DNA from: CBDFMG01 sp965221205 [NCBI: bacterium]
GTDB taxonomy: Bacteria > SM23-31
Assembly: GCA_965221205.1 (NCBI GenBank)
Contig: OZ244870.1
Location: forward strand, 310,001 to 374,000
Reading direction: 5' to 3'
DNA: 64,000 bases
Made by a program: the position numbers and the translations under genes. The notes under the pieces are model-generated. The model did not search any database, had not been told where the DNA came from, and saw nothing but the letters and a program-made list of their open reading frames with translations. Within the stretch, counting starts at the first letter, position 1, and each line of letters opens with the position of its first letter. This document shows, piece by piece, positions 1 through 64,000 of this stretch.

Positions 1-501
1 TTCTTCTTTCCATCCGACTGCACGAAGCCGGGAAACAATACCCAGCAAATCGTCGCGAAAGGCTTCCTCAGCAGTTCTTCCTGAATAGTTATGCTTGTAT
101 CCATAACCGCTTAGATTTGATGTGATGACATTTGCCTTATCGGTGCGTGCCAACGACAGACGTATCAGCGTGTTTTCCTCATCCTCGTTCAATAGTCGCG
201 GTTTAGGTGAAAGACCTGAGTCAAAAGCAAATTCAGTCAGTACGCGCAATCCGAAACCATGAATGGTCGAGATGTACGCCTGATCCAATTTCAGTGCATC
301 ATCCAAACGACCAAGATCAAGCAGCCTTGCACGTGTACGCTCACGCAGCTCAGCCGCTGCTACCTCAGTAAATGTCACCGCGACAATGCTTTCGGGTTCG
401 ACGTTACCTTTTGCTATCCAATCGCCAAGTTGCTGCTGAATGATGTAAGTCTTACCAGACCCAGCACCGGCCGGAATGATAGTTAGTGGTGGTAACGTCA
501 T
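1..501 (-). CDS. UvrD/RecB-type superfamily I helicase, N-terminal part (runs off the window)
   Basis: The minus-strand frame opens with ATG at 501 and runs off the left edge, giving about 167 residues. Residues 10-18 read PAGAGSGKT, the Walker A loop of UvrD/PcrA/RecB/AddA helicases. VAVTFTEVAAAELRERT (motif Ia type) and a STIHGFGLRVL stretch follow, both typical of AddA/RecB N-termini. The start overlaps the stop of the upstream nuclease gene (ATGA at 498-501), so the two were translationally coupled. In the AddAB/RecBCD families such a pair makes a helicase-nuclease for double-strand break processing; related pairs also occur in defence islands. The family is clear; whether it is AddA proper or a stand-alone defence helicase cannot be decided from one domain. 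Confidence 0.85.
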   Translation of the reverse strand, partial: MTLPPLTIIPAGAGSGKTYIIQQQLGDWIAKGNVEPESIVAVTFTEVAAAELRERTRARLLDLGRLDDALKLDQAYISTIHGFGLRVLTEFAFDSGLSPKPRLLNEDEENTLIRLSLARTDKANVITSNLSGYGYKHNYSGRTAEEAFRDDLLGIVSRLRAVGWKEE

Positions 502-3171
502 CCCATTTCCTCTGCTTCGCCGGGCACTGTAAATAGCGGAATCAACGGGGTGTTATCCAAAGTATACGGCTTTATGCCGGTCCGCTTATCAAAAAACAGC
601 GCATCGCCTTCACGATTAAGGTGTAGCAAGCCTTCGCGCACCTCGTTCAACCGTCTCTCAATAAGCGCGACCGCTTGACCCGCAACGCTCCCCTCCAAAG
701 CTTCCCAGTGGGGAATCCCTCTGGACTCCACAAGCACGGTGTCGGACAGCGCTGTTTGGTCGTTAAGCATGTAATAGACAATACCGGTCTGGCTTGCCGT
801 CTTTAAGTGATCGAACAACTCTCCATTTTCCGTGTCTTTTGGACCACCAGTCTGCAACATGGTCCGGTAGAGACTGGCTTGACTGTCATAACCCTTTTGC
901 ATACGCGGTTTGCGACTACTCGAACTCGATCGCTTGTAGTCCACAACCAGCAGACGGTTTTTTGCTAATCCCAGTATTACATCGGCCTGTCCATGTATTG
1001 GAATACCATTAAGGTTACCCTCCAGCCATACCTCGCTACCAAGCACATCCGCACCCAACACATCTAGCACCCCTCTCCATGCAACCGCCGCTACGATAAT
1101 TCCTGTGGCCAAGTGTTGACGCTCTACCTGCCACTGCGATGCTCTAAGAAAAGGCCCGTGCTGCCTGATTGCATTGTCGAGTAATGACTCTACCCGAGCA
1201 GAGATTTCATCTTTTCCGGGTATCGGTAATTCTTTCTGGAATAGCTCCTCAAAGACCTGGTGCGCCAATGTCCCAAGCAGCATGACGTTGGGACCTTCCG
1301 GTGCCCAGCCAAGGGGTTCTGCACCAAGCCGACGCAGCAACCAGGCCAGGCGCGAGACCATTAGTGTCTCAAGGCTACTGGGGGATTCCGGTTTTAATTG
1401 GCCTTCGGAGTCCATCCGCAATGCCAATAAATCGCGCTCAAAGTGAATGTCATTGGAAGTGATGACGCGTGGTGGCTCTGGCTCATCAAGTGCTGCTTGA
1501 GAAAGATAACGTGCCCGCGCTCTATCTGCTGCAGCATCCAGCTCCAGTAGTATGCCCTCCGTTGTGCCAAATAACTGTTGCATGAACACGATACTTTCTG
1601 AGGGCGCCTGCGCGTCACCGCTTGGATTTCGACGAGGTACCAAAAAGCTTACAAAATCTGAGACAGCCGCCAACTGGCGTTTGAAACGTGCGCGACGATG
1701 CATCAACTCATCATCAGGCGTTTCAACCGGCAAGCCCAAGTTGTAGCGGATTGCCTTCAGGTCATCGGCTACGAATACTGGAGAAGATCCTGGCACAGTG
1801 GGATAGTTACCCTTGGTAAAACTAAAGACGATCAGATGTCGGACTGACCGCCATGGTTCGTGCCCTTCCCGCCAGACCGTGATGCCTTCTAGGTTGAAAT
1901 CGGGAGATTCACCCGTCGTGATGTACCTAGGATTCACGCTGCGTCGCAGATTCAGCCAGTCAATGTCAACGGCTCCCTCCAATTGCGCACAGATACTATC
2001 TGCTGTGACCCTTGCCTGGAGGACATAACCAACAAACTCATCGCCACCATTGAGTAGTGGAATAAATAATTGCACCGCCTGAAGCAGCGTAGCTGGGGAT
2101 TCGTCACCCTCGCCAATGAGATCAAGCATTGCGCGTGCATCTTTACCAAATGAAGATAAAGGCCGGAGGCGGTAGTCCCCCCGTCCATTATGCGTTGCGC
2201 AAGTACAGCGCCATCTTCTCGAGACCAGGGCATCAGTGGCGAGGAAAGGCAAACCGCCAGCACCATAGCCGGTGCTGGTTTCTGCCGACAGTGTAGAGGA
2301 AGTGGAACAGGACTTCCCGTCCCAGATCGCGCCGCCAGCGCTCTACGGGCAACCCTGAGAGTGCCAGTCCAGCCAGTGTAAATGCGTCTTCGACGGCAAC
2401 CGAATACTCAAAGCTTTCGGGCAAAAGAAGTCCTATATCCGCGGGCTTGAGATCCGGATGCTCTTCCAGCATCGTTTGCACCATATCCGCCGCCACTTCC
2501 ACTTCTTCAAGGAAGTCTCGCGCACCGAGCCATTGAACCGTTTGATCCAATGAAACACTGCCCGTAGTGGGCAAGAAAAGCTGAGCTTGCAGTGTCGTAA
2601 GTAAGACCATTGGTCATCTTTGGTGCTTGGGTTCCGGACAGGAGCTCATTCAGCTTGGCAGCTAAATGAGAATCCGGGGATACCTTGGCGTCACCATTGA
2701 GCTTCTCAATGAGCGAAACCTGCCATCGTGTCAACGCCGGTATCTTTTTGATGTGGTATACAAATATACGCTGGACGGCATCTGCGGCATCCGCCAGGAT
2801 CATTTCTCGCACTACTGACAGGTCAGGGGGCAATTTTCCTTCCAGCATCTCAGCCAATCGAACCAGGTCATTGAGGTGTTGACGGGGCCGTTCCGCTAGA
2901 TCTCCAAAGTCCGTAATACTAAACGTAGCTGTAGGATCGGATGCTGAAATGACCTGCATAAGTGCCCCTTCAATAGCTGCGCTGGTCTCTAGTGGAGAAA
3001 CCGAAAAGCTCTCCACCCAGAACGCGTCGGACATCTCACCGAGGGCACTGTGGAGCTGTTCCTCCCAATCACCATGCCCTTGCGCGTACAAGTCTCCACT
3101 AGGGCACGCCGGACCCGGCGAGCTGCACTGCTATCAGGTACCAAAAGAAATTGTAGATATTGACCTGTCAA
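498..3171 (-). pseudogene. AddB/RecB-like PD-(D/E)XK nuclease, frameshifted
   Basis: Four minus-strand pieces in different frames read as one protein: an N-terminal piece from ATG 3171 (LQFLLVPDSSAARRVRRALV), one down from 3091, one ending near 2240 and a 584-residue C-terminal piece ending at 498. Frame changes fall near 3050, 2550 and 2240. The C-terminal piece carries the RecB-family nuclease core: GQADVILG, then LLVVDYKRS (the D-x-K) and QASLYR. The length and order, an inactive-helicase-like region followed by the nuclease, resemble AddB. No Cys cluster is visible, so the AddB iron-sulfur site is probably absent. The gene is coupled to the helicase by ATGA. As read it cannot make a full protein; three single-base errors would also explain it. 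Confidence 0.75.
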
Positions 3172-3256
3172 ACTTGTCTTCCTACCCTCCCGAACCTGCG
3201 TTTATCTGGCTATTGCAAGCCACTTTTCTCTTCTGCGCACCATACCAATCGGATAT

Positions 3257-3460
3257 TCAAAAACACTGATACCGATCCCTGATATGGGTGTTGTAATAAG
3301 TACCCTTGGATGATGAGCACATTAACCCCTTATATATGTGCAAGGGAACATCACAGAAGTCATAACTGTTTCCTTGCTCGAAAGTAATTCGCATCTGTCG
3401 CGTAGACTGGTCATAACCAATGGCACGTATAGCACTCGATCTGACTTGGATCATCTCCAT
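3257..3460 (-). CDS. KTSC domain protein
   Basis: A small 67-residue protein. It shows the KTSC pattern: V-x-SSAIRAIGYD near the N-terminus, ITFEQGNSYDFCDVP in the middle and SSSKGTYYNTHIRDRY at the end. The domain is found alone or attached to other proteins and its function is not well established. I chose ATG 3460 because a good ribosome-binding site (GGGAGGTG) lies about seven bases upstream; the frame extends to 3469 without such support. It lies between the GHKL-nuclease gene and the AddB-like gene on the same strand. Small KTSC genes are frequent neighbours of mobile and defence genes, but a role here is inference. Confidence 0.75.
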   Translation of the reverse strand: MEMIQVRSSAIRAIGYDQSTRQMRITFEQGNSYDFCDVPLHIYKGLMCSSSKGTYYNTHIRDRYQCF

Positions 3461-3609
3461 AACTAACACCTCCCATCACTTATCCAACTGGCATTCTATA
3501 CTGACACAGCTCGAACAGATGTAAGTATGTCCGAAATACGACTCGAAAAAGTGATCTTCAAAAAGCGAAGCCTCCAAGCAAAGTTCTCGTTGGCAGGTGA
3601 GTGTAGCAA
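3461..3609. other. Short gap between KTSC and GHKL-nuclease genes
   Basis: About 150 bases without a convincing gene. It holds the KTSC ribosome-binding site. A 35-codon plus-strand frame starting at ATG 3527 overlaps the 3' end of the GHKL gene and is not credited. No hairpin terminator is evident, so read-through from the upstream genes is possible. Confidence 0.4.
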
Positions 3610-6082
3610 CTACTCGGCAGACGTAAATGCCTGAAGATACATTTCTTGTAGCTCACTTGGAACGTTGTTACTGATCTGAGATGAAACTACAGAAAGGATT
3701 TTGTCGGGCGTTTCTTGTATCCCAATCTTCTCTCCTTCGATGCTGATAAACCCGGGAATAAATACTTTCAGGCTTTCGATTGTTGCTTTTATCTGGTCCT
3801 TGGAAAGAGCCTTATCATTCGGAAGTTTGCTGTTGAGTGTTATTCGTACACTTGCGATTTCGGGTGGTTCTGTGTCTGTCTTTTGCAACTTGTAAATTGT
3901 ATATAGAAGATCCTTGATCGGCTCGATTTTGACAGCACTTTGTTGGATACCGTCGATCCATTCTTTAACCTGCATTGGCGTGTAGCACGCATCCAACAGG
4001 CTTCTCAGTCGTTTCAACCCAATTTGCTTCGGTGCGGACAGGAGCAAAAGCCGGATTAGATCTGAAGCACGTATTGCCGTTATTTTCTGTTGAGAACAAG
4101 TGACCGATATGCTGCTTTGTTCATCAGAAGCACCTTCAAAATCGATCGCTACAACAATGGCATATTGCGCGTCATAGTCTTTTTTGTGCTTATTGACAAC
4201 AGCCAAGCCGGCTGTTTTAGCTTGGATTTTCTTTTTTCCAGTGGATTTAGCGTCATATGTTAGGGAATAACTTTCATTTACATCTTGTGCACTGAAACCA
4301 AGGAAAGCAGTGGCTACTCCATCCGGCTTGCCCTTGCCTCCGATCGGTGTTGCCTCAAAGCCTAAGGCAAGCAATGCTCGGTATACCGCATCCTCCAAGC
4401 CGGTAGGATCAGCAACGGCGTCCTTCAACATCTGTGCGACAGCCGGAGAACCTTCGCGGTCGGAGAGCGAAAGTTCACGTAACGTGTTGTCGCGGCGCAG
4501 GATAATGCTGTTGACGATTGACTCATCCAAGCCAAGTTCGTATAGATGGGCCTCCGTCAATACCTCGGTGATTGCGATAAACTGCAACGGTAATTCACTT
4601 TTATACTCATCAATATAGTTCGCTACGAACGGATGCAATAAATTCATCGTGAGTTTCCCGGACTCGAGATCAAGTCTGGCAATTCGATCCGACGCGGGCA
4701 AAAACTGCCAGTCGACGTCTTTGATGAAGGACTCATCTTTGTTCAGTTCTTCCCGGAGTTCTTGTAATAACGTTTGTTTTTTTTCGAGGCGTGGCTTATT
4801 GATGAGAAGCGGATTAACAATCTCATTTTGAAAAAATTTCTCGGCAAATACGAGCAACGGGCGCTTGGAAGCTGTTAGAGAAGTCTTCGATAGCCTGTAA
4901 GATATTTGCTGTTTCTGGTTCCGTTCATTCTCTTTAGTAAAGTAGTACTTGCGGACCTCGTTATTGAACTTTTTCTTTATGTAGTCTTTTAGTTGGCGCA
5001 GCGGCGGTGACTCTTTTACAGCTTCCCTCGTCGACGTCAAGTTACTATCCAGTTCGTCTGCGTGAATAATTATTCTTGTTCGATTAAAGGCGCCGTGTGA
5101 GAATGCCTCCAGCCCAAGGAGCGGGTCGTCAATATTGATGAGTCGACCACGCACCATAAGGAAAATGCCGTAACTCCGCCCTAATCCAGTCGATTTGCCC
5201 TCGACCAACGAATCTTCGTACAGCTCAATTTCGCCGTGGACACCCTTCAGATTCTCGAAATCCAAAAAATGCTGGCCACCAACTTCTCGACACGAAATTC
5301 CATTGTGTGCTTCAGCGATTTCATCATCTTTTGCGATGATCCATTTTTTCATCAGCGGTCTATCGATCTTCGACGACTCAATCTGAACACCATTGTAATA
5401 GAGCTTAAAACCTGGGTTGAGAGGAAGTGCTGTTCGCAATACCCACTTAAGGCGCCCACCTTTAATCTCATTGGCTTTTACCTTTAGGCTTGTCAGAATA
5501 GAAAAGGTCCAGCTATCGGCTGCGTGTTGGCCGAAAAGCTCAAAGCTGAGAGACTTATTACCTCCCGAGACATAGGGAGTTAATAGCGTTTCAGCTTGCG
5601 ATTCGGTGAGTTCACGCTCATCAAGTATGAGGTCGCTGTTATCTACTGATGTCTTTGATGTTTTCGTAGTCCATAGTAACTGCAAGAAAGCGGCCATTTT
5701 TCCTAGACACGTAGGTCAGTTTGTTTGCTAGTACATATGTTGCAAGCTTGCCAATACCAAAACGCCCAATTTGCAGCCTCTTTTCATCGCGTTCTTTAGT
5801 TCGCTTGCTGGAGGACCCAATTCGCCACAAGTCTTTAAGGCCCTGCTGATCCATACCTTCACCGTTATCACAAACCCAGATGTAGGCAGAATCAACGGTC
5901 AAATCAGGCGGGACATAAACTGAAACAGAATCGGCAAATGCGTCATAGGAGTTACAAACTAGTTCTTCAAACGCCTTATTTGGACTTGAATATAAGCCTG
6001 CCGAGAAAAGCTCGATAATCCGATAACTGATTGTGACGTTGATTGTGTCAATGGTATTTCCAATTTTCTCCAGTGCATTCAT
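3610..6082 (-). pseudogene. GHKL ATPase fused to a PD-(D/E)XK nuclease, one frameshift
   Basis: Two overlapping minus-strand frames (ATG 6082 down to 5639, and 5697 down to 3610) join near 5650 into one protein of about 820 residues. The N-terminus is a GHKL (Hsp90/MutL/MORC) ATPase: EELVCNSYDA (N box), CDNGEGM (G1) and GRFGIGK (G2) within the first 125 residues. An Hsp90/MutL-like second domain follows, ending in LTSTREAVKES. Toward the C-terminus, GLEDAVYRALLALGFEATP, KGKPDG and SLTYDAKST form a PD-(D/E)XK core (E, PD and D-x-K). The architecture matches MORC/MutL-like ATPases known from restriction-modification loci. The methyltransferase stop is only 2 nt upstream. A single inserted or lost base in GACATCAGTAGATAAC breaks the frame; it may be a sequencing error, as both halves look well conserved. 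Confidence 0.75.
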
Positions 6083-6084
6083 GT

Positions 6085-7347
6085 TTATCGGTTCCCTATA
6101 ACGATAAACTCTTCGCTGTACACTTTTCTTCCACGAGCATCGGTTGAGAATTTTCCATACTTATCCCGGTACGGCGTCAATATCTTCTTGCTGATTTTAC
6201 GTTTGGTTATATTGACTCTATTGAAGCCAGCCCGAATGAGCGATTGCACGAGATGCTTTGCATTATTAACGCGAACGCCTTTGTATTCAGTATTTCCAAT
6301 AACAAATAGAGCGATACCAGATTTATTGAGCACAGAATATGTTTTCTTGGCGACCGCCTGCATATCAAGAAAATAGTCACGGACGGAACGTGCCTTAGCT
6401 CGATCAATCTCTCGCAGTCCTGCGACAACTTCCTTGCCCGATGACAACAGTTCAGGATGTTTGATTTCGAGATCTCTATCATGGTGCAAACTTCCAATAG
6501 CACCGCAACGGAGATCTCTGTAATCTTTTGCATACCCGAGCCAAAGAGAAGAAAGCTGGTGTAAGTCCGCATACTCATATGATGTGACATACGGCGGACT
6601 CGTAATAACCATGTCTGCTTTCGCGGGCCGATACTCTTTGGATAGGAAGTTTTGAGTATCAATTTTTATATTGGCACTGCCAAATGGCTCGTTCTCCAAG
6701 TTTGCCTTTATCATGAATTGACATTGTGTAAGGAATGTCTGTAAAGCGTCAGCAGGCGTTTTATTGGGATCTAGTTGCGGTTTGATAGACTTTGTAAGCC
6801 ACATGGAAGTTGGTTTCAGGATATTTGAGAATGCACAAAGAAAGAACAGCCGATAGTAACTGCGGCTGGATGTTTCTTCAGTGATTGACCATTTTAAGTG
6901 CGCAAGGGCATTGTACTGCTTCGCCTGATACCAGTACTTCAGTCGTAAACCGGTGCGCGGATACAAGTCCTCGATACGCGTCATCCAAAATCGAGAGACT
7001 ATCCCTTCCAAATATCTACTAAGCCGTGTAGTTTGATATCTATGGCTCTTGACCCTTGCTATAAGGGTCGCCACAGGGTTGTTATCGCAACCCCAAAAGT
7101 CGATGTTGTTTCGTTTCGCTTCAAATGCGGTCGTGCCACAACCACAGCAAATATCCGCGATCATGCCTACATCGTGCTCCTGTAGATTCGCATACTCCAG
7201 TGCCTTTGTTGTGATAAATGCTGGAAACTTGGCCGGATAGGAATGAATTCGATGCATTTTTAGTTCCTTTCCGGACCCAGTGTTCCAGAAAGGATCAATC
7301 TCGACTTTGTCGAAATCGAATGTGTCAAAATTTTCGATAAGAATCAT
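6085..7347 (-). CDS. Site-specific DNA methyltransferase (SPPY type)
   Basis: About 420 residues. Motif I is ADICCGCGTTAFEAK (residues about 65-79), followed by GCDNNPVA, the usual acidic SAM-ribose region. The catalytic motif IV is TSPPY near residue 250; SPPY is typical of N4-cytosine and some N6-adenine methylases. A leading MHRIHSYPAKFP segment is a hallmark of this branch, where the protein begins with a (H/R)-x-YPAK motif before motif I. ATG 7347 overlaps the stop of a small upstream frame (TGATG); a TTG three bases earlier is an alternative. It is intact, while the presumed partner nuclease downstream is frameshifted. Role inferred: modification enzyme protecting host DNA from the GHKL-nuclease. 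Confidence 0.88.
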   Translation of the reverse strand: MILIENFDTFDFDKVEIDPFWNTGSGKELKMHRIHSYPAKFPAFITTKALEYANLQEHDVGMIADICCGCGTTAFEAKRNNIDFWGCDNNPVATLIARVKSHRYQTTRLSRYLEGIVSRFWMTRIEDLYPRTGLRLKYWYQAKQYNALAHLKWSITEETSSRSYYRLFFLCAFSNILKPTSMWLTKSIKPQLDPNKTPADALQTFLTQCQFMIKANLENEPFGSANIKIDTQNFLSKEYRPAKADMVITSPPYVTSYEYADLHQLSSLWLGYAKDYRDLRCGAIGSLHHDRDLEIKHPELLSSGKEVVAGLREIDRAKARSVRDYFLDMQAVAKKTYSVLNKSGIALFVIGNTEYKGVRVNNAKHLVQSLIRAGFNRVNITKRKISKKILTPYRDKYGKFSTDARGRKVYSEEFIVIGNR

Positions 7348-7613
7348 CAATTAAGCCCTGTTTTTAATTTTTCCCTTTTCTGCAAGCAGCCTAAAGAGCT
7401 AGTTCCCACCGACCTCCTGCAGAACAGCAGGTGCCGGTTTGACGGATTCTGATGCTTGCTTGGTCTGAGAACCAAAGACGTTGACATGATTGCGACCGGC
7501 TCAGGAGGGTGGGAAACATCTGAAATGGCGTGGAATTGGCTCAGTGAAGTCACAGGAGTTGTTTCAGACTCAGAAATAACAGATTTTAGTTGGTCCTTAA
7601 ATATATCAGTCAT
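7347..7613 (-). pseudogene. Small ORF upstream of the methyltransferase, probably frameshifted
   Basis: A short minus-strand frame beginning MTDIFKDQLKSVISES at ATG 7613. Its stop overlaps the methyltransferase start (TGATG). After about residue 40 (around position 7500) the reading becomes unlike a protein, while the neighbouring frame gives GRNHVNVFGSQTKQASESVK and a stop at 7399. That suggests one frameshift within a protein of roughly 70 residues. I do not recognise it. As the first cistron of a restriction-modification operon it could be a regulator, but no helix-turn-helix is visible. Low confidence that it is translated. Confidence 0.35.
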
Positions 7614-7626
7614 GGGTTTGTGTTCC

Positions 7627-7635
7627 ATTATACCA
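7627..7635 (-). promoter_or_regulatory. Extended -10 promoter of the restriction-modification operon
   Basis: Read on the minus strand the site is TGGTATAAT, a perfect extended -10 (TGnTATAAT). No good -35 is visible, which is normal for extended -10 promoters. Transcription would begin near 7620, only a few bases before ATG 7613, so the first ORF would be nearly leaderless. It overlaps the first ATG of the longer frame at 7628, which argues against that start. Confidence 0.5.
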
Positions 7636-7773
7636 AAACATCCTGAATCATGTGCTGACTGCTGCTACCATGCTTGCCGAACGATTTTTTATTGAGCCAT
7701 ACCTTGCCATGGTTCTTTCCCCATTTATTCAGCCTCAACAAGAAACCGCTCACTGAGTGGAATTATTTTTCCG

Positions 7774-7811
7774 TAAAAAAAGAGACTCATTTCAATGAGC
7801 CTCTTTTTTTG
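7774..7811. terminator. Bidirectional rho-independent terminator
   Basis: An A-run, an AGAGACTCATT arm, a short loop, an AATGAGCCTCT arm and a T-run form a strong hairpin with A and T tracts on both sides. It ends the leftward ribosomal cluster after rplI and separates it from the accessory island, so it probably marks the island boundary. Confidence 0.85.
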
Positions 7812-7830
7812 AAAATAGTTAGGTTATGGT

Positions 7831-8274
7831 TTAACTCTTGACAACCCAGAGCTTTATTTTTGCAGCGATTTCCGGATGGAGTTGAATCGTTACAGGGTAA
7901 ATCCCGAGTGCTTTAATGGGTTCATCGACCGATATGAATTTTTTATCGATGGCGAAGCTTTTTTCTTTCAAAAGGTCAGCAACATTCTGGCTTGTTACCG
8001 TACCGAAAATTCGGTCATCCTCGCCAACAGTTACTGTTGCTGTAATAGATACTTTCTCAAGATTTACTTTGATTTTATCAGCCTCGACCTCTGCACGTTT
8101 TTCCTTCATTGCTACCTGTTTATGCTCTTCTTCAATGATTTTCTTATTGCCCTTCGTCAACGGAAGAGCAATGCTTTTCGGCATCAGAAAATTCCGGGCA
8201 AAGCCGGGCTTAACATCAACAACATCACCCTTGGATCCGAGTGTTTCATAATCCTGACGCAGTAATACTTTCAT
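7831..8274 (-). CDS. rplI: Large ribosomal subunit protein bL9
   Basis: 147 residues, the usual bL9 length. The N-terminal domain has the classic MKVLLRQDYETLGSKGDVV opening followed by VKPGFARNFLMPKSIALP. A charged connecting helix and a C-terminal domain with FGTVTSQNVADLL follow. bL9 binds 23S rRNA near the L1 stalk base. It is the last gene of the leftward S6-SSB-S18-L9 cluster, the order seen in many bacteria, and a strong terminator lies just downstream. Confidence 0.97.
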   Translation of the reverse strand: MKVLLRQDYETLGSKGDVVDVKPGFARNFLMPKSIALPLTKGNKKIIEEEHKQVAMKEKRAEVEADKIKVNLEKVSITATVTVGEDDRIFGTVTSQNVADLLKEKSFAIDKKFISVDEPIKALGIYPVTIQLHPEIAAKIKLWVVKS

Positions 8275-8365
8275 ACAATATTATCCTTTATTTACCATGA
8301 TTTCATCAGTACACAGGGAGTACATAGTACTCTAAAGGCTACAAGAAGACTGCATTGTGAGACAA

Positions 8366-8596
8366 CTATCGTGCAATATCTGAAATATAGGGAATTATTG
8401 CTAATTGTCTGGCGCGTTTAATAGACCGAACCAACATGCGCTGATGTTTCGCACAGGTGCCCGAAATACGCCGCGGAATGATTTTTCCCTGCTCTGACGA
8501 AAACCGTGAGAGTCTTTTTTCATCTTTATAGTCGATATAGGTCTCTTTATGCTCACAAAATCTGCAGATTCTCGCCAAGTGTTTAATTTTTTTCAC
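8366..8596 (-). CDS. rpsR: Small ribosomal subunit protein bS18
   Basis: 76 residues. [15 protein letters not shown] contains the C-x-x-C of zinc-type bS18. [18 protein letters not shown] and [19 protein letters not shown] are the conserved rRNA-binding core. bS18 pairs with bS6 on the 30S platform, consistent with rpsF in the same cluster. It lies 91 bases upstream of rplI and is probably co-transcribed with it. Confidence 0.97.
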
Positions 8597-8674
8597 GGAA
8601 TCAGCTCCTTTTCATCGTATTGTATACACGATTACTCCTATGCTCGCAGCAAAACGAGGATATATTCGTGCAGA

Positions 8675-9105
8675 TCAATGGTTCCGTTTTACAGGGAGAG
8701 GTTCGTCATCTGGAAAGTCATCATCTGAAAAATGGTGTGTCTTGCTGTCATCTTCCGAGATAATTTCCAGTTTCGACTTCTTATTGAGAAATTGAATCCG
8801 CACGGTTGATTCCGGTATCAAGCTTCCAGTTTTTGCTCTGAAGTTCACCCTCAACCAGAATAGCCCTTCCCTTCGCGAAATTTTCGTAACAGCTCTCAGC
8901 AAGTTTATGCCATGAAACTATCCCGACATAACAAATTTCTTCCCGCCATACACCGCCGTTATCTTTATACTTTCGGCTGTAAGCGACCGGGAAATTCGCA
9001 ACGGGTGTTCTGTTTGATGTTGTACGTAAAGTCGGATAATACAGAACAACATAAAGGAATATTCAATTTGTTTTTGATTTACAACCATTCAAATATTAAT
9101 GATTA
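8675..9105 (-). pseudogene. ssb: Single-stranded DNA-binding protein, frameshifted
   Basis: The middle reads as a clear SSB OB-fold on the minus strand: TPVANFPVAYSRKYKDNGGVW, YVGIVSWHKLAESCYENFAK and GRAILVEGELQSKNWK. The frame breaks near 8820, after which the other frame gives STVRIQFLNKKSKLEII and ends with the acidic SSB tail DDDFPDDEPLP plus five residues. The first 20-30 residues are also disturbed near 9045-9105, so no clean start is visible. Position between rpsF and rpsR is canonical for ssb. The tail normally ends DDxxF; here VKRNH is appended. The gene is normally essential, so either another ssb exists or some of these breaks are sequence errors. Confidence 0.75.
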
Positions 9106-9191
9106 TAAATACAAATCCCCGTGTGCTCGGCAATTCCCTGACGTTTCTCTTTAAACCTCCCTCATGAAAACATTAATTCTTTATTTACTAA

Positions 9192-9920
9192 CTATTCCTG
9201 ACCAGATTCATCGGTCTTCTTTTCGTCATCTTTTTCCGCATCTTGGGAAATTGCTTCTTCTATTTCAACCCCATCGTTGGCGGATTGTTCCTCTTCAGTA
9301 TCTTCTGTTGCATCTTCCGGTTTATCATCACTATCTGATGATGCTCTTTCTTGAGCATTGTCATTGTCCTGAGCAGTTTCATTATCTAAATCGCTGGCTT
9401 CTGAGTCAGAATCAGTTTCAGTCTCTATTTTCGGCTCAGATGCAGTACTTTCGGCGCTTTCATCAATATCTTCTTTAAGATCTGCAGTTTCTTGCTCTGT
9501 AGCTTCTTCTATTGTCGCAGCTGTCTCTTTCTTCGAATCTGTGGATGCCTTTTGTTTCTCTGCAGCCTGCTCCGCTTCCTCTTTTGCCTTATTAGCTTCG
9601 TATTCTTTCTGACGCTGCTCTGCGAGTAACATCTTTTTGTCTTTATGGAGTGTCATGAACCGCAAGATATGCTCATTTAAGCGGTAATCTCGCTCCAATT
9701 CGTTGACGAGTTCTGATGAAGACTCAAAATCAAAAATTATGTAGTATCCATACTGAAACTTCTTAATGGGGTATGCCAATCGGCGTTTACCCCACCGGTT
9801 TGTCGACCGGAGCGTACCATCTTTTTTCTTAATCAACTCCTCATAACGGCCGACGATTCGGTTCAAAGTTTCCTCGTTCAATGAAGAATTGACAATAATT
9901 ACCGACTCGTAAGTTTTCAT
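9192..9920 (-). CDS. rpsF: Small ribosomal subunit protein bS6 with a long acidic C-terminal extension
   Basis: The first 100 residues are an ordinary bS6: MKTYESVIIVNSSLNEE, then RWGKRRLAYPIKKFQYGYY and RLNEHILRFM. From about residue 105 a charged helix (EQRQKEYEANKAKEEAEQ) leads into some 120 residues of almost pure Asp/Glu/Ser/Ala/Thr. The total of 242 residues is about twice the usual length. Some bacteria have short acidic or Glu-ended bS6 tails, but this is long. hppA ends only 36 bases upstream, and ssb, rpsR and rplI follow. The tail is low complexity and probably disordered; its role is unknown. Confidence 0.95.
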   Translation of the reverse strand: MKTYESVIIVNSSLNEETLNRIVGRYEELIKKKDGTLRSTNRWGKRRLAYPIKKFQYGYYIIFDFESSSELVNELERDYRLNEHILRFMTLHKDKKMLLAEQRQKEYEANKAKEEAEQAAEKQKASTDSKKETAATIEEATEQETADLKEDIDESAESTASEPKIETETDSDSEASDLDNETAQDNDNAQERASSDSDDKPEDATEDTEEEQSANDGVEIEEAISQDAEKDDEKKTDESGQE

Positions 9921-9956
9921 AAAAACTCCGTTATCTAAATAAAATGTGTACTATAA

Positions 9957-11945
9957 CTATTTAATAAGTGGTGCTATAACAAGCGAAATCACCGATGTCA
10001 ATTTAATTAAGATATTCATAGATGGCCCGGATGTATCTTTAAACGGATCACCAACGGTATCACCGGTAACAGCAGCTTTATGCGCCTCGCTGCCCTTGCC
10101 ACCGAGATTGCCTTGCTCAATATGTTTTTTAGCATTATCCCAGGCACCACCGCCATTTGCCATAAGGAGCGCCAATAAAACGCCGCTCAATGTTGCACCG
10201 GCAAGCATACCTCCTAGAGCAGCTTTACCCATAGTGAATCCAACGATGACCGGCATAATCACTGCGATGATGCCGGGAATGATCATCTCCTTAAGTGCCG
10301 CAGTTGTGCTGATATCAACACACCGTGCAGAATCGGGTTTTGCCGTTCCTTCCATGATTCCTTTGATTTCTCTAAACTGACGGCGAACTTCTTCAACCAT
10401 TTTCTGTGCTGCACGCCCGACGGCAGCCATAGTGGTGGCTGCAATGAAAAAAGGAATCACACCACCGACAAAAAGCCCGATGACAACCATGTGGTTCTTA
10501 AGATCGATCACATCAATATCGGCTGCTTCACCATAAGCAGCAAAAAGCGCAAGTGCGGTTAGAGCAGCAGAACCGATTGCAAAACCTTTACCCATTGCCG
10601 CAGTTGTGTTGCCGAGTGAATCAAGGCTATCGGTTATTTTACGAATTTCATCACCAAGCCCAGCCATCTCCGTAATACCTCCGGCGTTATCAGCAATAGG
10701 GCCATAAGCGTCAACCGACATGGTAATACCGACAGTTGCGAGCATACCGACAGCAGCGATACCGATGCCGTAGAGGCCGGCAAACTGGTGGCCAAAATAA
10801 ATTGCTGCACAAATAGTGAGCACAGGTGCCATGCAGCTTTCAAGTCCGATTGCAAAACCAGTTATAATGTTGGTTGCCGGACCGGTAGAACTTGCTTCTG
10901 CAATTTTCACAATCGGTTTACCGGACGTGTAATATTCGGTAAAAAGTCCAATAATAATACCGGCAAGAGAACCCGAAACGATTGCCCAGATAGTCTCAGA
11001 CGGCAGGCAGAGTGCAGTAATTGCGCCATAGGATCCGATCATCATGAAAACGGCAGCAAATATCGATGAGTATCGGAGTGTTGCAGCGGGATCCATATTG
11101 CGGAGCACCCGGACCGCAATAACACCCAGTAGTGATGTAATGAGTCCGATTACTGCTACCAGCACCGGCAGAAACATCCAGTTCAATGCATCGCCGCCGA
11201 AATGGGTTGCCGCATAGGTACCGAGGGCGATCGTTGCTATGACTGAACCGACATACGATTCAAAAATATCTGCGCCCATTCCTGCGACATCGCCGACATT
11301 ATCGCCCACATTATCTGCGATAGTAGCCGGGTTACGGGGATCGTCTTCCGGAATTCCCGCTTCAACTTTACCCACAAGATCTGCACCGACATCTGCAGCT
11401 TTGGTGAAAATACCGCCCCCGACCCTGGCAAAGAGTGCTATCGAACTTGCACCCATTGCAAAACCGCTTATCGAGTCAATATGGATAATTCCAATTTTGT
11501 ATAAAACAAAGAGAGATCCGAATCCGACAAGACCGAGACTTGCAACAGACAGTCCCATTACCGCTCCGCCATTAAATGCGACAAGCAGTGCTTTTCCCTG
11601 TCCACTCTCCTTGGCGGCCTGCGATGTCCGTACATTAGCAAGGGTTGCTGCCTGCATACCAAACAGACCGCAGATCAGTGAGTAAAGTGCTCCTGTGAGA
11701 AAGGCGAGAGCAGTTGCCTTATAAGGCATAGAGAAAAAGAGCAGGAAGAAAACAATGACAATAAATCCAGATAGGATTTTGTATTCCCGTTTCAGAAATA
11801 CCATTGCGCCTTCATGAATTCTATCGGCAAGTTCCCGCATCACTTCTGATCCGGGAGACATTTTCTTGATTGATATATAGAATGTGACTGCAATCAGAAG
11901 CCCCAGTACTCCAATTACAGGCGTAAATGTCATCACATTATCCAT
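9957..11945 (-). CDS. hppA: Membrane-bound ion-translocating pyrophosphatase
   Basis: 662 residues, a full-length polytopic membrane pyrophosphatase that couples PPi hydrolysis to H+ and/or Na+ export across the inner membrane. The substrate site is present: [20 protein letters not shown] followed by [20 protein letters not shown]. The later block [13 protein letters not shown] is also intact. [18 protein letters not shown] has Ala at the position that is Lys in potassium-independent enzymes, so it should be the K+-dependent type. I cannot assign Na+ versus H+ from motifs alone. It lies between pth and rpsF on the same strand, an unusual site inside a translation cluster. Confidence 0.96.
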
Positions 11946-12018
11946 TCTTCAGTCTCCACAATTAGGTTAACATACTATAATCATATATTCATATTCGTAT
12001 AAATAAAATTCGTAGCAA

Positions 12019-12594
12019 TCACAATTCAAGGTGATTGCCATTAAACGTGTTCATCGTTTTTTCTATACCATCGGAAAACCAACTCATAACAGAATCTTCT
12101 GCATGTCCGAGCAGCATTTCTAATTGCTGCCGCTCTCGGCGCGTAAAATTCGACAGCACGTATGAACTCGCATTCGCAATTGCCGGTCTGTTACGGATGC
12201 CAAACCGGAACCGAGGAATCTCATCAGTACCGAGTTCTGAAATTATCGATTTCATACCCCTGTTTCCGGCATCTTTACCACGCGGTCGGTACCGGAACGT
12301 ACCGAAACCCAGATCAATATCATCAAGGACGATCAACACATTACTTATCGGGAAATCGTAATATCTGGTAATTTCGCGTACGGCAATCCCGCTCCTGTTC
12401 ATATAAGTGAGCGGTTTGACGAAGAACACTTTTTCTCCGCCAATAAATCCATTAGCGGATAGAAATAACCCCTTTTTTTTCTCAAATGAGACGCCTGTTG
12501 ATTGGGCAAGCTTGTCGATTATCTGAAATCCGACATTATGTCTGGTTAGGGAATAACGAGGTTCCGGATTTCCCAAACCCACGATGCAGCGCAT
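12019..12594 (-). CDS. pth: Peptidyl-tRNA hydrolase
   Basis: 191 residues, the normal length. MRCIVGLGNPEPRYSLTRHN holds the catalytic His and substrate-binding Asn; PLTYMNRSG and LDDIDLGFGTFRYRP carry the other active-site residues (Asn and Asp), and GNRGMKSI follows. It cleaves peptidyl-tRNAs released from stalled ribosomes. The frame extends back to 12729, but that part overlaps rplY; I start at ATG 12594, one base after the rplY stop. The rplY-pth pair is very common, and prs upstream completes the usual trio. Confidence 0.96.
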   Translation of the reverse strand: MRCIVGLGNPEPRYSLTRHNVGFQIIDKLAQSTGVSFEKKKGLFLSANGFIGGEKVFFVKPLTYMNRSGIAVREITRYYDFPISNVLIVLDDIDLGFGTFRYRPRGKDAGNRGMKSIISELGTDEIPRFRFGIRNRPAIANASSYVLSNFTRRERQQLEMLLGHAEDSVMSWFSDGIEKTMNTFNGNHLEL

Positions 12595-12595
12595 G

Positions 12596-13255
12596 TTATT
12601 CGCTTTCGCCGGTTTCCGCGCTTTCTTCGGACTGATCAGCTTCCAGATATGCCCCAGCACCTTCTTCAAGATCTTCGGCCTCTTCATCCATAACCTCAGC
12701 AATAACAGCGACTTTCGGCAGAATAACATTCAAGATCGGCACATCTCCACGGTTCAATATCCTGATGTTTTCTAACTCAAGATCATCAATATGCAGGGAT
12801 TCGCCGATTTCCATATTTGATACATCTACATTGATACTGTCGGGAATATCCTTTGGCAGACATTCAATGTCAAGCTCACGAGTAATATTCTCCACAATTC
12901 CTCCGGTCTTAACGCCGACCGGAATACCTTCAAGATGTATCGGCACCGTGACGGTGATTTTTTCCCCTCGTTTGATCCCCATTAAGTCGAGGTGAGTTAC
13001 CGTAGTAGAAATGGGATCCCGCTGAACATCACGAACGATTACCTCGCGGGTGTTTCCATTATCCATTTCGAGAGAAATGAGGGCAGGTTTTGTAGCAAGT
13101 GTAGCAGTGACTTCTTTTGCTACAAATGTGAGGGGCACAGCTTCTTCACCGCGGATATAAAAAATTCCTGGTATTTTGCCGTCCCGACGGAGCGATTTGG
13201 CATACCCTTTACCTGATTTGCTTCGGACTAAAGCAGAAAGTGTATGTACCGACAT
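12596..13255 (-). CDS. rplY: Large ribosomal subunit protein bL25, CTC form
   Basis: 219 residues, the long CTC/TL5 type of 5S rRNA-binding bL25. The N-terminal domain has GKGYAKSLRRDGKIPGIFY and RDVQRDPISTTVTHLDLM. The C-terminal beta domain includes IPVGVKTGGIVENITRELD and ECLPKDIPDSI. It ends in a Glu-rich tail of about 35 residues, as is usual for this type. It is separated from pth by one base and from prs by about 65 bases, so the three genes are probably one transcript. Confidence 0.96.
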   Translation of the reverse strand: MSVHTLSALVRSKSGKGYAKSLRRDGKIPGIFYIRGEEAVPLTFVAKEVTATLATKPALISLEMDNGNTREVIVRDVQRDPISTTVTHLDLMGIKRGEKITVTVPIHLEGIPVGVKTGGIVENITRELDIECLPKDIPDSINVDVSNMEIGESLHIDDLELENIRILNRGDVPILNVILPKVAVIAEVMDEEAEDLEEGAGAYLEADQSEESAETGESE

Positions 13256-13319
13256 GGTCTCACCTAAAGTCTTTTTTTAATTATTAGTTACAGATATTAG
13301 TTACAGAAAATTATCATAC

Positions 13320-14267
13320 TTAAACATCAAACATGTCAAAAAGGGAACTGATAGATTCACCATTATGGAGCCTCATAATTGCTTTTCCGAAAACATTACC
13401 GACAGATACAACATCAATTTTGTCGAACATCCTGCTATTAGACAAAGGGATTGTATCGGTAATAGTTACTTTGGTAAGCTCCGAGTTTTTGAGCCGGTCA
13501 ATTGCATCTCTCGAAAATACAGGATGGGCACAACCGGCCTGAACACTCTTAACACCGGCTTTTATCAATGCATTCGTTGCTGCAACAAGAGTCCCGGCAG
13601 TGTCGATCATGTCGTCGAGTATCAATATATTCTTCCCCTCGACTTCACCGATGATATGAATAATCTCAGACTTATTCGGTTCTGGTCTCCGCTTATCCAG
13701 AATAGCAATCGGACACTGCATAAGCTTTGCATAAGCACGGGCAAGCCGGACAGATCCGATATCGGGCCCGACAATGACAAGATCTTCAATTTTCTGAGAA
13801 CGATAATGTTCGAGCAGTACCATTGATGAATACAAATGATCGACCGGAATATCAAAAAAGGCCTGAATCTGTGCTGAATGCAGATCCATCGTTAAAACCC
13901 GGTCAGCACCGGCAGCCTCAAGTAAGTCTGCGCAGAGTTTTGATGTAATCGGTACTCTTGGTTTATCTTTTCGATCCTGGCGCGCATACCCAAAATAGGG
14001 GATTACGGCTGTAATCCTTTCTGCTGATGCACGTTTAGCGGCATCAAGCATTATCAAGAGCTCCATCCAGTTATCACCGGGTGGCTGGGTCGATTGAATT
14101 ATAAAAACATCTGCGCCGCGAATGTTTTCTTCTATCTTTACCCGAATCTCTCCATCCGAATACTGGGACACATATGCATCGCTCAACGATAGATTGAGAG
14201 ATGAAGCTATGTTTTCCGAAAGTGCTTTGTTCGAATTACCAGAAAATATTTTTAGATCGTACGACAT
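13320..14267 (-). CDS. prs: Ribose-phosphate pyrophosphokinase
   Basis: About 315 residues. It makes PRPP from ribose 5-phosphate and ATP for nucleotide, His and Trp synthesis. The protein shows KIFSGNSNKALSENIASSL, YSDGEIRVKIEENIRG, VIPYFGYARQDRKDKPR (ATP-binding region) and the PRPP loop ILDDMIDTAGT. I prefer ATG 14267 (MSYDLKIFSG) because homologues begin about there; the frame also allows ATG 14288. tRNA-Gln lies about 65 bases upstream on the same strand, so the tRNA and prs may be co-transcribed. It is the first protein gene of the leftward translation cluster. Confidence 0.96.
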   Translation of the reverse strand: MSYDLKIFSGNSNKALSENIASSLNLSLSDAYVSQYSDGEIRVKIEENIRGADVFIIQSTQPPGDNWMELLIMLDAAKRASAERITAVIPYFGYARQDRKDKPRVPITSKLCADLLEAAGADRVLTMDLHSAQIQAFFDIPVDHLYSSMVLLEHYRSQKIEDLVIVGPDIGSVRLARAYAKLMQCPIAILDKRRPEPNKSEIIHIIGEVEGKNILILDDMIDTAGTLVAATNALIKAGVKSVQAGCAHPVFSRDAIDRLKNSELTKVTITDTIPLSNSRMFDKIDVVSVGNVFGKAIMRLHNGESISSLFDMFDV

Positions 14268-14333
14268 AAAAAAACAGTGCTCACTCACTTGAACTCTTTT
14301 GCTCTAACAAACGCTTTGCTGTGCCGGCAGTCG

Positions 14334-14405
14334 CTGGGGCGGGAGGATTCGAACCTCCGCATGCAGGGTCCAAAACCCTGTGTCTTACCACTTGACGACG
14401 CCCCA
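14334..14405 (-). tRNA. tRNA-Gln (anticodon TTG)
   Basis: A 72-nt cloverleaf on the minus strand. The acceptor stem TGGGGCG pairs with CGCCCCA, with G as discriminator, as expected for Gln. The anticodon stem CAGGG/CCCTG encloses the loop TTTTGGA with anticodon TTG. The T arm is GGAGG-TTCGAAT-CCTCC. CCA is not encoded. It lies directly upstream of prs. Confidence 0.95.
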
Positions 14406-14604
14406 CCAAAAATCAACACAAATCTTTGCGGTCAGAATACCGGGACTGGTAACCGGTAAATAATTATTCCAAAAATTCCAAAGAAATGACATAATGACAT
14501 ATTGGCACATAAAGTAGGTATATTCTTTTAAGAAATCAAGTGATATTTATTGATAAAATCTACGGAATGTTTCTGTCCGAATAGCTTTGAGACTTGACCG
14601 GAAT

Positions 14605-15149
14605 TCATTTTGCATTACACGTTACACGTTTGACGAGAAACCGAGGAGCAAAAAAGTTGGGTTTTACAACAGCTTCGTAGACGAGCTCGACAGATCCGGC
14701 ATTTGAAAGCGTTAATAAACTCCACTGCCCGGAATAATGGTGGAACGGGTCCTCAAAAATCTCAAACCGGATCGAATCCTGAGAGAATTCTTGAACTTCT
14801 AAGGTGACTTCAACGGTCTTCGCGAATATCAAGAAACGCGTTTTCCCTTTTTGATAGATAACGATACTGCTGCCGTTCCTCGATATCTCTTGTGCATCGG
14901 TAACATTGGAGATAAATGACTCGATTTCATCGTAGTCTGTAATGACACTCCAGACATCATGCTGTGCTGATGGGATAGTTACTTTTCCGTGAACATACGT
15001 TGAGCCGTCGAGTGTATCCTGCGTAAAAGTCTCGACAGGAATATTCCAGTCAGTCGTCGATTGAGTCTCTTGTGCAAATGAAAATAACGGTATTAAAAGG
15101 ATAATAAGACAGGTAATATATGTAGAACTGTTTTACATATTTGAAACAT
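14605..15149 (-). pseudogene. Secreted SRPBCC/START-like protein, frameshift in the signal peptide
   Basis: From about residue 25 on, one open minus-strand frame encodes a protein of roughly 160 residues: TIPSAQHDVWSVITDYDEIE near its start is a typical opening of SRPBCC (polyketide cyclase/START-like) lipid- or ligand-binding folds. It ends AVVKPNFFAPRFLVKRV. The frame begins with a hydrophobic stretch (LIILLIPLFSFAQ) but has no start codon. ATG 15149 gives a matching start (MFQICKTVLHIL) in another frame, so a one-base shift near 15100 inside the signal peptide is likely. The ATG lies seven bases after the stop of the upstream gene. Function unknown; probably periplasmic. Confidence 0.6.
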
Positions 15150-15155
15150 GATATT

Positions 15156-15797
15156 CTACGAGTCTGTCCTGACGTGCTGTACAATAATGGTGTAAGGAGA
15201 ATCGGCTGTGTCGATTATTCTGCACACAAGAAATTTGCCATTCCGCCGTGCAGCGAATATATGTCTCCTGTTAGCATTGTATTGAAATGTTTCAACAAAA
15301 TTCTCTTTAAACCGGAGGGGAAGAGAAAGAGTCTGATGATCTGCTGCCGGATCGACCATGTTTCTGTTTACGGTCCATTTTAATTCTGCTCCTCTCGATT
15401 CAAAATACTGTACAATTCGTTCAACTGAATCCGTCGTGCGGAAGATCAAGTCCATATCTCTCTCATCATACACGAAACCTTTAAGTATAGCCCCATCCGG
15501 ATAGAGAGGGATTTCCTCAGGAAAAAAATTGGATACGGTATAAATTACAAAGTGTCGAGAATTGTTGGGAAATTGTTTTAAGAGTCCTTGAACTGGTCCG
15601 TGCGGTTGGATTGGCCGATTAGGTGCGAGCCGGACCAGATAATCAGTGTGCTGATAACAGTCGTCAAATAAAACCGAAAAAACATAAATTGATTGCTTAT
15701 TTGTTTTCTCTGGTATATTTTTATACAAGATATAATGGGACATTCCTTTAGGCGCCGGTTTACCTCGCGATTTATACAACATGTTCATAAAGAACAT
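15156..15797 (-). CDS. Protein of unknown function
   Basis: A 213-residue frame; translation may begin at the internal MSHYILYKNIP, 18 residues in. No signal peptide or membrane segment is evident. Visible features are a HGPVQGLLKQFPNNSRHFVI segment, a SNFFPEEIPLYPDGAILKG motif and FVYDERDMDLIFRTTDSVER, the last suggesting a small-molecule or lipid-binding fold where a trait is evaluated along a strand pair, but I cannot name a family. It ends seven bases before the start of the SRPBCC gene, so the two are probably an operon of envelope-related function. Codon use looks normal, which supports it being real. Confidence 0.6.
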   Translation of the reverse strand: MFFMNMLYKSRGKPAPKGMSHYILYKNIPEKTNKQSIYVFSVLFDDCYQHTDYLVRLAPNRPIQPHGPVQGLLKQFPNNSRHFVIYTVSNFFPEEIPLYPDGAILKGFVYDERDMDLIFRTTDSVERIVQYFESRGAELKWTVNRNMVDPAADHQTLSLPLRFKENFVETFQYNANRRHIFAARRNGKFLVCRIIDTADSPYTIIVQHVRTDS

Positions 15798-15923
15798 CGC
15801 AGTGTGCAGGGCTTACGGGCTTACGTTTTTTGTGAATAAATAATTGTGTCGGGCTAATATAGGGATTCTTTTTACTAAAAAGAAAGTGAAAAGAGAAATT
15901 GCTGTAAATCTCCGGGAGAATTA

Positions 15924-16400
15924 ATGGGAATCAAACAATTTTATTATAAGTTAATAATTAATAGTGCAGTATTATTGCTGCTCTTTTCAAATTTACTTGG
16001 ACAACAAAATGCTGAAAATATCACTTCAAGTGAGATTCTCCTTGGAGATTATTGGGATCCCGAAACACGCGAACTGTCTACAGTATTTGATAACCAATCG
16101 TTGCTCGATCTAGTGGGAAAGGGTTCGAAGAGAGTCCAACTGTGGGTCGAAATCCGGAACGGAACCGGCCGCCTGTTAACGTGGGTGTTTGAATACCCGA
16201 ACGGCATCCGGCAGGAAGTGTTTGCGCAGCGGATTCGGTATGGACGATTCCGTACTTATCTTGAGAAGACTTTTCACAAAAAGCTGTGGGATCCTTCCCG
16301 GAAGCAGCTTATATCCAACACGGGGCTCTGCAAGATTCTCCTTATTGATAAAGAGGATAACAACAATATAGTTGCAACGAAACAAATAGAACTTAAATAA
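15924..16400 (+). CDS. Small secreted protein of unknown function
   Basis: 158 residues with an N-terminal signal peptide (about residues 9-27, IINSAVLLLLFSNLLG, cleavage likely at LLGQQ). A ribosome-binding site CGGGAG lies just upstream of ATG 15924. The mature part has ILLGDYWDPETRELSTVFD, QLWVEIRNGTGRLLTWVFEY and a Lys-rich end; Trp and aromatic residues suggest a small beta domain. I do not recognise the family. It stands alone, divergent from the two genes on its left. Confidence 0.6.
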   Translation: MGIKQFYYKLIINSAVLLLLFSNLLGQQNAENITSSEILLGDYWDPETRELSTVFDNQSLLDLVGKGSKRVQLWVEIRNGTGRLLTWVFEYPNGIRQEVFAQRIRYGRFRTYLEKTFHKKLWDPSRKQLISNTGLCKILLIDKEDNNNIVATKQIELK

Positions 16401-16778
16401 CTGATTTGATATTAATAAGGTACAGACAATTTTCAAGGAAAATATTCTTGCCATTTATCATTAAAATGCCTATACTATAAAGTTTTTGTATTTGGCTTGC
16501 TATTCGGCCTGTCGCTGTTTCTACATACGAGCATGTTCTTTATGTAATAACCGGATATCGTAACCAAGGGCAAGTATTGCCTAGTCCGAAAATACTTGAA
16601 TAGATTATTGACGTATGGATTGGATGGCAGTTCAAAATAAGTCTCGAAGTATACTGAAATTTCACTATACTGACATCCCTTCATGTGAAATTTTTTAAAA
16701 TGCACCCCAAATGTAATTGGGATGCATTTTTTTGTTCACGTTGTTAACCCTTCACCTTTTTAATAGAAGATTGAGCTT
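16401..16778. other. Intergenic region with one hairpin
   Basis: About 380 bases without a supported gene. A 76-codon minus-strand frame (16475-16705) has no family likeness and ends inside a terminator, so I do not credit it. The only clear element is the hairpin at 16698-16733. Confidence 0.5.
16698..16733 (+). terminator. Rho-independent terminator
   Basis: AAATGCACCCCAA and TTGGGATGCATTT form a stem of about 12 pairs (one mismatch) with a five-base loop, followed by seven T. It lies 300 bases past the secreted-protein gene and 45 bases before the zinc-ribbon gene, insulating the latter. Confidence 0.7.
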
Positions 16779-17513
16779 ATGTCCAATTTGAAAGAGACTC
16801 TGGAATTATTAGCCGCACTCCAGGATGTGGATAAAAAAATGTTTTATCTTGAGCTATCCAAAGGGGACCTTCCCAAATTAGTAACTCATCTGAAAAATTC
16901 AATACTGGCTGTTGAAAATCAGATTGATACAATTCGTAATACTATTAAGGAAGCTGGTAAAGAGCGGGTTGGCACAGAAAATCTTGTTGAACTTGCTCAG
17001 GAAAAATTAAAAAAGTATCAAAATCAGCTTTATGATGTCACCAGCAATAAAGAATATGATGCTATTACCCATGAGATAGAGTTGAAAAATAAAGAGATTG
17101 ATGAAGGTGAATCAAACATTCTGGAAAATATACAATTGAATGAAGAAAAACAAAGTCAACTCAATGAGCAGGAACAGGAACTGAAACAGCTTAAAACTGA
17201 CCTGAAGTCAAAGGCAAAAGAGCTCAATACCTTGACAAAGAAAACGGAAAAAGAAGAGTTGAAACTCAATCATCAGCGTGAGAAATTAATTGTCAGGATA
17301 AAAAATGATACTTTAAGCCGTTACGACAGAATAAGAAAAGCAAAAAGTGGTATAGCAGTTGTTCCTATAAAACGTGATGCGTGTGGCGGTTGTTTTAAAT
17401 CAATCCCACCCCAAAAAATAGTCGAAGTCGGTAACCTCGAACGACTCATTCAATGTGATGTGTGCGGCAGAATTCTCATTTCAGAAGAGAAGCTTGATAC
17501 TATCCCTCTCTAA
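16779..17513 (+). CDS. Coiled-coil protein with C4 zinc ribbon (CT398/YbgI-like)
   Basis: 244 residues. Residues 1-180 are a long antiparallel coiled coil rich in Glu, Lys and Gln, including the conserved YDVTSNKEYDAITHEIE. The last 60 residues hold a C4 zinc ribbon: DACGGCFKSIPPQ and IQCDVCGRIL give two C-x-x-C pairs. This family is widespread and conserved but has no firmly established biochemical role; some members have been linked to sigma-54 and to flagellar or secretion partners. It is intact and has its own terminator-bounded start. Confidence 0.85.
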   Translation: MSNLKETLELLAALQDVDKKMFYLELSKGDLPKLVTHLKNSILAVENQIDTIRNTIKEAGKERVGTENLVELAQEKLKKYQNQLYDVTSNKEYDAITHEIELKNKEIDEGESNILENIQLNEEKQSQLNEQEQELKQLKTDLKSKAKELNTLTKKTEKEELKLNHQREKLIVRIKNDTLSRYDRIRKAKSGIAVVPIKRDACGGCFKSIPPQKIVEVGNLERLIQCDVCGRILISEEKLDTIPL

Positions 17514-17741
17514 AGGTGACACTAAGCGGTTTTAAATTATTCTAACCTTGCAATGTTTACTCCACCATACCCGGATTCCGTCACCGATATGTGATGGAAA
17601 AAAGATGCTATCCTTAAAATGAGCAATATATAATTGCGCTCATAATATTTCGATTAATTGAGAAAGACAACGACGGTTATTCGGGAAGTATGTGTGTTTA
17701 GATTTACAAAGCAGATAGGTTGGAGTTTTTGTTGGTAAGCG
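17514..17741. other. Intergenic region
   Basis: About 230 bases between convergent units: the zinc-ribbon gene on the plus strand and the ruined kinase on the minus strand. AT-rich; I see no gene, tRNA or strong hairpin here. Confidence 0.4.
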
Positions 17742-19376
17742 CTATGTCGATAATTCTACTGTTCGATGTGCTTCTGCTGGATTGTTTTTCTCAGATTTAT
17801 CAACCGGGAGATGCAGTGAGTCGGTGGTCCCAATGCCGACTTTAATGTTACAGCCATGGTTCTTAATGGTTCCATAAGCTACCGACAATCCCAACCCCCT
17901 TTCCCCCTGGTTGGTGTCCACCTCCAAGCGGACCTTTTGAAGTTACAAACGGGCCAAAGATATTTTTCAGAATTTCCTCTTCAATACCGATGCCGGTATC
18001 TGAGATTTCAATAACGACATTCGAACGTTCTTGACGTGTTTAGATCGAGAGCGTACTCTCATCCTCCTCCATGGCATCGCGAGCATTGGTAACGATATGT
18101 AAAATCACTTGGGCAATTTTATTTAAATTGCACAATACATGCGGGGTCGATTCATGAAATGTTCTGATTTTAATCTCTTTTTCAAGCAATTCGGTCCGTA
18201 TCAGCGATACCAGGGTATCAAGTTCTTTGTTAATATCGGTTTCTACTCTCTGAGGTGAATAGTGACCGGAAAAATCAAGAAGATTGTCAATAATCTTTGC
18301 GGCATGTTTCGATAAATTGATGATGTTCCCCAGCGTTTTTTTGTCTCACTGATATTGTCGCTCATGGGGATATTATTTTGCTTTGTGGAATCAAAGAGAG
18401 TTCCAGATTGCACTGCCTGAAGCTCAAGAATACTGTACTGTCATGAGCATTATAGAGCATGAGCGAACAGCAATCCGGAGACATTTCGTCGAACATGAGA
18501 TCGACAATTTTGTGGCTTGCTTCTTTCAGATCATACACATAACCGAGAATATCACCAACCTGACGTAATAACGAAAGTTCGTGTACTTTGTCTTCATAAC
18601 GGTTTTCTAAATCACCAATTGCTTTAAAGCCTCCAGTTTTTCTCGCATATTCTCCAGATCCTGACGAATCTGATCCATATGTGACGATTTTAAATTTAAA
18701 ATTGAATAAGCATGTTGATCTATTTGTGCCGGAATGATGCTCTCGCCCATTCCAACTTTTTCTTCCTGACAGATAAGATTAGTTATATACGTCAAATATG
18801 TCAGGGGTGCGTACCGTCTCGGCGCCTGGGCCGGTATATGATGGTATTTAATCGCAGTTAATAACTCCTCAGGAAAATTCCACTTCTCACCCAAGATATA
18901 CCGATTTCGCAATGTTCGCTTCCGAGAACAGCTTTTTCGGCTTTATAATATGAAATTTTTTCAGCACGAGCGGTACTAACTACATCTTTGTATTCTTCTT
19001 CAAAATAACTGTCCACGACAACTTTCCCAATGTCGTACAAGAGACATGCAATAAAAGCTTTGTCCGGTTCATAAAATTTTACATGATCAGCAATAATTTT
19101 ACCCAGATAACCGCACGCTATTGAGTGGAGCCAGAACTGCTCTCTATCAAAAAAATTATCACCCTCTTTAATGTGGAAACATACCGAAATACGCAGAATT
19201 CGCCATGTTGAGAACTTTTGCCGTTATCGAATTGGTCATTTTTTATCGTTTCCTGCAGAATGGTTGCAGATGATTTCGGATCATCTTATTGTTTCAAGAA
19301 CTTGCTCAAAAATAACAGGTAGCGTAGGCAGCTTTTTAATATTCTGTACTATCTCTTTACGAATATCCAATTCCAT
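17742..19376 (-). pseudogene. HDOD domain-histidine kinase, heavily broken
   Basis: A plausible start is ATG 19376 (MELDIRKEIVQNIKKLPTLP). The next pieces, in changing frames, are a classic HDOD domain: ITAKVLNMANSAYFG, FWLHSIACGYLGKIIADH and ACLLYDIGKVVVD, then LGSEHCEIG and KWNFPEELLTAIKYHH. After a linker helix comes a GHKL kinase end: IIDNLLDFSGHYSP, HIVTNARDAMEEDES (N box), ISDTGIGIEEEI (G1), IFGPFVTSKGPLGGG and GLGLSVAYGTIKNHG (G2). I see at least two in-frame TAA stops and several frameshifts. HDOD-kinase fusions are signal-transduction proteins; this one is dead. Confidence 0.75.
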
Positions 19377-19500
19377 GACCAATTCCTTCAGTTACGGCCT
19401 CATAGCCGCCATGATATACAAATCGGACAAACACATATGGACTTCAACATCCGGTGATGTTTTGTGAAAACGCTTAAAATTGGTGTAATACCATCTTTTA
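19377..19500 (-). pseudogene. Fragment resembling a response-regulator receiver
   Basis: Just upstream of the HDOD start the minus strand reads RFHKTSPDVEVHMCLSD and, one frame over, GYEAVTEGIGHGIGYS. Together these look like strand 4 to helix 5 of a receiver domain (SPDVxVxxx..AVxEGAxD). The fragment abuts the bioY stop. The assignment rests on a short resemblance only. Confidence 0.3.
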
Positions 19501-19504
19501 GCAC

Positions 19505-20110
19505 TTAATGTGTTAATAAAATATTCGGAACGGCTCTGCGAATTCTGATTGTCAGCCAAGCCCCCACTGCAATCTTAATTATGTCGGAAGGTAAGAATAT
19601 TACAAAACCCATCCACAACACATTAAAGATGTCTCCAAGAAGTGCTTTCGAAGATATAAATAAAAATGTGATGCCAATCGTATATATTACAATCGATCCT
19701 GTTCCGTATATCACAAAATAATAAACAAATTCCAGTTTATCATTTCTCCGCGCTTTTTGATCTGGAGACTGCAACCGTTTTGACAAAACACCCATCACAA
19801 AAGCTGCTATGGGAAATGAAAGGAGATAACCGAATGTCGGATCGAAGATATATCCGATTCCTCCCCCTCCTGCAAAAATAGGCAGTCCAAACAGACCGAC
19901 AGCGAGGTAAAGTACCTGACTGGTAAATGCTCCACCTGGACTCAACAGTCCTGCTGCAAGAAAAACAGACAAGGTTTGCAGTGTGAACGGTACCGGCGGT
20001 ACCGGAATCCTGATTAGCGCTCCGACTGCGGTTAATGCCGCAAAGAGTGCCGCTAAAATTGCCGTGCGAACTGTTTCTCTTGAGTGTAAAATTGGTGTAC
20101 CACGGTCCAC
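19505..20110 (-). CDS. bioY: Biotin transporter substrate-binding protein BioY
   Basis: 201 residues, six predicted membrane helices, an S component of an ECF-type transporter in the inner membrane. Family signatures: ALFAALTAVGALIRIPVPPV, PFTLQTLSVFLAAGLLSP and the helix GYLLSFPIAAFVMG. The GLPIFAGGGGIGYIFDPTFG stretch is the strongly conserved BioY loop. No ecfA/ecfT genes adjoin, so it either works alone, as reported for some BioY proteins, or uses a module encoded elsewhere. It is intact and sits beside the ruined HDOD kinase. Confidence 0.94.
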   Translation of the reverse strand: MDRGTPILHSRETVRTAILAALFAALTAVGALIRIPVPPVPFTLQTLSVFLAAGLLSPGGAFTSQVLYLAVGLFGLPIFAGGGGIGYIFDPTFGYLLSFPIAAFVMGVLSKRLQSPDQKARRNDKLEFVYYFVIYGTGSIVIYTIGITFLFISSKALLGDIFNVLWMGFVIFLPSDIIKIAVGAWLTIRIRRAVPNILLTH

Positions 20111-20289
20111 AGAGAGTATTGAGATAAGTTATTGGTGTTAGTTGTGCGCGAATTACTATGTACAGGAGAGAACACCGGATACAAGGTTCGATTGTAATCG
20201 GGTTAAAAAATATAAAGGAATTCTCTTATATGCAATAAAATTTTAGGTACTTAGGTTATTTTCTGATCACGTGTTACAGTATACTTGGA
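20111..20289. other. Intergenic region before the transposase ruin
   Basis: About 180 AT-rich bases. The left end of the insertion sequence should lie here, but I could not find a clear terminal inverted repeat or target duplication by eye. Confidence 0.3.
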
Positions 20290-20976
20290 ATGGAAGAAAA
20301 AGTCACTAGATTGATTGTTGGTACATCATGTCCCTTTTGTTCTGGGGATCGTCTGTACCGTTTGCGTGCTAATCGTTTTACAGGTACTCGATGTTCTTGT
20401 AAAGAGAGCCCGAAGCGGTTCAAGGACGATTTTGCTCTACTGCATTATGTTTCTTTGGAGATACCTGCCAATAAAGCTGCCAGGGGTCTTAGTTTTTGCT
20501 CCACGACGGTGCGAGGCACATAGATGCTTTATCGACAGGAGATTTATAATTTTTTGTGTCAGGAATTGAGAAGACTTTCCGACGAGATAGAATGTGATGC
20601 AAGCTGCTTTGGTGAGAAACGTACGGGAACCAAAGGTTTTCGGCATGGTGGAACGTCACGGGAAGATATTTACTACGATGTGACTGCTGCCTGATGAACG
20701 AGATCAGGGACACCGCTGCGAAAGGGAGCGTCTTCTCCACTGCTACGTTCCGTTCGTATACATCGCTGAAGTTTTTTGGTAAACAGCGTACGGTCGATCA
20801 TAACACATAGTGCATCTCGGGACGTCGTCATAGTAACAGCCTTGAGGGGTTCTGGTCATGTGTACAAGAAAGACGCTTACAGTACCATGGTGTCAGCAAA
20901 AATCATTGCCTGGTATACCGCAAGGAAATGGAATGGAGATACAATTACAGAAACCAAAATTTATACCATCCTTTAA
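20290..20976 (+). mobile_element. IS1595-like (ISXO2-type) transposase remnant
   Basis: The plus strand from ATG 20290 reads VGTSCPFCSGDRLYRLRANR and a Cys pair, a transposase zinc ribbon, then KRFKDDFALLHYVSLEIPAN. Further on in another frame come RLSDEIECDASCFGEKRTGTKGF, shaped like the DDE-domain opening (E-x-D-E-x-x-F-G-x-x-R-x-G-x-x-G) of IS1595 transposases. Several frameshifts and stops separate the parts, and the final 65 residues (from 20776) are only loosely transposase-like. No intact terminal repeats were identified. An old, inactive copy. Confidence 0.6.
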
Positions 20977-20997
20977 TCAAAATTCACGTTAGTCCGC

Positions 20998-21330
20998 TTT
21001 TGACCTAATTATCAAAAAGTATTATAACTATCCCGACCAACTCGAATTGGCACTTGCGTCTTATAACGCCGGAAGAACGCGTGTGTTTACAAAATGGATG
21101 CCTACATGGGGGGAAACAGCTGGAATGATATCAACAACGGATTGATACAGAGCGGCGGTTCCTTTAAAGAGACGCGAAATTATGTCGGATCATCGGATCA
21201 GTAGTGTCGCTTACCCGCCTTCTTGTGTCGGGCCATTGGAACGGCCAAACCAAAATATTCTGGAGCAATTACAAATCTCAGGTTAGAAATGCTTCTGTAA
21301 CTATGGACTACGGGGTTACATCCTAACAGT
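20998..21330 (+). pseudogene. C-terminal fragment of a lytic transglycosylase
   Basis: Plus-strand reading gives KKYYNYPDQLELALASYNAG followed by RTRV, the hallmark end of the SLT catalytic fold, then after frameshifts GGSFKETRNYVG, the conserved ETR-x-YV that closes the domain. The N-terminal part with the catalytic Glu is missing and lies next to the transposase remnant, so insertion or deletion probably destroyed the gene. Such enzymes cleave periplasmic peptidoglycan. Confidence 0.6.
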
Positions 21331-21360
21331 GGCTCTGGTACCTTCCCGTAAATGTTCTTC

Positions 21361-21921
21361 CTATTCAACAACAGTAAATGAACCGATCATATCGTTGAGT
21401 GTATCGCGGTACCGGTCATAATATTCTATCGGTGCAAGTGCGTTAAGATGGTAGAGCATATCATTCTCGATCGTATAGACCGTCCTCATACGGTATGTTG
21501 AATCCTCCATGTCGAATGAAATGGTGAAATCACCGAACGTCACACCGTCAATTAAAATTGTTTTACGGGATTCCAATTTAAATTCCTGAAAGAGTTTCGT
21601 ATAGCTCACCAGAAGATCATTTGTATATTGTTCTACTGTTTCCTCACCCGCATCTGATATAATCACACTCAAAGATGGCTCTAATATGTCTTCTTTTTCA
21701 CGTGGACCGTTGAACACTCGGTAATTTCTTCCTTCCTCGTCAGAACGCATACCGTCGCTCCAGTCTCCCGGTTTCAATATTGAATATCCAAATTCTTTAT
21801 CGAGATAGCGGTCATATAGCTTAATAAATTGTTTATCCTGAGAATATGAACTCGGAGCGGGAAAGAGTAGTACACAGGAAAGAATCGACAGTTTAAACAC
21901 GCTCAATGTGTTCATTTTCAT
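21361..21921 (-). CDS. Secreted protein with a DcrB/PsbP-like fold
   Basis: 186 residues. A signal peptide spans about residues 8-28 (SILSCVLLFPAPSSYSQ). The mature part opens YLDKEFGYSILKPGDW, the usual way DcrB/PsbP/Mog1-like proteins present their first strand (x-GYSIxxPxxW), and ends YRDTLNDMIGSFTVVE, again typical (xxxIxxSFxxx). This fold is common in envelope proteins with no fixed function. It is intact, with its own start; a modest ribosome-binding site (GGAG) precedes ATG. Confidence 0.6.
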   Translation of the reverse strand: MKMNTLSVFKLSILSCVLLFPAPSSYSQDKQFIKLYDRYLDKEFGYSILKPGDWSDGMRSDEEGRNYRVFNGPREKEDILEPSLSVIISDAGEETVEQYTNDLLVSYTKLFQEFKLESRKTILIDGVTFGDFTISFDMEDSTYRMRTVYTIENDMLYHLNALAPIEYYDRYRDTLNDMIGSFTVVE

Positions 21922-22050
21922 AGTTCGTAACTCCTAACAAAACGGTGACAGAAATTTCAGTATACACATTCTACCCTAAATGTCGGCAGATAGTTTCAAT
22001 ATCTTTATAGAAATGCGCTGAAAATTAGAATTTTGTACCGATTTCGGTCT

Positions 22051-22944
22051 TTAAATGTCGGAGTCGTCTTGCTCCACCCGGGTGATTTTGAAGTAGTGGA
22101 TAAAACAGGCTGTGAAAATCAAGAGCGAGAGTACGAACAAAACGGATGATACCGGGATTGCTTCTGAAGGATTTGTTTGAATGTTTTCGCTAATATTCAC
22201 GGCAATGAGCGACATGCCGTTGTTCATCCCGTGAATGACCATGGTCGGCAGAATTGAATTGCTTCTCCAACTCATAATTCCGAGGAAAATTGAGAGTATG
22301 AGTATAGGAAGCAGGCTAAACGGATGCAGAATAGTAAAAAGAAAAGCAGTTAGAAAGATTGCCCATCCTCTTGACAATCTGTTTTCGAAGGCTTGCTGTA
22401 GTAAGCCTCTGAACAACATTTCCTCGCAGACAGCAGCAAAAATGACCACCGCAAAGACGGTCGAAAAGAACCGGTAAATTGAATTGATCTGAAGTGTTTC
22501 GAGCAATCCAATCTCAAATTCTGATCTTATTGTAGTAAGCCAGTCAAACTGATGGAGCGATTGGAGAAAGCCCTGCAGCCAGTTTTCGAAAGCATTGATG
22601 ATAAAAATCAGAGAAAAACCGATCATAAGTGTCAGTAGCATTTGCCGCCCGGTCACAGAGTTGATCCGGAAAATTGTTTTAAATGAATATCCTTTGATTT
22701 TCCCGAATGCAACCGCAGGTAGAATTATAAATGCTTCAGAGAGAAGCATATTATTCGGACCGAGATCAAATACTCTGCCCAGTACAAAAAACAGAATCGT
22801 AATTAAGAATATAAACGCAACAGTTAGAAACAGGACAAGAAATGTCTCTTTCATCGATGGTATTGTTTTGACTTCATCCGGCACTAAAGATTCCCGGTCG
22901 GGATTATCCGGTTCAACTGAGCTTGTCACGGATGTGCCTTTCAT
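22051..22944 (-). CDS. CPBP-family intramembrane metalloprotease (CAAX protease-like)
   Basis: 297 residues with about seven to eight membrane segments. The family motifs are complete: AAVCEEMLFRGLLQQAFENR (EExxxR), FTILHPF (His) and VIHGMNNGMSLI (HxxxN). Members are inner-membrane glutamyl proteases linked to prenyl-protein processing, bacteriocin immunity or regulated proteolysis. The start ATG 22944 overlaps the stop of the upstream rRNA methyltransferase gene (four bases), indicating coupling. The specific substrate is unknown. Confidence 0.9.
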   Translation of the reverse strand: MKGTSVTSSVEPDNPDRESLVPDEVKTIPSMKETFLVLFLTVAFIFLITILFFVLGRVFDLGPNNMLLSEAFIILPAVAFGKIKGYSFKTIFRINSVTGRQMLLTLMIGFSLIFIINAFENWLQGFLQSLHQFDWLTTIRSEFEIGLLETLQINSIYRFFSTVFAVVIFAAVCEEMLFRGLLQQAFENRLSRGWAIFLTAFLFTILHPFSLLPILILSIFLGIMSWRSNSILPTMVIHGMNNGMSLIAVNISENIQTNPSEAIPVSSVLFVLSLLIFTACFIHYFKITRVEQDDSDI

Positions 22945-23705
22945 GTGCTGAACTGATACATTAGAATGCTGCCGCTAACCGCGGCATTGAGTGATTCCGC
23001 TTTGCCGCTGCCGGGTACGGTTATTAGTGAATCACACAGGTTTGTGACATCCTCGGATAGACCGTCCGATTCGTTGCCGATAACGAGTGCAAATCTGTCA
23101 GGTATATCCGTTTTCTTTGATTCGTTATCGTGCGAAGTTGCCCCCAGAATAATAAACCCAACCTTTCTAAGCGATGTCAACGTTTCCTGCAGTGGACACT
23201 GATCCCAAACCGGAATGTGAAATATTGCTCCCATCGAAGATCGAATCACTTTTCCGTTTGTGATCTCAACACATCCTGTTCCGCACACAACTCCGTCCCA
23301 TCCGAACCAGGATGCGCTGCGTATCAGAGTTCCGATGTTTCCCGGATCGGCAATACTGTCAAACACAATATACCGTTTATGCCGCTTCTCTGAACCGAGA
23401 TCATGCTGTGGTTTTCCGAACGGTACAAGTCCGATCACTCCCTGGGGTGCATCAACCTCTGATAGTGATTTAAGAGAATCAAAAGGAGACGTGAATGAAG
23501 TGTAAACGTTGGGATGATTAATGATATGCCGGAATTGTTTTCCTGTTCCTCTGGCATACACAAGTGTTTCAATGGGAAAATTGTTGTTGAGGGCCTCGAG
23601 ACACAGCTTTCCTCCCCCAACAAGACATTGGCCATCGGCTATTCTGTGCTTTTTGTGGAGATATCTGCGAAGAAATTTCAGTCTATTTTTTGTGAGAGTT
23701 TCCAC
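22941..23705 (-). CDS. SpoU/TrmH-family RNA 2'-O-methyltransferase
   Basis: About 250 residues. KNRLKFLRRYLHKKHRIADG is the usual N-terminal substrate-binding opening. The knotted SAM domain has motif 1 DPGNIGTLIRSASWFG, motif 2 ALVIGNESDGLS and motif 3 VPGSGKAESLNAAVSGSIL. The frame extends to ATG 23813, but that overlaps the PTS gene and adds unrelated residues; GTG 23705 fits homologue length better although no clear ribosome-binding site is seen. It probably modifies 23S rRNA or tRNA. It is coupled by overlap to the CPBP protease gene downstream. Confidence 0.88.
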   Translation of the reverse strand: METLTKNRLKFLRRYLHKKHRIADGQCLVGGGKLCLEALNNNFPIETLVYARGTGKQFRHIINHPNVYTSFTSPFDSLKSLSEVDAPQGVIGLVPFGKPQHDLGSEKRHKRYIVFDSIADPGNIGTLIRSASWFGWDGVVCGTGCVEITNGKVIRSSMGAIFHIPVWDQCPLQETLTSLRKVGFIILGATSHDNESKKTDIPDRFALVIGNESDGLSEDVTNLCDSLITVPGSGKAESLNAAVSGSILMYQFST

Positions 23706-23787
23706 TAATAAAGTTTCATTTTGTATGCATCTGAATGTATCAAAAATTTGGTAAAACAGAATTTTGTTCAATGATCTCAAAAATATT

Positions 23788-24258
23788 TCACATCGAAAGA
23801 ATATTCTGTTCACTTTCTGAAATCAGGGAAAGCGCTTCCCGCGGACTCATACACCCGATTAATTTTGTACGAAACGATTCCTGATTCAAGAGACGGGAAA
23901 TTAAACTCAGATAGCGCAAATGCGGACCGGATGGCCCTTCCGGCGCTGAAATAAGTATGAACAAATAAACTGCCTCCCCATCAAGCGCTTCGAATTCGAC
24001 ACCGTCGGGAGCGATTCCAAGAACAGCAGCGATATCTTTTACACCATTCGATTTGCCATGAGGTATGGCAACACCATGGCCGATTCCGGTGCTCATCGAT
24101 TGTTCACGCGCTACCACTGCGTTAAGTACAATTTTTCCATCGACTGAAGGGTTTGACGCTGTTAGAACTTCGACAAGTTCTACAATGATTTCACCCTTTG
24201 TCGTGCTTTTGAGTGGGATTTTAATATTTTCTGCAGGTAGAATATCGGCAATCTTCAT
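23788..24258 (-). CDS. PTS EIIA-2 (PtsN/fructose-type) domain protein
   Basis: 156 residues from ATG 24258 (a TTG precedes it). It is a single EIIA-2 domain: active-site segment STGIGHGVAIPHGKS with the phosphorylated His, and LFILISAPEGPSGPHLRYLS with the second His. Stand-alone domains of this kind, like PtsN, usually regulate rather than transport sugar. No EIIB/EIIC or HPr/EI gene is nearby. It starts close to the RNA methyltransferase and may be co-transcribed with it. Confidence 0.9.
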   Translation of the reverse strand: MKIADILPAENIKIPLKSTTKGEIIVELVEVLTASNPSVDGKIVLNAVVAREQSMSTGIGHGVAIPHGKSNGVKDIAAVLGIAPDGVEFEALDGEAVYLFILISAPEGPSGPHLRYLSLISRLLNQESFRTKLIGCMSPREALSLISESEQNILSM

Positions 24259-24308
24259 CAAAAACTCTTGAGTGGAAATTTGCTAACCTTCGTAAATTCA
24301 TGAAGGTG

Positions 24309-24338
24309 TTGACAAAGAAGAATATATGAAACTATAAT
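24309..24338 (+). promoter_or_regulatory. Consensus sigma-70-type promoter pointing into an antisense region
   Basis: TTGACA at 24309, 18 bases spacing, TATAAT at 24333-24338: both boxes perfect. It faces right, toward the 3' end of the NamZ gene, which lies on the opposite strand; there is no plus-strand gene until 25963. It may make an antisense or small RNA, or be an accident of AT-rich sequence. Confidence 0.4.
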
Positions 24339-24362
24339 AATCAAAAACGTGATAAAATCAAC

Positions 24363-25670
24363 TTAGTAGAGTAAATAGTTCTGTCTGATCCGTTTGAATT
24401 TATTGAGCGATTCCTGATATGCATCGATAATAACATCCGCCGGTACTCCCGCTTTCAGACGACTGAAAATCATATTGGTGCCGGTAGCACGGTTGAATCC
24501 TGAAGCATGATCTTCGGGAAAAATTTCCTGTTCCGGATAAAGGTCGCCGATTGCATCGAGAATGTGGATACCCGCTGCAAAAGGGTTGAAGAGGCGCTGG
24601 TCTGTAATATGTAGCTCAACTCCTCCAATGTGCTGTCCCTTGAAAATTCCGTAAAATTGCTGCCAATACATCGGTCTGAATATAATACCCGGAATTTTGC
24701 GGCTGTTGAGTTTCTGTGCAAGACTATGTGCATTGATCCATGGTGCCCCGACTAGCCGAAATGGAATAGTATAACCAACACCTACCGACAGAGTCCCCAA
24801 TTCGCCGATGCTTCCCGTTGCGGCATAGTACGATGCGGTATCCAAATCGGGTATGTGGGGAGAAGTTGGTACCCAGCCCAGTCCCGTGTCTCGGAATACC
24901 ATTGTGCGGCGCCACCCTTTCATCGGAATTACCCGCAGTTCTATTCCAATCCCGAATTCCCGGTTAAACATCCAGGCGAGTTCTCCTGCTGTCATACCGT
25001 GAACATATGGTATGGGATAAAGTCCGATAAACGATTTGAAATCCGGATCAAGGACATTTCCTTCTACAAGTTCGCCACCAAGGGGATTTGGGCGGTCAAG
25101 AACGATAAATTCAATCTCAGCGTCCCGTGCAGCTTCCATTGCAAGTGCCATTGTATAAATATAAGTGTAGGGACGGACACCAATGTCCTGCATATCAAAG
25201 ATCAACACATCGATATCGGTAAGCATTTCCGGTGTCGGTTTTCTGGTTGCACCGTACAGGCTGTAAACCGGCAGCCCGGTAAGTTTGTCCCTGTATTGCG
25301 CGACCGGCTCCCCTGCAGGAATATCGCCACGGATACCATGTTCGGGAGCAAACAGCGCAGTCAAAAGAACAGCTTCATGTTGAAAAAGAATATCGGTAGT
25401 AGACTTGAAATTGTGGTTCACACCACTCTGATTGGTTATCAAACCAACTCGTTTACCGGCCAGATGACCGATTTCACGGTTCAGTAATACATCGATACCG
25501 AGTTCAATTGACCCGTCCGTCCAGACTGGAGGCGCAGTATCTACAGGCACTGAATCAGGTTTACTACGGACAAATCCTCCGATTGTTGAACAGTTGATAA
25601 AGAAAACAAACAGAAGAAGTATAAAGGTTGTTCGAGCTATTGTTGTGTGTAGAATTTGGACAGAATTCAT
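24363..25670 (-). CDS. namZ: DUF1343 lipoprotein, exo-beta-N-acetylmuramidase (NamZ) family
   Basis: 435 residues. The N-terminus is a lipoprotein signal with Cys about 27 residues in (LFVFFINCSTIGG). The family core follows: GLITNQSGVNHNFKSTTDIL, LFAPEHGIRG (Glu-His pair), VYSLYGATRKPTPEML, FDMQDIGVRPYTYIYTM and LDRPNPLGG. NamZ of Bacillus subtilis releases MurNAc from peptidoglycan fragments, so a role in wall recycling is likely but inferred. It lies alone on the minus strand, with a plus-strand gene block beginning 290 bases to the right. Confidence 0.9.
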   Translation of the reverse strand: MNSVQILHTTIARTTFILLLFVFFINCSTIGGFVRSKPDSVPVDTAPPVWTDGSIELGIDVLLNREIGHLAGKRVGLITNQSGVNHNFKSTTDILFQHEAVLLTALFAPEHGIRGDIPAGEPVAQYRDKLTGLPVYSLYGATRKPTPEMLTDIDVLIFDMQDIGVRPYTYIYTMALAMEAARDAEIEFIVLDRPNPLGGELVEGNVLDPDFKSFIGLYPIPYVHGMTAGELAWMFNREFGIGIELRVIPMKGWRRTMVFRDTGLGWVPTSPHIPDLDTASYYAATGSIGELGTLSVGVGYTIPFRLVGAPWINAHSLAQKLNSRKIPGIIFRPMYWQQFYGIFKGQHIGGVELHITDQRLFNPFAAGIHILDAIGDLYPEQEIFPEDHASGFNRATGTNMIFSRLKAGVPADVIIDAYQESLNKFKRIRQNYLLY

Positions 25671-25962
25671 AAATGTGATGGTTTTTGATTAATTTTGCAT
25701 CGAATGTAGATTTTTTTTAGGATAATTGCAAATGGAAAGTGCGGTAAACCGTTTAAGTTCTCATCTTGTAATGAAGAAGATTTTCAACATACTTGTGTAA
25801 GGTTGCTTCATGAAATTAAAAATTAAAATCAAATTTATATATGATCAGTGAGATAAAATTGCTACCCCTATTGTTCTATGAGCATAAGAATTGAAAATAT
25901 TTCTTTAATTAAATCATGGAAATGCGTATATTATTATGCTTAAATCAAAGTAATGATCTTCT

Positions 25963-26880
25963 ATGGTAACCAAAAAAGCACTTGAACGGCTTGAACAATT
26001 AAATCGCAATTCTCTAAAGCATCCACCAAAGATTGAAAGAAAAAATTATCAGCAATCCCATGATATTCATTCATCGGAAACAGTAGGTGAGCCTGCCATT
26101 GAAATTCGCAAAAAGAGTGCACAATATATTGCATTAGAAGAAATTGCTCTCGGTACCGTCACACAGACGGATTCAGGAGATTTTCTTCTCATTAAACATT
26201 GGTTATCGGATTGTATTGATTATGCGCAAAAAATAATCAAGTCATTTCCGGCAGCGCTGAAATCGTATCCCGTTGCTCCATCACAATCGCAGCATACACA
26301 GTCTGTGTCATATCTTGCTACCGTACATCCTTCCAGGATACTGTTTCTCGATATTGAAACATGCGGATTATCGTCTTCACCGCTCTTTCTTATTGGATGT
26401 GCTTATTTTACGGGTGAGAATTTTGCGTTTTTGCAGCTTTTTGCGCGCCATCTGCAGGAAGAACGTCCACTTCTGTCGTTTTTTGCATCTTTGCTTTCAC
26501 AGTACGATTTGTTTGTTACGTTCAATGGAAAATCGTTCGATCTGCCGTTTATTCTGGGACGGGGAAAAGAAAATCGTGTTCCGATTCGCTCTGATATAGC
26601 TCATCTTGATCTGTTATTCGAAGTTAGGAGGTTCTACCGGTCGCAAATGCCTAACTGTAAACTACAAACATTTGAAAAATATATTTTAAAGAGAAAAAGG
26701 TCGGGTGATATTTCGGGCAGCGACATCCCGCAGGTATACAGAGAGTTTGTTCAAACCGGAAATGCGGCTGACATCAAGCGTATACTCCACCATAATATTC
26801 TCGACATCGTAACAATGATCGATATGATTCAGACCATTTCAGATAGTGGACACATTACAAAGGACGCTGTACAGGATTAG
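25963..26880 (+). CDS. RNase H-like exonuclease domain protein (YprB family)
   Basis: 305 residues. The first 110 are charged and variable; then RILFLDIETCGLSSSPLFLI gives the first acidic motif (DIET), YDLFVTFNGKSFDLPFIL the second (FNGKxFD) and HHNILDIVTMIDMI the last (N-x-x-D). This is the DEDD exonuclease pattern of YprB-like proteins. In-vivo substrates are unknown. It heads a plus-strand set with the acyltransferase and lpxK; the gap to the next gene is 26 bases, so it is probably in one operon. Confidence 0.85.
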   Translation: MVTKKALERLEQLNRNSLKHPPKIERKNYQQSHDIHSSETVGEPAIEIRKKSAQYIALEEIALGTVTQTDSGDFLLIKHWLSDCIDYAQKIIKSFPAALKSYPVAPSQSQHTQSVSYLATVHPSRILFLDIETCGLSSSPLFLIGCAYFTGENFAFLQLFARHLQEERPLLSFFASLLSQYDLFVTFNGKSFDLPFILGRGKENRVPIRSDIAHLDLLFEVRRFYRSQMPNCKLQTFEKYILKRKRSGDISGSDIPQVYREFVQTGNAADIKRILHHNILDIVTMIDMIQTISDSGHITKDAVQD

Positions 26881-26906
26881 TTCAGAATTGCATCGTTTGG
26901 AATGTT

Positions 26907-27629
26907 ATGAACGAACAACAGAAAATATCATTGAAACGTCGGTTTTATTTATGGTTGGGGGCGCATGTTGGCGGGTTGTTTATACGGTTATTGAAAATAA
27001 CAGTTAGTCTCAAAACGATCGGCGAAGAACACCGGGAAAAATTAATGGCCGATGGTGGCAGATACATTATGGTCTTCTGGCACGGTAATATGATAATCCC
27101 GATGATGCGGCACATTAATGAAGGGATCATTGTCCTCGTTAGTGAACACGGGGACGGTGAAATCATTGCTCATATTCTCAAGAGTCTCGGTTACGGACTG
27201 GTACGTGGGTCAACAACACGGGGCGGTGCACGTGCAATAGTCGAAATGTCCCGACTGTTTCAATCCCAGGCCCAGATAGCAATAACTCCCGATGGCCCGA
27301 AAGGACCCTACCGGGAGATGAAAATAGGTGCCGTAGCACTTGCACACCGTACTGGTGTGCCAATACTGCCTGTTTCGGTTTGTACGAGCAGGCCGAAATT
27401 TCTAAGAAGTTGGGATAAATTCCTTTTTGTGAAGCCGTTTGTACGGTGTGTTATGATTTATGGTGAGCCGATTCGTATCGATCAGGAGTTTACAAATGAC
27501 GAATTAGATGATAAACAGCTTCTTGTTGAGCAGGAACTCTACCGGCTCGATGCTGCGGCAGAGTCATTTTTCACAACAAGAAACAATGAAGAGAATGATG
27601 TGACAAAGGATACACATTTAAGAAAGTAA
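26907..27629 (+). CDS. DUF374 lysophospholipid-type acyltransferase
   Basis: 240 residues. GGRYIMVFWHGNMIIPM has the acyltransferase HxxxxP-type motif, VSEHGDGEIIAHILKSLGYG the next block and AITPDGPKGPYREMKIGAVA the conserved DGPKGP. DUF374 proteins are relatives of LpxL/PlsC acyltransferases, and in Gram-negatives they usually sit beside lpxK or kdtA, as here. An acyl transfer in lipid A or phospholipid assembly at the inner membrane is inferred. lpxK starts two bases after its stop. Confidence 0.92.
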   Translation: MNEQQKISLKRRFYLWLGAHVGGLFIRLLKITVSLKTIGEEHREKLMADGGRYIMVFWHGNMIIPMMRHINEGIIVLVSEHGDGEIIAHILKSLGYGLVRGSTTRGGARAIVEMSRLFQSQAQIAITPDGPKGPYREMKIGAVALAHRTGVPILPVSVCTSRPKFLRSWDKFLFVKPFVRCVMIYGEPIRIDQEFTNDELDDKQLLVEQELYRLDAAAESFFTTRNNEENDVTKDTHLRK

Positions 27630-27631
27630 GC

Positions 27632-28663
27632 ATGATAAACGTTGCAGAACGGTTAGTAAAACCAGTATTTTATACAATTGTCCAGATCAGAAATTACTTC
27701 TATACTCACGGTATATTCAGAACCGTAAAGGTATCAGTGCCGGTAATAAGCATTGGAAACATCTCCTTTGGCGGCACAGGGAAAACACCGCTGGTTATTT
27801 GGATTGCGGAGGAATTACAGAAAGCGGGATTTCAGCCAGTCATTCTCAGCCGGGGATACAAACGCAAAAGTTTTTTCACAAAGATTGTCAGCGATACGGA
27901 GAAAGTCCGTATCGGACGGCGCCGTGCCGGAGATGAACCTTATTTAATGGCCAACAAGCTCAAAGGTGTCCCGGTCGTTGTGAGCCGCAAAAGAGTCAAA
28001 GGCGTTTCTAAAGCGATTAATCGGTTTAAGCCGGATGTTATATTGCTTGATGACGGCTTCCAGCATAGAAGGATTGCTCGGCATGTCGATATTGTTCTCA
28101 TCGATTCGCCGGAAACGCTCAATGGTGCTAAACTGACACGAGAACCACTGAAAAATTTACATAGAGCAGATGTTGTGGTATTTACGAAGTCTGATAGCTA
28201 CAAAACCGCACCCGAAATTCTGAAAAGGATGGTAAAAACATTTTCTTGTCCCGTGTTCCGGTCGGGATATAAATCGGTTTCAATTAGGAATGACAATAGC
28301 TCCCTTCCCGCATCGGTGCTTGACAAGAAGACAATATGGCTCGTTGCTGGCGTTGGAAAACCGGACTATTTCAAGCATACGGTTGAAAATGCCGGCTCAT
28401 ATGTAAGCAGGACCTTCTTCTACAAAGATCATGCGCAGTATTCACGGTGGAAAGTTCGCCGTATCATGCGAAAATTCAAATCTTCATCGGCTGATTATTT
28501 GCTGACAACCGAAAAAGATTGGCACAAAATGAAGAAGTGGATACCTGAAGATGCCCCGTGTTACTATCTTAATATCGATGTAAAAATCCACCGGAGTTCG
28601 TTACTGCTCAAGCTGATCTACGATGCAACATACTTGAAAAAGGCAGATGAATTTTTGGTATAG
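27632..28663 (+). CDS. lpxK: Tetraacyldisaccharide 4'-kinase
   Basis: 343 residues. It phosphorylates the lipid A precursor at the 4' position. Membrane-associated N-terminus, then the P-loop SIGNISFGGTGKTP, ILSRGYKRK and VILLDDGFQHRRI (the Asp-Asp and substrate-binding motif) are all intact. The presence of lpxK shows the cell makes lipid A and therefore has an outer membrane. It is two bases from the DUF374 gene and forms the end of the plus-strand lipid cluster. Confidence 0.95.
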   Translation: MINVAERLVKPVFYTIVQIRNYFYTHGIFRTVKVSVPVISIGNISFGGTGKTPLVIWIAEELQKAGFQPVILSRGYKRKSFFTKIVSDTEKVRIGRRRAGDEPYLMANKLKGVPVVVSRKRVKGVSKAINRFKPDVILLDDGFQHRRIARHVDIVLIDSPETLNGAKLTREPLKNLHRADVVVFTKSDSYKTAPEILKRMVKTFSCPVFRSGYKSVSIRNDNSSLPASVLDKKTIWLVAGVGKPDYFKHTVENAGSYVSRTFFYKDHAQYSRWKVRRIMRKFKSSSADYLLTTEKDWHKMKKWIPEDAPCYYLNIDVKIHRSSLLLKLIYDATYLKKADEFLV

Positions 28664-28680
28664 AAGAAATATTTGAATTG

Positions 28681-29370
28681 TTAGATGCGGTGCGCTGTTA
28701 CGGCTATGATGAGTGTTTTGCCAGTCTGCTGGTGTTTGACCGCTACAAATATTTGTTTTTCATTTTCTTCAACCTCACCTGATGACAAATAGACAGGTCT
28801 TAGAAAAAGGCAACTGTTATCGCGAACTGATTCATTGAGCATAAACTGTCGAAACCGGATCGACTGATTTGCGCCGGCGATATAATCAACCTGCAGTGCA
28901 GCATTGAACTGTCCGGCAGCAAAATCAAATGTTGTCGGGATATTTTCTTCTGTCCGAATATATGCTCTGTGCAACTCTTCGTATTTTGAAAAATAATAGA
29001 GAGGGTCGAGTAATTCATGTACCTGCGTGCTGTCCGATGCCAATAAAGCCTCCGGATCATCAGAAACCAGTAAAAAAGATGGATCTCAACCATAAACTGC
29101 TGAGTAGGCCGGTCAAAATGAGTAAAAAGGCTATCAACTTGATCGAGATTCACCGGAAGATCCCTGACGACAAACATATTGAGCCCTTCAGAGGCTTCTA
29201 TCTGCCCCCTGATTGGATAGCAATGCTTGCACTAACGGCTGAAATTCCTGGACCGTTTTAAACCTGATCAGGTATGTTCTCGAAACCGGCTCATTTGCCT
29301 GTTGGACAAAGACCACCCTGCTACAGCAAAATGCAGAAAAAAGAATGATAAAGCGGATTATGCGAAGCAT
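28681..29370 (-). pseudogene. Secretin-type N-domain protein, frameshifted
   Basis: Three frames join into a protein of about 225 residues. It begins with a signal peptide (ATG 29370, ILFSAFCCSRVVFVQQ) and SRTYLIRFKTVQEFQPLVQA, LLSNQG. One base later the other frame continues QIEASEGLNMFVVRDLPVNL and FDRPTQQFMVEIHLF, the typical shape of secretin N1/NolW domains (strand-helix-strand ending in D-x-P-xx-Q-xxVE). The last piece (LLASDSTQVHELLDPLYYFS onward) is less familiar. Two frameshifts, near 29185 and 29050. No secretin core domain follows, so it is either a short accessory protein or a remnant. Confidence 0.55.
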
Positions 29371-29902
29371 AAAATTCTCCGTATTCTATCCAAAGTATCG
29401 GCTGAATTACAGTAAAAATTGAAGAAAGATATAGTATAATCATCCACTCATAAGAAAAATATATGCTTTAAAGATTGAGATGCTGTGAACTCTCCAGTAG
29501 TTCCGGACGGCCATTATATGGGTATTATCTTCTTGCTTCTTAGTACTGGTAATGTTATATTTTTCCTCACTTTCTTGACGGGTAATCATATCCGATAGAA
29601 TGTCGTTTTTTCACGAATTATCAAAAAACAATAACTATTTTTTCGTGGAGGTTTCCACAAAATAACTTTTGATAATTTTTAATTTCGTGTTCACATGCTA
29701 ACGGATAAAAGCGTAGAAATTTCTCCGCTATGTGCCGAATTTGAATCGGCACTCCGGTCAAAATGACATTCTTTTGCGATACTATATAAAATAATACCTT
29801 GCTGTCATTGCGAGGAGCGAAGTGTCGTGACAATCATTTTCAGTAAATTGTGTAAATGGCAAATATATAAAAAAAACAGTACAATTATAGATATAAATAT
29901 CT
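29371..29902. other. Intergenic region holding dispersed repeat sequence
   Basis: About 530 bases with no supported gene. A 70-codon minus-strand frame (29621-29833) runs through repeat sequence and is not credited. The notable element is the repeat copy around 29750-29835. The rest is AT-rich and has no clear terminator. Confidence 0.5.
29750..29835. repeat. Dispersed intergenic repeat, copy 1
   Basis: Contains CGGTCAAAATGACA (29755-29768), the exact reverse complement of 34979-34992, and TGTCATTGCGAGGAGCGAAG, a motif of the class of small mobile repeats common in environmental bacterial genomes. The copy is in an otherwise empty intergenic stretch. Confidence 0.55.
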
Positions 29903-31066
29903 ATGAGATTACAGCATATCTATCTCGATTATAGTGCGACGACTCCTGTTGACAAGCGGGTATTTGAAGCCATGGCTCCTTTTTTTCGCGAAAAGTTTGG
30001 AAATGCTTCGAGTGTCCACGGCTTTGGCCGCGATGCAAAGGAAGGACTTGAAAACGCGCGCGAATCCATTGCACTATTACTAAAAGCGCAACCTGGTGAA
30101 ATTTATTTCACCAGCGGCGGGACTGAAGCCGATAATCTAGCTTTGATCGGCTATTGTTTGAAGAATAAAGACAAAGGTAATCACATCGTCACGTGTGTAG
30201 CCGAACATCCGGCGGTACTAAATGCCTGCCGATATCTTGAGGGCAGTGGATTCACCGTCACCTATCTGCCGCTAGAACCAGACGGTACAATTTCAGTTGA
30301 CAAGCTGTATGATGCAATGACCGATACAACACTGCTCGTATCGATTATGCATGTCAATAATGAGATAGGTACCATCAACGACATTGATGCTATCGGGAAA
30401 CATGTAAAAAAAAAAAGTGCGGTGTTTCAAAGCGATTGTGTCCAATCATTCGGCAAAATTCCTATTGATGTAAACACCATGTGTATTGATATGCTTTCGC
30501 TGTCGAGCCACAAAATTTACGGACCGAAAGGTGTGGGAGCACTCTACATCCGTAAGGGGATACAGGTTGAAAAGCTGGTGTTTGGTGGAGGACAGGAGCG
30601 GAACAAGCGGGCAGGTACAGAAAATGTTGCGGCGATTGTCGGTTTTGGTACTGCAGCTTCAGTCTGTAAACAGGAGATGGATTCTGAGTCGGCAAATTTA
30701 CGAGAGCTGCGGAACAATTTCTGGAAGCAGATAAAGAATTCGATTCCCGATGTCAGGCTAAACGGCACACATGAATTGCGGCTTCCTGGTAATCTGAATG
30801 TATCTTTTAAGGATACCGACGGTGAATCGATTCTCCTTAGTCTCGATCTGCACGGTGTGGCCGCTTCAGCGGGTTCTGCGTGTGAGGCAGGCAGCATCGA
30901 ACCGTCGCACGTTATCAAAGCGCTCAAATTGCCACCGGAATACGCGCAATCGGCAATCAGATTTACCCTCGGCAGATGGACATCCCGTGCTGAAATCGAT
31001 CAAGCAGGCACTATTCTCAAGGATGTCGTGGAGCGTGTGCGCACATTGGAAGAAGATTTTGCGTAG
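29903..31066 (+). CDS. Cysteine desulfurase (NifS/IscS family)
   Basis: 387 residues. PLP enzyme that removes sulfur from cysteine for iron-sulfur clusters and thiolated tRNA. The N-terminus MRLQHIYLDYSATTPVD is typical. The PLP Lys lies in SLSSHKIYGPKGVGALY; GTENVAAIVGFG and SAGSACEAGS, which includes the persulfide Cys, follow. It directly precedes mnmA with seven bases between, so it probably supplies the sulfur for tRNA 2-thiolation in this operon. Confidence 0.95.
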   Translation: MRLQHIYLDYSATTPVDKRVFEAMAPFFREKFGNASSVHGFGRDAKEGLENARESIALLLKAQPGEIYFTSGGTEADNLALIGYCLKNKDKGNHIVTCVAEHPAVLNACRYLEGSGFTVTYLPLEPDGTISVDKLYDAMTDTTLLVSIMHVNNEIGTINDIDAIGKHVKKKSAVFQSDCVQSFGKIPIDVNTMCIDMLSLSSHKIYGPKGVGALYIRKGIQVEKLVFGGGQERNKRAGTENVAAIVGFGTAASVCKQEMDSESANLRELRNNFWKQIKNSIPDVRLNGTHELRLPGNLNVSFKDTDGESILLSLDLHGVAASAGSACEAGSIEPSHVIKALKLPPEYAQSAIRFTLGRWTSRAEIDQAGTILKDVVERVRTLEEDFA

Positions 31067-31073
31067 AGTAAAT

Positions 31074-32189
31074 ATGAAGCATAACAAGAATAAAAAAACG
31101 GTCCTTGTCGCAATGAGCGGTGGAGTTGACAGCTCAGTCACGGCTGCCCTGTTGCTTGAACAGGGGTATGATGTTATCGGCATCACGATGCGGCTGACCG
31201 ATGAGAGCGATGAAGAAGACCACGCTCTCCCTGACCGACCGTGCTGTTCGGTCGAAATGTCGTCCCGTGCACGAAACGTATGCAACCAGCTCAATGTACC
31301 CCACTATGTGGTCGATTTCAGGGAGATTTTTCAAAAGCAGGTCAAAGAAGATTTCTACCGACAATATGTAGAGGGTATGACACCGAACCCTTGTGTCCGT
31401 TGTAATACCTATATAAAATGGAAACCGCTTGTCAGGAAGAAGAATGTGTTCGGAGCAGATTATATCGCAACCGGCCATTATGCACGGGTTGTGAAAGGCG
31501 ATACATCTGGGCACTACACGCTCAGGCGAGGTGTTGACAATTCAAAAGACCAATCCTATTTTTTGTGGGGTCTCGATGGCGAGCAGTTATCATACACGTT
31601 GTTCCCACTCGGTGGGTTGACGAAAAAGAAAGTTCGCAAACTTGCTCTGCGCTACGGTCTTGCGACAGCGCATACGGCGGAAAGCCAGGAAATCTGCTTT
31701 ATTCCCGATAACAATTACCGGCGGTATGTTGAGGAGCGGATAGAACGGGAAGATATCGCTGCCTTAAAAGGTGAAATCAGAGATTCCGAAGGAAAACCGC
31801 TTGGGAAACATCAAGGTTATTACAACTACACAATCGGACAGCGGAAAGGTCTCGGAATCGCAATTGGTAAACCGGTTTATGTCAACACCATCGATACTGA
31901 AGAAAATGTGGTTATTGTCGGTGATGTGAGTGACTTGTTGTCCGATTCACTTGAGGCTGATTCAATGAACTGGATCAACGGAATACCTTCGGGGGATGAT
32001 TTCCGGGTCACGGTTAAAATTCGCTACCGAGATCCGGGCACCGGTGCTATAATCAGCCCGGTCGGCTCAAAAAAAGTCACAGTAGCATTCGACCAGCCTG
32101 TCAGGGCGGTAACACCAGGCCAATCGGTTGTGTTTTACAAGAAGGATAGGGTTGTCGGTGGCGGTATCATTTCGAGAAAAAAAGTTTAA
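31074..32189 (+). CDS. mnmA: tRNA-specific 2-thiouridylase
   Basis: 371 residues from ATG 31074; the open frame extends far upstream inside the desulfurase gene, but the family start MKHNKNKKTVLVAMSGGVDS fits here. The PP-loop SGGVDSS, the catalytic Cys in GMTPNPCVRCNTYIK, ATGHYAR, the second catalytic Cys in AESQEICFIPD and the TIGQRKGLGI motif are all present. MnmA makes 2-thiouridine at position 34 of Glu, Gln and Lys tRNAs. It pairs with the preceding cysteine desulfurase as one operon. Confidence 0.96.
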   Translation: MKHNKNKKTVLVAMSGGVDSSVTAALLLEQGYDVIGITMRLTDESDEEDHALPDRPCCSVEMSSRARNVCNQLNVPHYVVDFREIFQKQVKEDFYRQYVEGMTPNPCVRCNTYIKWKPLVRKKNVFGADYIATGHYARVVKGDTSGHYTLRRGVDNSKDQSYFLWGLDGEQLSYTLFPLGGLTKKKVRKLALRYGLATAHTAESQEICFIPDNNYRRYVEERIEREDIAALKGEIRDSEGKPLGKHQGYYNYTIGQRKGLGIAIGKPVYVNTIDTEENVVIVGDVSDLLSDSLEADSMNWINGIPSGDDFRVTVKIRYRDPGTGAIISPVGSKKVTVAFDQPVRAVTPGQSVVFYKKDRVVGGGIISRKKV

Positions 32190-32210
32190 TAATTTGTGCA
32201 GAGTTATAGT

Positions 32211-33041
32211 ATGAATTTTCAGAATAACTTTTCGGATTCAAAAAAAAACACGGTCGAAACCATCAAAGCGAAGAAAGGGAGTGGCGACAAAATCGCTTCG
32301 CTAACCGCTTACGATTATATTATGGCAAGGATACTCGATTCGAGCGGTATCGACCTCATTCTCGTCGGTGATTCGGCGGGAAATATAGTTGCAGGGTACG
32401 ATACGACTCTCCCTGTTTCGGTTGAAGAAATGATATATCACACGCGTGCGGTAAGTAAGGGAGTAAAAAACGCACTTCTGATCACCGATATGCCGTTTCT
32501 TTCCTACCAATGTGGTGTCGATGATGCTGTTAAAAATGCAGGACTGTTTCTAAAAGCGGGTGCGGAAGGTGTAAAGGTAGAAGGGGGCAGGCAGGTTGTC
32601 GATATTGTTGAAAAGCTTGTCGGTTACGGGATTCCTGTCATGGGACATCTCGGTCTGACACCACAATCGATACGCTCTTTCGGAAATTACGGAGTACGCG
32701 GCAAGGAAAAAGAAGAACAGAAACGGATGATTACCGACGCTCAGATGCTTGAAAAAGCAGGTGTGTTTTCCATTGTACTTGAAAAAATTCCGGAAGAGCT
32801 TGCGCAAGAAGTTACCCGGTCTGTCTCGATGCCGACAATCGGTATCGGTGCCGGACGGCATTGTGACGGACAGATTCTCGTCTCGCACGATATGCTCGGA
32901 CTGAATGACGAATTCACCCCAAAATTTTTACGAAAATATGCCCATCTTGCCGAGTCTCTGCGCGATGCTTTCGGCTCATATATCGAAGATGTAAAATCAG
33001 GCAATTTTCCCTCAGAGGACGAGAGTTATTCTCAGAAATAA
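32211..33041 (+). CDS. panB: 3-methyl-2-oxobutanoate hydroxymethyltransferase
   Basis: About 276 residues from ATG 32211 (a GTG at 32196 is an in-frame alternative). It makes ketopantoate, the first committed step to pantothenate and CoA. Signatures: KIASLTAYDYIMARILDSSG, LILVGDSAGNIVAGYDTTLP (metal and substrate residues), GLFLKAGAEGVKVEGG, VMGHLGLTPQS and TIGIGAGRHCDGQILVSHD. The next gene (68 bases on) is a ketol-acid reductoisomerase homologue; there is no panC or panE nearby. Confidence 0.95.
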   Translation: MNFQNNFSDSKKNTVETIKAKKGSGDKIASLTAYDYIMARILDSSGIDLILVGDSAGNIVAGYDTTLPVSVEEMIYHTRAVSKGVKNALLITDMPFLSYQCGVDDAVKNAGLFLKAGAEGVKVEGGRQVVDIVEKLVGYGIPVMGHLGLTPQSIRSFGNYGVRGKEKEEQKRMITDAQMLEKAGVFSIVLEKIPEELAQEVTRSVSMPTIGIGAGRHCDGQILVSHDMLGLNDEFTPKFLRKYAHLAESLRDAFGSYIEDVKSGNFPSEDESYSQK

Positions 33042-33108
33042 TACATAAATATATTTCTCGATATAGCTGTATTGGCTAATTCGTATTCCCAACTATAGAT
33101 GATCATTC

Positions 33109-34104
33109 ATGAAATACTACTATGACAACGATGCTCCGATAGAGATTCTGCACGATAAAACTATCGGAATAATCGGATATGGTAATCAGGGAAAAGCTCA
33201 CGCTCTCAATCTCAAAGAGAGTGGCTTGGATGTCATTGTCGGTCTTCGTGACAAAAGTCCGAACCGGAAAATTGCCCGTGATGAAGGTCTCACTGTCGAA
33301 TCTGTCGAGACAACAACCGAACGTGCAGATTATATTATGCTCCTTATTCCCGATGAACTGCAGCCAGAGGTATACGCACAATCAATCAAACCGTTTCTCG
33401 CGAAAGATAACATTCTCGGTTTCGCGCACGGTTTCTGCATCCATTTTGGTTACATCAAGCCCCCGGAAACAATCGATGTTGTTCTGAATTCGCCGAAATG
33501 TATTGGATACCTTGTTCGGGAGACTTTTCGGAACGGATTTGGGTTTCCGAACCTTGTCGCGGTCCATCAAGATGCTTCCGGGAAAGCGCTGCAGTACGCA
33601 CTTGCCTATGCAAGAGGTATCGGCGGGACCCGTGCAGGTGTCATGGATTCAACGGTCGAGGAAGAAACCGTTACCAATCTGTTCGGTGAGCAATCGGTTC
33701 TCTGCGGCGGAATTGTCGAACTTATCAAGGCGGCATTTGATACACTCGTTCAGGCAGGATATCAGCCTGAAATAGTTTTTTTCGAATGTCTCCACGAAAT
33801 AAAACCGATAATCGACTTGTTCTATAAAGAAGGACTTGGCGAAATGAATCGTCGGATCAGCAATACGGCCGAGTACGGAGAGTATCTTTCGGGGCCGCGT
33901 GTTGTGGGAGAACGTTCACGTGAAACAATGCAGTCTGTTCTGCGGGATATACGGGACGGGACCTTCGCAAAACGGTGGATAGATGAACACAACTCTGGAT
34001 TAAAAATGTTTAATGCTCTCCGCAATGTTTCGCAAGTGCACCCGATCGAAGAGGTCAGTAAAGAGATGCGCAAAAAAATGCCCTGGCTGAGAGAAAAGTT
34101 CTGA
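33109..34104 (+). CDS. Ketol-acid reductoisomerase-like protein, divergent
   Basis: 331 residues, class I KARI length. The dinucleotide site is GIIGYGNQGKAHALNLKESG. GFAHGFCIHFG holds H107, NLFGEQSVLCGG follows, and FECLHE (E226, E230) and ISNTAEYG (S251) are intact. Two departures: the metal-binding Asp of TDLFGEQ is Asn (N190), and the usual P-K-G-P-G-H-x-V-R reads SPKCIGYLVRE (residues 128-138). These suggest altered substrate or metal handling. It follows panB by 68 bases, with no ilvB, ilvN or leuA around. KARI enzymes of some bacteria also reduce ketopantoate, so a PanE-type role is an inference worth testing. Confidence 0.85.
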   Translation: MKYYYDNDAPIEILHDKTIGIIGYGNQGKAHALNLKESGLDVIVGLRDKSPNRKIARDEGLTVESVETTTERADYIMLLIPDELQPEVYAQSIKPFLAKDNILGFAHGFCIHFGYIKPPETIDVVLNSPKCIGYLVRETFRNGFGFPNLVAVHQDASGKALQYALAYARGIGGTRAGVMDSTVEEETVTNLFGEQSVLCGGIVELIKAAFDTLVQAGYQPEIVFFECLHEIKPIIDLFYKEGLGEMNRRISNTAEYGEYLSGPRVVGERSRETMQSVLRDIRDGTFAKRWIDEHNSGLKMFNALRNVSQVHPIEEVSKEMRKKMPWLREKF

Positions 34105-34115
34105 GAACATTAATT

Positions 34116-34904
34116 ATGTTGCCGATTATAACACTATTGACCGATTTTGGATCACAAGATGGGTATGCTGCTGTCATGAAGGGGGTAATCCTCAGCATTA
34201 ATCCGAAAGTAACCATTGTCGATATCTCTCACGATATTCCGCAGTGGGACCTGAAATCGGCAGCGTTTGTGCTTCAGTCGGCATACGCACATTTTCCAAA
34301 AGAGACCATTCATGTCGTTGTTATCGATCCGGGTGTCGGGTCGGAGCGTGATATTCTTGCTGTACAAACGCCGGATTACACCTTGCTTGCTCCCGACAAT
34401 GGTGTTCTTTCGGTGGTGTATCGGAATGAACAGGAGTGTGAAATCTACCAGATCAACACAGATCATGAAAAACTTTTTCCTGCCAGTCAGACGTTTCACG
34501 GGCGCGATGTTTTTGCTCCGATTGCCGCACATCTGTCGGCAGGGAGCCAGGTTTCTAACTTCGGAGAAATCGTCGAAACACCTGTCATGGAACTCATCGA
34601 AGATCCAGTTGTTAATCCGAGCCATATTGCAGGTTCGATCGTTTATCAGGATCGGTTTGGTAATCTGATTACAAATATCAGCGGAAATGATTTAAAAACC
34701 GCTGGTCTGACTTCTTCATGCATGGCAGTTCTGAACGGGAAAACGATCAATGGTTTACAAAACTTATATGCATCTGTTCCGCAGGGATCTCCTTTGATGC
34801 TGATTTCCAGTGCAGGCTTTCTAGAGATCGCATGCAATGCTGGTTCCGCTTCGGAATATTTTGCGCGTGGTACCGGTACGCCGATTAAACTCTTAGAAGA
34901 ATAA
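34116..34904 (+). CDS. SAM hydroxide adenosyltransferase (DUF62 family)
   Basis: 262 residues. The family relates to fluorinase and chlorinase but uses water, splitting SAM to adenosine and methionine. Conserved parts: ITLLTDFGSQDGYAAVMKGV, VDISHDIPQWD, VHVVVIDPGVGS and LLAPDNGVLS, then TFHGRDVFAPIAAHLSAG and DRFGNLITNIS. All the Asp, Asn and Gly residues I would expect are there. It starts 12 bases after the KARI-like gene and completes the panB operon; its cellular purpose is not settled. Confidence 0.93.
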   Translation: MLPIITLLTDFGSQDGYAAVMKGVILSINPKVTIVDISHDIPQWDLKSAAFVLQSAYAHFPKETIHVVVIDPGVGSERDILAVQTPDYTLLAPDNGVLSVVYRNEQECEIYQINTDHEKLFPASQTFHGRDVFAPIAAHLSAGSQVSNFGEIVETPVMELIEDPVVNPSHIAGSIVYQDRFGNLITNISGNDLKTAGLTSSCMAVLNGKTINGLQNLYASVPQGSPLMLISSAGFLEIACNAGSASEYFARGTGTPIKLLEE

Positions 34905-35130
34905 CCGCATAATGTTCATTCTGCTCCACCCATTACTTATAGTAAAGAGTAAATTAAGACCTTTCAATCCTTCTATAATGTCATTTTGACCGAACTCATG
35001 AAAATTTCAGTCTGGTCGAAGTGGAGAATTCTCAACTAAATTTTTCTGTCCCGAACTCGATTACAAACCTGACATAAACAGTGCAGGTTAGCCTGTTTCT
35101 GTAAATAATTATATTGATAAAATCAATTTA
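34905..35130. repeat. Intergenic stretch with dispersed repeat, copy 2
   Basis: The element at about 34979-35035 starts TGTCATTTTGACCG, identical over 14 bases to the inverse strand of 29755-29768, then TCAGTCTGGTCGAAGTGGAGAA, a drifted version of the same repeat class. The remainder is AT-rich and holds no gene. Confidence 0.5.
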
Positions 35131-35132
35131 TT

Positions 35133-35161
35133 TTGATATACTTCAATACTATGCTTATATA
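35133..35161 (+). promoter_or_regulatory. Promoter of guaB3
   Basis: TTGATA (35133-35138), exactly 17 bases, TATATA (35156-35161). The expected start, near 35168, places the transcript just upstream of the strong ribosome-binding site AGAGGAGG (35168-35175) and ATG 35184, giving a very short leader. Confidence 0.6.
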
Positions 35162-35183
35162 GGTATTAGAGGAGGTTTTTGTC

Positions 35184-36344
35184 ATGGGAATGTATGTTGG
35201 TCGAGGCAGAAAAGCACGCCGCTGTTACGGTTTTGATGAAATTGCTCTTGTTCCTGGAGATATAACATTTAATCCGAATGATGTTGACACATCGTGGACA
35301 TTGAAAGGGCAGAAATATGATGTCCCTATTATTGCTGCTGCGATGGACGGTGTTGTCGATACACGCTTTGCTATAGCCATGGGAAAACTGGGAGGTATGG
35401 CAGTCCTCAATCTGGAAGGTATTCAAACGCGGTATGCTGATCCGGCAGAAGTGTTGGGAAAAATTGCTCAATCTGACAATGAAACAACGACACAGCTCCT
35501 TCAAGATGTTTATCTAAAAGAAATTGACGAAAACCTAATCAGTACCAGGATAGAAGAGATTATAAAATCAGGAGCATCCGCTATCGTTTCTTCGATTCCG
35601 CAGAAAGCCGACCGGTATGGTGATATTGCACAGGAAGCAGGAGCAAGTGTTTTCATTGTTCAGTCGACTGTGACGACACCGACCCACTTCTCAACCGAAT
35701 ATACCTCACTCAATTTTGAAAAATTCTGTAAAAAAATGAACATCCCGGTCATTGTAGGGAACAGCGTCACCTACACGACTGCGTATTCACTCATGGAAAC
35801 GGGAATTGACGCACTGCTTGTCGGGATTGGTCCCGGTGCAGCATGTACAACACGCGGAGTCCTCGGAATAGGTGTCCCACAGGTGACAGCAACTGCCGAT
35901 AGTGCTGCTGCAAGAAATAACTTTTTTGTAAAAACAGGAAAGTATATTCCCATTATTACCGACGGTGGGATGTCAACAGGAGGTGATATTTGTAAAGCTA
36001 TCGCCTGCGGAGCAGATGCAGTAATGGTTGGTTCGGCATTTGCCAAAACCGAAGAAGCCCCCGGCAGAGGCTATCACTGGGGTATGGCAACTCCTCACGC
36101 AAATTTGCCACGCGGAACACGTATTTTTGTTGGAACTTCCGGAACACTGGAGCAGATCCTTTACGGCCCCGCTGAGCTCGATGACGGCTCACAGAACCTC
36201 GTCGGTGCATTGAGAACGTCAATGGGTAATCTCGGAGCGAAGAATATTAAGGAAATGCATAGCACTGAGATAATCATAGCTCCAGCCATCAAAACTGAAG
36301 GGAAATTATTCCAGAAAGCCCAGCATGTTGGAATGGGAAAATAG
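35184..36344 (+). CDS. guaB3: GuaB3-type IMP dehydrogenase/GMP reductase family protein
   Basis: 386 residues, short because the CBS pair of ordinary GuaB is missing. The GuaB3 opening is GRGRKARRCYGFDEIALVPG, then IIAAAMDGVVDTRFAIAMGK and GGMAVLNLEGIQTRY. The catalytic Cys lies in GPGAACTTRGVLGIGVP, with the phosphate loop ITDGGMSTGGDICKAIACGA. GuaB3 from cyanobacteria has been reported to act as a GMP reductase, so both activities are possible. It is monocistronic, with its own promoter and ribosome-binding site and a hairpin downstream. Confidence 0.93.
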   Translation: MGMYVGRGRKARRCYGFDEIALVPGDITFNPNDVDTSWTLKGQKYDVPIIAAAMDGVVDTRFAIAMGKLGGMAVLNLEGIQTRYADPAEVLGKIAQSDNETTTQLLQDVYLKEIDENLISTRIEEIIKSGASAIVSSIPQKADRYGDIAQEAGASVFIVQSTVTTPTHFSTEYTSLNFEKFCKKMNIPVIVGNSVTYTTAYSLMETGIDALLVGIGPGAACTTRGVLGIGVPQVTATADSAAARNNFFVKTGKYIPIITDGGMSTGGDICKAIACGADAVMVGSAFAKTEEAPGRGYHWGMATPHANLPRGTRIFVGTSGTLEQILYGPAELDDGSQNLVGALRTSMGNLGAKNIKEMHSTEIIIAPAIKTEGKLFQKAQHVGMGK

Positions 36345-36372
36345 ACAAGGGAGAAAATTTAAGAAGAAAAAA

Positions 36373-36437
36373 ACCGGATCAGCTATCACGGAGGGGATAT
36401 CGGGGGAAATATCACCCTACCAGTGCCGTCCGGTTTA
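36373..36437. terminator. Hairpin between convergent guaB3 and rpsT
   Basis: AAACCGGA (from about 36372) pairs with TCCGGTTT (36430-36437); the enclosed sequence has a second imperfect stem around the GATAT/ATATC pair. The flanking A-run and the T-run on the opposite strand fit a bidirectional terminator, although the stem is long and broken. Confidence 0.5.
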
Positions 36438-36455
36438 AACTCTAAAAAATTTGCA

Positions 36456-36710
36456 CTATGCTATATTGTTGACAAACTCAGCTAATTGCGCCTTCTTACG
36501 CGCAGCACGATTTTTATGAACGATATTTCTGTTTTTCGCTTTATCGATTACCGATTCAGCATTTCGCAAAGCTTCTGTTGCAGTCTCTTTCGAATCGCTG
36601 TCCAGAACATGTTTAACCGCAGTTTTGTATGTCGACTTAATAGCCTGATTCCTCTGATTCTGAATCTTGCTGAGTACTATCCGTTTTTTTGCTGATTTGT
36701 GATGTGCCAT
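36456..36710 (-). CDS. rpsT: Small ribosomal subunit protein bS20
   Basis: 84 residues. MAHHKSAKKRIVLSKIQNQR is the standard opening; the middle has STYKTAVKHVLDSDSK and the end IVHKNRAARKKAQLAEFVNN. bS20 binds 16S rRNA at the bottom of the 30S subunit. Monocistronic on the minus strand, as usual for rpsT, facing the guaB3 gene across a hairpin. Confidence 0.96.
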   Translation of the reverse strand: MAHHKSAKKRIVLSKIQNQRNQAIKSTYKTAVKHVLDSDSKETATEALRNAESVIDKAKNRNIVHKNRAARKKAQLAEFVNNIA

Positions 36711-36907
36711 ATTGATTTCTTCTATTTAAAGTAATCCGTAAATATAGCAAATATTATACAAAAATCAACAAAAATTTAATGAGATCTTTATAAATGAACC
36801 GTTTATGCAGGTGAATAAAAGATTTTTTGAGTGTCCATATGATGAAGTAAATGTGATACTGTTCCGATAAGAAAAAAAGAAGAATACAGAACAAATAGGA
36901 GGTAGTA

Positions 36908-37255
36908 ATGAGCACATCTGTGAAAGCACTAACACAGGTTGACGGTGAAACCGTAGAAGCAACTGTGGATTATAAGTTTGGAGATACCTTTGACGAGTCT
37001 GTAGAAAAAATTGGGGAATTTGTAGTTTACAATGGATTTAAGAAAAGTGCAGTGATTGATTTTCAACGTCTCATTAGAAGGGCGATTAAGGGTGTTCTAT
37101 CTTAAGAAGCTATTGAAAAAGTTGCTGAGGATTGGGTTCCTGGACAGCGTAGTGGTAGTTTCGTAAGCAAGAAAGAGGCTGTTATAAAAATGTTTGCGGC
37201 TATGTCTGCAGATGGAAGGGGTGAATTTATTGAAAAAATAAGAGCAATGAAGTAA
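36908..37255 (+). pseudogene. Small protein gene interrupted by an in-frame TAA
   Basis: A strong ribosome-binding site (AGGAGG) precedes ATG 36908. The frame runs 65 codons to TAA at 37103-37105, then continues in the same frame for 49 more codons (EAIEKVAEDWVPGQRSGSF, ending RGEFIEKIRAMK) to the stop at 37253. The downstream part has protein-like composition and is followed immediately by a perfect terminator, so the original protein was about 115 residues. I do not recognise it; length and shape are phage-like. Either the TAA is a mutation or two short products are made. Confidence 0.55.
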
Positions 37256-37295
37256 TAATATAAGGGCTACTTTTAATTAGGTAGCCCTTATATTA
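37256..37295. terminator. Perfect-palindrome rho-independent terminator
   Basis: TAATATAAGGGCTAC (37256-37270) and GTAGCCCTTATATTA (37281-37295) are exact inverse complements, 15 pairs with a 10-base loop. It begins one base after the stop of the small interrupted gene and terminates it. The AT-rich outer arms could work on both strands. Confidence 0.85.
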
Positions 37296-37302
37296 ATTCA
37301 TT

Positions 37303-39015
37303 ATGCCCAAGAAAGGCTGGCAGTTGCTGCAATGCAGTTGCTGCAATAAGAAAAGAACTGCTTGAATCTAATATTGATGGTGCAAAAATCATTGAGCGGG
37401 AACAAATGGACCCACCTCAGGCGGTTGTGTCTATTGTTAATACGGTATTCGACTCCTTTATATCCGAACACAAATATTTGAACGCCATTGAGCTTGCCCG
37501 AAATTATGATCTGCCAATTGACAAGATTAACGATACTATTTATATGGAATTCAGGCATATCGCCACCACCGGAGATATTGAAAAGGCGATCGATTGGGCA
37601 CTGGTAAACAATCTTCCCGATTACGAAATCACCCGTGCCGCAATTAGAGGTATCGAAAGCACAATCTTAAACAAAAATGTTACCCTTGCTTTGGAAATTA
37701 AACATAAATACTCAATAACCGAAGAACAGATTGGTAACATCTGGCAAAAATGGTATGACAAAGCAGTTAAAGATGAAAAATACTTTGAAGCGGCCCTCCT
37801 CAGCCGAGAATTTGGCATGTCCGCGTGAAAAACTGCAATTACTGCATCACGGGCATTCCGGAAAGCAATGGAGTACAAAGATTATGAAAAGATGGTCCGC
37901 GTTGAAGATGAATTTCGTAGATTTAACGATTCCGACTTCACACATATTGGCGTTGAAGATGGCCGTTCTCTGATACGAGCAACTGAAGATTTTATACGGC
38001 AGCAGATTAGGTCAGCCGACTTTGAACAAGTTGTGGAACTGATTCATGGACTAGGAGTACTCATTATAAGAAAATTGCCAATCACACTCTTCGTGATCTG
38101 GTTGTGTTTACGTACAACTTGGCAAAAGAGATTCATCAACTTCTTTTTGAAAAGAACAAATATGATAATGCCGTATGGTTCAAAAGTGAGTTGAATCTAC
38201 TGAAATCAAATACTCCTGATAAAATTTCCAGAGAGATATTTAATCAAACGGTCAACTGCCATAACAAATATCTCAAAAACGGAAATATATCACTCGCAAT
38301 CAAAGTGGAGAAGGATTACGATCTTCTAGTAACCTTGAGTAATGCTGACAGTATTGATGCGGTCCAGAACGCAGTAATTTCCGAATTGACTTGACTGATC
38401 GAAAGTGGGGAGACAAAAATTGGGAACGGTATCATCAAGGAATATAATATTCTACAGCCCGAAATTGAGAAAGTCGTATCGGATGCTGTAATCAATTCAC
38501 TTATATCAGGATCGTATGAACGTGCTGTCGATATAGTTTCAAAGTTTCATGTTCAGACAGACTAGTTTGAGATAAAAGTAGCTGCCCAAAGCACATTCGA
38601 ACAATGCCGTCGTAGTGGTTATCAGGAATCGGTTTTATTTTCGATATTGATCTCCCGAAGTTAGAGATGCAGCGCGGCTTATATGAGAAGACCTCATGCG
38701 GAGAAAAGAATATAAAAAAGCCAAAGTTCTGAGGAAAAAACACAAATTGACAAAAAAACATACCGATTCTGTTGCCCGTGATGAGTATAACACCCTGATC
38801 AATCAGGGAAATATCGACGTTGCGCAGAGAATTCGAGAAGAGTACCGGTTCAATGTAGGAATATTGATCTGGATTATAGAATTTATCAAAAACTGTTCCC
38901 GATGTTTTTAGAAAATGATGACGGAGAAGTACAACAGGTTCAGAGTAATGATGATAAAAACGAATCTAGTGACGTTGCAGAAAAACAGGTAGATGCAGTA
39001 AAGCAAGCCCAATAA
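37303..39015 (+). pseudogene. Alpha-solenoid repeat protein, degraded
   Basis: Plus-strand fragments between the terminator and 39015 share a helical repeat of about 35-45 residues, for example the segments around FISEHKYLNAIELARNYDLP, GDIEKAIDWALVNNLPDYEI and NKNVTLALEIKHKYSITEEQ. Units end in an A-xx-Hydrophobic-xx-(K/R)-xx pattern with a YxL or HKY tag. Lesions include a 14-bp tandem duplication at 37320-37347, TGA at 37826, a shift near 38070, TGA after 38390, TAG near 38565 and further shifts. The 5' end is missing; the first readable residues are LAVAAIRKELLESN. Family not recognised beyond a TPR-like fold. Confidence 0.6.
37320..37347 (+). repeat. 14-bp perfect tandem duplication
   Basis: GCAGTTGCTGCAAT occurs twice in a row. 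One copy would keep the frame ERLAVAAIRKELLESN; the second shifts it (14 is not a multiple of three). Slippage-type duplication inside the solenoid gene. Confidence 0.9.
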
Positions 39016-39096
39016 GCTATTCTATTCACATTAGTGCAATACTACTGACTGATGTATCCTCAAACATTTCCTTCTTTTCGTTATTTTTAGAGCAAT

Positions 39097-39129
39097 AAAA
39101 AAGGCAGTACAGAGTGTTGCACTACCTTT
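39097..39129 (-). terminator. Terminator after the flagellin remnant
   Basis: Read leftwards: AAAGGTAGT, an internal GCAACACTCTGT, ACTGCCTTT and a T-run. The stem is nine pairs with one mismatch. It lies 130 bases past the flagellin stop, which fits a former flagellin transcript. Confidence 0.6.
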
Positions 39130-39167
39130 GGAGGTGGTTTTAGCTATTGGTGTTGCCTCTTCAAAAC

Positions 39168-39198
39168 ACCGATATTCCCGCGCAATTGTAATATCGGT
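39168..39198. repeat. Inverted repeat between flagellin and its terminator
   Basis: ACCGATATT (39168-39176) and AATATCGGT (39190-39198) are exact inverse complements with a 13-base spacer. Could be an operator or a stem in the old flagellin 3' untranslated region. Confidence 0.4.
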
Positions 39199-39259
39199 TA
39201 TTGAAATTAAAAAACATTTATGTTACAACTACGTCATCGTTATTCCCTCTGTCCTGCTT

Positions 39260-40036
39260 TTAAGTAAAGAGCGCGAGGACGTTTTGCGGTATAACATTCG
39301 ACTGCGTAAGCTGTGCAGTAGCAGTTTGCTGGAGTATCTGGAACCGTGTACTTTCGAACTGTTCTTCAGCAATGTCGGCATCCAGGATTCTTGCTTTGGC
39401 AGCCTCAGTATTGGTGATAGAGATCGAGAGGGTCATTTCTTTAACCGTGAGTCTCGATATAGTCGCCCCGATCTGCTGAAGCGATGTATTAATCGAGATC
39501 GATTGCACCGTTCACATTCGTAAGCGCACTTGCAGCACTCGCAGCGTTCGTGATATTATTTGAGACATCCCCTGAAGCGACCGACAGGCTTGCTGCGCCG
39601 TGTGATTCTGAGTAATCGCAAATGAGAGCGTATACGGAGGTGCCTTCACCGGTCTGGAACGATATACCGGTATAGGTACCATTAACCAACGCAATTCCGT
39701 TGAACTGTGTTTCCGAGACGATGTCGCCGACTTCGCTTGAAAGCTCATCAATTTCCGATTTAATAGCATTCCGTTCATCGGTACCGAGTGTATCGGATGC
39801 CGTCTGGGTTACCAGTTCCTTCATCATGATCAGGATGAAGGAGATACTCAAGAGCCATTCCTCAGCAATCGAGAGCACATTCTTAGCGGTTCCGACATTT
39901 GATACCCCTTAATCCTGAGACCTGTCGCTAGTTTTAACTGGGATTTTTCTAAATTACGGTTGACACTCTTGAGGGCGTTGAGTGCATTAAACGCAGCTAT
40001 ATTAGTGTTGATACGGGTGGAATCTCCAATGGCCAT
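39260..40036 (-). pseudogene. Flagellin, frameshifted
   Basis: Three pieces read as one protein of about 255 residues. The N-terminus from ATG 40036 (good ribosome-binding site AGGAGG) reads NTNIAAFNALNALKSVNRNL and SQLKLATGLRI. After a shift near 39910 comes NVLSIAEEWLLSI, VTQTASDTLGTDERNAIKSE and ETQFNGIALVNGTY. After a second shift near 39500 the C-terminal D0 helix follows: ILDADIAEEQFESTRFQIL, QTATAQLTQSNVIPQNVLAL. Both terminal export and polymerisation domains are recognisable with a short central region. No other flagellar gene is nearby. The second shift restores the first frame. Confidence 0.8.
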
Positions 40037-40233
40037 ATCATAACCTCCTTGTTATTGGTGGCCTGCCCGACCTCCATGCCGGACAATAGCAGGCTTCTGT
40101 TTCCTGAAACTAAAAAAATATACTACAAACTACGTGAGTGTAATCTTGCTACTCTAAAGTATCGACAACCTTTTGTGAAACTTTAAAGTTTTGGTAATAT
40201 TATATTTAAAAAATGATGGAGAGTAAAAAGAAA

Positions 40234-41061
40234 TCACAGATTTTTAGGTGTGATTTTCATACCATCATACGCAAGGCTCATAGTGTCGGGAAGATAATTA
40301 TTCACTTTATCATGGTCAAATGCGTGACTTAAATGGGTGAAAACTGTCCTCCGGGCATTAATCTGTTGAGCGGTTTCGACCGCTTCGTCTAAAGAAAAAT
40401 GAGAAATATGTTTTTCATACCGGAAAGCATCGAGAATCAGAAGATCAAGCCCATCTAACAATGAAAAATGTTCCTCGGGAATAAAGCTGACATCCGTAAT
40501 ATAGGCAGAGTTATCAAACCGGAAGGCAGTTACCGGCATTTTACGATGGAGAACCGTAAATGGAGTGATGGATAGACCGAAAATTTCGATAGACCCGTTC
40601 AGAGTATGTAATTGTACTTGTGGGAAATATTGTCTGAGTGACAAAGGTGCATTGAAAATATACGAAAATGTTTCCTGAATATGGATAGATGTCTCGTCAC
40701 TGCAGTAGGAATCGATCGGCATACCCTTCATGAAATTTAAGGGACGAATATCGGCAAGACCCATAACGTGATCTGCATGTGCATGAGTAAAAAGGATAGC
40801 ACTAATATCCTGTATACTATTACTGAGCATCTGCTGGCGAAAATCGGGAGTGGTATCGATGAGAATATTGCTTGCATTATGATGAATTATAATTGAACTG
40901 CGCAGTCGTTTGTTACGTGGGTTGGAAGAAGTGCATACGCAACAGGCACACCCTATTTCCGGAACACCGGAAGACCCCCCTGAACCGAGAATTGTAATTG
41001 ATAATGTCACGTCGTATATCCAATTGATCACACGCGCAGAAAGCTGCCTGCTATCCGGCAA
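40234..41061 (-). CDS. MBL-fold metallohydrolase (PhnP/YycJ-like)
   Basis: 275 residues, or about 258 if it starts at GTG 41010 (VTLSITILGSGGSSGVPEIG), which fits the family better because the longer frame overlaps dnaE. LGSGGSSGVPEIGC with the CACCVC Cys group, TPDFRQQML, FTHAHADHVMGLADIR (metal site), TDVSFIPEE and VFTHLSHAFDH are the signatures of PhnP-type MBL phosphodiesterases. The substrate is not known. It is directly after dnaE and may be translationally linked. Confidence 0.88.
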   Translation of the reverse strand: MPDSRQLSARVINWIYDVTLSITILGSGGSSGVPEIGCACCVCTSSNPRNKRLRSSIIIHHNASNILIDTTPDFRQQMLSNSIQDISAILFTHAHADHVMGLADIRPLNFMKGMPIDSYCSDETSIHIQETFSYIFNAPLSLRQYFPQVQLHTLNGSIEIFGLSITPFTVLHRKMPVTAFRFDNSAYITDVSFIPEEHFSLLDGLDLLILDAFRYEKHISHFSLDEAVETAQQINARRTVFTHLSHAFDHDKVNNYLPDTMSLAYDGMKITPKNL

Positions 41062-44000
41062 TTCTTACGTTATCTTTGCCGAGAAGCTCCCGGAGTTTGC
41101 CGATTGTTTTGTCATTTGCGTTTATATGATATTTTCCCGATTTCATCAGCACTCGTTCATTCGCAGATGTTTTAACCTCTATGAGCAGGTCGCAATTCCC
41201 TTTCGATTTTTGAGCAACTGAATCGATCTTTTCAAGCGCAGAGGGTTCTAATCCCTGTGCTGTTAGCGAGATCAGTACTTTCTTTGTAAAAGATTCCCGT
41301 GCCTTTTCTATCGGCATGATATCGTCAACTATGATTTTCGGATTATCCTCCTCACGGCGGGAAAGCTGTCCGCTTATGAAAATCATCGTATCTACTTCGA
41401 TAAGTTTACGGAATTTGGTAAATCGGTCGGGAAAAAGAATTGCTTCGATCGATCCGGTGAAATCCTCGATTGTCAGAAAGGCGATACTTTTGCTCGGATC
41501 TTTTTTTGTTGAGGAGATTTTTAATGATGTAACGATTCCGCCGTTCCGGATGGGAACTTCGGTCTTTAATTCTGGAAGCAGGGCTATTTGATGAAGCGAT
41601 AGCCCTTCCAGTTCGTCACGATATTTATTGAGCGGATGGCCGGACAAGTAAAATCCGAGAACATCTTTTTCAAATGCGAGAATATCGTAAACCGACCAAT
41701 CGTTTTCTTCATTAAAAATGAGCGACGGATAGTCTTTCTCAACCACAGGTACGTCGCTGTCTTTGTCCATATTAAAAATATTTGTTTGCCCCTTCTCTCG
41801 CTCAGCACTCGAGTAGTGTGCATAGTTAAGTGCCATATCGATGGACTGGAATTTCTCCGTGCGGCTTCCTGCAAGACTGTCGAGGGCACCTGCTTTAATT
41901 AGGCTTTCAAAGACTTTTTTGTTTACAGTACGAGAATCGACATGCTCACAAAATTCAAAAAATTGGGTACAATGTTCAAACGAACCTCGTTCCTCAAGAA
42001 GAGAAGTGAGCGCTGCTTGTCCAACATTTTTAATTGCCCCCAGCCCGAATCGTATAGCATTATCTATTACCGTAAATTTAACTTCGCTCCTCATGATATC
42101 GGGAGCTTTTACTTCGATTCCCATCTGACAGCACTCATCCAGCAAAGTGACAATTCTGTCGGTCTGGTCCAGTTCCGATGACATTGTAGCTGCCATAAAT
42201 TCACTCGGAAAGTTGGTTTTCAAATATGCAGTCTGGTATGCTACCAGAGCATAACCGGCAGAATGCGATTTGTTGAATCCGTATCCGGCAAATTTGTCAA
42301 TGTGGTCGAATATTTCTTCAGCCGTCTTATTGTTGATACCGTTTTTTTCACATCCGTCTTTAAATTCTTCTTTTTTCTCCCGCATGAGCTCGAGTTTTTT
42401 CTTTCCCATTGCCCATCTGAGGATGTCCGCATTACCCAGCGTAAATCCGGCAAGATCGTTCGCAATCCGCATAACCTGTTCCTGGTACACAATAATACCA
42501 TTCGTTTCACGGAGGATCGGTTCAAGTTTTTCATGAATGTACTCGATCTTTTTTTCACCGTGCTTTCGCTTGATGAAATTATCAACCATATTGCTGCCGA
42601 GAGGACCGGGGCGGTACAGTGCATTCATAGCAATCAGGTCTTCAATACACTCTGGTTTCAACTTTCGGAGATAGTCTCGCATTCCGGTACTTTCAAACTG
42701 AAAGACACCGACGGTATCTGCTCGTGAAAAAAGCTCATACGTCTTTCTGTCATCAAGCGGAATACTCTCTAAATCGAGCGCTATTCCTTTATTGCGAACC
42801 ATTTTTACACAGTCGTTAATCACGGTAAGGGTCCGAAGTCCAAGAATATCAATTTTGAGTAGCCCGATATTCTCAATGTAATTCATTGTGAATTGCGATG
42901 TAGTATCGCCCGTTTTCGGATTTTTAAATAGCGGCAAAAAATTTGTTAGCGGTTCCGGCGCAATGACAATGCCAGCAGCATGGGTTGAAGCATGCCGTGC
43001 CATACCTTCAAGAACTTGCGCTTCCTTAATAAGCGTTTGGTACTGGGGATTTTCATTAACGGCAGTCTTCAATTCTTGAGAGTTTTCAAGGGCAGACTTG
43101 AGCGTAATTTTCGGAATGTTCGGAATTAGTTTCGCAAGTTTATCGACCTCATTGTAGGTTAAATCCATGACCCGTCCAACATCGCGTATCACCGCACGGG
43201 CGTTCATGCTTCCGAACGTAATTATCTGTGTAACGCAGTCTTCGCCGTATTTTTCCTTACAATAATTGATAACCTGATCACGTTTCTCATAACAAAAGTC
43301 GATGTCGATATCGGGCAAAGTAACCCGCTCAGGATTCAGGAACCGCTCAAACAGAAGATCATACTTGATCGGATCGATATTTGTAATGCCGAGTGCATAA
43401 GATGTAAGACTCCCTGCAGCAGACCCGCGTCCCGGTCCGACAGGGATATCGTTTTTCCTCGCAAAGTCGGTAAAATCCTTGACGACAAGAAAATAATCGG
43501 AAAAATGCATTTTGTGGATGATGCTCAGCTCATAATCAAGCCGCTCTTGAATCTCGGAAGTTACCTTTTTATATTTTGTCTCAATGCCTTCATAAACAAT
43601 TTTTGTTAAATATGAGTCAACCCCCTTTTCTTTATACTGATCATCAAGGGGATATTTTGGCAGATTGCGCGATTTAAAATCAAGAAGAACATTGCATTTA
43701 TCTGCAACCATAACCGTATTTGAGAGTGCCTCAGGTATTGCATCAAATAAGGTTTCCATTTCCGAAAGCGTTTTAAAATAGAGCTCGTGAGTTGACAATT
43801 TAAATCGCTTGGGATCAGACATTGTTGTTTGTGTCTGCACACACAACATAATTTCGTGGGCAGAAGCGTGATTGCGTCTCATATAGTGGCTGTCGTTGGT
43901 TGCGACAAGCGGTACGCCCTTATCTCGTGCGAGATCAACAAGCCACTGTTTTGCAATGATCTCTTCATCGATGCCGTGATCCATGAGTTCGATGTAGAAA

Positions 44001-44521
44001 TCACCATCGAAAATATCGAGGTATTGTGCTAATTTATCTTCAGCTTTTTTCCGTTCGTTGTTGATTAGCAGTTCGGGGATGATTCCCTTGATACAGGCAG
44101 ACATACTGAGAATGCCCTCGGAATATTCTTCAAGCATTGCATCATCGATTCTCGGCCGGTAATAGAAACCCTTTTCATATGCAAGTGTAGCGAGTTTGAT
44201 GAGGTTTTTATATCCTTTTGCATTCTTGGCTAGCAAAACTAGGTGGTTATATGAATTCTTGATGCCACCACTGCCTTTTTTGCCATCAATGATGGGCTCT
44301 TTTGCTACATACGCTTCCATTCCGATAATGGGTTTTATCCCCTCGCTGGTCGCCTTTTGATAAAACTCGATTGCACCGAAGAGATTTCCGTGATCGGTAA
44401 TAGCCACAGAAGACATCTTTGCCTCCTGAGTTGCTTTAACAAGGTCACTGACCTTGCACAAACCGTCCAGAAGACTGTATTCAGTATGATTATGAAGATG
44501 TACGAAATTAGTCATTCTCAA
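41051..44521 (-). CDS. dnaE: DNA polymerase III alpha subunit
   Basis: 1156 residues, uninterrupted. The PHP domain opens with NFVHLHNHTEYSLLDGLCK (residues 5-23). The polymerase core has GPGRGSAAGSLTSYALGI, the catalytic PDIDIDFCYEKRD and ARHASTHAAGIVI; the fingers region includes YRPGPLGSN and FNKSHSAGYALVAYQTA. An OB fold with IEDFTGSIEAILFP lies near residue 1010. It has no internal 3'-5' exonuclease, so it is DnaE, not PolC. It is the chromosomal replicase catalytic subunit. Its clean 3.5 kb frame argues against uniform sequencing errors in the window. Confidence 0.98.
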   Translation of the reverse strand: MRMTNFVHLHNHTEYSLLDGLCKVSDLVKATQEAKMSSVAITDHGNLFGAIEFYQKATSEGIKPIIGMEAYVAKEPIIDGKKGSGGIKNSYNHLVLLAKNAKGYKNLIKLATLAYEKGFYYRPRIDDAMLEEYSEGILSMSACIKGIIPELLINNERKKAEDKLAQYLDIFDGDFYIELMDHGIDEEIIAKQWLVDLARDKGVPLVATNDSHYMRRNHASAHEIMLCVQTQTTMSDPKRFKLSTHELYFKTLSEMETLFDAIPEALSNTVMVADKCNVLLDFKSRNLPKYPLDDQYKEKGVDSYLTKIVYEGIETKYKKVTSEIQERLDYELSIIHKMHFSDYFLVVKDFTDFARKNDIPVGPGRGSAAGSLTSYALGITNIDPIKYDLLFERFLNPERVTLPDIDIDFCYEKRDQVINYCKEKYGEDCVTQIITFGSMNARAVIRDVGRVMDLTYNEVDKLAKLIPNIPKITLKSALENSQELKTAVNENPQYQTLIKEAQVLEGMARHASTHAAGIVIAPEPLTNFLPLFKNPKTGDTTSQFTMNYIENIGLLKIDILGLRTLTVINDCVKMVRNKGIALDLESIPLDDRKTYELFSRADTVGVFQFESTGMRDYLRKLKPECIEDLIAMNALYRPGPLGSNMVDNFIKRKHGEKKIEYIHEKLEPILRETNGIIVYQEQVMRIANDLAGFTLGNADILRWAMGKKKLELMREKKEEFKDGCEKNGINNKTAEEIFDHIDKFAGYGFNKSHSAGYALVAYQTAYLKTNFPSEFMAATMSSELDQTDRIVTLLDECCQMGIEVKAPDIMRSEVKFTVIDNAIRFGLGAIKNVGQAALTSLLEERGSFEHCTQFFEFCEHVDSRTVNKKVFESLIKAGALDSLAGSRTEKFQSIDMALNYAHYSSAEREKGQTNIFNMDKDSDVPVVEKDYPSLIFNEENDWSVYDILAFEKDVLGFYLSGHPLNKYRDELEGLSLHQIALLPELKTEVPIRNGGIVTSLKISSTKKDPSKSIAFLTIEDFTGSIEAILFPDRFTKFRKLIEVDTMIFISGQLSRREEDNPKIIVDDIMPIEKARESFTKKVLISLTAQGLEPSALEKIDSVAQKSKGNCDLLIEVKTSANERVLMKSGKYHINANDKTIGKLRELLGKDNVRIAG

Positions 44522-44737
44522 GTATACGTAAGTTTTAAAATGTCCGAAAGGATACTGAAATGTGTAGAAATCGCGAGGTTATCTTGACCTTTCAACACGA
44601 ACAATCACTAATCCAAAAGTTAAGAGAATATTCATAAAAATCAATTAAAATCTCCGTCTATTTTTTGCTCAAGAGTAATAGAAATTTCTGTGAAATTATG
44701 CTCTGTGTTGACCAAACTCCACAACAATGATGAGAGG
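44522..44737. other. Divergent intergenic region between dnaE and spmA
   Basis: AT-rich. It must contain the dnaE promoter on the minus strand, but I cannot single out boxes. No gene or repeat is visible. Confidence 0.35.
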
Positions 44738-44766
44738 TTGACAATATGTTTTAAAAACCGTATCTT
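44738..44766 (+). promoter_or_regulatory. Promoter of spmAB
   Basis: TTGACA (44738-44743), 17 bases, TATCTT (44761-44766). It is followed by ATG 44813 after a 40-base leader. Confidence 0.6.
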
Positions 44767-44812
44767 GCTGTAACTTTAAAATATCTACCATCTCTTACAT
44801 AAATAACCAATC

Positions 44813-45406
44813 ATGATAAATATCATCTGGCTGCTGTTGATTGTTTTTGCGGTGATTGTCGGCGGTGCAACAGGAAATATTGCAGGTGTTACCAATGGTG
44901 CTATGAACGGTGCTCGTACATCGGTCGAACTTGCTCTGGGGTTGATCGGTTTCTTGGCGTTATGGCTTGGTATCATGCGCGTCGCTGAAGAGTCGGGACT
45001 TGTGACCCTGCTTGCAAAAGCAGTAAAACCGGTTATGCGGAGGATATTTCCCGATGTACCGTCGGATCATCCTGCGATGGGATCAATGCTCATGAACATG
45101 GCGGCTAACGCGCTCGGTTTGGCAAACGCCGCTACACCGCTCGGACTCAAAGCGATGAAGGAACTGCAGGAATTGAATGAGGATAAGGAGTATGCATCGA
45201 ATGCGATGGCAACTTTTCTTGCTATCAACACCTCGGATGTGACGATTATTCCGGCTACTGTGATCGGAATCCGGGTTGCCGCTGAATCGGCGGGTCCGAC
45301 CGATATAATCGGGACAACAATAATCGCGACAACCTGCTCGACGATTACGGCCATTGCTGCATCAAAATTGCTGCAGAGATTAAAGGTTTTCCGGCTTAAA
45401 AATTGA
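44813..45406 (+). CDS. spmA: SpmA-like membrane protein (Gate/nucleoside recognition domain)
   Basis: 197 residues with four to five membrane segments. NGAMNGARTSVELALGLIGF and LMNMAANALGLANAATPLGL are characteristic of SpmA; a second membrane pair with NTSDVTIIPATVIGIR follows. SpmA and SpmB were named for spore maturation, but the same pair is common in non-sporulating Gram-negatives where the role is unknown. spmB follows after 40 bases. Confidence 0.92.
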   Translation: MINIIWLLLIVFAVIVGGATGNIAGVTNGAMNGARTSVELALGLIGFLALWLGIMRVAEESGLVTLLAKAVKPVMRRIFPDVPSDHPAMGSMLMNMAANALGLANAATPLGLKAMKELQELNEDKEYASNAMATFLAINTSDVTIIPATVIGIRVAAESAGPTDIIGTTIIATTCSTITAIAASKLLQRLKVFRLKN

Positions 45407-45446
45407 ATGCGGACGATTCATAACATCAAATAGCACAGGATTTTTT

Positions 45447-45986
45447 ATGGGATTCCGCGAAATAATCGAACTCATTTCTTCATGGGCTATACCGGTCATT
45501 TTTGTAACGATAGTCGTCACAGGCTATGTCCGGAAGGTCAAAGTTTATGAAGTCTTTGTCGAAGGAGCGAAGGAAGGGTTTGAAATAGCGATCAAGATCA
45601 TTCCATTTCTTGTTGCTATTCTTGTTGCCATTGGTATGTTCAGGGAATCGGGAGCAATGGATATGCTTGTGCGTATCATATCACCCATAACCGGATTTTT
45701 TGGATATCCGGCTGAGGCGCTGCCTATGGCGTTTTTACGACCGCTTTCCGGTTCAGGGTCGCTTGGCATAATGTCGGAACTTATCAATACCCATGGTGCC
45801 GATTCCTTCATCGGCAGGCTTGCTTCGACGATGATGGGGAGTACGGAAACGACGTTTTATATTGTCGCGCTTTATTTCGGAAGTGTTGCTATCAAAAAAC
45901 ACCGCCATACAGTACCTGCCTGTTTGATTGCCGATTTTGTCGGACTTGTAGCCGCTTTCATCGTCTGCAGATTAGTTTTCTTATAA
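45447..45986 (+). CDS. spmB: SpmB-like membrane protein (Gate/nucleoside recognition domain)
   Basis: 179 residues, the partner of SpmA. Signatures: GAKEGFEIAIKIIPFLVAIL, IGMFRESGAMDMLVRIISP and AFLRPLSGSGSLGIMSELI, then STMMGSTETTFYIVALYFG. The intact Gate domain has helices before and after. It probably forms a two-protein membrane complex with SpmA. priA starts 35 bases downstream and may share the transcript. Confidence 0.92.
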   Translation: MGFREIIELISSWAIPVIFVTIVVTGYVRKVKVYEVFVEGAKEGFEIAIKIIPFLVAILVAIGMFRESGAMDMLVRIISPITGFFGYPAEALPMAFLRPLSGSGSLGIMSELINTHGADSFIGRLASTMMGSTETTFYIVALYFGSVAIKKHRHTVPACLIADFVGLVAAFIVCRLVFL

Positions 45987-46020
45987 CGTTCTTAATATTA
46001 AAATCCATAAAATATAACGT

Positions 46021-48477
46021 ATGAAACAATTTGCTCAGGTTGTTTTTCCGCTGCCGCTGGAAAAGGAATTTACTTATAAAGTTCCTGTCGATATGGAAGA
46101 GACAGTTGTCCCCGGCTCTATTGTAGCCGCACCATTCCGCAACAGCCTGAAAACAGGATTTGTGACAGCGCTCTCATCACAAAAGCCGACATTCAATGTG
46201 AAAGAGCTACGGGATATATTATTTGATGAGCCTGTTTTTGATGAGGAGATGTTTGCACTTGCCCGATGGATGGGATCATACTATTTTGTTTCGACCGGAG
46301 AAATACTCGACCTTATGCTTCCGGTCAGAATTAACAGGGAGAGTTATGAACTCATTACACCCGGTATGGCAGAAACTCCGCCGGACAGAGTGAATCTCAG
46401 TACCATTGAGGAAAAAATTGTACACTGTGTCAGGAACCAGAAACGGGTGACGCTGCAGACCATCCGGAAGGAGATTGGCAGGTACCATCTCTACCATTCG
46501 CTCGACAAACTCAAAAAGTATAATCTCATCACCATTCATCAGCAAATTGCTTCCCGGGAAGTAAAGCCGAAAACGTTGCTCTACTACCGGCCGCTCATAA
46601 CTTTATCTGAAAAGAAAAAGGAAGAACTCTTTTCACGGGCACCACTTCAGAAAATAGTGTACACTTATATATGCGGACACAACCCAATAAGCCGAAGCAT
46701 TATAGTCAAAAAATATTCCAGTGCAGACCAAGCATTTTCCGCATTGATAAAGAAGGGGCTCATCGAAAAATTCAGCAAAGCAGTTGTCCGCGAATATCTG
46801 GCTCCAGATGAGCAGAAAAAAGATGCTCTACCGCCGCTCAAAAAAGCACAAAAGCTTCTCGTTAAACAAATAGTCCCTTCAGAAGATTCGGACAGAAACA
46901 GTGTCTACCTTCTTCATGGCGTAACAGGCAGCGGTAAGACCCGCGTCTACATGGAACTGATACGTAAATCCCTCGAAGCAGGTCAAGGTGTCCTTTTACT
47001 TGTGCCCGAAATTGCGCTGACGGATTATTTTCTAACGAGTTTCCGTGCACAATTTGGCAACGAAGTGGCAGTTCTCCACAGCAGAATGTCGACCGGAGAA
47101 CAGTACGATTCTTGGCGTTCGATAGCTTCGGGACAGAAACGGCTCGTCATCGGTCCCCGATCTGTGGTTTTCGCACCAGTCAAACGACTCAAGCTCGTCA
47201 TCGTTGATGAAGAGCATGACAGTTCCTACAAGCAGCATGAATCACCGCCCTATTATCATGCACGTGATGTTGCAGTCTATCGCGGTGTCCTCAATAACGG
47301 TGTTGTAATTCTCGGATCTGCAACTCCGAGTCTGGAATCATATTATAACGCAATAAATGGAAAATACACCCTCCTGAAACTCCCTGACCGAATAGATAAT
47401 GTGCCGATGCCTGATGTGAAATTAATCGATCTGAAAAATCAGGAAGAGGAAGAGATCTATCGCAAAAGGTCGATATTCAGCGATGTGCTGATTGATGAAA
47501 TCACGAAGAAGCTGAAAAAATCAGAGCAGGTGCTGCTCATGCATAATCGGCGGGGGTTTTCAACTTTTATATCGTGCAGCAATTGCGGCTATATCGAGAC
47601 ATGCAGCCAGTGCAATATAAGCCTGACGTTTCACAAAAAAACCAATAAGGTCGTGTGCCATTTTTGCGGAAACGAATGGAAGGCTCCGCTTACGTGCCCT
47701 GAATGCAGTGGTACCAATCTTCGCTATACCGGTGTCGGAACACAACAGGTAGAAGAATCGCTCAAAGAATATATTCCCGGCTATCAGACGATTCGGATGG
47801 ATCTTGATACAACACGGTCGAAAAGTGCGCACAAAAAAATAACAAGTGAATTCGAGCGGGGCGATTCGGATGTGCTTGTCGGAACCCAAATGATTGCAAA
47901 GGGATTCGATTTTTCACGGGTCAACCTGGTCGGTATTGTCTCAGCAGATACGGGACTGCTGTTACCGGAATTCAGGGCGGCCGAAAAAACGTTTCAACTG
48001 CTGACACAGGCAGCCGGTCGCGCGGGAAGGAGAAAAGAACAGGGACTTGTGCTCGTTCAGACCTACCATTCCGATCATTACTGCCTCAATGCGGTTATCA
48101 AGCATGACTTTATCGAGTTTTATGAGCAGGAATCAAAAAAGAGAAAAGAACTTGATTATCCGCCGTTCGGGAGAATAATATTGTTGAGATTTTCGGGTCA
48201 GGCAGAAAGTGAAGTTGAGAAGGTAGCAACACAGGTTGGTAAATGGTTGCGGAAAACCGAAGCACATAATCATTTGCTCGGCCCTGCGCCTGCACCAATA
48301 GGAAAAGTCAGAAACAAATATCGGTGGATGATATTCCTACGGAGCGGTAAATTGGAGGATCTCAATGGAAGGATCATACGCGAGGCTGCTCGGATGGCAC
48401 GTGATTATTTTATGAAATCATCACTCAAGCAGACAGTGTCGATGACAATCGATGTCGATCCGGTCAATCTGCTGTAA
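46021..48477 (+). CDS. priA: Primosomal replication factor PriA helicase
   Basis: 818 residues. The N-terminal 3'-DNA-binding domain (FAQVVFPLPLEKEFTYKVP) is followed by a winged-helix region and a superfamily II helicase core: Walker A HGVTGSGKTRVYME near residue 300, VDEEHDSSYKQHESP as the DExH box and LGSATPSLES. Eight Cys for two zinc ions lie at CSNCGYIETCSQC and VCHFCGNEW...CPECSG. Motif VI is QAAGRAGRR. PriA restarts stalled replication forks. It is intact, again contrasting with the broken genes downstream. Confidence 0.97.
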   Translation: MKQFAQVVFPLPLEKEFTYKVPVDMEETVVPGSIVAAPFRNSLKTGFVTALSSQKPTFNVKELRDILFDEPVFDEEMFALARWMGSYYFVSTGEILDLMLPVRINRESYELITPGMAETPPDRVNLSTIEEKIVHCVRNQKRVTLQTIRKEIGRYHLYHSLDKLKKYNLITIHQQIASREVKPKTLLYYRPLITLSEKKKEELFSRAPLQKIVYTYICGHNPISRSIIVKKYSSADQAFSALIKKGLIEKFSKAVVREYLAPDEQKKDALPPLKKAQKLLVKQIVPSEDSDRNSVYLLHGVTGSGKTRVYMELIRKSLEAGQGVLLLVPEIALTDYFLTSFRAQFGNEVAVLHSRMSTGEQYDSWRSIASGQKRLVIGPRSVVFAPVKRLKLVIVDEEHDSSYKQHESPPYYHARDVAVYRGVLNNGVVILGSATPSLESYYNAINGKYTLLKLPDRIDNVPMPDVKLIDLKNQEEEEIYRKRSIFSDVLIDEITKKLKKSEQVLLMHNRRGFSTFISCSNCGYIETCSQCNISLTFHKKTNKVVCHFCGNEWKAPLTCPECSGTNLRYTGVGTQQVEESLKEYIPGYQTIRMDLDTTRSKSAHKKITSEFERGDSDVLVGTQMIAKGFDFSRVNLVGIVSADTGLLLPEFRAAEKTFQLLTQAAGRAGRRKEQGLVLVQTYHSDHYCLNAVIKHDFIEFYEQESKKRKELDYPPFGRIILLRFSGQAESEVEKVATQVGKWLRKTEAHNHLLGPAPAPIGKVRNKYRWMIFLRSGKLEDLNGRIIREAARMARDYFMKSSLKQTVSMTIDVDPVNLL

Positions 48478-48590
48478 TTGTTCAATAGACTGACATCACA
48501 ATGAGGGTACCATTTAAGAAATTTTTCAGCTTTGATTCCCTCTACGCTGAAACGCAATCCCTATCCATCCCAATCGTTCAATCTTTTTTT

Positions 48591-49454
48591 CTAATGTGCT
48601 AATGTGCAAGAAATTGTCTCAAAAGCATATATCACACTATTTTCTTCTCCGATTTCAAATCCAGATATGATGATATATCCGCTAGGCATAGTGATTCTTG
48701 CTAGTGCGGAAGTATATGTGGTCAATATCGAACGATTTATATTTGCAGTTACAATATCAAATTGACCGTCCGGAAGAGCGGCGATTTCGTGGACTTCTGC
48801 CGTAACAGTCTCTGTAACATTGTTGATTGCAATACATTTCCGGGCATACTCGATTGCTTCGGGATCGTTATCGAATGCAGAAACATTATTCGCACCGATT
48901 TTTGCGGCCGCAATTGCAATAACGCCCGTACCTGTTCCGACGTCGCACGCTGACATTCCGAGTGAAAAATAATCCTCAAATAGTTCGAGTGTTAGCTGTA
49001 TAGAGGCGTGGCATCCTGTTGCGAATACCATTCCCGGTTCAATGATGATCGTCACTCTCCCTGGAAACCTTCTCTCGTATTCCAAGGTGGTACGACAAGA
49101 AAGCGCTTACCGATTGCAATAGGTTGAAAATTGAGTTTCCAGTTCTCCGCCCAATCGTCATCGGCAATTACATCTACCTTCAATTCAGGAACAGACGGCA
49201 AAGAACCTATTGCTGCAAGACACTTTCACAATAACGTTTTATTTCTACTGCAATCGTATCTTTCCAACTATTTTCGGTAAAATAAGCGATCAGCAGAATG
49301 CCTCGTATTTCCGTCCCGTATGATCCAATTCGGAGCATTTGACCGATAATGTTTCAAGCGTGTTTTCAGAAAGAGAAAGAGGTGTGCCGTTTTTCGCTTC
49401 GGAATCGGAAAAATGACAGCGTTAGGGGATACCAATTTTTTTGGATTTATTCAT
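48591..49454 (-). pseudogene. prmA: Ribosomal protein L11 methyltransferase PrmA, frameshifted
   Basis: The C-terminal 160 residues (frame ending at 48591) are PrmA: IEPGMVFATGCHASIQLTLE, DVGTGTGVIAIAAAKIGANN and AFDNDPEAIEYARKC. Another frame just upstream (49090-49180) has VDVIADDDWAENWKLNFQPI and GKRFLVVPPW, the preceding conserved stretch. The N-terminal 80 codons are weaker and have an in-frame stop near 49430. So there are at least two lesions. The likely ATG 49454 overlaps the end of the M28 peptidase gene. The enzyme normally trimethylates L11 and is dispensable in many bacteria. Confidence 0.75.
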
Positions 49455-50418
49455 AGATCACATTGAGCAGCAGCGTTCCAATTTTACCAAGGGTTTCAGT
49501 GCTGCATTTATCGGGTGTGTCTTCAAGAGTATGCCAGTAGGGATAGTTTAACTTTTGCGCATTTATATCGATAATATTTACAGTTGGAATTCCAGCCTGA
49601 TTGAGGATAACATGATCGTCATTGATTCTCACCCCCATTTGATTGACAAATTCGATATAGCCCAGATCACGGGCTTTACTCCATAGTTTCCGCACGATTG
49701 TGGGAGCATACTGGTTCGAATATCCCTCAATATAGAACTGCGGTTCGGCACCGCCTACCATATCGAGCAGTATCGCATAATCCGGACGGTAATCACCTTT
49801 GTTTTCAGCAAAATGTTTGGAACCAATAAAGTAATAATCGAGTCCATTTTGGTCTGTCCGGCCGTAATCCTCACCGTCGAAAAGAATGATATCGACACCT
49901 ATCGGCGGCGGATTATTATGCAAAACCGAAGCGAGTTCAAGGAGTACCGCGGTACCTGATGCACCATCGTTAGCGCCGAGAATGGGTTTGTTTCTATCGG
50001 GTGACAAGCTGTCGCTGTCGGCATACGGGCGGGTTTCCCAGTGAGCAGTCAGCAGAATTCTTCTGTTTCCGGGAGGATTCAGATTGAATGAGGCGATAAT
50101 GTTTGTCATCGTAAACGACAATTCGGTGAATTTGTCGGTAAAAGTAAAATCCTGCCTGTTGACCTGATCAGCAAACTTCGAGAACTCTGTGATAAGATAT
50201 TCGCGGCACTCACTATGTCCGATTGATCCAGGATTGCGGGGACCAAAATCGGTTTGTGTCGTCAAATATGCAAAGGAATTTTCACCGCTGAATAGGGGGA
50301 TTTCTTTTTTGGTGCCGCATGATGAAAAAATAACAAGCAATGATAAGAAGGAGAGAGCGATACATTTTGCTCTCGTAACATACTTATATTTAAAAAGACT
50401 TTTTTCGAAATAAATCAT
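49447..50418 (-). CDS. M28-family metallopeptidase lipoprotein (glutaminyl cyclase-like)
   Basis: 323 residues. A lipoprotein signal ends at Cys 34 (LLVIFSSCGTKKE). The zinc site residues appear as LTAHWETRPYADSDS, ILGANDGASGTAVLLEL, IILFDGEDYGR and LLDMVGG, followed by late RINDDHVILNQAGIPTVNII. The spacing and HWETRPYAD motif are closest to glutaminyl-peptide cyclotransferase-like M28 proteins; whether it acts as aminopeptidase or cyclase cannot be told. Probably periplasmic, attached to a membrane by lipid. Intact. Confidence 0.9.
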   Translation of the reverse strand: MIYFEKSLFKYKYVTRAKCIALSFLSLLVIFSSCGTKKEIPLFSGENSFAYLTTQTDFGPRNPGSIGHSECREYLITEFSKFADQVNRQDFTFTDKFTELSFTMTNIIASFNLNPPGNRRILLTAHWETRPYADSDSLSPDRNKPILGANDGASGTAVLLELASVLHNNPPPIGVDIILFDGEDYGRTDQNGLDYYFIGSKHFAENKGDYRPDYAILLDMVGGAEPQFYIEGYSNQYAPTIVRKLWSKARDLGYIEFVNQMGVRINDDHVILNQAGIPTVNIIDINAQKLNYPYWHTLEDTPDKCSTETLGKIGTLLLNVIYE

Positions 50419-51180
50419 AACCGAGAAATAAAAATCCTATCGTATAAATTCCAGTTTGTTTGAGAAACCAGTAGCCATAATTAATATCTAAAGGGTAGTT
50501 CTCAACCGCAGCCGATAGGAGTGACCAAGAACTGACTGGTGTCAAATCCGGAAGAATATAGTATGCCGTTAACATCATATCACCCCAGGTCCCCGCATAA
50601 GCCGATCCCCATTTAGGAAACAGAAAGTTAAAATGGCCTCCGATGTAGTACAAGAGTACAATGATAGTTCCCGCCCATTCAGACAGAAGGGCAATTTTGA
50701 AAACCAGAAAAAAGTAGAAACAGCCACCACCGGTAAAAGAGAGGGGGACTGAATGAATACAAAAACAGAGATAAGTGCCGCCAGAAAACACATTGAAGCA
50801 CTCAAAGTTGCTGTACTCGCAATGTATTTCCCGAAATAGTAGTTCCATCTCGGGATTGGTCTTGACAGAAAAAGAGGGAGCGGTTTCTGTTGTTCATCCC
50901 TGACAATAAGTTGTGGCAAGGTCACGAGTGCAATGATTGTCACAAAAAATTCTCCGACCAGAAACATTGTTGAAATGAAGATATCACGCGGCATTGGTAA
51001 AGTGCTCGAAGAGGAAGCCAATGCCAGTGTTAGTACTTGCTCAGCAAGTGTATCGTTGACATAGAACACACCAAAAAGAATAATAAATAAAACGCCAATA
51101 CTGAGTACGGCTGCATATTCAAACCGGAACAGCATATCCCGTGCAGTTATTTTTATTATTGCATTTATGCCCGATTGTAG
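50390..51180 (-). pseudogene. ABC-2 type permease, frameshifted
   Basis: Two minus-strand frames join near 50800. The first reads LFRFEYAAVLSIGVLFIILF, TLPQLIVRDEQQKPLPLFLS and RPIPRWNYYFGKYIA, a layout typical of ABC-2 permeases (membrane span, cytoplasmic loop, RPIxRxxxxxGK). The second continues with membrane segments and ends GIYTIGFLFLGYDLFRKKSF. Both together give six membrane spans in about 265 residues. The start codon is not clear because the N-terminus overlaps the preceding ATPase gene. It is the partner of that ATPase, so the whole exporter is inactive. Confidence 0.6.
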
Positions 51181-51184
51181 CCGG

Positions 51185-51925
51185 CTATTCCGGCAGAGTT
51201 CCCACTATTTTCAAAAAGAAATTTTCCAATGTCATGGTTGACTTTACCGACTCTACATCAGTCTCCTCGATCAGTACTCCTTCTTTCAGAATTCCAATCC
51301 GGTCGACAATTTTTTAGGCTTCAGTCAGCAGATGTGAGAAGAGAAAAATGGTAACCCCTTGCTGCTTTAAGTTGATCAATATATCACGAAGATCGATTGT
51401 GGCGACCGGATCAAGCCCGAAAGTAGGCTCATCGAGGAGCAGCAGCCGGGGGATTCATCAACAGAGCTTGTGCTATAGAAAGCCGCTGTCGTACCCCTTT
51501 CGAGTAGGTCCTGATTTTTCTTGTTACTTCTTGTTCAAGTGATACCAGCGAAACAATTCTTTCCATTTCATTTTTCTGATCCGAGCGAGAAATGCCGAGA
51601 AGCTGTGCGCACACTTTGAGCATTTCTATTCCTGTAAGAAATCCGTAGAATCCAGCTTCCTCGAGAACAAATCCGACCTGCGACCGTGCTATATGCTTTG
51701 TAGTTGAATGGCCGAAAATGGTGGAAGAACCGGAATCTGCTCTGATAAGATCAAGGAGAATTTTCAGTGTAGTTGTTTTTCCGGTTCCGTTCGGCCGAGA
51801 AAACCGTAAATCTCACCGGAGCGTAATGTGATATTCAGATTTTTCAACGCCTTCAGACTATCGGAGCGTTCGAGAGGATACGATTTTGAAATATTTTTAA
51901 TTACAAGCGGAGATATATCGTTCAT
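51185..51925 (-). pseudogene. ABC transporter ATP-binding protein, broken
   Basis: From ATG 51925 the frame reads ISPLVIKNISKSYPLERS, LKNLNITLRSGEIYGFLG. One base is missing in the Walker A region (about 51795), after which NGTGKTTTLKILLDLIRADS follows in the next frame. Then [19 protein letters not shown] (signature) and, after another shift near 51445, [20 protein letters not shown] (Walker B) and [10 protein letters not shown] with an in-frame TAA before KIVDRIGILKEG. So there are three lesions of two kinds. The original was a DrrA-like exporter ATPase of about 245 residues. Confidence 0.75.
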
Positions 51926-52093
51926 CGTTTAGCCGGATCATTATTATTCTGTCCTGATGCACTCTGCACCGGACCTATCCAAAATAGTATTGCTTGATGA
52001 GAAAAGCAAAGAGAATTGTTGTGGTGGGATTGCGCCAAGTTGCCAAAATGTGTTTCGCCTATTGGGCAGATTTCAGAATTCTACCAGGATCAA
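51926..52093. other. Gap between ABC ATPase ruin and M20 gene
   Basis: About 170 bases with short plus-strand frames only. The ABC ATPase promoter is probably here. No other feature was found. Confidence 0.3.
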
Positions 52094-53296
52094 TTATATT
52101 GTGTTGTATTCTGCGGCAATTCCGGCCAGTATTGCGGCTCCGTAGACCAGTGCTTGCTCATCGGGGCTGAAGGCAGGATTGTGAAGCGGAACTTGATTTC
52201 CCGATCCGCTGAAACAACCGAGCCGGAAAAAACAGCCGGGAACTTTATTCAGATAATCAGCAAAGTCCTCACCGCCGAATGTCGGCACATAATCATGTAC
52301 TGATGCATCGCCAAAAAGCGTTCTGCCGATTGTCCGGACATGTTCGGTCATCTGCTCGTCATTCACCAAAACATCGGTGCCGACATTATATTCAAAAATA
52401 TAGCCCGAACCAGAGGCAGAGGTGATACCTCTGATAATCTTTTCCATTTTTTTAGGCAAAACGACTTTTGTCTCTTTGTCAAGAGAACGAACCGTTCCTT
52501 CCAGAACAGCCGATTCAGGTATAATATTCATTGCTGTTCCGGCATTCATTTTGGTAACACTCACAACAACAGGAGTGAGTGGATCAATCATTCTACTTGG
52601 GATTGTCTGAAGTGCAGTGATAATCTGCGCGGCAATGGGAATAGGATCGATACAGTTATATGATGATGCAGCATGGCCGCCTTTGCCTTTAATGTGGATG
52701 GTAAAAGCTGCGGTTAACGCCATCATGGCTCCAGGTGTGACAGCGATATTTCCGGTTTCAAGATAGGGCTCGACATGGAGTCCGAATATCGAATTAACCT
52801 TTGGGTCTTCCAGAAAACCGTCATTAATGACAGCCGGCGCTCCACCGGGGACAAGTTCTTCCGCAGGCTGAAAAATGGCTTTAATATTGACAGGGAGTGT
52901 CTCTTCACGTTCTTTGAGGATCCTGAGAGCACCTAGCAGACAGGTCATGTGCATGTCGTGTCCGCACGCATGCATACACCCCTCATGTTCCGAGGTAAAC
53001 GGAAGACCGGTTTGCTCAAGAATTGGAAGTGCATCCATGTCTGCCCGAAGTGCAACTGTTTTTCGCTTCGTATCATGATTGAGATTTATCGCAATCCCAG
53101 TTCCGCCGATACCGCGTTCAAATGAGATTGACCACGACTCTAGCAACCTGGCAATATAATCAGATGTTTTTAATTCTTTGTTGCCCAACTCAGGAATGGT
53201 GTGCAGATGCCGCCTGATAGTGACGAGCTCATCAAATAGTTCTTGCGCTCTTGTGAAAATAGCATGATTTGTCTTCTTTGGCATAAAGTTATTCAT
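52094..53296 (-). CDS. M20D-family amidohydrolase (N-acyl amino acid hydrolase-like)
   Basis: 400 residues. HLHTIPELGNKELKTSDYIA is the family opening; metal ligands are in EHEGCMHACGHDMHMTCLLG and IFQPAEELVPGGAPAVI. The dimerisation domain has KGKGGHAASSYNCIDPI, and FGGEDFADYLNKVPGCFFRL near the end carries the last conserved Glu. Members cleave N-acyl amino acids, indole conjugates or peptides; the substrate is not predictable. Intact, in a neighbourhood where both flanking genes are broken. Confidence 0.93.
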   Translation of the reverse strand: MNNFMPKKTNHAIFTRAQELFDELVTIRRHLHTIPELGNKELKTSDYIARLLESWSISFERGIGGTGIAINLNHDTKRKTVALRADMDALPILEQTGLPFTSEHEGCMHACGHDMHMTCLLGALRILKEREETLPVNIKAIFQPAEELVPGGAPAVINDGFLEDPKVNSIFGLHVEPYLETGNIAVTPGAMMALTAAFTIHIKGKGGHAASSYNCIDPIPIAAQIITALQTIPSRMIDPLTPVVVSVTKMNAGTAMNIIPESAVLEGTVRSLDKETKVVLPKKMEKIIRGITSASGSGYIFEYNVGTDVLVNDEQMTEHVRTIGRTLFGDASVHDYVPTFGGEDFADYLNKVPGCFFRLGCFSGSGNQVPLHNPAFSPDEQALVYGAAILAGIAAEYNTI

Positions 53297-53297
53297 T

Positions 53298-53615
53298 TTA
53301 AGGAGTGTCGTTTTTACGTGTAAAATGTCGTTGGCGGCTCAATAAAGTCGGACTTACAGTATAGTTTTCGTCGTATACTTTGTTCTGTGCGTAACTATGA
53401 TATGTAAGCGCTTCAAGCTCAAATTGTCGTATCTTCATTGCGGGTATACATATTTTTCGGTACGCTGATCGATTTTGATGCAAAATAGAGGACACCTTTA
53501 ATCCCTATGTTACTGAGCCGGTCGATGACCGATTGTACATCCTGAGGTAGAATTGTCAAAATAGTAAGATTGTCTTTCTTTGCATCAATTTTGCTTCCCA
53601 ATGATCATGTAAGTT
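53298..53615 (-). pseudogene. rex: C-terminal fragment of redox regulator Rex
   Basis: The minus strand reads NLTILTILPQDVQSVIDRLS, NIGIKGVLYFASKSISVPKN and, after a shift near 53440, MKIRQFELEALTYHSYAQN. That follows the last part of Rex: helix after the NADH-binding fold, x-GIKGILNFAPxxLxVP, then the final helix V-x-x-x-x-L-x-x-E-L-xx-L. The DNA-binding half and the Rossmann GxGxxG are absent. The fragment starts where the truncated archease gene stops, so a deletion joined them. Confidence 0.6.
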
Positions 53616-53911
53616 TTGTACGGTTAATTGATGATACGTTCTGCCCTCCGCCGCAGGTTTCGACCAGCAAATAGGTGTTGTCGGTAATGTTTTCGAAATA
53701 GTAACTCCTGCAGCCATATCACTAAAAGATCATCACAGGTTTCCGCCTGTACGTTAAGAGTATGATGTTTCCTCACAACTATAGATTTGAGATCGGTAAG
53801 AATGGAGAACATCCCTTCAGCAGCAGCTTCAAACACTTCCTCTTTTATATCTCCGGCACATTGTACTCCAGTGCCTGCTGTGTGATCAATAACGGTAAAA
53901 TGCTTACTCAT
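53616..53911 (-). pseudogene. Archease-like protein, truncated
   Basis: From ATG 53911, which overlaps the gyrA stop, the frame reads [40 protein letters not shown] and AETCDDLLVIWLQELLF. This is the archease pattern (F-x-x-xDHTADxG, ElFexAAxGLfxli, E-xLLxxWLnELLf). After LLF another frame continues FENITDNTYLLVETCGGG. The C-terminal third with the final Asp/His residues is missing. Archease assists RtcB RNA ligase. Its 3' end abuts the Rex fragment. Confidence 0.7.
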
Positions 53912-56411
53912 CGGACGGAACGGTGTCGCTTTCCTGCGAATCTTCGGTTTGTCCGTCCAGCTGCTCGTCGTCAATATTGTCGTTTTCAGTCTTTGCTACC
54001 CGCGTCACATCTGCAATCCGGTCACCTTCATCCAGCTTAATGAGACGGACTCCCTGTGTATTTCTTCCAATTATATTGACACCATGCAATTTCAGCCGTA
54101 TAATAACGCCCTTGGCAGTGATAATCATCAGGTCGTCGTCATCGACTACTTCCTGTATAGTCACCATGTTGCCGACTTTCTCGGTCGTCTTGATCGTAAT
54201 AATACCTTTGCCACCACGTCTGGTAATTCGGTAGTCCTGCATACTGCTCCGCTTGCCATAGCCGTTTTCCGTAACGACCATCAGTGTGGTATCCCGTTTT
54301 ATAACGACCATGCCGACGACAAAGTCATCTTTTCTGAGCCGGATTCCGGTTACCCCGGATGCCGTGCGTCCCATTGCTCGTGCATCGGTCTCCTTGAAAC
54401 GAATGGCCTTTCCGTGATAGGTGCCGAGCACGATATCCTGAGCACCATCGGTTAATTCGGCTTCAATGAGCTCGTCATTTCCCCGAATTGAAATAGCGTT
54501 AATTCCACCGCGGCGAGGATTGCTGTACGCACTCAACGAAGTTTTCTTGACAATACCCCGCTTGGTGGCCATGATAATATGTCTGTCAGGATCAAATTCT
54601 TTGACCGTAACAAACGTCCGCAGTTTATCGTCTTTATCTTTTTCCAGTAAATTTATTATGGCGCGGCCTTTTGCTGCTTTGCCGCCCGGCGGGATTTCAT
54701 GCACTTTCAGCCAGAAACACCGTCCGCGTTCGGTGAAGAACAGAATATAGTGATGTGTCGATGCGATAAACAGATGTTCTACATAATCTTCTTCCTTCGT
54801 CTGGGCTCCTGTAGAACCCCGTCCTCCTCTGTTTTGACGCCGATAACCCGATACCGGAAACCGTTTGATAAATCCCCGATGAGATATGGTAATCACCATA
54901 TCCTCTTCTGCAATCATATCTTCTATGCTGAATTCCGAATAATCGGCGATAATATCAGTACGCCGGTTGTCGGAATACTTTTTTCTCAGAATCTGTAAAT
55001 CTTCTTTAATAATCTCCATACGGAGTTGTTTGCTCTGCAGGATCGATTTTAATTTCTCTATAAGCTGGATCGTCTCACGGTATTCGGTTTCGATTTTTTC
55101 CCGCTCGAGGCCTGTTAACCGCTGGAGGCGCATTTCGAGGATCGCTTTTGCCTGAATTTCCGACAGATTGAATTGTTTCGTCAGATTGATCCGGGCATCT
55201 TCAGGATTTTTCGATTTTTTTATCAGTTCCACGATTGCGTCGATATTATCGAGCGCAATTTTTAATCCTTCCAGAATATGCGCTCGTTTTTCAGATTCAT
55301 CGAGTTCAAACTGCGTTTTCCGGGTAATCACTACATGACGGTGGTCGATGAAATGCTGGAGCATCTGCTTCAGGTTGAGCACTTTCGGTGCGCCGTTTAC
55401 AAGAGCGAGAAGGATAACACCGAATGTCCACTGCATCTGTGTGTGTTTATACAGTTGATTGAGCACAACTTCAGGGTACGTGTCTTTTTTCAATTCAATA
55501 AAAATACGCATTCCGTCCCGGTCGGATTCGTCTCTAATATCGCTGATACCAGTTATTTTTTTCTCTTTTGCGAGATAGACAATTTTTTGAATGAGAGAAG
55601 ATTTATTAACCTGAAACGGTATTTCGGAGACAATGATATTTTCTCTGCCGCTCGGCTGTTTTTCAAAAGAGACTCGTGCTCTGATAAGAACTCTTCCACG
55701 TCCTGTCAGGTATGCACTTCGAACACCTTCCATACCGAAGATAATACCGCCAGTTGGAAGATCGGGAGCTTTTATAAGTTCCATGAGTTCGGGAATAGTA
55801 GATTCGGGATTCTCGATAAGAGCAAGAGTGCCATCGACCACTTCACTCAGATTATGAGGCGGTATGTTTGTTGCCATACCAACAGCGATTCCAGAGGAGC
55901 CGTTGACGAGGAGGTTCGGAAAATTGCAAGGCAGTACTTTCGGTTCTTTCAAAGTGTCATCAAAGTTCATTCCGAAATCGACGGTATCTTTTTCGATATC
56001 TTTAAGTAGCTCGCCGGCAATTTCCGTCATCTTGACCTCAGTATACCGCATTGCCGCCGCAGGATCGCCATCGACGGAACCAAAATTACCTTGCCCGTTG
56101 ACGAGCGGATAACGCAACGAGAAATTCTGCGCCATACGGACGGTAGTTTCATAAATAGCAGCATCACCGTGCGGATGATACTTACCCATAACTTCACCAA
56201 CCAGTCGTGCGCTCTTTTTAAAAGAACGGTTATGAGCCAGGCTCAATTCGCTCATAGCATATAATATTCTCCGGTGGACCGGCTTAAACCCGTCCCTGAC
56301 ATCTGGCAGTGCACGCGAAACAATAACCGACATCGAATAATCAATGTAGGAGTCCCGCATTTCTTCTTCAAGGTATCTTGTTATAATATTTTCGCCGCTG
56401 CTCGCACTCAT
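53904..56411 (-). CDS. gyrA: DNA gyrase subunit A
   Basis: 835 residues. The N-terminus has [20 protein letters not shown] and [17 protein letters not shown]; the catalytic Tyr is in [12 protein letters not shown] (around residue 122). [11 protein letters not shown] and the coiled-coil with [15 protein letters not shown] follow. The C-terminal beta-pinwheel has a GyrA-box-like [12 protein letters not shown], not the exact QRRGGRG, then repeated blades and an acidic tail. The N-terminal domain also fits ParC, but the box favours GyrA. Its stop overlaps the archease start. It is intact, with no gyrB in the window. Confidence 0.95.
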
Positions 56412-56999
56412 AAAATATGAATCTCCTTTTTAATCCCTCCATTTCGGCAGGATTATCACTATAGCGAAATGTACTGCTTAAAAAAACTCATTGTCCTTAC
56501 GTATTAACGCCCGGCTCTCTCAGATATCCAAAGCCTTAAACCGTAGATTCCGGCAAGCGATACACGGTTTGTGTTCGTAGAGGAATACATATGAGAAGAG
56601 GGGAAAAACAGATGCTAAACCGTTGGGAGAAAATAGAGAGAATTAAAGGTAGTTGTTCTATTGTATCTGGAATACGTTCGTGTGCCCCGCGTAAGCACAT
56701 GAGACTATTCATAACTCGCTTTATTGATCTCTCTGGTTGTAATAATATAAAGGACAATTTTAAATAAATATAATACAAAAAAGGTAGTTTTTTTGCATCT
56801 AAAATGCAAGGAGTTTTTAAGAACCAATTCACAAACCAGAGAATGAAAATTAAACTCGAAAACAACAGTTACTGTTTCACTTCAACACAAATTTATTAAC
56901 GGGAACCGAACGTAAGTCATCAAACCTGATTTTTTGTACATTATCAGCAGGGTTATTGAGACTATTATTCCAGTAGTAATAACCGATGATCTTTTTAGC
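56412..56999. other. Intergenic region upstream of gyrA
   Basis: About 590 bases. A 109-codon minus-strand frame (56536-56865) is hydrophobic and AT-driven with no family likeness, so I leave it out. The stretch must hold the gyrA promoter; I see no terminator, RNA gene or repeat that I can support. Confidence 0.4.
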
Positions 57000-57666
57000 T
57001 TATGTTTTCATTTCCATGCTGGACGGTGCAGGTGTGTCTGCACTTTGCATGTATATAGCGGAATGGAGGAATGTCTCGAAAATATTCTGTATTGTGATCG
57101 AGACATCAAACATATCGGCAAGAGCAATCGCATACCGGAATCCTGCTATTGAATACTCCGAAAAATCGTGTGGCACGAGAAGTTTGATTATATTTATCCA
57201 CAATATCAATTTGATGTCCGAGTTAATTTACCGTCATAACCAGACATGAGGGATACCGGGTGACTCACTCAGCGTAGCTGCCAAGCACAAAATGACTTAG
57301 CAAACCTCGGCCATCATTCCCATAATGATCATATCGATATCGTTTTCATTTTCTTAGCGGAGGATCTCTTCCGTTACCGAGAAACCATGGATGATCTTTT
57401 CAGTAAAAGAGACGATGTGTTCACGAAACAATTTCCGGTAGGACTCGAAATGCTCCGCATTTTGTTTCTCATAAAAATCGATCAGTTTTTCCATTTCCTG
57501 GAATCCGTTTTTCACCCTGTCGGGATCATCATCAAAAACCGTCATAATGTGGAACAATATAAGGTGAGCGTCAAAAGGTAGTACAGATTCTCAAGGTTTG
57601 TCAGAGTGCTTCATAAGAACAATCTGAAAAATCGGTAGGAAAAAGGACTGTTGATATTGTAACCAT
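57000..57666 (-). pseudogene. Tandem universal stress protein, degraded
   Basis: From ATG 57666: ISTVLFPTDFSDCSYEAL, then after shifts HIMTVFDDDPDRVKNGFQEM and ENENDIDMIIMGMMAEV form one Usp domain (P-x-DFS opening, then D-IDMIIMG). A second begins IIKLLVPHDFSEYSIAGFRY with ALADMFDVSITIQNIFETFL. At least three frame changes and stops. The layout, two Usp domains in one chain, is common. The C-terminal half of the second domain is lost. Confidence 0.6.
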
Positions 57667-57741
57667 GGTGATGGGTTCCTTTTTTTACAATTCGTGAATT
57701 TGTAAATCAAAAGGTCATCAAGTGATCTATGGATATTAAAG

Positions 57742-58640
57742 TTATACTATTCCCCACGCTTCTAATTTCCTGAAAAAATCTCTTTCGAATTCTTTTTCAT
57801 TACGGACATTGCATCCGGCAGCAAATGGATTTCCTCCGCCGACACCTAAATCCTTCAGGATTTTTTTGTATTCGGCAAGACATTTTTGCAGATATTCAAT
57901 TGTCTTATTACTTGAACCGTTTAATAGATCGGGCAACTGAAACGGCGGATTGTTTATAAGCTGGTGAATAACTGCTTCAACGCCTTTGGTACCGTGAATG
58001 ATACTTGGTGCAGGGAAAAGCATGGAAAGTTCACCAAAGGCAGAATTGTGCACATTATACTTGTTGAGCGTAATGTTCTTAATCCGCCGCTCGGCAAGAT
58101 CGGCAAACACATCGGGATAGGCAGTAACAATTTCAACTATAGTCTCAAACGCTTCATCAAGTGAGTAATCCAGTATGATTGCGATTCCAGCAAGATCACG
58201 AATCGATGAATTGGGGTTTTCGAAGGCTTTGTGTATAATCTGGGAAACACTGATATTCTGAAGGCCGGACTCATGGGGATTGATCAACGTAACAGAATCG
58301 ACTGCATCGAGGTCACAGTAATAGGTGTTCAGTGTGTTGAATACCGCGATGCTTTTTTCCTCGCATCAGCAAGCTTTTGAAAATCTCCCGACTTTATTCC
58401 ACGTGTCAGACATTTATGAGGGGGTGGATTTTCCCTGCTGAGCAGGTAAATTCCGGCCGCAATCATTGCGTCGGGATTTTCGTCGTAAAATACATAGTCA
58501 AACTGCTTGTCCACATACTGTTTGACGTTGCTGTAATAGTTGTCCTGATCATATCCGAGGATCACGTTCACCTTGGGATGGTGAATGAAATCCTGTTCAG
58601 GAATTGTATGGTGATCGATAATTGTAAGATTAATAGCCAT
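57742..58640 (-). pseudogene. DHH-family phosphoesterase, frameshifted and probably N-truncated
   Basis: Two frames join at an A6 run near 58355. The first (ATG 58640) has LTIIDHHTIPEQDF, the DHH motif that normally lies about 100 residues in, so the N-terminal part is missing. The second continues ITLNKYNVHNSAFGELSMLF and ends with VGGGNPFAAGCNVRNEKEFE, the DHHA1 GGxxxAAG motif with Asn where His is usual. DHH proteins are RecJ or NrnA-type nucleases and phosphatases. A one-base slip in the A-run makes the main lesion. Confidence 0.6.
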
Positions 58641-58722
58641 GAGCTAACATTAAAGTTTGCCGGTTACAATAAATACACATTATTACTATAAGTAGTAATA
58701 TTTAAAATAAAAATAAAGAAAA

Positions 58723-59091
58723 TTATGTAAACTTCACACAGTGAGTTCCTCTTTTCATACGATTGATTGTCAAATAATAATCTCGGCTCAGTTTGACAAT
58801 TTCTGAATTATTTCTGTGTTTTTCATGCAACAACTTCTGAATGCCTTCTTTATAATAGAGAAACAGATCACACTTTGTCTTATAACGGAATTTTTGCCAC
58901 AATGCAAGAAATCCTCCATCAGCGGAGAAGCAGGTCGACCTGACATTATACTCGCTTAAAATATCAAGCAGCTGTAAAAAATTATATTCTACACGAGATT
59001 CCTGATTGTGCCATTCTGATGGTTTCGGCGCTTCGGCTACATCAAGCACATGAAACCAACCTTCGACGTCAATAGAAAATATGCACTGCAT
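58723..59091 (-). pseudogene. Polysaccharide deacetylase, N-terminal fragment
   Basis: 122 residues. The first 50, CIFSIDVEGWFHVLDVAEA and NQESRVEYNFLQLLDILSEY, are the opening of the DUF3473/XrtA-type polysaccharide deacetylases (SIDVExWFHVxD, W-xx-ESRVExN, LLdlL). After NVRSTCF the sequence no longer follows the family; the remaining 65 residues look unrelated and may come from another gene. Family members are about 280 residues, so this is truncated. The usual metal-binding His residues are missing. Confidence 0.55.
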
Positions 59092-59118
59092 ATTGTTACC
59101 TGTATTTTTATTGTAAAA

Positions 59119-59916
59119 TCAAGGTAATAATGCTGCAATCCTTAATGGAGCGCCGCTTCCTCTCTTAATTTTCATCGGGAGGGCAACGACAAGTGAACCG
59201 GTTACGGGAAGTTTATCGAGATTTGCCACGTTTTCTATTCCCGGAATGTTCTCTTCAAATAAAATTTGGTGAGATTCAAAAAGTTTTGACTGCCCGTAGT
59301 CGATGCTCGGTGTATCGATTCCGATTGCTTTGACAGTACGGTTATCGACGAGCCATTGCGCAGTTATCGGACCGATTCCCGGGAAATGGAGTTCCGCAAC
59401 CGCATCGGTGCCTCGTTTATCTGTTCCCATATAAGCATTCGCATCGGGCCAATATTGTCCGTATCCCGTACGGAAGAAGAGAATTACATTTTCCGGAATT
59501 ACGCCGTTCGTTGACTCCCACGTAGTAATATCTTCAACACTTATTTTGAAATCTCGATCTTGAAGAGCCTGTTCTGACACATCGATGACAACAGCCGGAC
59601 CGATGAGCCGGTCCAACGGAATTTCCTCAACACTATTCTGTCCTTCAGAGAAATGAATTGGTGAATCGAGATGAGTTCCGCCATGCTCGGCGGTTGAAAA
59701 CATATTTGCCGAGTAATAATAGCCTCGCTCGGTCATGCCTGCTGCTACAATTGTTAGCTCGAAACCCTCTGCTGTCGGCCAGTAGATTGTCTTATCAGAA
59801 TACTCATATGAAAGATCGATCCAACGACCCTCCGGAAATGAGAACGACGATTGGTCCTGCACACAGCCGGAAAAAAAGATTGCAGCCAGCAAAAGTGCAA
59901 TTGTACTTTTAAACAT
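59119..59916 (-). CDS. Cyclase-family lipoprotein (kynurenine formamidase-like)
   Basis: 265 residues from ATG 59916, chosen for its strong ribosome-binding site (AGGAGGAGG) and because it begins a lipoprotein signal peptide, IALLLAAIFFSGCVQD. The cyclase fold follows: WIDLSYEYSDKTIYWPT, NMFSTAEHGGTHLDSPIHFS (metal-binding HGGTHxDxPxH) and IGIDTPSIDYG. The family hydrolyses formylkynurenine or related amides; a lipid-anchored member probably acts outside the cytoplasm. The real substrate is unknown. Confidence 0.88.
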   Translation of the reverse strand: MFKSTIALLLAAIFFSGCVQDQSSFSFPEGRWIDLSYEYSDKTIYWPTAEGFELTIVAAGMTERGYYYSANMFSTAEHGGTHLDSPIHFSEGQNSVEEIPLDRLIGPAVVIDVSEQALQDRDFKISVEDITTWESTNGVIPENVILFFRTGYGQYWPDANAYMGTDKRGTDAVAELHFPGIGPITAQWLVDNRTVKAIGIDTPSIDYGQSKLFESHQILFEENIPGIENVANLDKLPVTGSLVVALPMKIKRGSGAPLRIAALLP

Positions 59917-59949
59917 TACAGACAACCCTCCTCCTAACATACAATTATA

Positions 59950-60015
59950 TTTTGTCATTTCGAGCAGATTTCATCTGCTGCTGCAGATAATAAGGAGTCG
60001 AGAAAAATCTATCTC
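59950..60015. repeat. Dispersed intergenic repeat, copy 3
   Basis: Begins TGTCATTTCGAGCAGATTTC and ends GGAGTCGAGAAAAATCT with an internal imperfect palindrome (CAGATTTCATCTGCTGCTG). It shares the TGTCATT and GGAG-x-CGA blocks with the copies near 29.8 and 35.0 kb. It overlaps the extreme 5' end of the cyclase transcript region. Confidence 0.5.
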
Positions 60016-60072
60016 TAAAATGTTCTTCAAATCAATTACAATGGACCGGCACATTAAAATTGAATAATCGGT

Positions 60073-60462
60073 CTATATCTCTTTCGGATTGTAGATGGGT
60101 ATCTCAACAGGCGCATGGTCTTTGAAGGCTTTTTGCACTGTCACTACTGTTTTCACGTTTCCGCGTCTGTTGAAATCACCGATTACCCGGATAAATTTCG
60201 GATCGAGAAGCATGCTCAGGATATTGAAAATCTCATTCGTCACTGCTTCATGAAAAACACCGTCACTTCGGTACGACTGAATAAAGAGTTTCAACGATTT
60301 TAATTCAACACAGAGCTTATCCGGGATATACGATATGTGGATCGTTGCAAAATCGGGATTACCCGTTTTCGGGCAGAGTGCGGTAAACTCCGGCATTTCG
60401 ATGGTAATGAGATAGTCATTATTTCCGGGATTATTAAATGTTTCGAGATTAGTTTTATCCAT
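60073..60462 (-). CDS. queF: NADPH-dependent 7-cyano-7-deazaguanine reductase
   Basis: 129 residues from ATG 60462 (the frame extends 14 residues further without support). It reduces preQ0 to preQ1 for queuosine. Signatures: EFTALCPKTGNPDFATIHIS (active-site Cys and Asp), VELKSLKLFIQSYRSDGVFH with the E-x-KSLK motif, and HEAVTNEIF. It is the short YkvM type. No other que genes lie nearby and no preQ1 riboswitch is evident upstream. Confidence 0.94.
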   Translation of the reverse strand: MDKTNLETFNNPGNNDYLITIEMPEFTALCPKTGNPDFATIHISYIPDKLCVELKSLKLFIQSYRSDGVFHEAVTNEIFNILSMLLDPKFIRVIGDFNRRGNVKTVVTVQKAFKDHAPVEIPIYNPKEI

Positions 60463-60504
60463 AGTCAATATGCTGATTGTGCCCGATCTATTTATACAAC
60501 ACAA

Positions 60505-60705
60505 GTTTTGATAATATTTGATTTTTTATCCATAGTAATTAAGGATGTCGAAAGAATTTTTACAAGCAATATAATAAATAATTTTTGATATTCAAGTGAA
60601 AACAGGTATCATTGATTCCGATTTTACTTGATTTTTTGATGCGGTAGCAGTTGCTGACATAAGCTGTATAAAACAGTAATAAATGTATAAAAATCATATC
60701 ATGTA
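60505..60705. other. Intergenic region upstream of queF
   Basis: About 200 AT-rich bases. I looked for a preQ1 riboswitch (C-rich stem, AUAAA) on the minus strand and found nothing persuasive. Confidence 0.35.
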
Positions 60706-60981
60706 TTGAAAATATTTATTTTCTGTTTAGCAATCTACGGCATACTATTTATTATCAGTGTCGGTGTTCGTATACCGTCCGCCAAACGAAAAAACACGAC
60801 CGGCATCCATTTGATCTGGAGCCGAGAAACACGCCTGCTCAAAGAACAGGTCGGAAAAGAAACAAAAAAGCGTGAAAAGAAGAAAGACACACTTACCCTC
60901 ATTGCAAAGCAGAAACCTGACCGCATTGCTTTGGCCCTCAAAAAATGGATTATAGAACGTAACGGGAATTCAGCTCACTAA
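60706..60981 (+). CDS. Small membrane protein, perhaps FliF-tail-like
   Basis: About 91 codons from TTG 60706. A membrane segment (IFCLAIYGILFIISVGV) is followed by a basic linker with VGKETKKREKKKDTLTL and a final helix IAKQKPDRIALALKKWIIE. The last part resembles the end of FliF M-ring proteins, where PE-xVAxxLRxWL binds FliG, but the likeness is short and FliF itself is not here. It may be a remnant or an unrelated small membrane protein. Confidence 0.35.
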   Translation: MKIFIFCLAIYGILFIISVGVRIPSAKRKNTTGIHLIWSRETRLLKEQVGKETKKREKKKDTLTLIAKQKPDRIALALKKWIIERNGNSAH

Positions 60982-61154
60982 GGAATCCCTGCTATTTCCC
61001 CTTTTTCCTTGTGCACTCCATGCGTGTTTTGTATATTCCACAAGCAAAAAAATTAAAAAAACCATTCGTTATACTGTACCACTATTGATGACTGCACTCA
61101 GCTCATTGAGTGTATGTGCTCCGTGATCTTTTCTCTCATAAGAAGGAGGTATTC

Positions 61155-63161
61155 ATGGCTAACGATTCCCAACTTAACGATTCTGAACATAAACCCTACA
61201 TTCCTGCGTCGACTACACTGCCTGAAATTACCATCAAAGCGATTTTCCTGGGGATGATTCTGTCGGTCATTCTCGGTGCGGCGAATGCGTACCTGGGACT
61301 CTTTGCCGGGATGACTGTTTCCGCATCGATTCCTGCAGCGGTTATTTCTATGGCAGTCCTGCGTCTATTTGTTGCGATGCGCATATCTAAAAGCTCAAAT
61401 ACGTTAGAAAATAATATTGTTCAAACTGCTGCATCCGCCGGTGAAAGCCTTGCAGCCGGCGTCATCTTTACAATTCCGGCATTGTTGTTTTTAAATGCGT
61501 GGACTCAATTTGATTATTGGGAAACCACCATGATTGCCGGATTCGGAGGTGTGCTTGGTGTATTGTTCACTATTCCGCTCCGCAGAGCGCTCATCATCGA
61601 AAATCCGTTAAAGTTTCCGGAAGGGATTGCAACGGCGGAGGTGCTGAAAGTGGGGGATAAGGGAGGCGATGAGGTAAAGTATATAGCCTGGGCAGGATTA
61701 ATTGGTGCTATGTTTAAATTCTGTGAAACAGGCCTTCACTTATGGCATAGTGTTGTTGAGCATGCGAGGTATGCAGGTAGTTCAATTGCCTATATCGGAA
61801 CCAATTTATCTCCGGCACTCCTGGGTGTCGGTTATATTGTAGGTTTAAACATCGCAGTTCTGATATTTATTGGCGGTGCAATCAATTGGTGGATTTTTAT
61901 ACCGATTTTTTCTGCAATGCAAGGAATCCCGGAAGGAGTAGAAGCTGGTGCTGTTGCTGGCCAGATGTGGTCGGAACAGACACGGTATCTCGGTGTCGGA
62001 GCAATGGTAGTCGGAGGTCTCTGGGCTCTACTTCGATTGCGTACAAGCTTAGTAAGCGGAATCAAATCAGGCGTTGATTCATACAAAAAGATCAAAGAAG
62101 GCGGTGCTTCGGATTTAAAACGGACGGATCGTGATACCCCGATGCATTGGGTAGGTACTGCCCTCGTCATTCTGGTAATTCCACTTTTTTTCATATTTAA
62201 CTATTTTACGGGGAGTGTCTTTATTTCGGCGATCATGGCTGTCATCATGCTGATAGCTGGATTTCTCTTCTCCTCAGTTGCTGCATATATGGCAGGGCTT
62301 GTTGGATCTTCAAACAACCCGATCTCGGGTGTTACCATAGCAACAATTTTATTTTCATCACTGCTTCTGGTACTTTTAATGGGACCTGAAAGCTTGATCG
62401 GTCCCGCTGCTGCAATCTTCATCGGGGCAGTTGTCTGCTGCGGTGCGGCAATCGCCGGTGATAATATGCAGGACCTAAAGGCAGGACATGTTCTCGGAGC
62501 AACTCCTTATAAACAGCAGATCATGCAGGCTGTCGGTGTTGGGACAGCGGCACTTGTTATGGCTCCAGTTCTGACACTCCTTTTAAATGCCTATGGTCTC
62601 GGTGTGCCAACATCGGAACATCCCAATCCTCTGGCGGCACCGCAGGCTACTCTCATGGCATCGGTTGCACAGGGTGTTTTCGGGGGAGGACTCCCGTGGG
62701 GTCTCGTAACAATGGGCATGGGTGTTGCTGTGCTGGTCATTTTGTTGGACCTCTGGCTCGAAAAACGTGGTAGTGAATTTAGAACGCCGGTTCTTGCGGT
62801 GGCTGTCGGTATTTATCTTCCGTTTGAACTTGAAGTGCCGATTTTAATCGGAGGGATTATTGCCTGGTTGGTTGGACGCCAGTTCAACACAAGAGAATCA
62901 GAAGTCGAAGTATCCGAAATTGAAAAGATACGGACTGCCAAATCAACCGGTCAACGGCGTGGACTCCTCTTTGCCGCAGGGCTTATCACAGGCGAAGCAC
63001 TGATAGGTATTCTCATGGCAATCCCGATTGTCGTATATGGCAGCAGCGAAGTTCTTGCGCTCTTTGGGGTTCACAATATGAGTGTTGTTGCCCTTATACT
63101 TCTTGCGGCAGTCATCTACACGCTTTACCGAGTGAGCTCCGGCCCGCTTCGTGAAAAGTAA
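61155..63161 (+). CDS. OPT-family oligopeptide transporter
   Basis: 668 residues from ATG 61155, which has a strong ribosome-binding site (AAGGAGG, ending about seven bases upstream). About 14 to 16 membrane segments. Family stretches: EITIKAIFLGMILSVILGAA, NAYLGLFAGMTVSASIPAAV and NNIVQTAASAGESLA, with GGVLGVLFTIPLRRALI and FPEGIATAEVL. In other regions GNNPISGVT-like VGSSNNPISGVTIATI is conserved. OPT proteins import peptides or metal chelates by proton coupling. Full length and intact. Confidence 0.93.
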   Translation: MANDSQLNDSEHKPYIPASTTLPEITIKAIFLGMILSVILGAANAYLGLFAGMTVSASIPAAVISMAVLRLFVAMRISKSSNTLENNIVQTAASAGESLAAGVIFTIPALLFLNAWTQFDYWETTMIAGFGGVLGVLFTIPLRRALIIENPLKFPEGIATAEVLKVGDKGGDEVKYIAWAGLIGAMFKFCETGLHLWHSVVEHARYAGSSIAYIGTNLSPALLGVGYIVGLNIAVLIFIGGAINWWIFIPIFSAMQGIPEGVEAGAVAGQMWSEQTRYLGVGAMVVGGLWALLRLRTSLVSGIKSGVDSYKKIKEGGASDLKRTDRDTPMHWVGTALVILVIPLFFIFNYFTGSVFISAIMAVIMLIAGFLFSSVAAYMAGLVGSSNNPISGVTIATILFSSLLLVLLMGPESLIGPAAAIFIGAVVCCGAAIAGDNMQDLKAGHVLGATPYKQQIMQAVGVGTAALVMAPVLTLLLNAYGLGVPTSEHPNPLAAPQATLMASVAQGVFGGGLPWGLVTMGMGVAVLVILLDLWLEKRGSEFRTPVLAVAVGIYLPFELEVPILIGGIIAWLVGRQFNTRESEVEVSEIEKIRTAKSTGQRRGLLFAAGLITGEALIGILMAIPIVVYGSSEVLALFGVHNMSVVALILLAAVIYTLYRVSSGPLREK

Positions 63162-63300
63162 ATACCCTATTATTTGTTGAGATCATACAATAATTCATGC
63201 TAAATTCGTTTCAGCATATTTTACTATTCAAATCTATAATGTGTTTTTTGGGTATTTTTTGTAACGATATCTATAATTGTCAAAAAGGAATTCTACTTTT

Positions 63301-64000
63301 GTGAAGAAATTATTAGAACAGTATCTAAAAAATATCTCAAACACTTCCCAACGTGGCGATGCACGGGAAGAAAGCTATTATAAACATCTTGATGCGTTAA
63401 TTAAACAATATGCTGAAATTCAAAATGCAAAAAATATTGATGTTACTATCCTTCCCAAAAAAACAGAGGCCGGAAATCCCGATTTTCGTGTTTGGGATGG
63501 AAAGAATCATATCACTGGCTACATCGAAGCAAAAGACCCATCCGTTACAAACCTTGATCATATCGAAAGTACTGAACAATTGGAACGTTATTGTTTGACT
63601 TTCCCCAATGTCATCTTAACCAATTTTTATGAGTTTCGTTTATATCGCAGTAATAAACGTATAGCACACGTCATGATAGGACGTCCTGTTATTGCTCAAC
63701 GTTTGCATACCACGCCGCCAGTTGAAAATATTGACAAATTCAAAAAATTATTTGATCTCTTTTTTTCTTTTGCTCAGCCAAAAGTTAATACGGCACGATC
63801 GCTTGCTATTGAACTGGCAAGACGTACCCGCTTTCTCCGTGATGAAGTCGTTGCCGTAGAAATGAGAAAAAATGGAGGCAAAGGTCACAAACAGGTTCTC
63901 GGTTTTTATGAAGCATTTAAAAAATACCTCATCGGAACATTGACAGAAAAACAATTTGCTGATCTTTATGCGCAAACGATTACCTACGGTCTTTTTGCCG
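63301..64000 (+). CDS. Type IIG-like restriction enzyme/methylase, N-terminal nuclease part (runs off the window)
   Basis: A GTG-started frame (63301) that stays open to the edge, about 233 residues. The N-terminus reads QRGDAREESYYKHLDALI and NPDFRVWDGKNHITGYIEAK, a PD-(D/E)XK nuclease core, then STEQLERYCLTFPNVILTN and FYEFRLYRSN. This matches the start of large single-chain Eco57I/MmeI-type restriction enzymes, which carry a methyltransferase after the nuclease. The methylase portion must lie beyond the window. Intact as far as seen. Confidence 0.8.
   Translation, partial: MKKLLEQYLKNISNTSQRGDAREESYYKHLDALIKQYAEIQNAKNIDVTILPKKTEAGNPDFRVWDGKNHITGYIEAKDPSVTNLDHIESTEQLERYCLTFPNVILTNFYEFRLYRSNKRIAHVMIGRPVIAQRLHTTPPVENIDKFKKLFDLFFSFAQPKVNTARSLAIELARRTRFLRDEVVAVEMRKNGGKGHKQVLGFYEAFKKYLIGTLTEKQFADLYAQTITYGLFA

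What the first reader, a model, noticed from the sequence alone, without database searches (positions are those of the whole stretch)
3610..7635. Methyltransferase paired with a GHKL ATPase-PD-(D/E)XK fusion
Seen: an SPPY-type DNA methylase is followed two bases later by a protein with full GHKL motifs (N box, DNGEGM, GRFGIGK) and a C-terminal PD-(D/E)XK core (GKPDG, YDAKST). Known: MORC/MutL-like ATPases have been linked to restriction-modification loci. Inferred: this is a restriction-modification-like defence cassette in which an Hsp90/MutL-type clamp controls the nuclease. The fused arrangement and the KTSC/helicase neighbours may be new.
Basis: partly seen in the sequence, partly recalled or inferred. 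Interest (0 to 1): 0.75.

Follow-up and report, generated by a model that had tools for sequence, protein, structure and literature searches.

The report
Methylase plus ATP-clamp restriction enzyme
A DNA-marking enzyme sits next to a DNA-cutting enzyme that carries its own Hsp90/MORC-like ATP engine, probably a two-gene defence against foreign DNA with relatives in many bacteria and archaea, although in this genome copy the cutter gene is broken by a frameshift.

Summary
An SPPY DNA methyltransferase (7347-6085, minus strand) is followed after two bases by a gene for a GHKL ATPase with an S5-type middle domain and a PD-(D/E)XK nuclease. Here that gene is split between two frames (6082-5639, 5697-3610).

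Of 86 related loci examined, 79 hold the fusion as one open frame; tree rows fall under 24 phylum labels, archaea included. ATPase and nuclease residues are near-invariant. A methylase-profile match is the direct neighbour in 71 of 86; of the other 15, seven have one farther off, two a C5 methylase, three end at a contig edge, three have none beside them. Gene order changed at least five times on the tree.

The nuclease is FokI/HindIII-like (Z 15.1, 13.9); in an intact relative the ATPase part ranks MORC3 first (Z 21.5), Hsp90 close behind. Its nuclease is not detectably related to that of the BbrUII/HgiDII-type GHKL fusion compared here. Best reading: a two-gene restriction-modification system with an ATP-gated nuclease; activity untested. 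MORC-like ATPases in restriction loci have been known since 2008, so: new variant of a known kind. KTSC is not part of the set; a helicase accompanies 11 of 86 relatives, not this copy.

The parts
6085..7347 (-). DNA methyltransferase, amino type, motif I (ICCGCG) before motif IV (SPPY), 420 aa; probably m4C or m6A
   Evidence: PF01555 E 3.6e-9; PADLOC MTase_II E 4.7e-31; 45% identity to an Allorhizobium plasmid MTase
5648..6082 (-). GHKL (Bergerat) ATPase domain, residues 1-145 of the read-through protein
   Evidence: HATPase_c_3 E 2.2e-22; motifs in 79-80 of 80 aligned proteins
5639..5697 (-). overlap of the two reading frames: frameshift inside the ATPase-nuclease gene in this sequence
   Evidence: one open frame in 79 of 86 related loci
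3610..5697 (-). second-frame ORF carrying the S5, linker, nuclease and C-terminal parts
   Evidence: model of 3613-5649 with mean pLDDT 87.4
4939..5547 (-). S5/transducer (MORC/Hsp90-type middle) domain, approximate bounds
   Evidence: window model: MORC3 and Hsp90 chains at Z 9.0; L004 model: MORC3 Z 21.5 over ATPase plus S5; coordinates
3955..4452 (-). PD-(D/E)XK nuclease domain, FokI/HindIII-like; E at 4393-4395, D at 4321-4323, D-A-K at 4246-4254
   Evidence: FokI Z 15.1, HindIII Z 13.9; HindIII by family profile E 3.7e-4; residues
3709..3930 (-). C-terminal winged-helix-like segment, possible DNA-binding part
   Evidence: VIA Z 7.3-9.4 to several winged-helix chains, near the level that the tool calls common; coordinates
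7347..7628 (-). 93-aa ORF just upstream of the MTase, of unknown meaning; may not be a gene
   Evidence: ORF list only

Best explanation
A two-gene restriction-modification system. The methyltransferase marks host sites. The partner is a restriction enzyme built of a MORC/Hsp90-like GHKL-S5 ATPase, a linker, a FokI/HindIII-type nuclease and a C-terminal winged-helix-like part. Shown by sequence and models: domain make-up, conservation of both active sites, genetic linkage. Inferred: the enzyme cuts DNA lacking the mark; ATP binding closes an N-terminal dimer clamp around DNA, which brings two FokI-like nuclease domains together so that both strands are cut; the winged helix or linker reads the site. 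My odds: RM-type defence about 0.8; ATP gating of the nuclease about 0.6; clamp-driven pairing of the nuclease domains about 0.4; winged helix as site reader about 0.3. In this window the enzyme gene is frameshifted, so this copy may be inactive, or the break may be an assembly error.
For: Linkage: an MTase-profile match is the direct neighbour in 71 of 86 loci, 65 of them above 200 bits, against 8 of 865 non-adjacent genes; 66 on the same strand, 38 of those overlapping or abutting and 25 within 60 bp. Profile-free check: SPPY in 68 of 117 adjacent genes of at least 200 aa against 9 of 488 others, Fisher p 1.6e-47, which treats related loci as independent. MTase upstream or downstream, fewest changes of order 5 over 69 labelled rows. 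The methylase class can differ while the fusion stays: CcrM-like in L005, C5 beside or near it in L090 and L010, short amino-MTases on the opposite strand in archaeal L031, L034, L039. Distances of MTase and fusion correlate over 61 pairs, r 0.66, best of 1000 permutations 0.12; shared descent alone could give this. Active sites kept. Nuclease: Foldseek AspBHI, HindIII, FokI at E 3.3e-4 to 6.5e-4; FokI Z 15.1, HindIII Z 13.9; HindIII by family profile E 3.7e-4 with its D-A-K aligned, next best matches being nucleoproteins at E 0.32 or worse; Mrr_cat in 29, FokI_cleav_dom in 13, RE_HindIII in 2 of 68 members at E up to 1. ATPase-S5 of L004: MORC3 first, Z 21.5. Some relatives lie beside other defence genes: HmaB/HmaC in L047, type III methylase in L020, type I HsdM in L051.
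Against: No activity, target base, site or ATP dependence was tested. The window gene is broken. The window's own nuclease stretch matches none of Mrr_cat, FokI or HindIII in Pfam (part A); its case rests on the model and on relatives. L002, L030 and L045 have no MTase of this profile next to the fusion. The nuclease also resembles modification-dependent enzymes (AspBHI, MspJI). No domain of the fusion tracked a part of the MTase. The MORC3 rank is not clear-cut: MORC4 is tied and SMCHD1, MORC2 and Hsp90 chains are about one Z unit behind. No dimer was modelled.
Confidence: 0.7

Rival explanations
1. Modification-dependent (type IV-like) restriction: the Mrr/AspBHI/MspJI-like nuclease attacks DNA with foreign modification, and the linked methylase has another role.
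For: AspBHI is Foldseek rank 1 and MspJI rank 7; Mrr_cat is the commonest Pfam match, 29 of 68.
Against: VIA puts FokI and HindIII above AspBHI (15.1 and 13.9 against 9.0); a closely linked MTase is what protection of self would need. No base-reading domain such as SRA was matched in the window ORFs or the four relatives scanned whole.
Confidence: 0.12
2. Not classical site restriction but infection-triggered defence: the GHKL clamp senses some other feature of invading DNA, and the methylase only protects the host.
For: VcSduA, a GHKL-DUF4263 fusion for which the passages I saw name no methylase partner, protects against phage and needs both active sites (PMC12137116, passages).
Against: The nuclease is not detectably related to that of the BbrUII-type protein L111, and PhiR44_1 paraMORC3 aligns only over ATPase and S5; VcSduA itself was not compared. 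Methylase linkage is nearly general here.
Confidence: 0.15
3. A repair or recombination enzyme of MutL/MutH kind.
For: The N-terminal part matches MutL models below cut-off (best E 5.6e-7).
Against: Rare and patchy: 3 of 288 genomes in one phylum sample and 1 of 299 in another, both counts including genomes from which known loci came; present on IMG/VR viral contigs; neighbour is a DNA methylase.
Confidence: 0.04
4. In this window a dead remnant: the fusion gene is a pseudogene and only the methylase works. This concerns the copy, not the family, and can be true together with the best explanation.
For: Frameshift at 5639-5697.
Against: The AddB-like gene at 498-3091 is also broken into three frames, so assembly indels are possible; the three nuclease codons checked are intact.
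Confidence: 0.45

Closest known systems
BbrUII/HgiDII family restriction enzymes (NCBIfam NF050001); the protein annotated paraMORC3 in Escherichia phage PhiR44_1 is 39% identical over nearly full length to member L111
   Same: N-terminal GHKL ATPase with an alignable S5 region, a further C-terminal part, next to a DNA methylase
   Different: Nuclease profile shows no relation to L111 (probability 0.4%); a C5 methylase lies next to L111 (over the cut-off) and L113 (below it) and M.HgiDII and M.BbrUII are m5C enzymes (PMC5867850, passages), not SPPY amino-MTases; window ORF scores 67.9 of the 550 bits required. Neighbours of L112 were not scanned
VcSduA, GHKL-Shedu type I-D, said there to resemble paraMORC3 (PMC12137116, passages)
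   Same: GHKL ATPase plus C-terminal PD-(D/E)XK; tested anti-phage activity needing both
   Different: DUF4263 nuclease, for which no member scanned gave a match; no methylase named in the passages seen. Its sequence was not compared
MORC and paraMORC1-5 of RM loci (PMC2292703, parts 1-3 of 4)
   Same: GHKL-S5 ATPases in restriction loci; paraMORC3 there has a fused RE-fold domain; one of the paper's operon types has an SFII helicase with a DThhQXuRhFG motif, which I take to be the Z1 kind (recalled); Z1 helicases recur near the fusion in 11 of 86 loci
   Different: Strict MORC S5 motif in 0 of 80; whether any of these proteins was among the paper's paraMORC3 set could not be checked
FokI and HindIII (type II restriction enzymes)
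   Same: Nuclease domain fold and D-A-K or D-x-K type site
   Different: Neither has an ATPase domain (recalled)
HEF_HK/Response_reg_2 two-component-like elements of RM loci (PMC8011034, parts 1-2 of 7 and passages)
   Same: Similar layout: a protein with HATPase_c_3 and HATPase_c domains plus a second gene follow the fusion in L026 and L037; the Allorhizobium MTase is followed by related genes (33% and 20% identity)
   Different: Neither HEF_HK nor Response_reg_2 was matched in L026 or L037 (the last two rang nowhere, controls included), so membership is not shown

Membership tests
Type II restriction-modification system | linked genes for a DNA methylase and a restriction nuclease | tested here: met
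   71 of 86 loci, 66 of 86 by motif alone; nuclease fold and motif
Type II restriction-modification system | both enzymes act on the same site, cleavage blocked by methylation | not testable with these tools
   needs biochemistry or a methylome
BbrUII/HgiDII family (NF050001) | curated score cut-off of 550 bits | tested here: not met
   67.9 bits for the window N-terminal ORF; 66.5, 78.7, 50.4 and 53.0 for four relatives; 61.3 and 58.8 in the genomes of L049 and L013
BbrUII/HgiDII family (NF050001) | related C-terminal nuclease | tested here: not met
   hhalign of nuclease profile A6 against L111: probability 0.4%, aligned outside its C-terminal part
Shedu type I-D / VcSduA | DUF4263 nuclease domain | tested here: inconclusive
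   no DUF4263 match in the window ORFs, in 4 relatives scanned whole, or in the 25 of 32 families shown for 68 nuclease stretches; but the model also stayed silent on L092 and L111, so its power is unsure
MORC (sensu PMC2292703) | GhXhhpXXRhl motif in S5 | tested here: not met
   0 of 80 strict; 61 of 80 with a looser pattern of my own
paraMORC-like GHKL-S5 ATPase | intact GHKL motifs plus S5 domain without the strict MORC motif | tested here: met
FokI/HindIII-type PD-(D/E)XK nuclease | core fold with PD...(D/E)xK site | tested here: met
   Z 15.1 and 13.9; HindIII E 3.7e-4; [DE]611 and K613 in 80 of 80
alpha-class amino-methyltransferase | motif I before motif IV, SPPY | tested here: met
   by pattern, motif I before IV in 64 of 65 seed sequences; the odd one is a wrongly taken non-MTase
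HEF_HK/Response_reg_2 elements (accessory genes of L026, L037) | PF19191 and PF19192 domains | tested here: inconclusive
   no match for L026 proteins nor in either genome, but the controls rang nowhere either

The most novel reading that the evidence does not exclude
A separate, widespread type of ATP-dependent restriction enzyme without helicase or translocase in its own chain: a MORC-like clamp whose ATP-driven closure pairs two FokI-like nuclease domains on unmethylated DNA, with interchangeable methylases and an optional Z1-helicase module.
Probability: 0.35. Interest if true: 0.8.

Novelty: new variant of a known kind. Interest (0 to 1): 0.55.

Why it matters
Prokaryotic MORC-like ATPases were placed in restriction loci in 2008 with a DNA-looping role proposed (PMC2292703); I found no test of it for this kind in the library searched. 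This family offers a compact two-gene case in which a MORC/Hsp90-like engine and a FokI-type nuclease are one chain, conserved in bacteria and archaea and present on viral contigs. It would make the question of what such a clamp does to DNA testable with one enzyme, one methylase and ATP, and an ATP-switchable FokI-like nuclease would interest enzymologists.

Tried and rejected
Own genome: none is held. Single-sequence scans found nothing for the C-terminal ORF in genome contigs or for the MTase in viral contigs; the N-terminal ORF and the alignment A2 then worked. Host of the window: GyrA matches up to 64% in genomes of the phylum of L073 (Neomarinimicrobiota); too distant to name the host, so none is claimed. 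Domain-by-domain covariation of MTase and fusion to find the site-reading part: partial correlations from -0.15 to 0.18, no clear signal. PDB by sequence: no match at E 0.01 for the read-through protein; with the whole-family profile only Hsp90 among the 60 rows shown of 156. Plasmid and phage records: with L004 and L062 as queries at E 1e-10 the only record was the Salarchaeum plasmid, partial match, and none among phages for L004. L002 from that plasmid is a very long branch and was a seed of the profile, so its place in the family is weak. NCBIfam scan of all of A5 was too large.

Literature: the listings (at most 20 papers each, titles and abstract starts) showed no paper on a GHKL-FokI-like fusion paired with an amino-MTase. 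The library is open-access only; REBASE was not searchable. Seen of papers: PMC2292703 parts 1-3 of 4; PMC8011034 parts 1-2 of 7 and passages; PMC12137116 passages; PMC10855626 outline with abstract, section 2.1 and passages; PMC5867850, PMC4618763, PMC13092281 and PMC7824862 passages; PMC10853773 search for four words, none found. PMC3815753 and PMC11805627 are not held.

Considered and rejected: that the fused arrangement itself is new (PMC2292703); that the family is BbrUII (cut-off and nuclease not met); that the KTSC gene belongs (no match in 86 loci); that the accessory genes of L026 and L037 are proven HEF_HK/Response_reg_2.

Limits of the counts: loci were found by GHKL motif patterns and the best 80 of 139 confirmed matches were kept. 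L007-L009 repeat L004-L006 and were dropped. Genes were called by a greedy longest-ORF script, so neighbour positions are approximate. The MTase profile was trained on adjacent SPPY genes, so one search is partly circular; one search is the motif-only check. One of its 65 seeds (L091, gene 0) is not an MTase by eye; another is the window's own MTase. L074 and L057 have identical fusion proteins. Loci L002, L004, L005 and L006 are seeds of the fusion profile. The tree is a quick one.
Full report
What is there. On the minus strand of the window an amino-methyltransferase gene (7347-6085) is followed after two bases by a gene whose product starts with a GHKL ATPase. The second gene is read in two frames, 6082-5639 and 5697-3610, which overlap at 5639-5697. 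Read through at protein level it is 824 aa. Downstream lie a KTSC gene (3281-3472) and a broken AddB/RecC-like gene (498-3091); upstream is a gene that looks like ribosomal protein L9 (8274-7831, by eye). No helicase domain was matched in the neighbours scanned.

Relatives. Three IMG/VR contigs carry open fusions of 842-874 aa with an MTase next door. A motif-pattern scan of one genome per species gave 139 confirmed relatives, of which the best 80 were kept. I examined 86 loci: those 80, five viral contigs (L004-L006, L010, L011) and one archaeal plasmid (L002). In 79 of them the fusion is one open frame of 773-908 aa; four are broken or short and three are cut by a contig end. An alignment of 80 proteins, the window's read-through among them, shows the GHKL motif residues in 79-80, the nuclease Glu in 78, the Asp in 74 (Glu in the other 6) and the [DE]xK pair in 80. 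In a quick tree of those 80, rows fall under 24 phylum labels, six rows having none; the labels need 43 changes where 23 is the least possible, so transfer between lineages is likely but not proven. The window groups with Kiritimatiellales, Verrucomicrobia, Methanoperedens and Clostridia rows and one viral contig, best identity 62%.

Pairing. With an MTase profile, 71 of 86 loci have a match as direct neighbour, 65 above 200 bits; among non-adjacent genes 8 of 865 reach 200 bits. That profile was trained on adjacent genes, so I repeated the count by motif alone: SPPY occurs in 68 of 117 adjacent genes of at least 200 aa and in 9 of 488 others, and 66 of 86 loci have one. Of the 15 loci without an adjacent profile match, four have it two genes away (L042, L070, L084, L085), three farther off (L050, L078, L079), two have a C5 methylase adjacent or two genes away (L090, L010), three end at a contig edge (L011, L055, L076), and L002, L030 and L045 have no such gene beside the fusion. 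L045 follows HsdM- and HsdS-like genes (by eye) and L002 has another N6_N4 methylase about 3 kb away. Among the 71, six are weak: L005 is CcrM-like, L027 is cut by the contig end, L072 is broken, and L031, L034 and L039 are short amino-MTases on the opposite strand (L034 and L039 placed by sequence, L031 by coordinates only). The fewest changes of gene order on the tree are five, over 69 labelled rows.

Nuclease and ATPase. The window's own C-terminal part was modelled with mean pLDDT 87.4 and pTM 0.65, the intact relative L004 with 86.2 and 0.66. Foldseek puts AspBHI, HindIII and FokI first, E 3.3e-4 to 6.5e-4. VIA-align gives FokI Z 15.1 (147 residues, 2.4 A) and HindIII Z 13.9 (159 residues, 2.9 A) over model residues around 400-573. 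A profile of the nuclease stretch finds HindIII by sequence at E 3.7e-4 with the D-A-K aligned; the next matches are nucleoproteins at E 0.32 or worse. Mrr_cat matches 29, FokI_cleav_dom 13 and RE_HindIII 2 of 68 members at E up to 1, while the window's own stretch matches none of them. For ATPase plus S5 of L004 MORC3 ranks first (Z 21.5, 307 residues, 3.7 A), MORC4 is tied, SMCHD1, MORC2 and Hsp90 chains follow at about one unit less. A C-terminal segment resembles winged helices at Z 7.3-9.4, near the level that the tool calls common.

How it probably works. The reading that fits best is restriction-modification: the methylase marks self, the fused enzyme cuts unmarked DNA. FokI cleavage domains must pair to cut both strands and GHKL proteins dimerise on binding ATP (both recalled), so ATP-driven clamp closure could be what pairs the nuclease domains. 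This last step is inference. M.DraR1, an alpha-class SPPY methylase of Deinococcus, makes m4C (PMC10855626, abstract and section 2.1); that supports m4C as a guess for the window's methylase, nothing more. I did not show that the Deinococcus plasmid hit is M.DraR1.

Comparison. PMC2292703 described MORC and paraMORC ATPases in RM loci, one family fused to an RE-fold domain. PMC12137116 showed that a GHKL-DUF4263 fusion stops phage and needs both active sites (passages). A phage protein annotated paraMORC3 and a BbrUII-family protein are 39% identical, and L111 and L113 sit beside C5 methylases (L113 is below the family cut-off). The present family shares the ATPase-S5 part with them (probability 98%, columns 25-410 only), but its nuclease does not align with that of L111, its partner is mostly an SPPY amino-MTase, and it fails the BbrUII cut-off where scored. 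No Pfam, NCBIfam, PADLOC or PHROGs model covered the whole fusion in the proteins scanned.

Accessory genes. A Z1-type helicase lies within the fetched flanks of 11 of 86 loci: within three genes of the fusion in nine, six and eight genes away in L065 and L079, on the opposite strand in L050 and L091; a small partner is found in seven. Z1 was matched by Pfam in L021 and L057 only, the rest by similarity to L021. A double-HATPase protein and a further gene follow in L026 and L037; the expected HEF_HK and Response_reg_2 domains were not matched. HsdS-like genes (named by eye; matched by similarity to that of L045) precede the fusion by one or two genes in five loci, overlapping its start by 4 and 1 bases in L054 and L056; the L056 match is weak (E 5e-7). 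KTSC was found in none of the 86 loci.

Verdict. The general idea is known; the nuclease type, the methylase partner and the breadth make it a distinct variant. The window copy is frameshifted.

Noticed in passing
window 498-3091 (-): AddB/RecC-like gene with a C-terminal PDDEXK_1 domain, split into three overlapping frames; local G+C about 0.53 against 0.43 for the window.
   Followed up: partly
window 3281-3472 (-): Small KTSC-domain gene (PF13619 E 1.4e-19) downstream of the cassette; not found in any of 86 related loci.
   Followed up: yes
L045, L051, L054, L056, L058: HsdS-like gene one or two genes upstream of the fusion; in L054 and L056 the genes overlap by 4 and 1 bases, hinting at a shared operon with type I RM parts (L056 match weak).
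   Followed up: partly
L021 9472-11792, L022, L028, L057, L067, L091 and others: Z1-type helicase, often with a roughly 150-aa partner, recurs near the fusion in 11 of 86 loci, with either gene order.
   Followed up: partly
L026 9468-12925, L037: MTase, GHKL-nuclease fusion, double-HATPase protein and a further gene in one row, related to the genes after the Allorhizobium MTase in L003; HEF_HK and Response_reg_2 not matched.
   Followed up: partly
L092 4028-5986: Phage PhiR44_1 'paraMORC3' next to Dcm is 39% identical to a BbrUII-family protein, so the two names overlap.
   Followed up: partly
L004 8850-11933: Viral contig carries a second RM-like set (C5 MTase-like, nuclease-like and Vsr-like genes, named by eye) after the cassette.
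   Followed up: no
L047 767-6970: HmaB and HmaC defence genes directly upstream of the fusion.
   Followed up: no
L001 4786-6849: Priestia plasmid restriction endonuclease matches the nuclease domain (32% over 131 query residues) but has winged-helix matches and no ATPase match.
   Followed up: no
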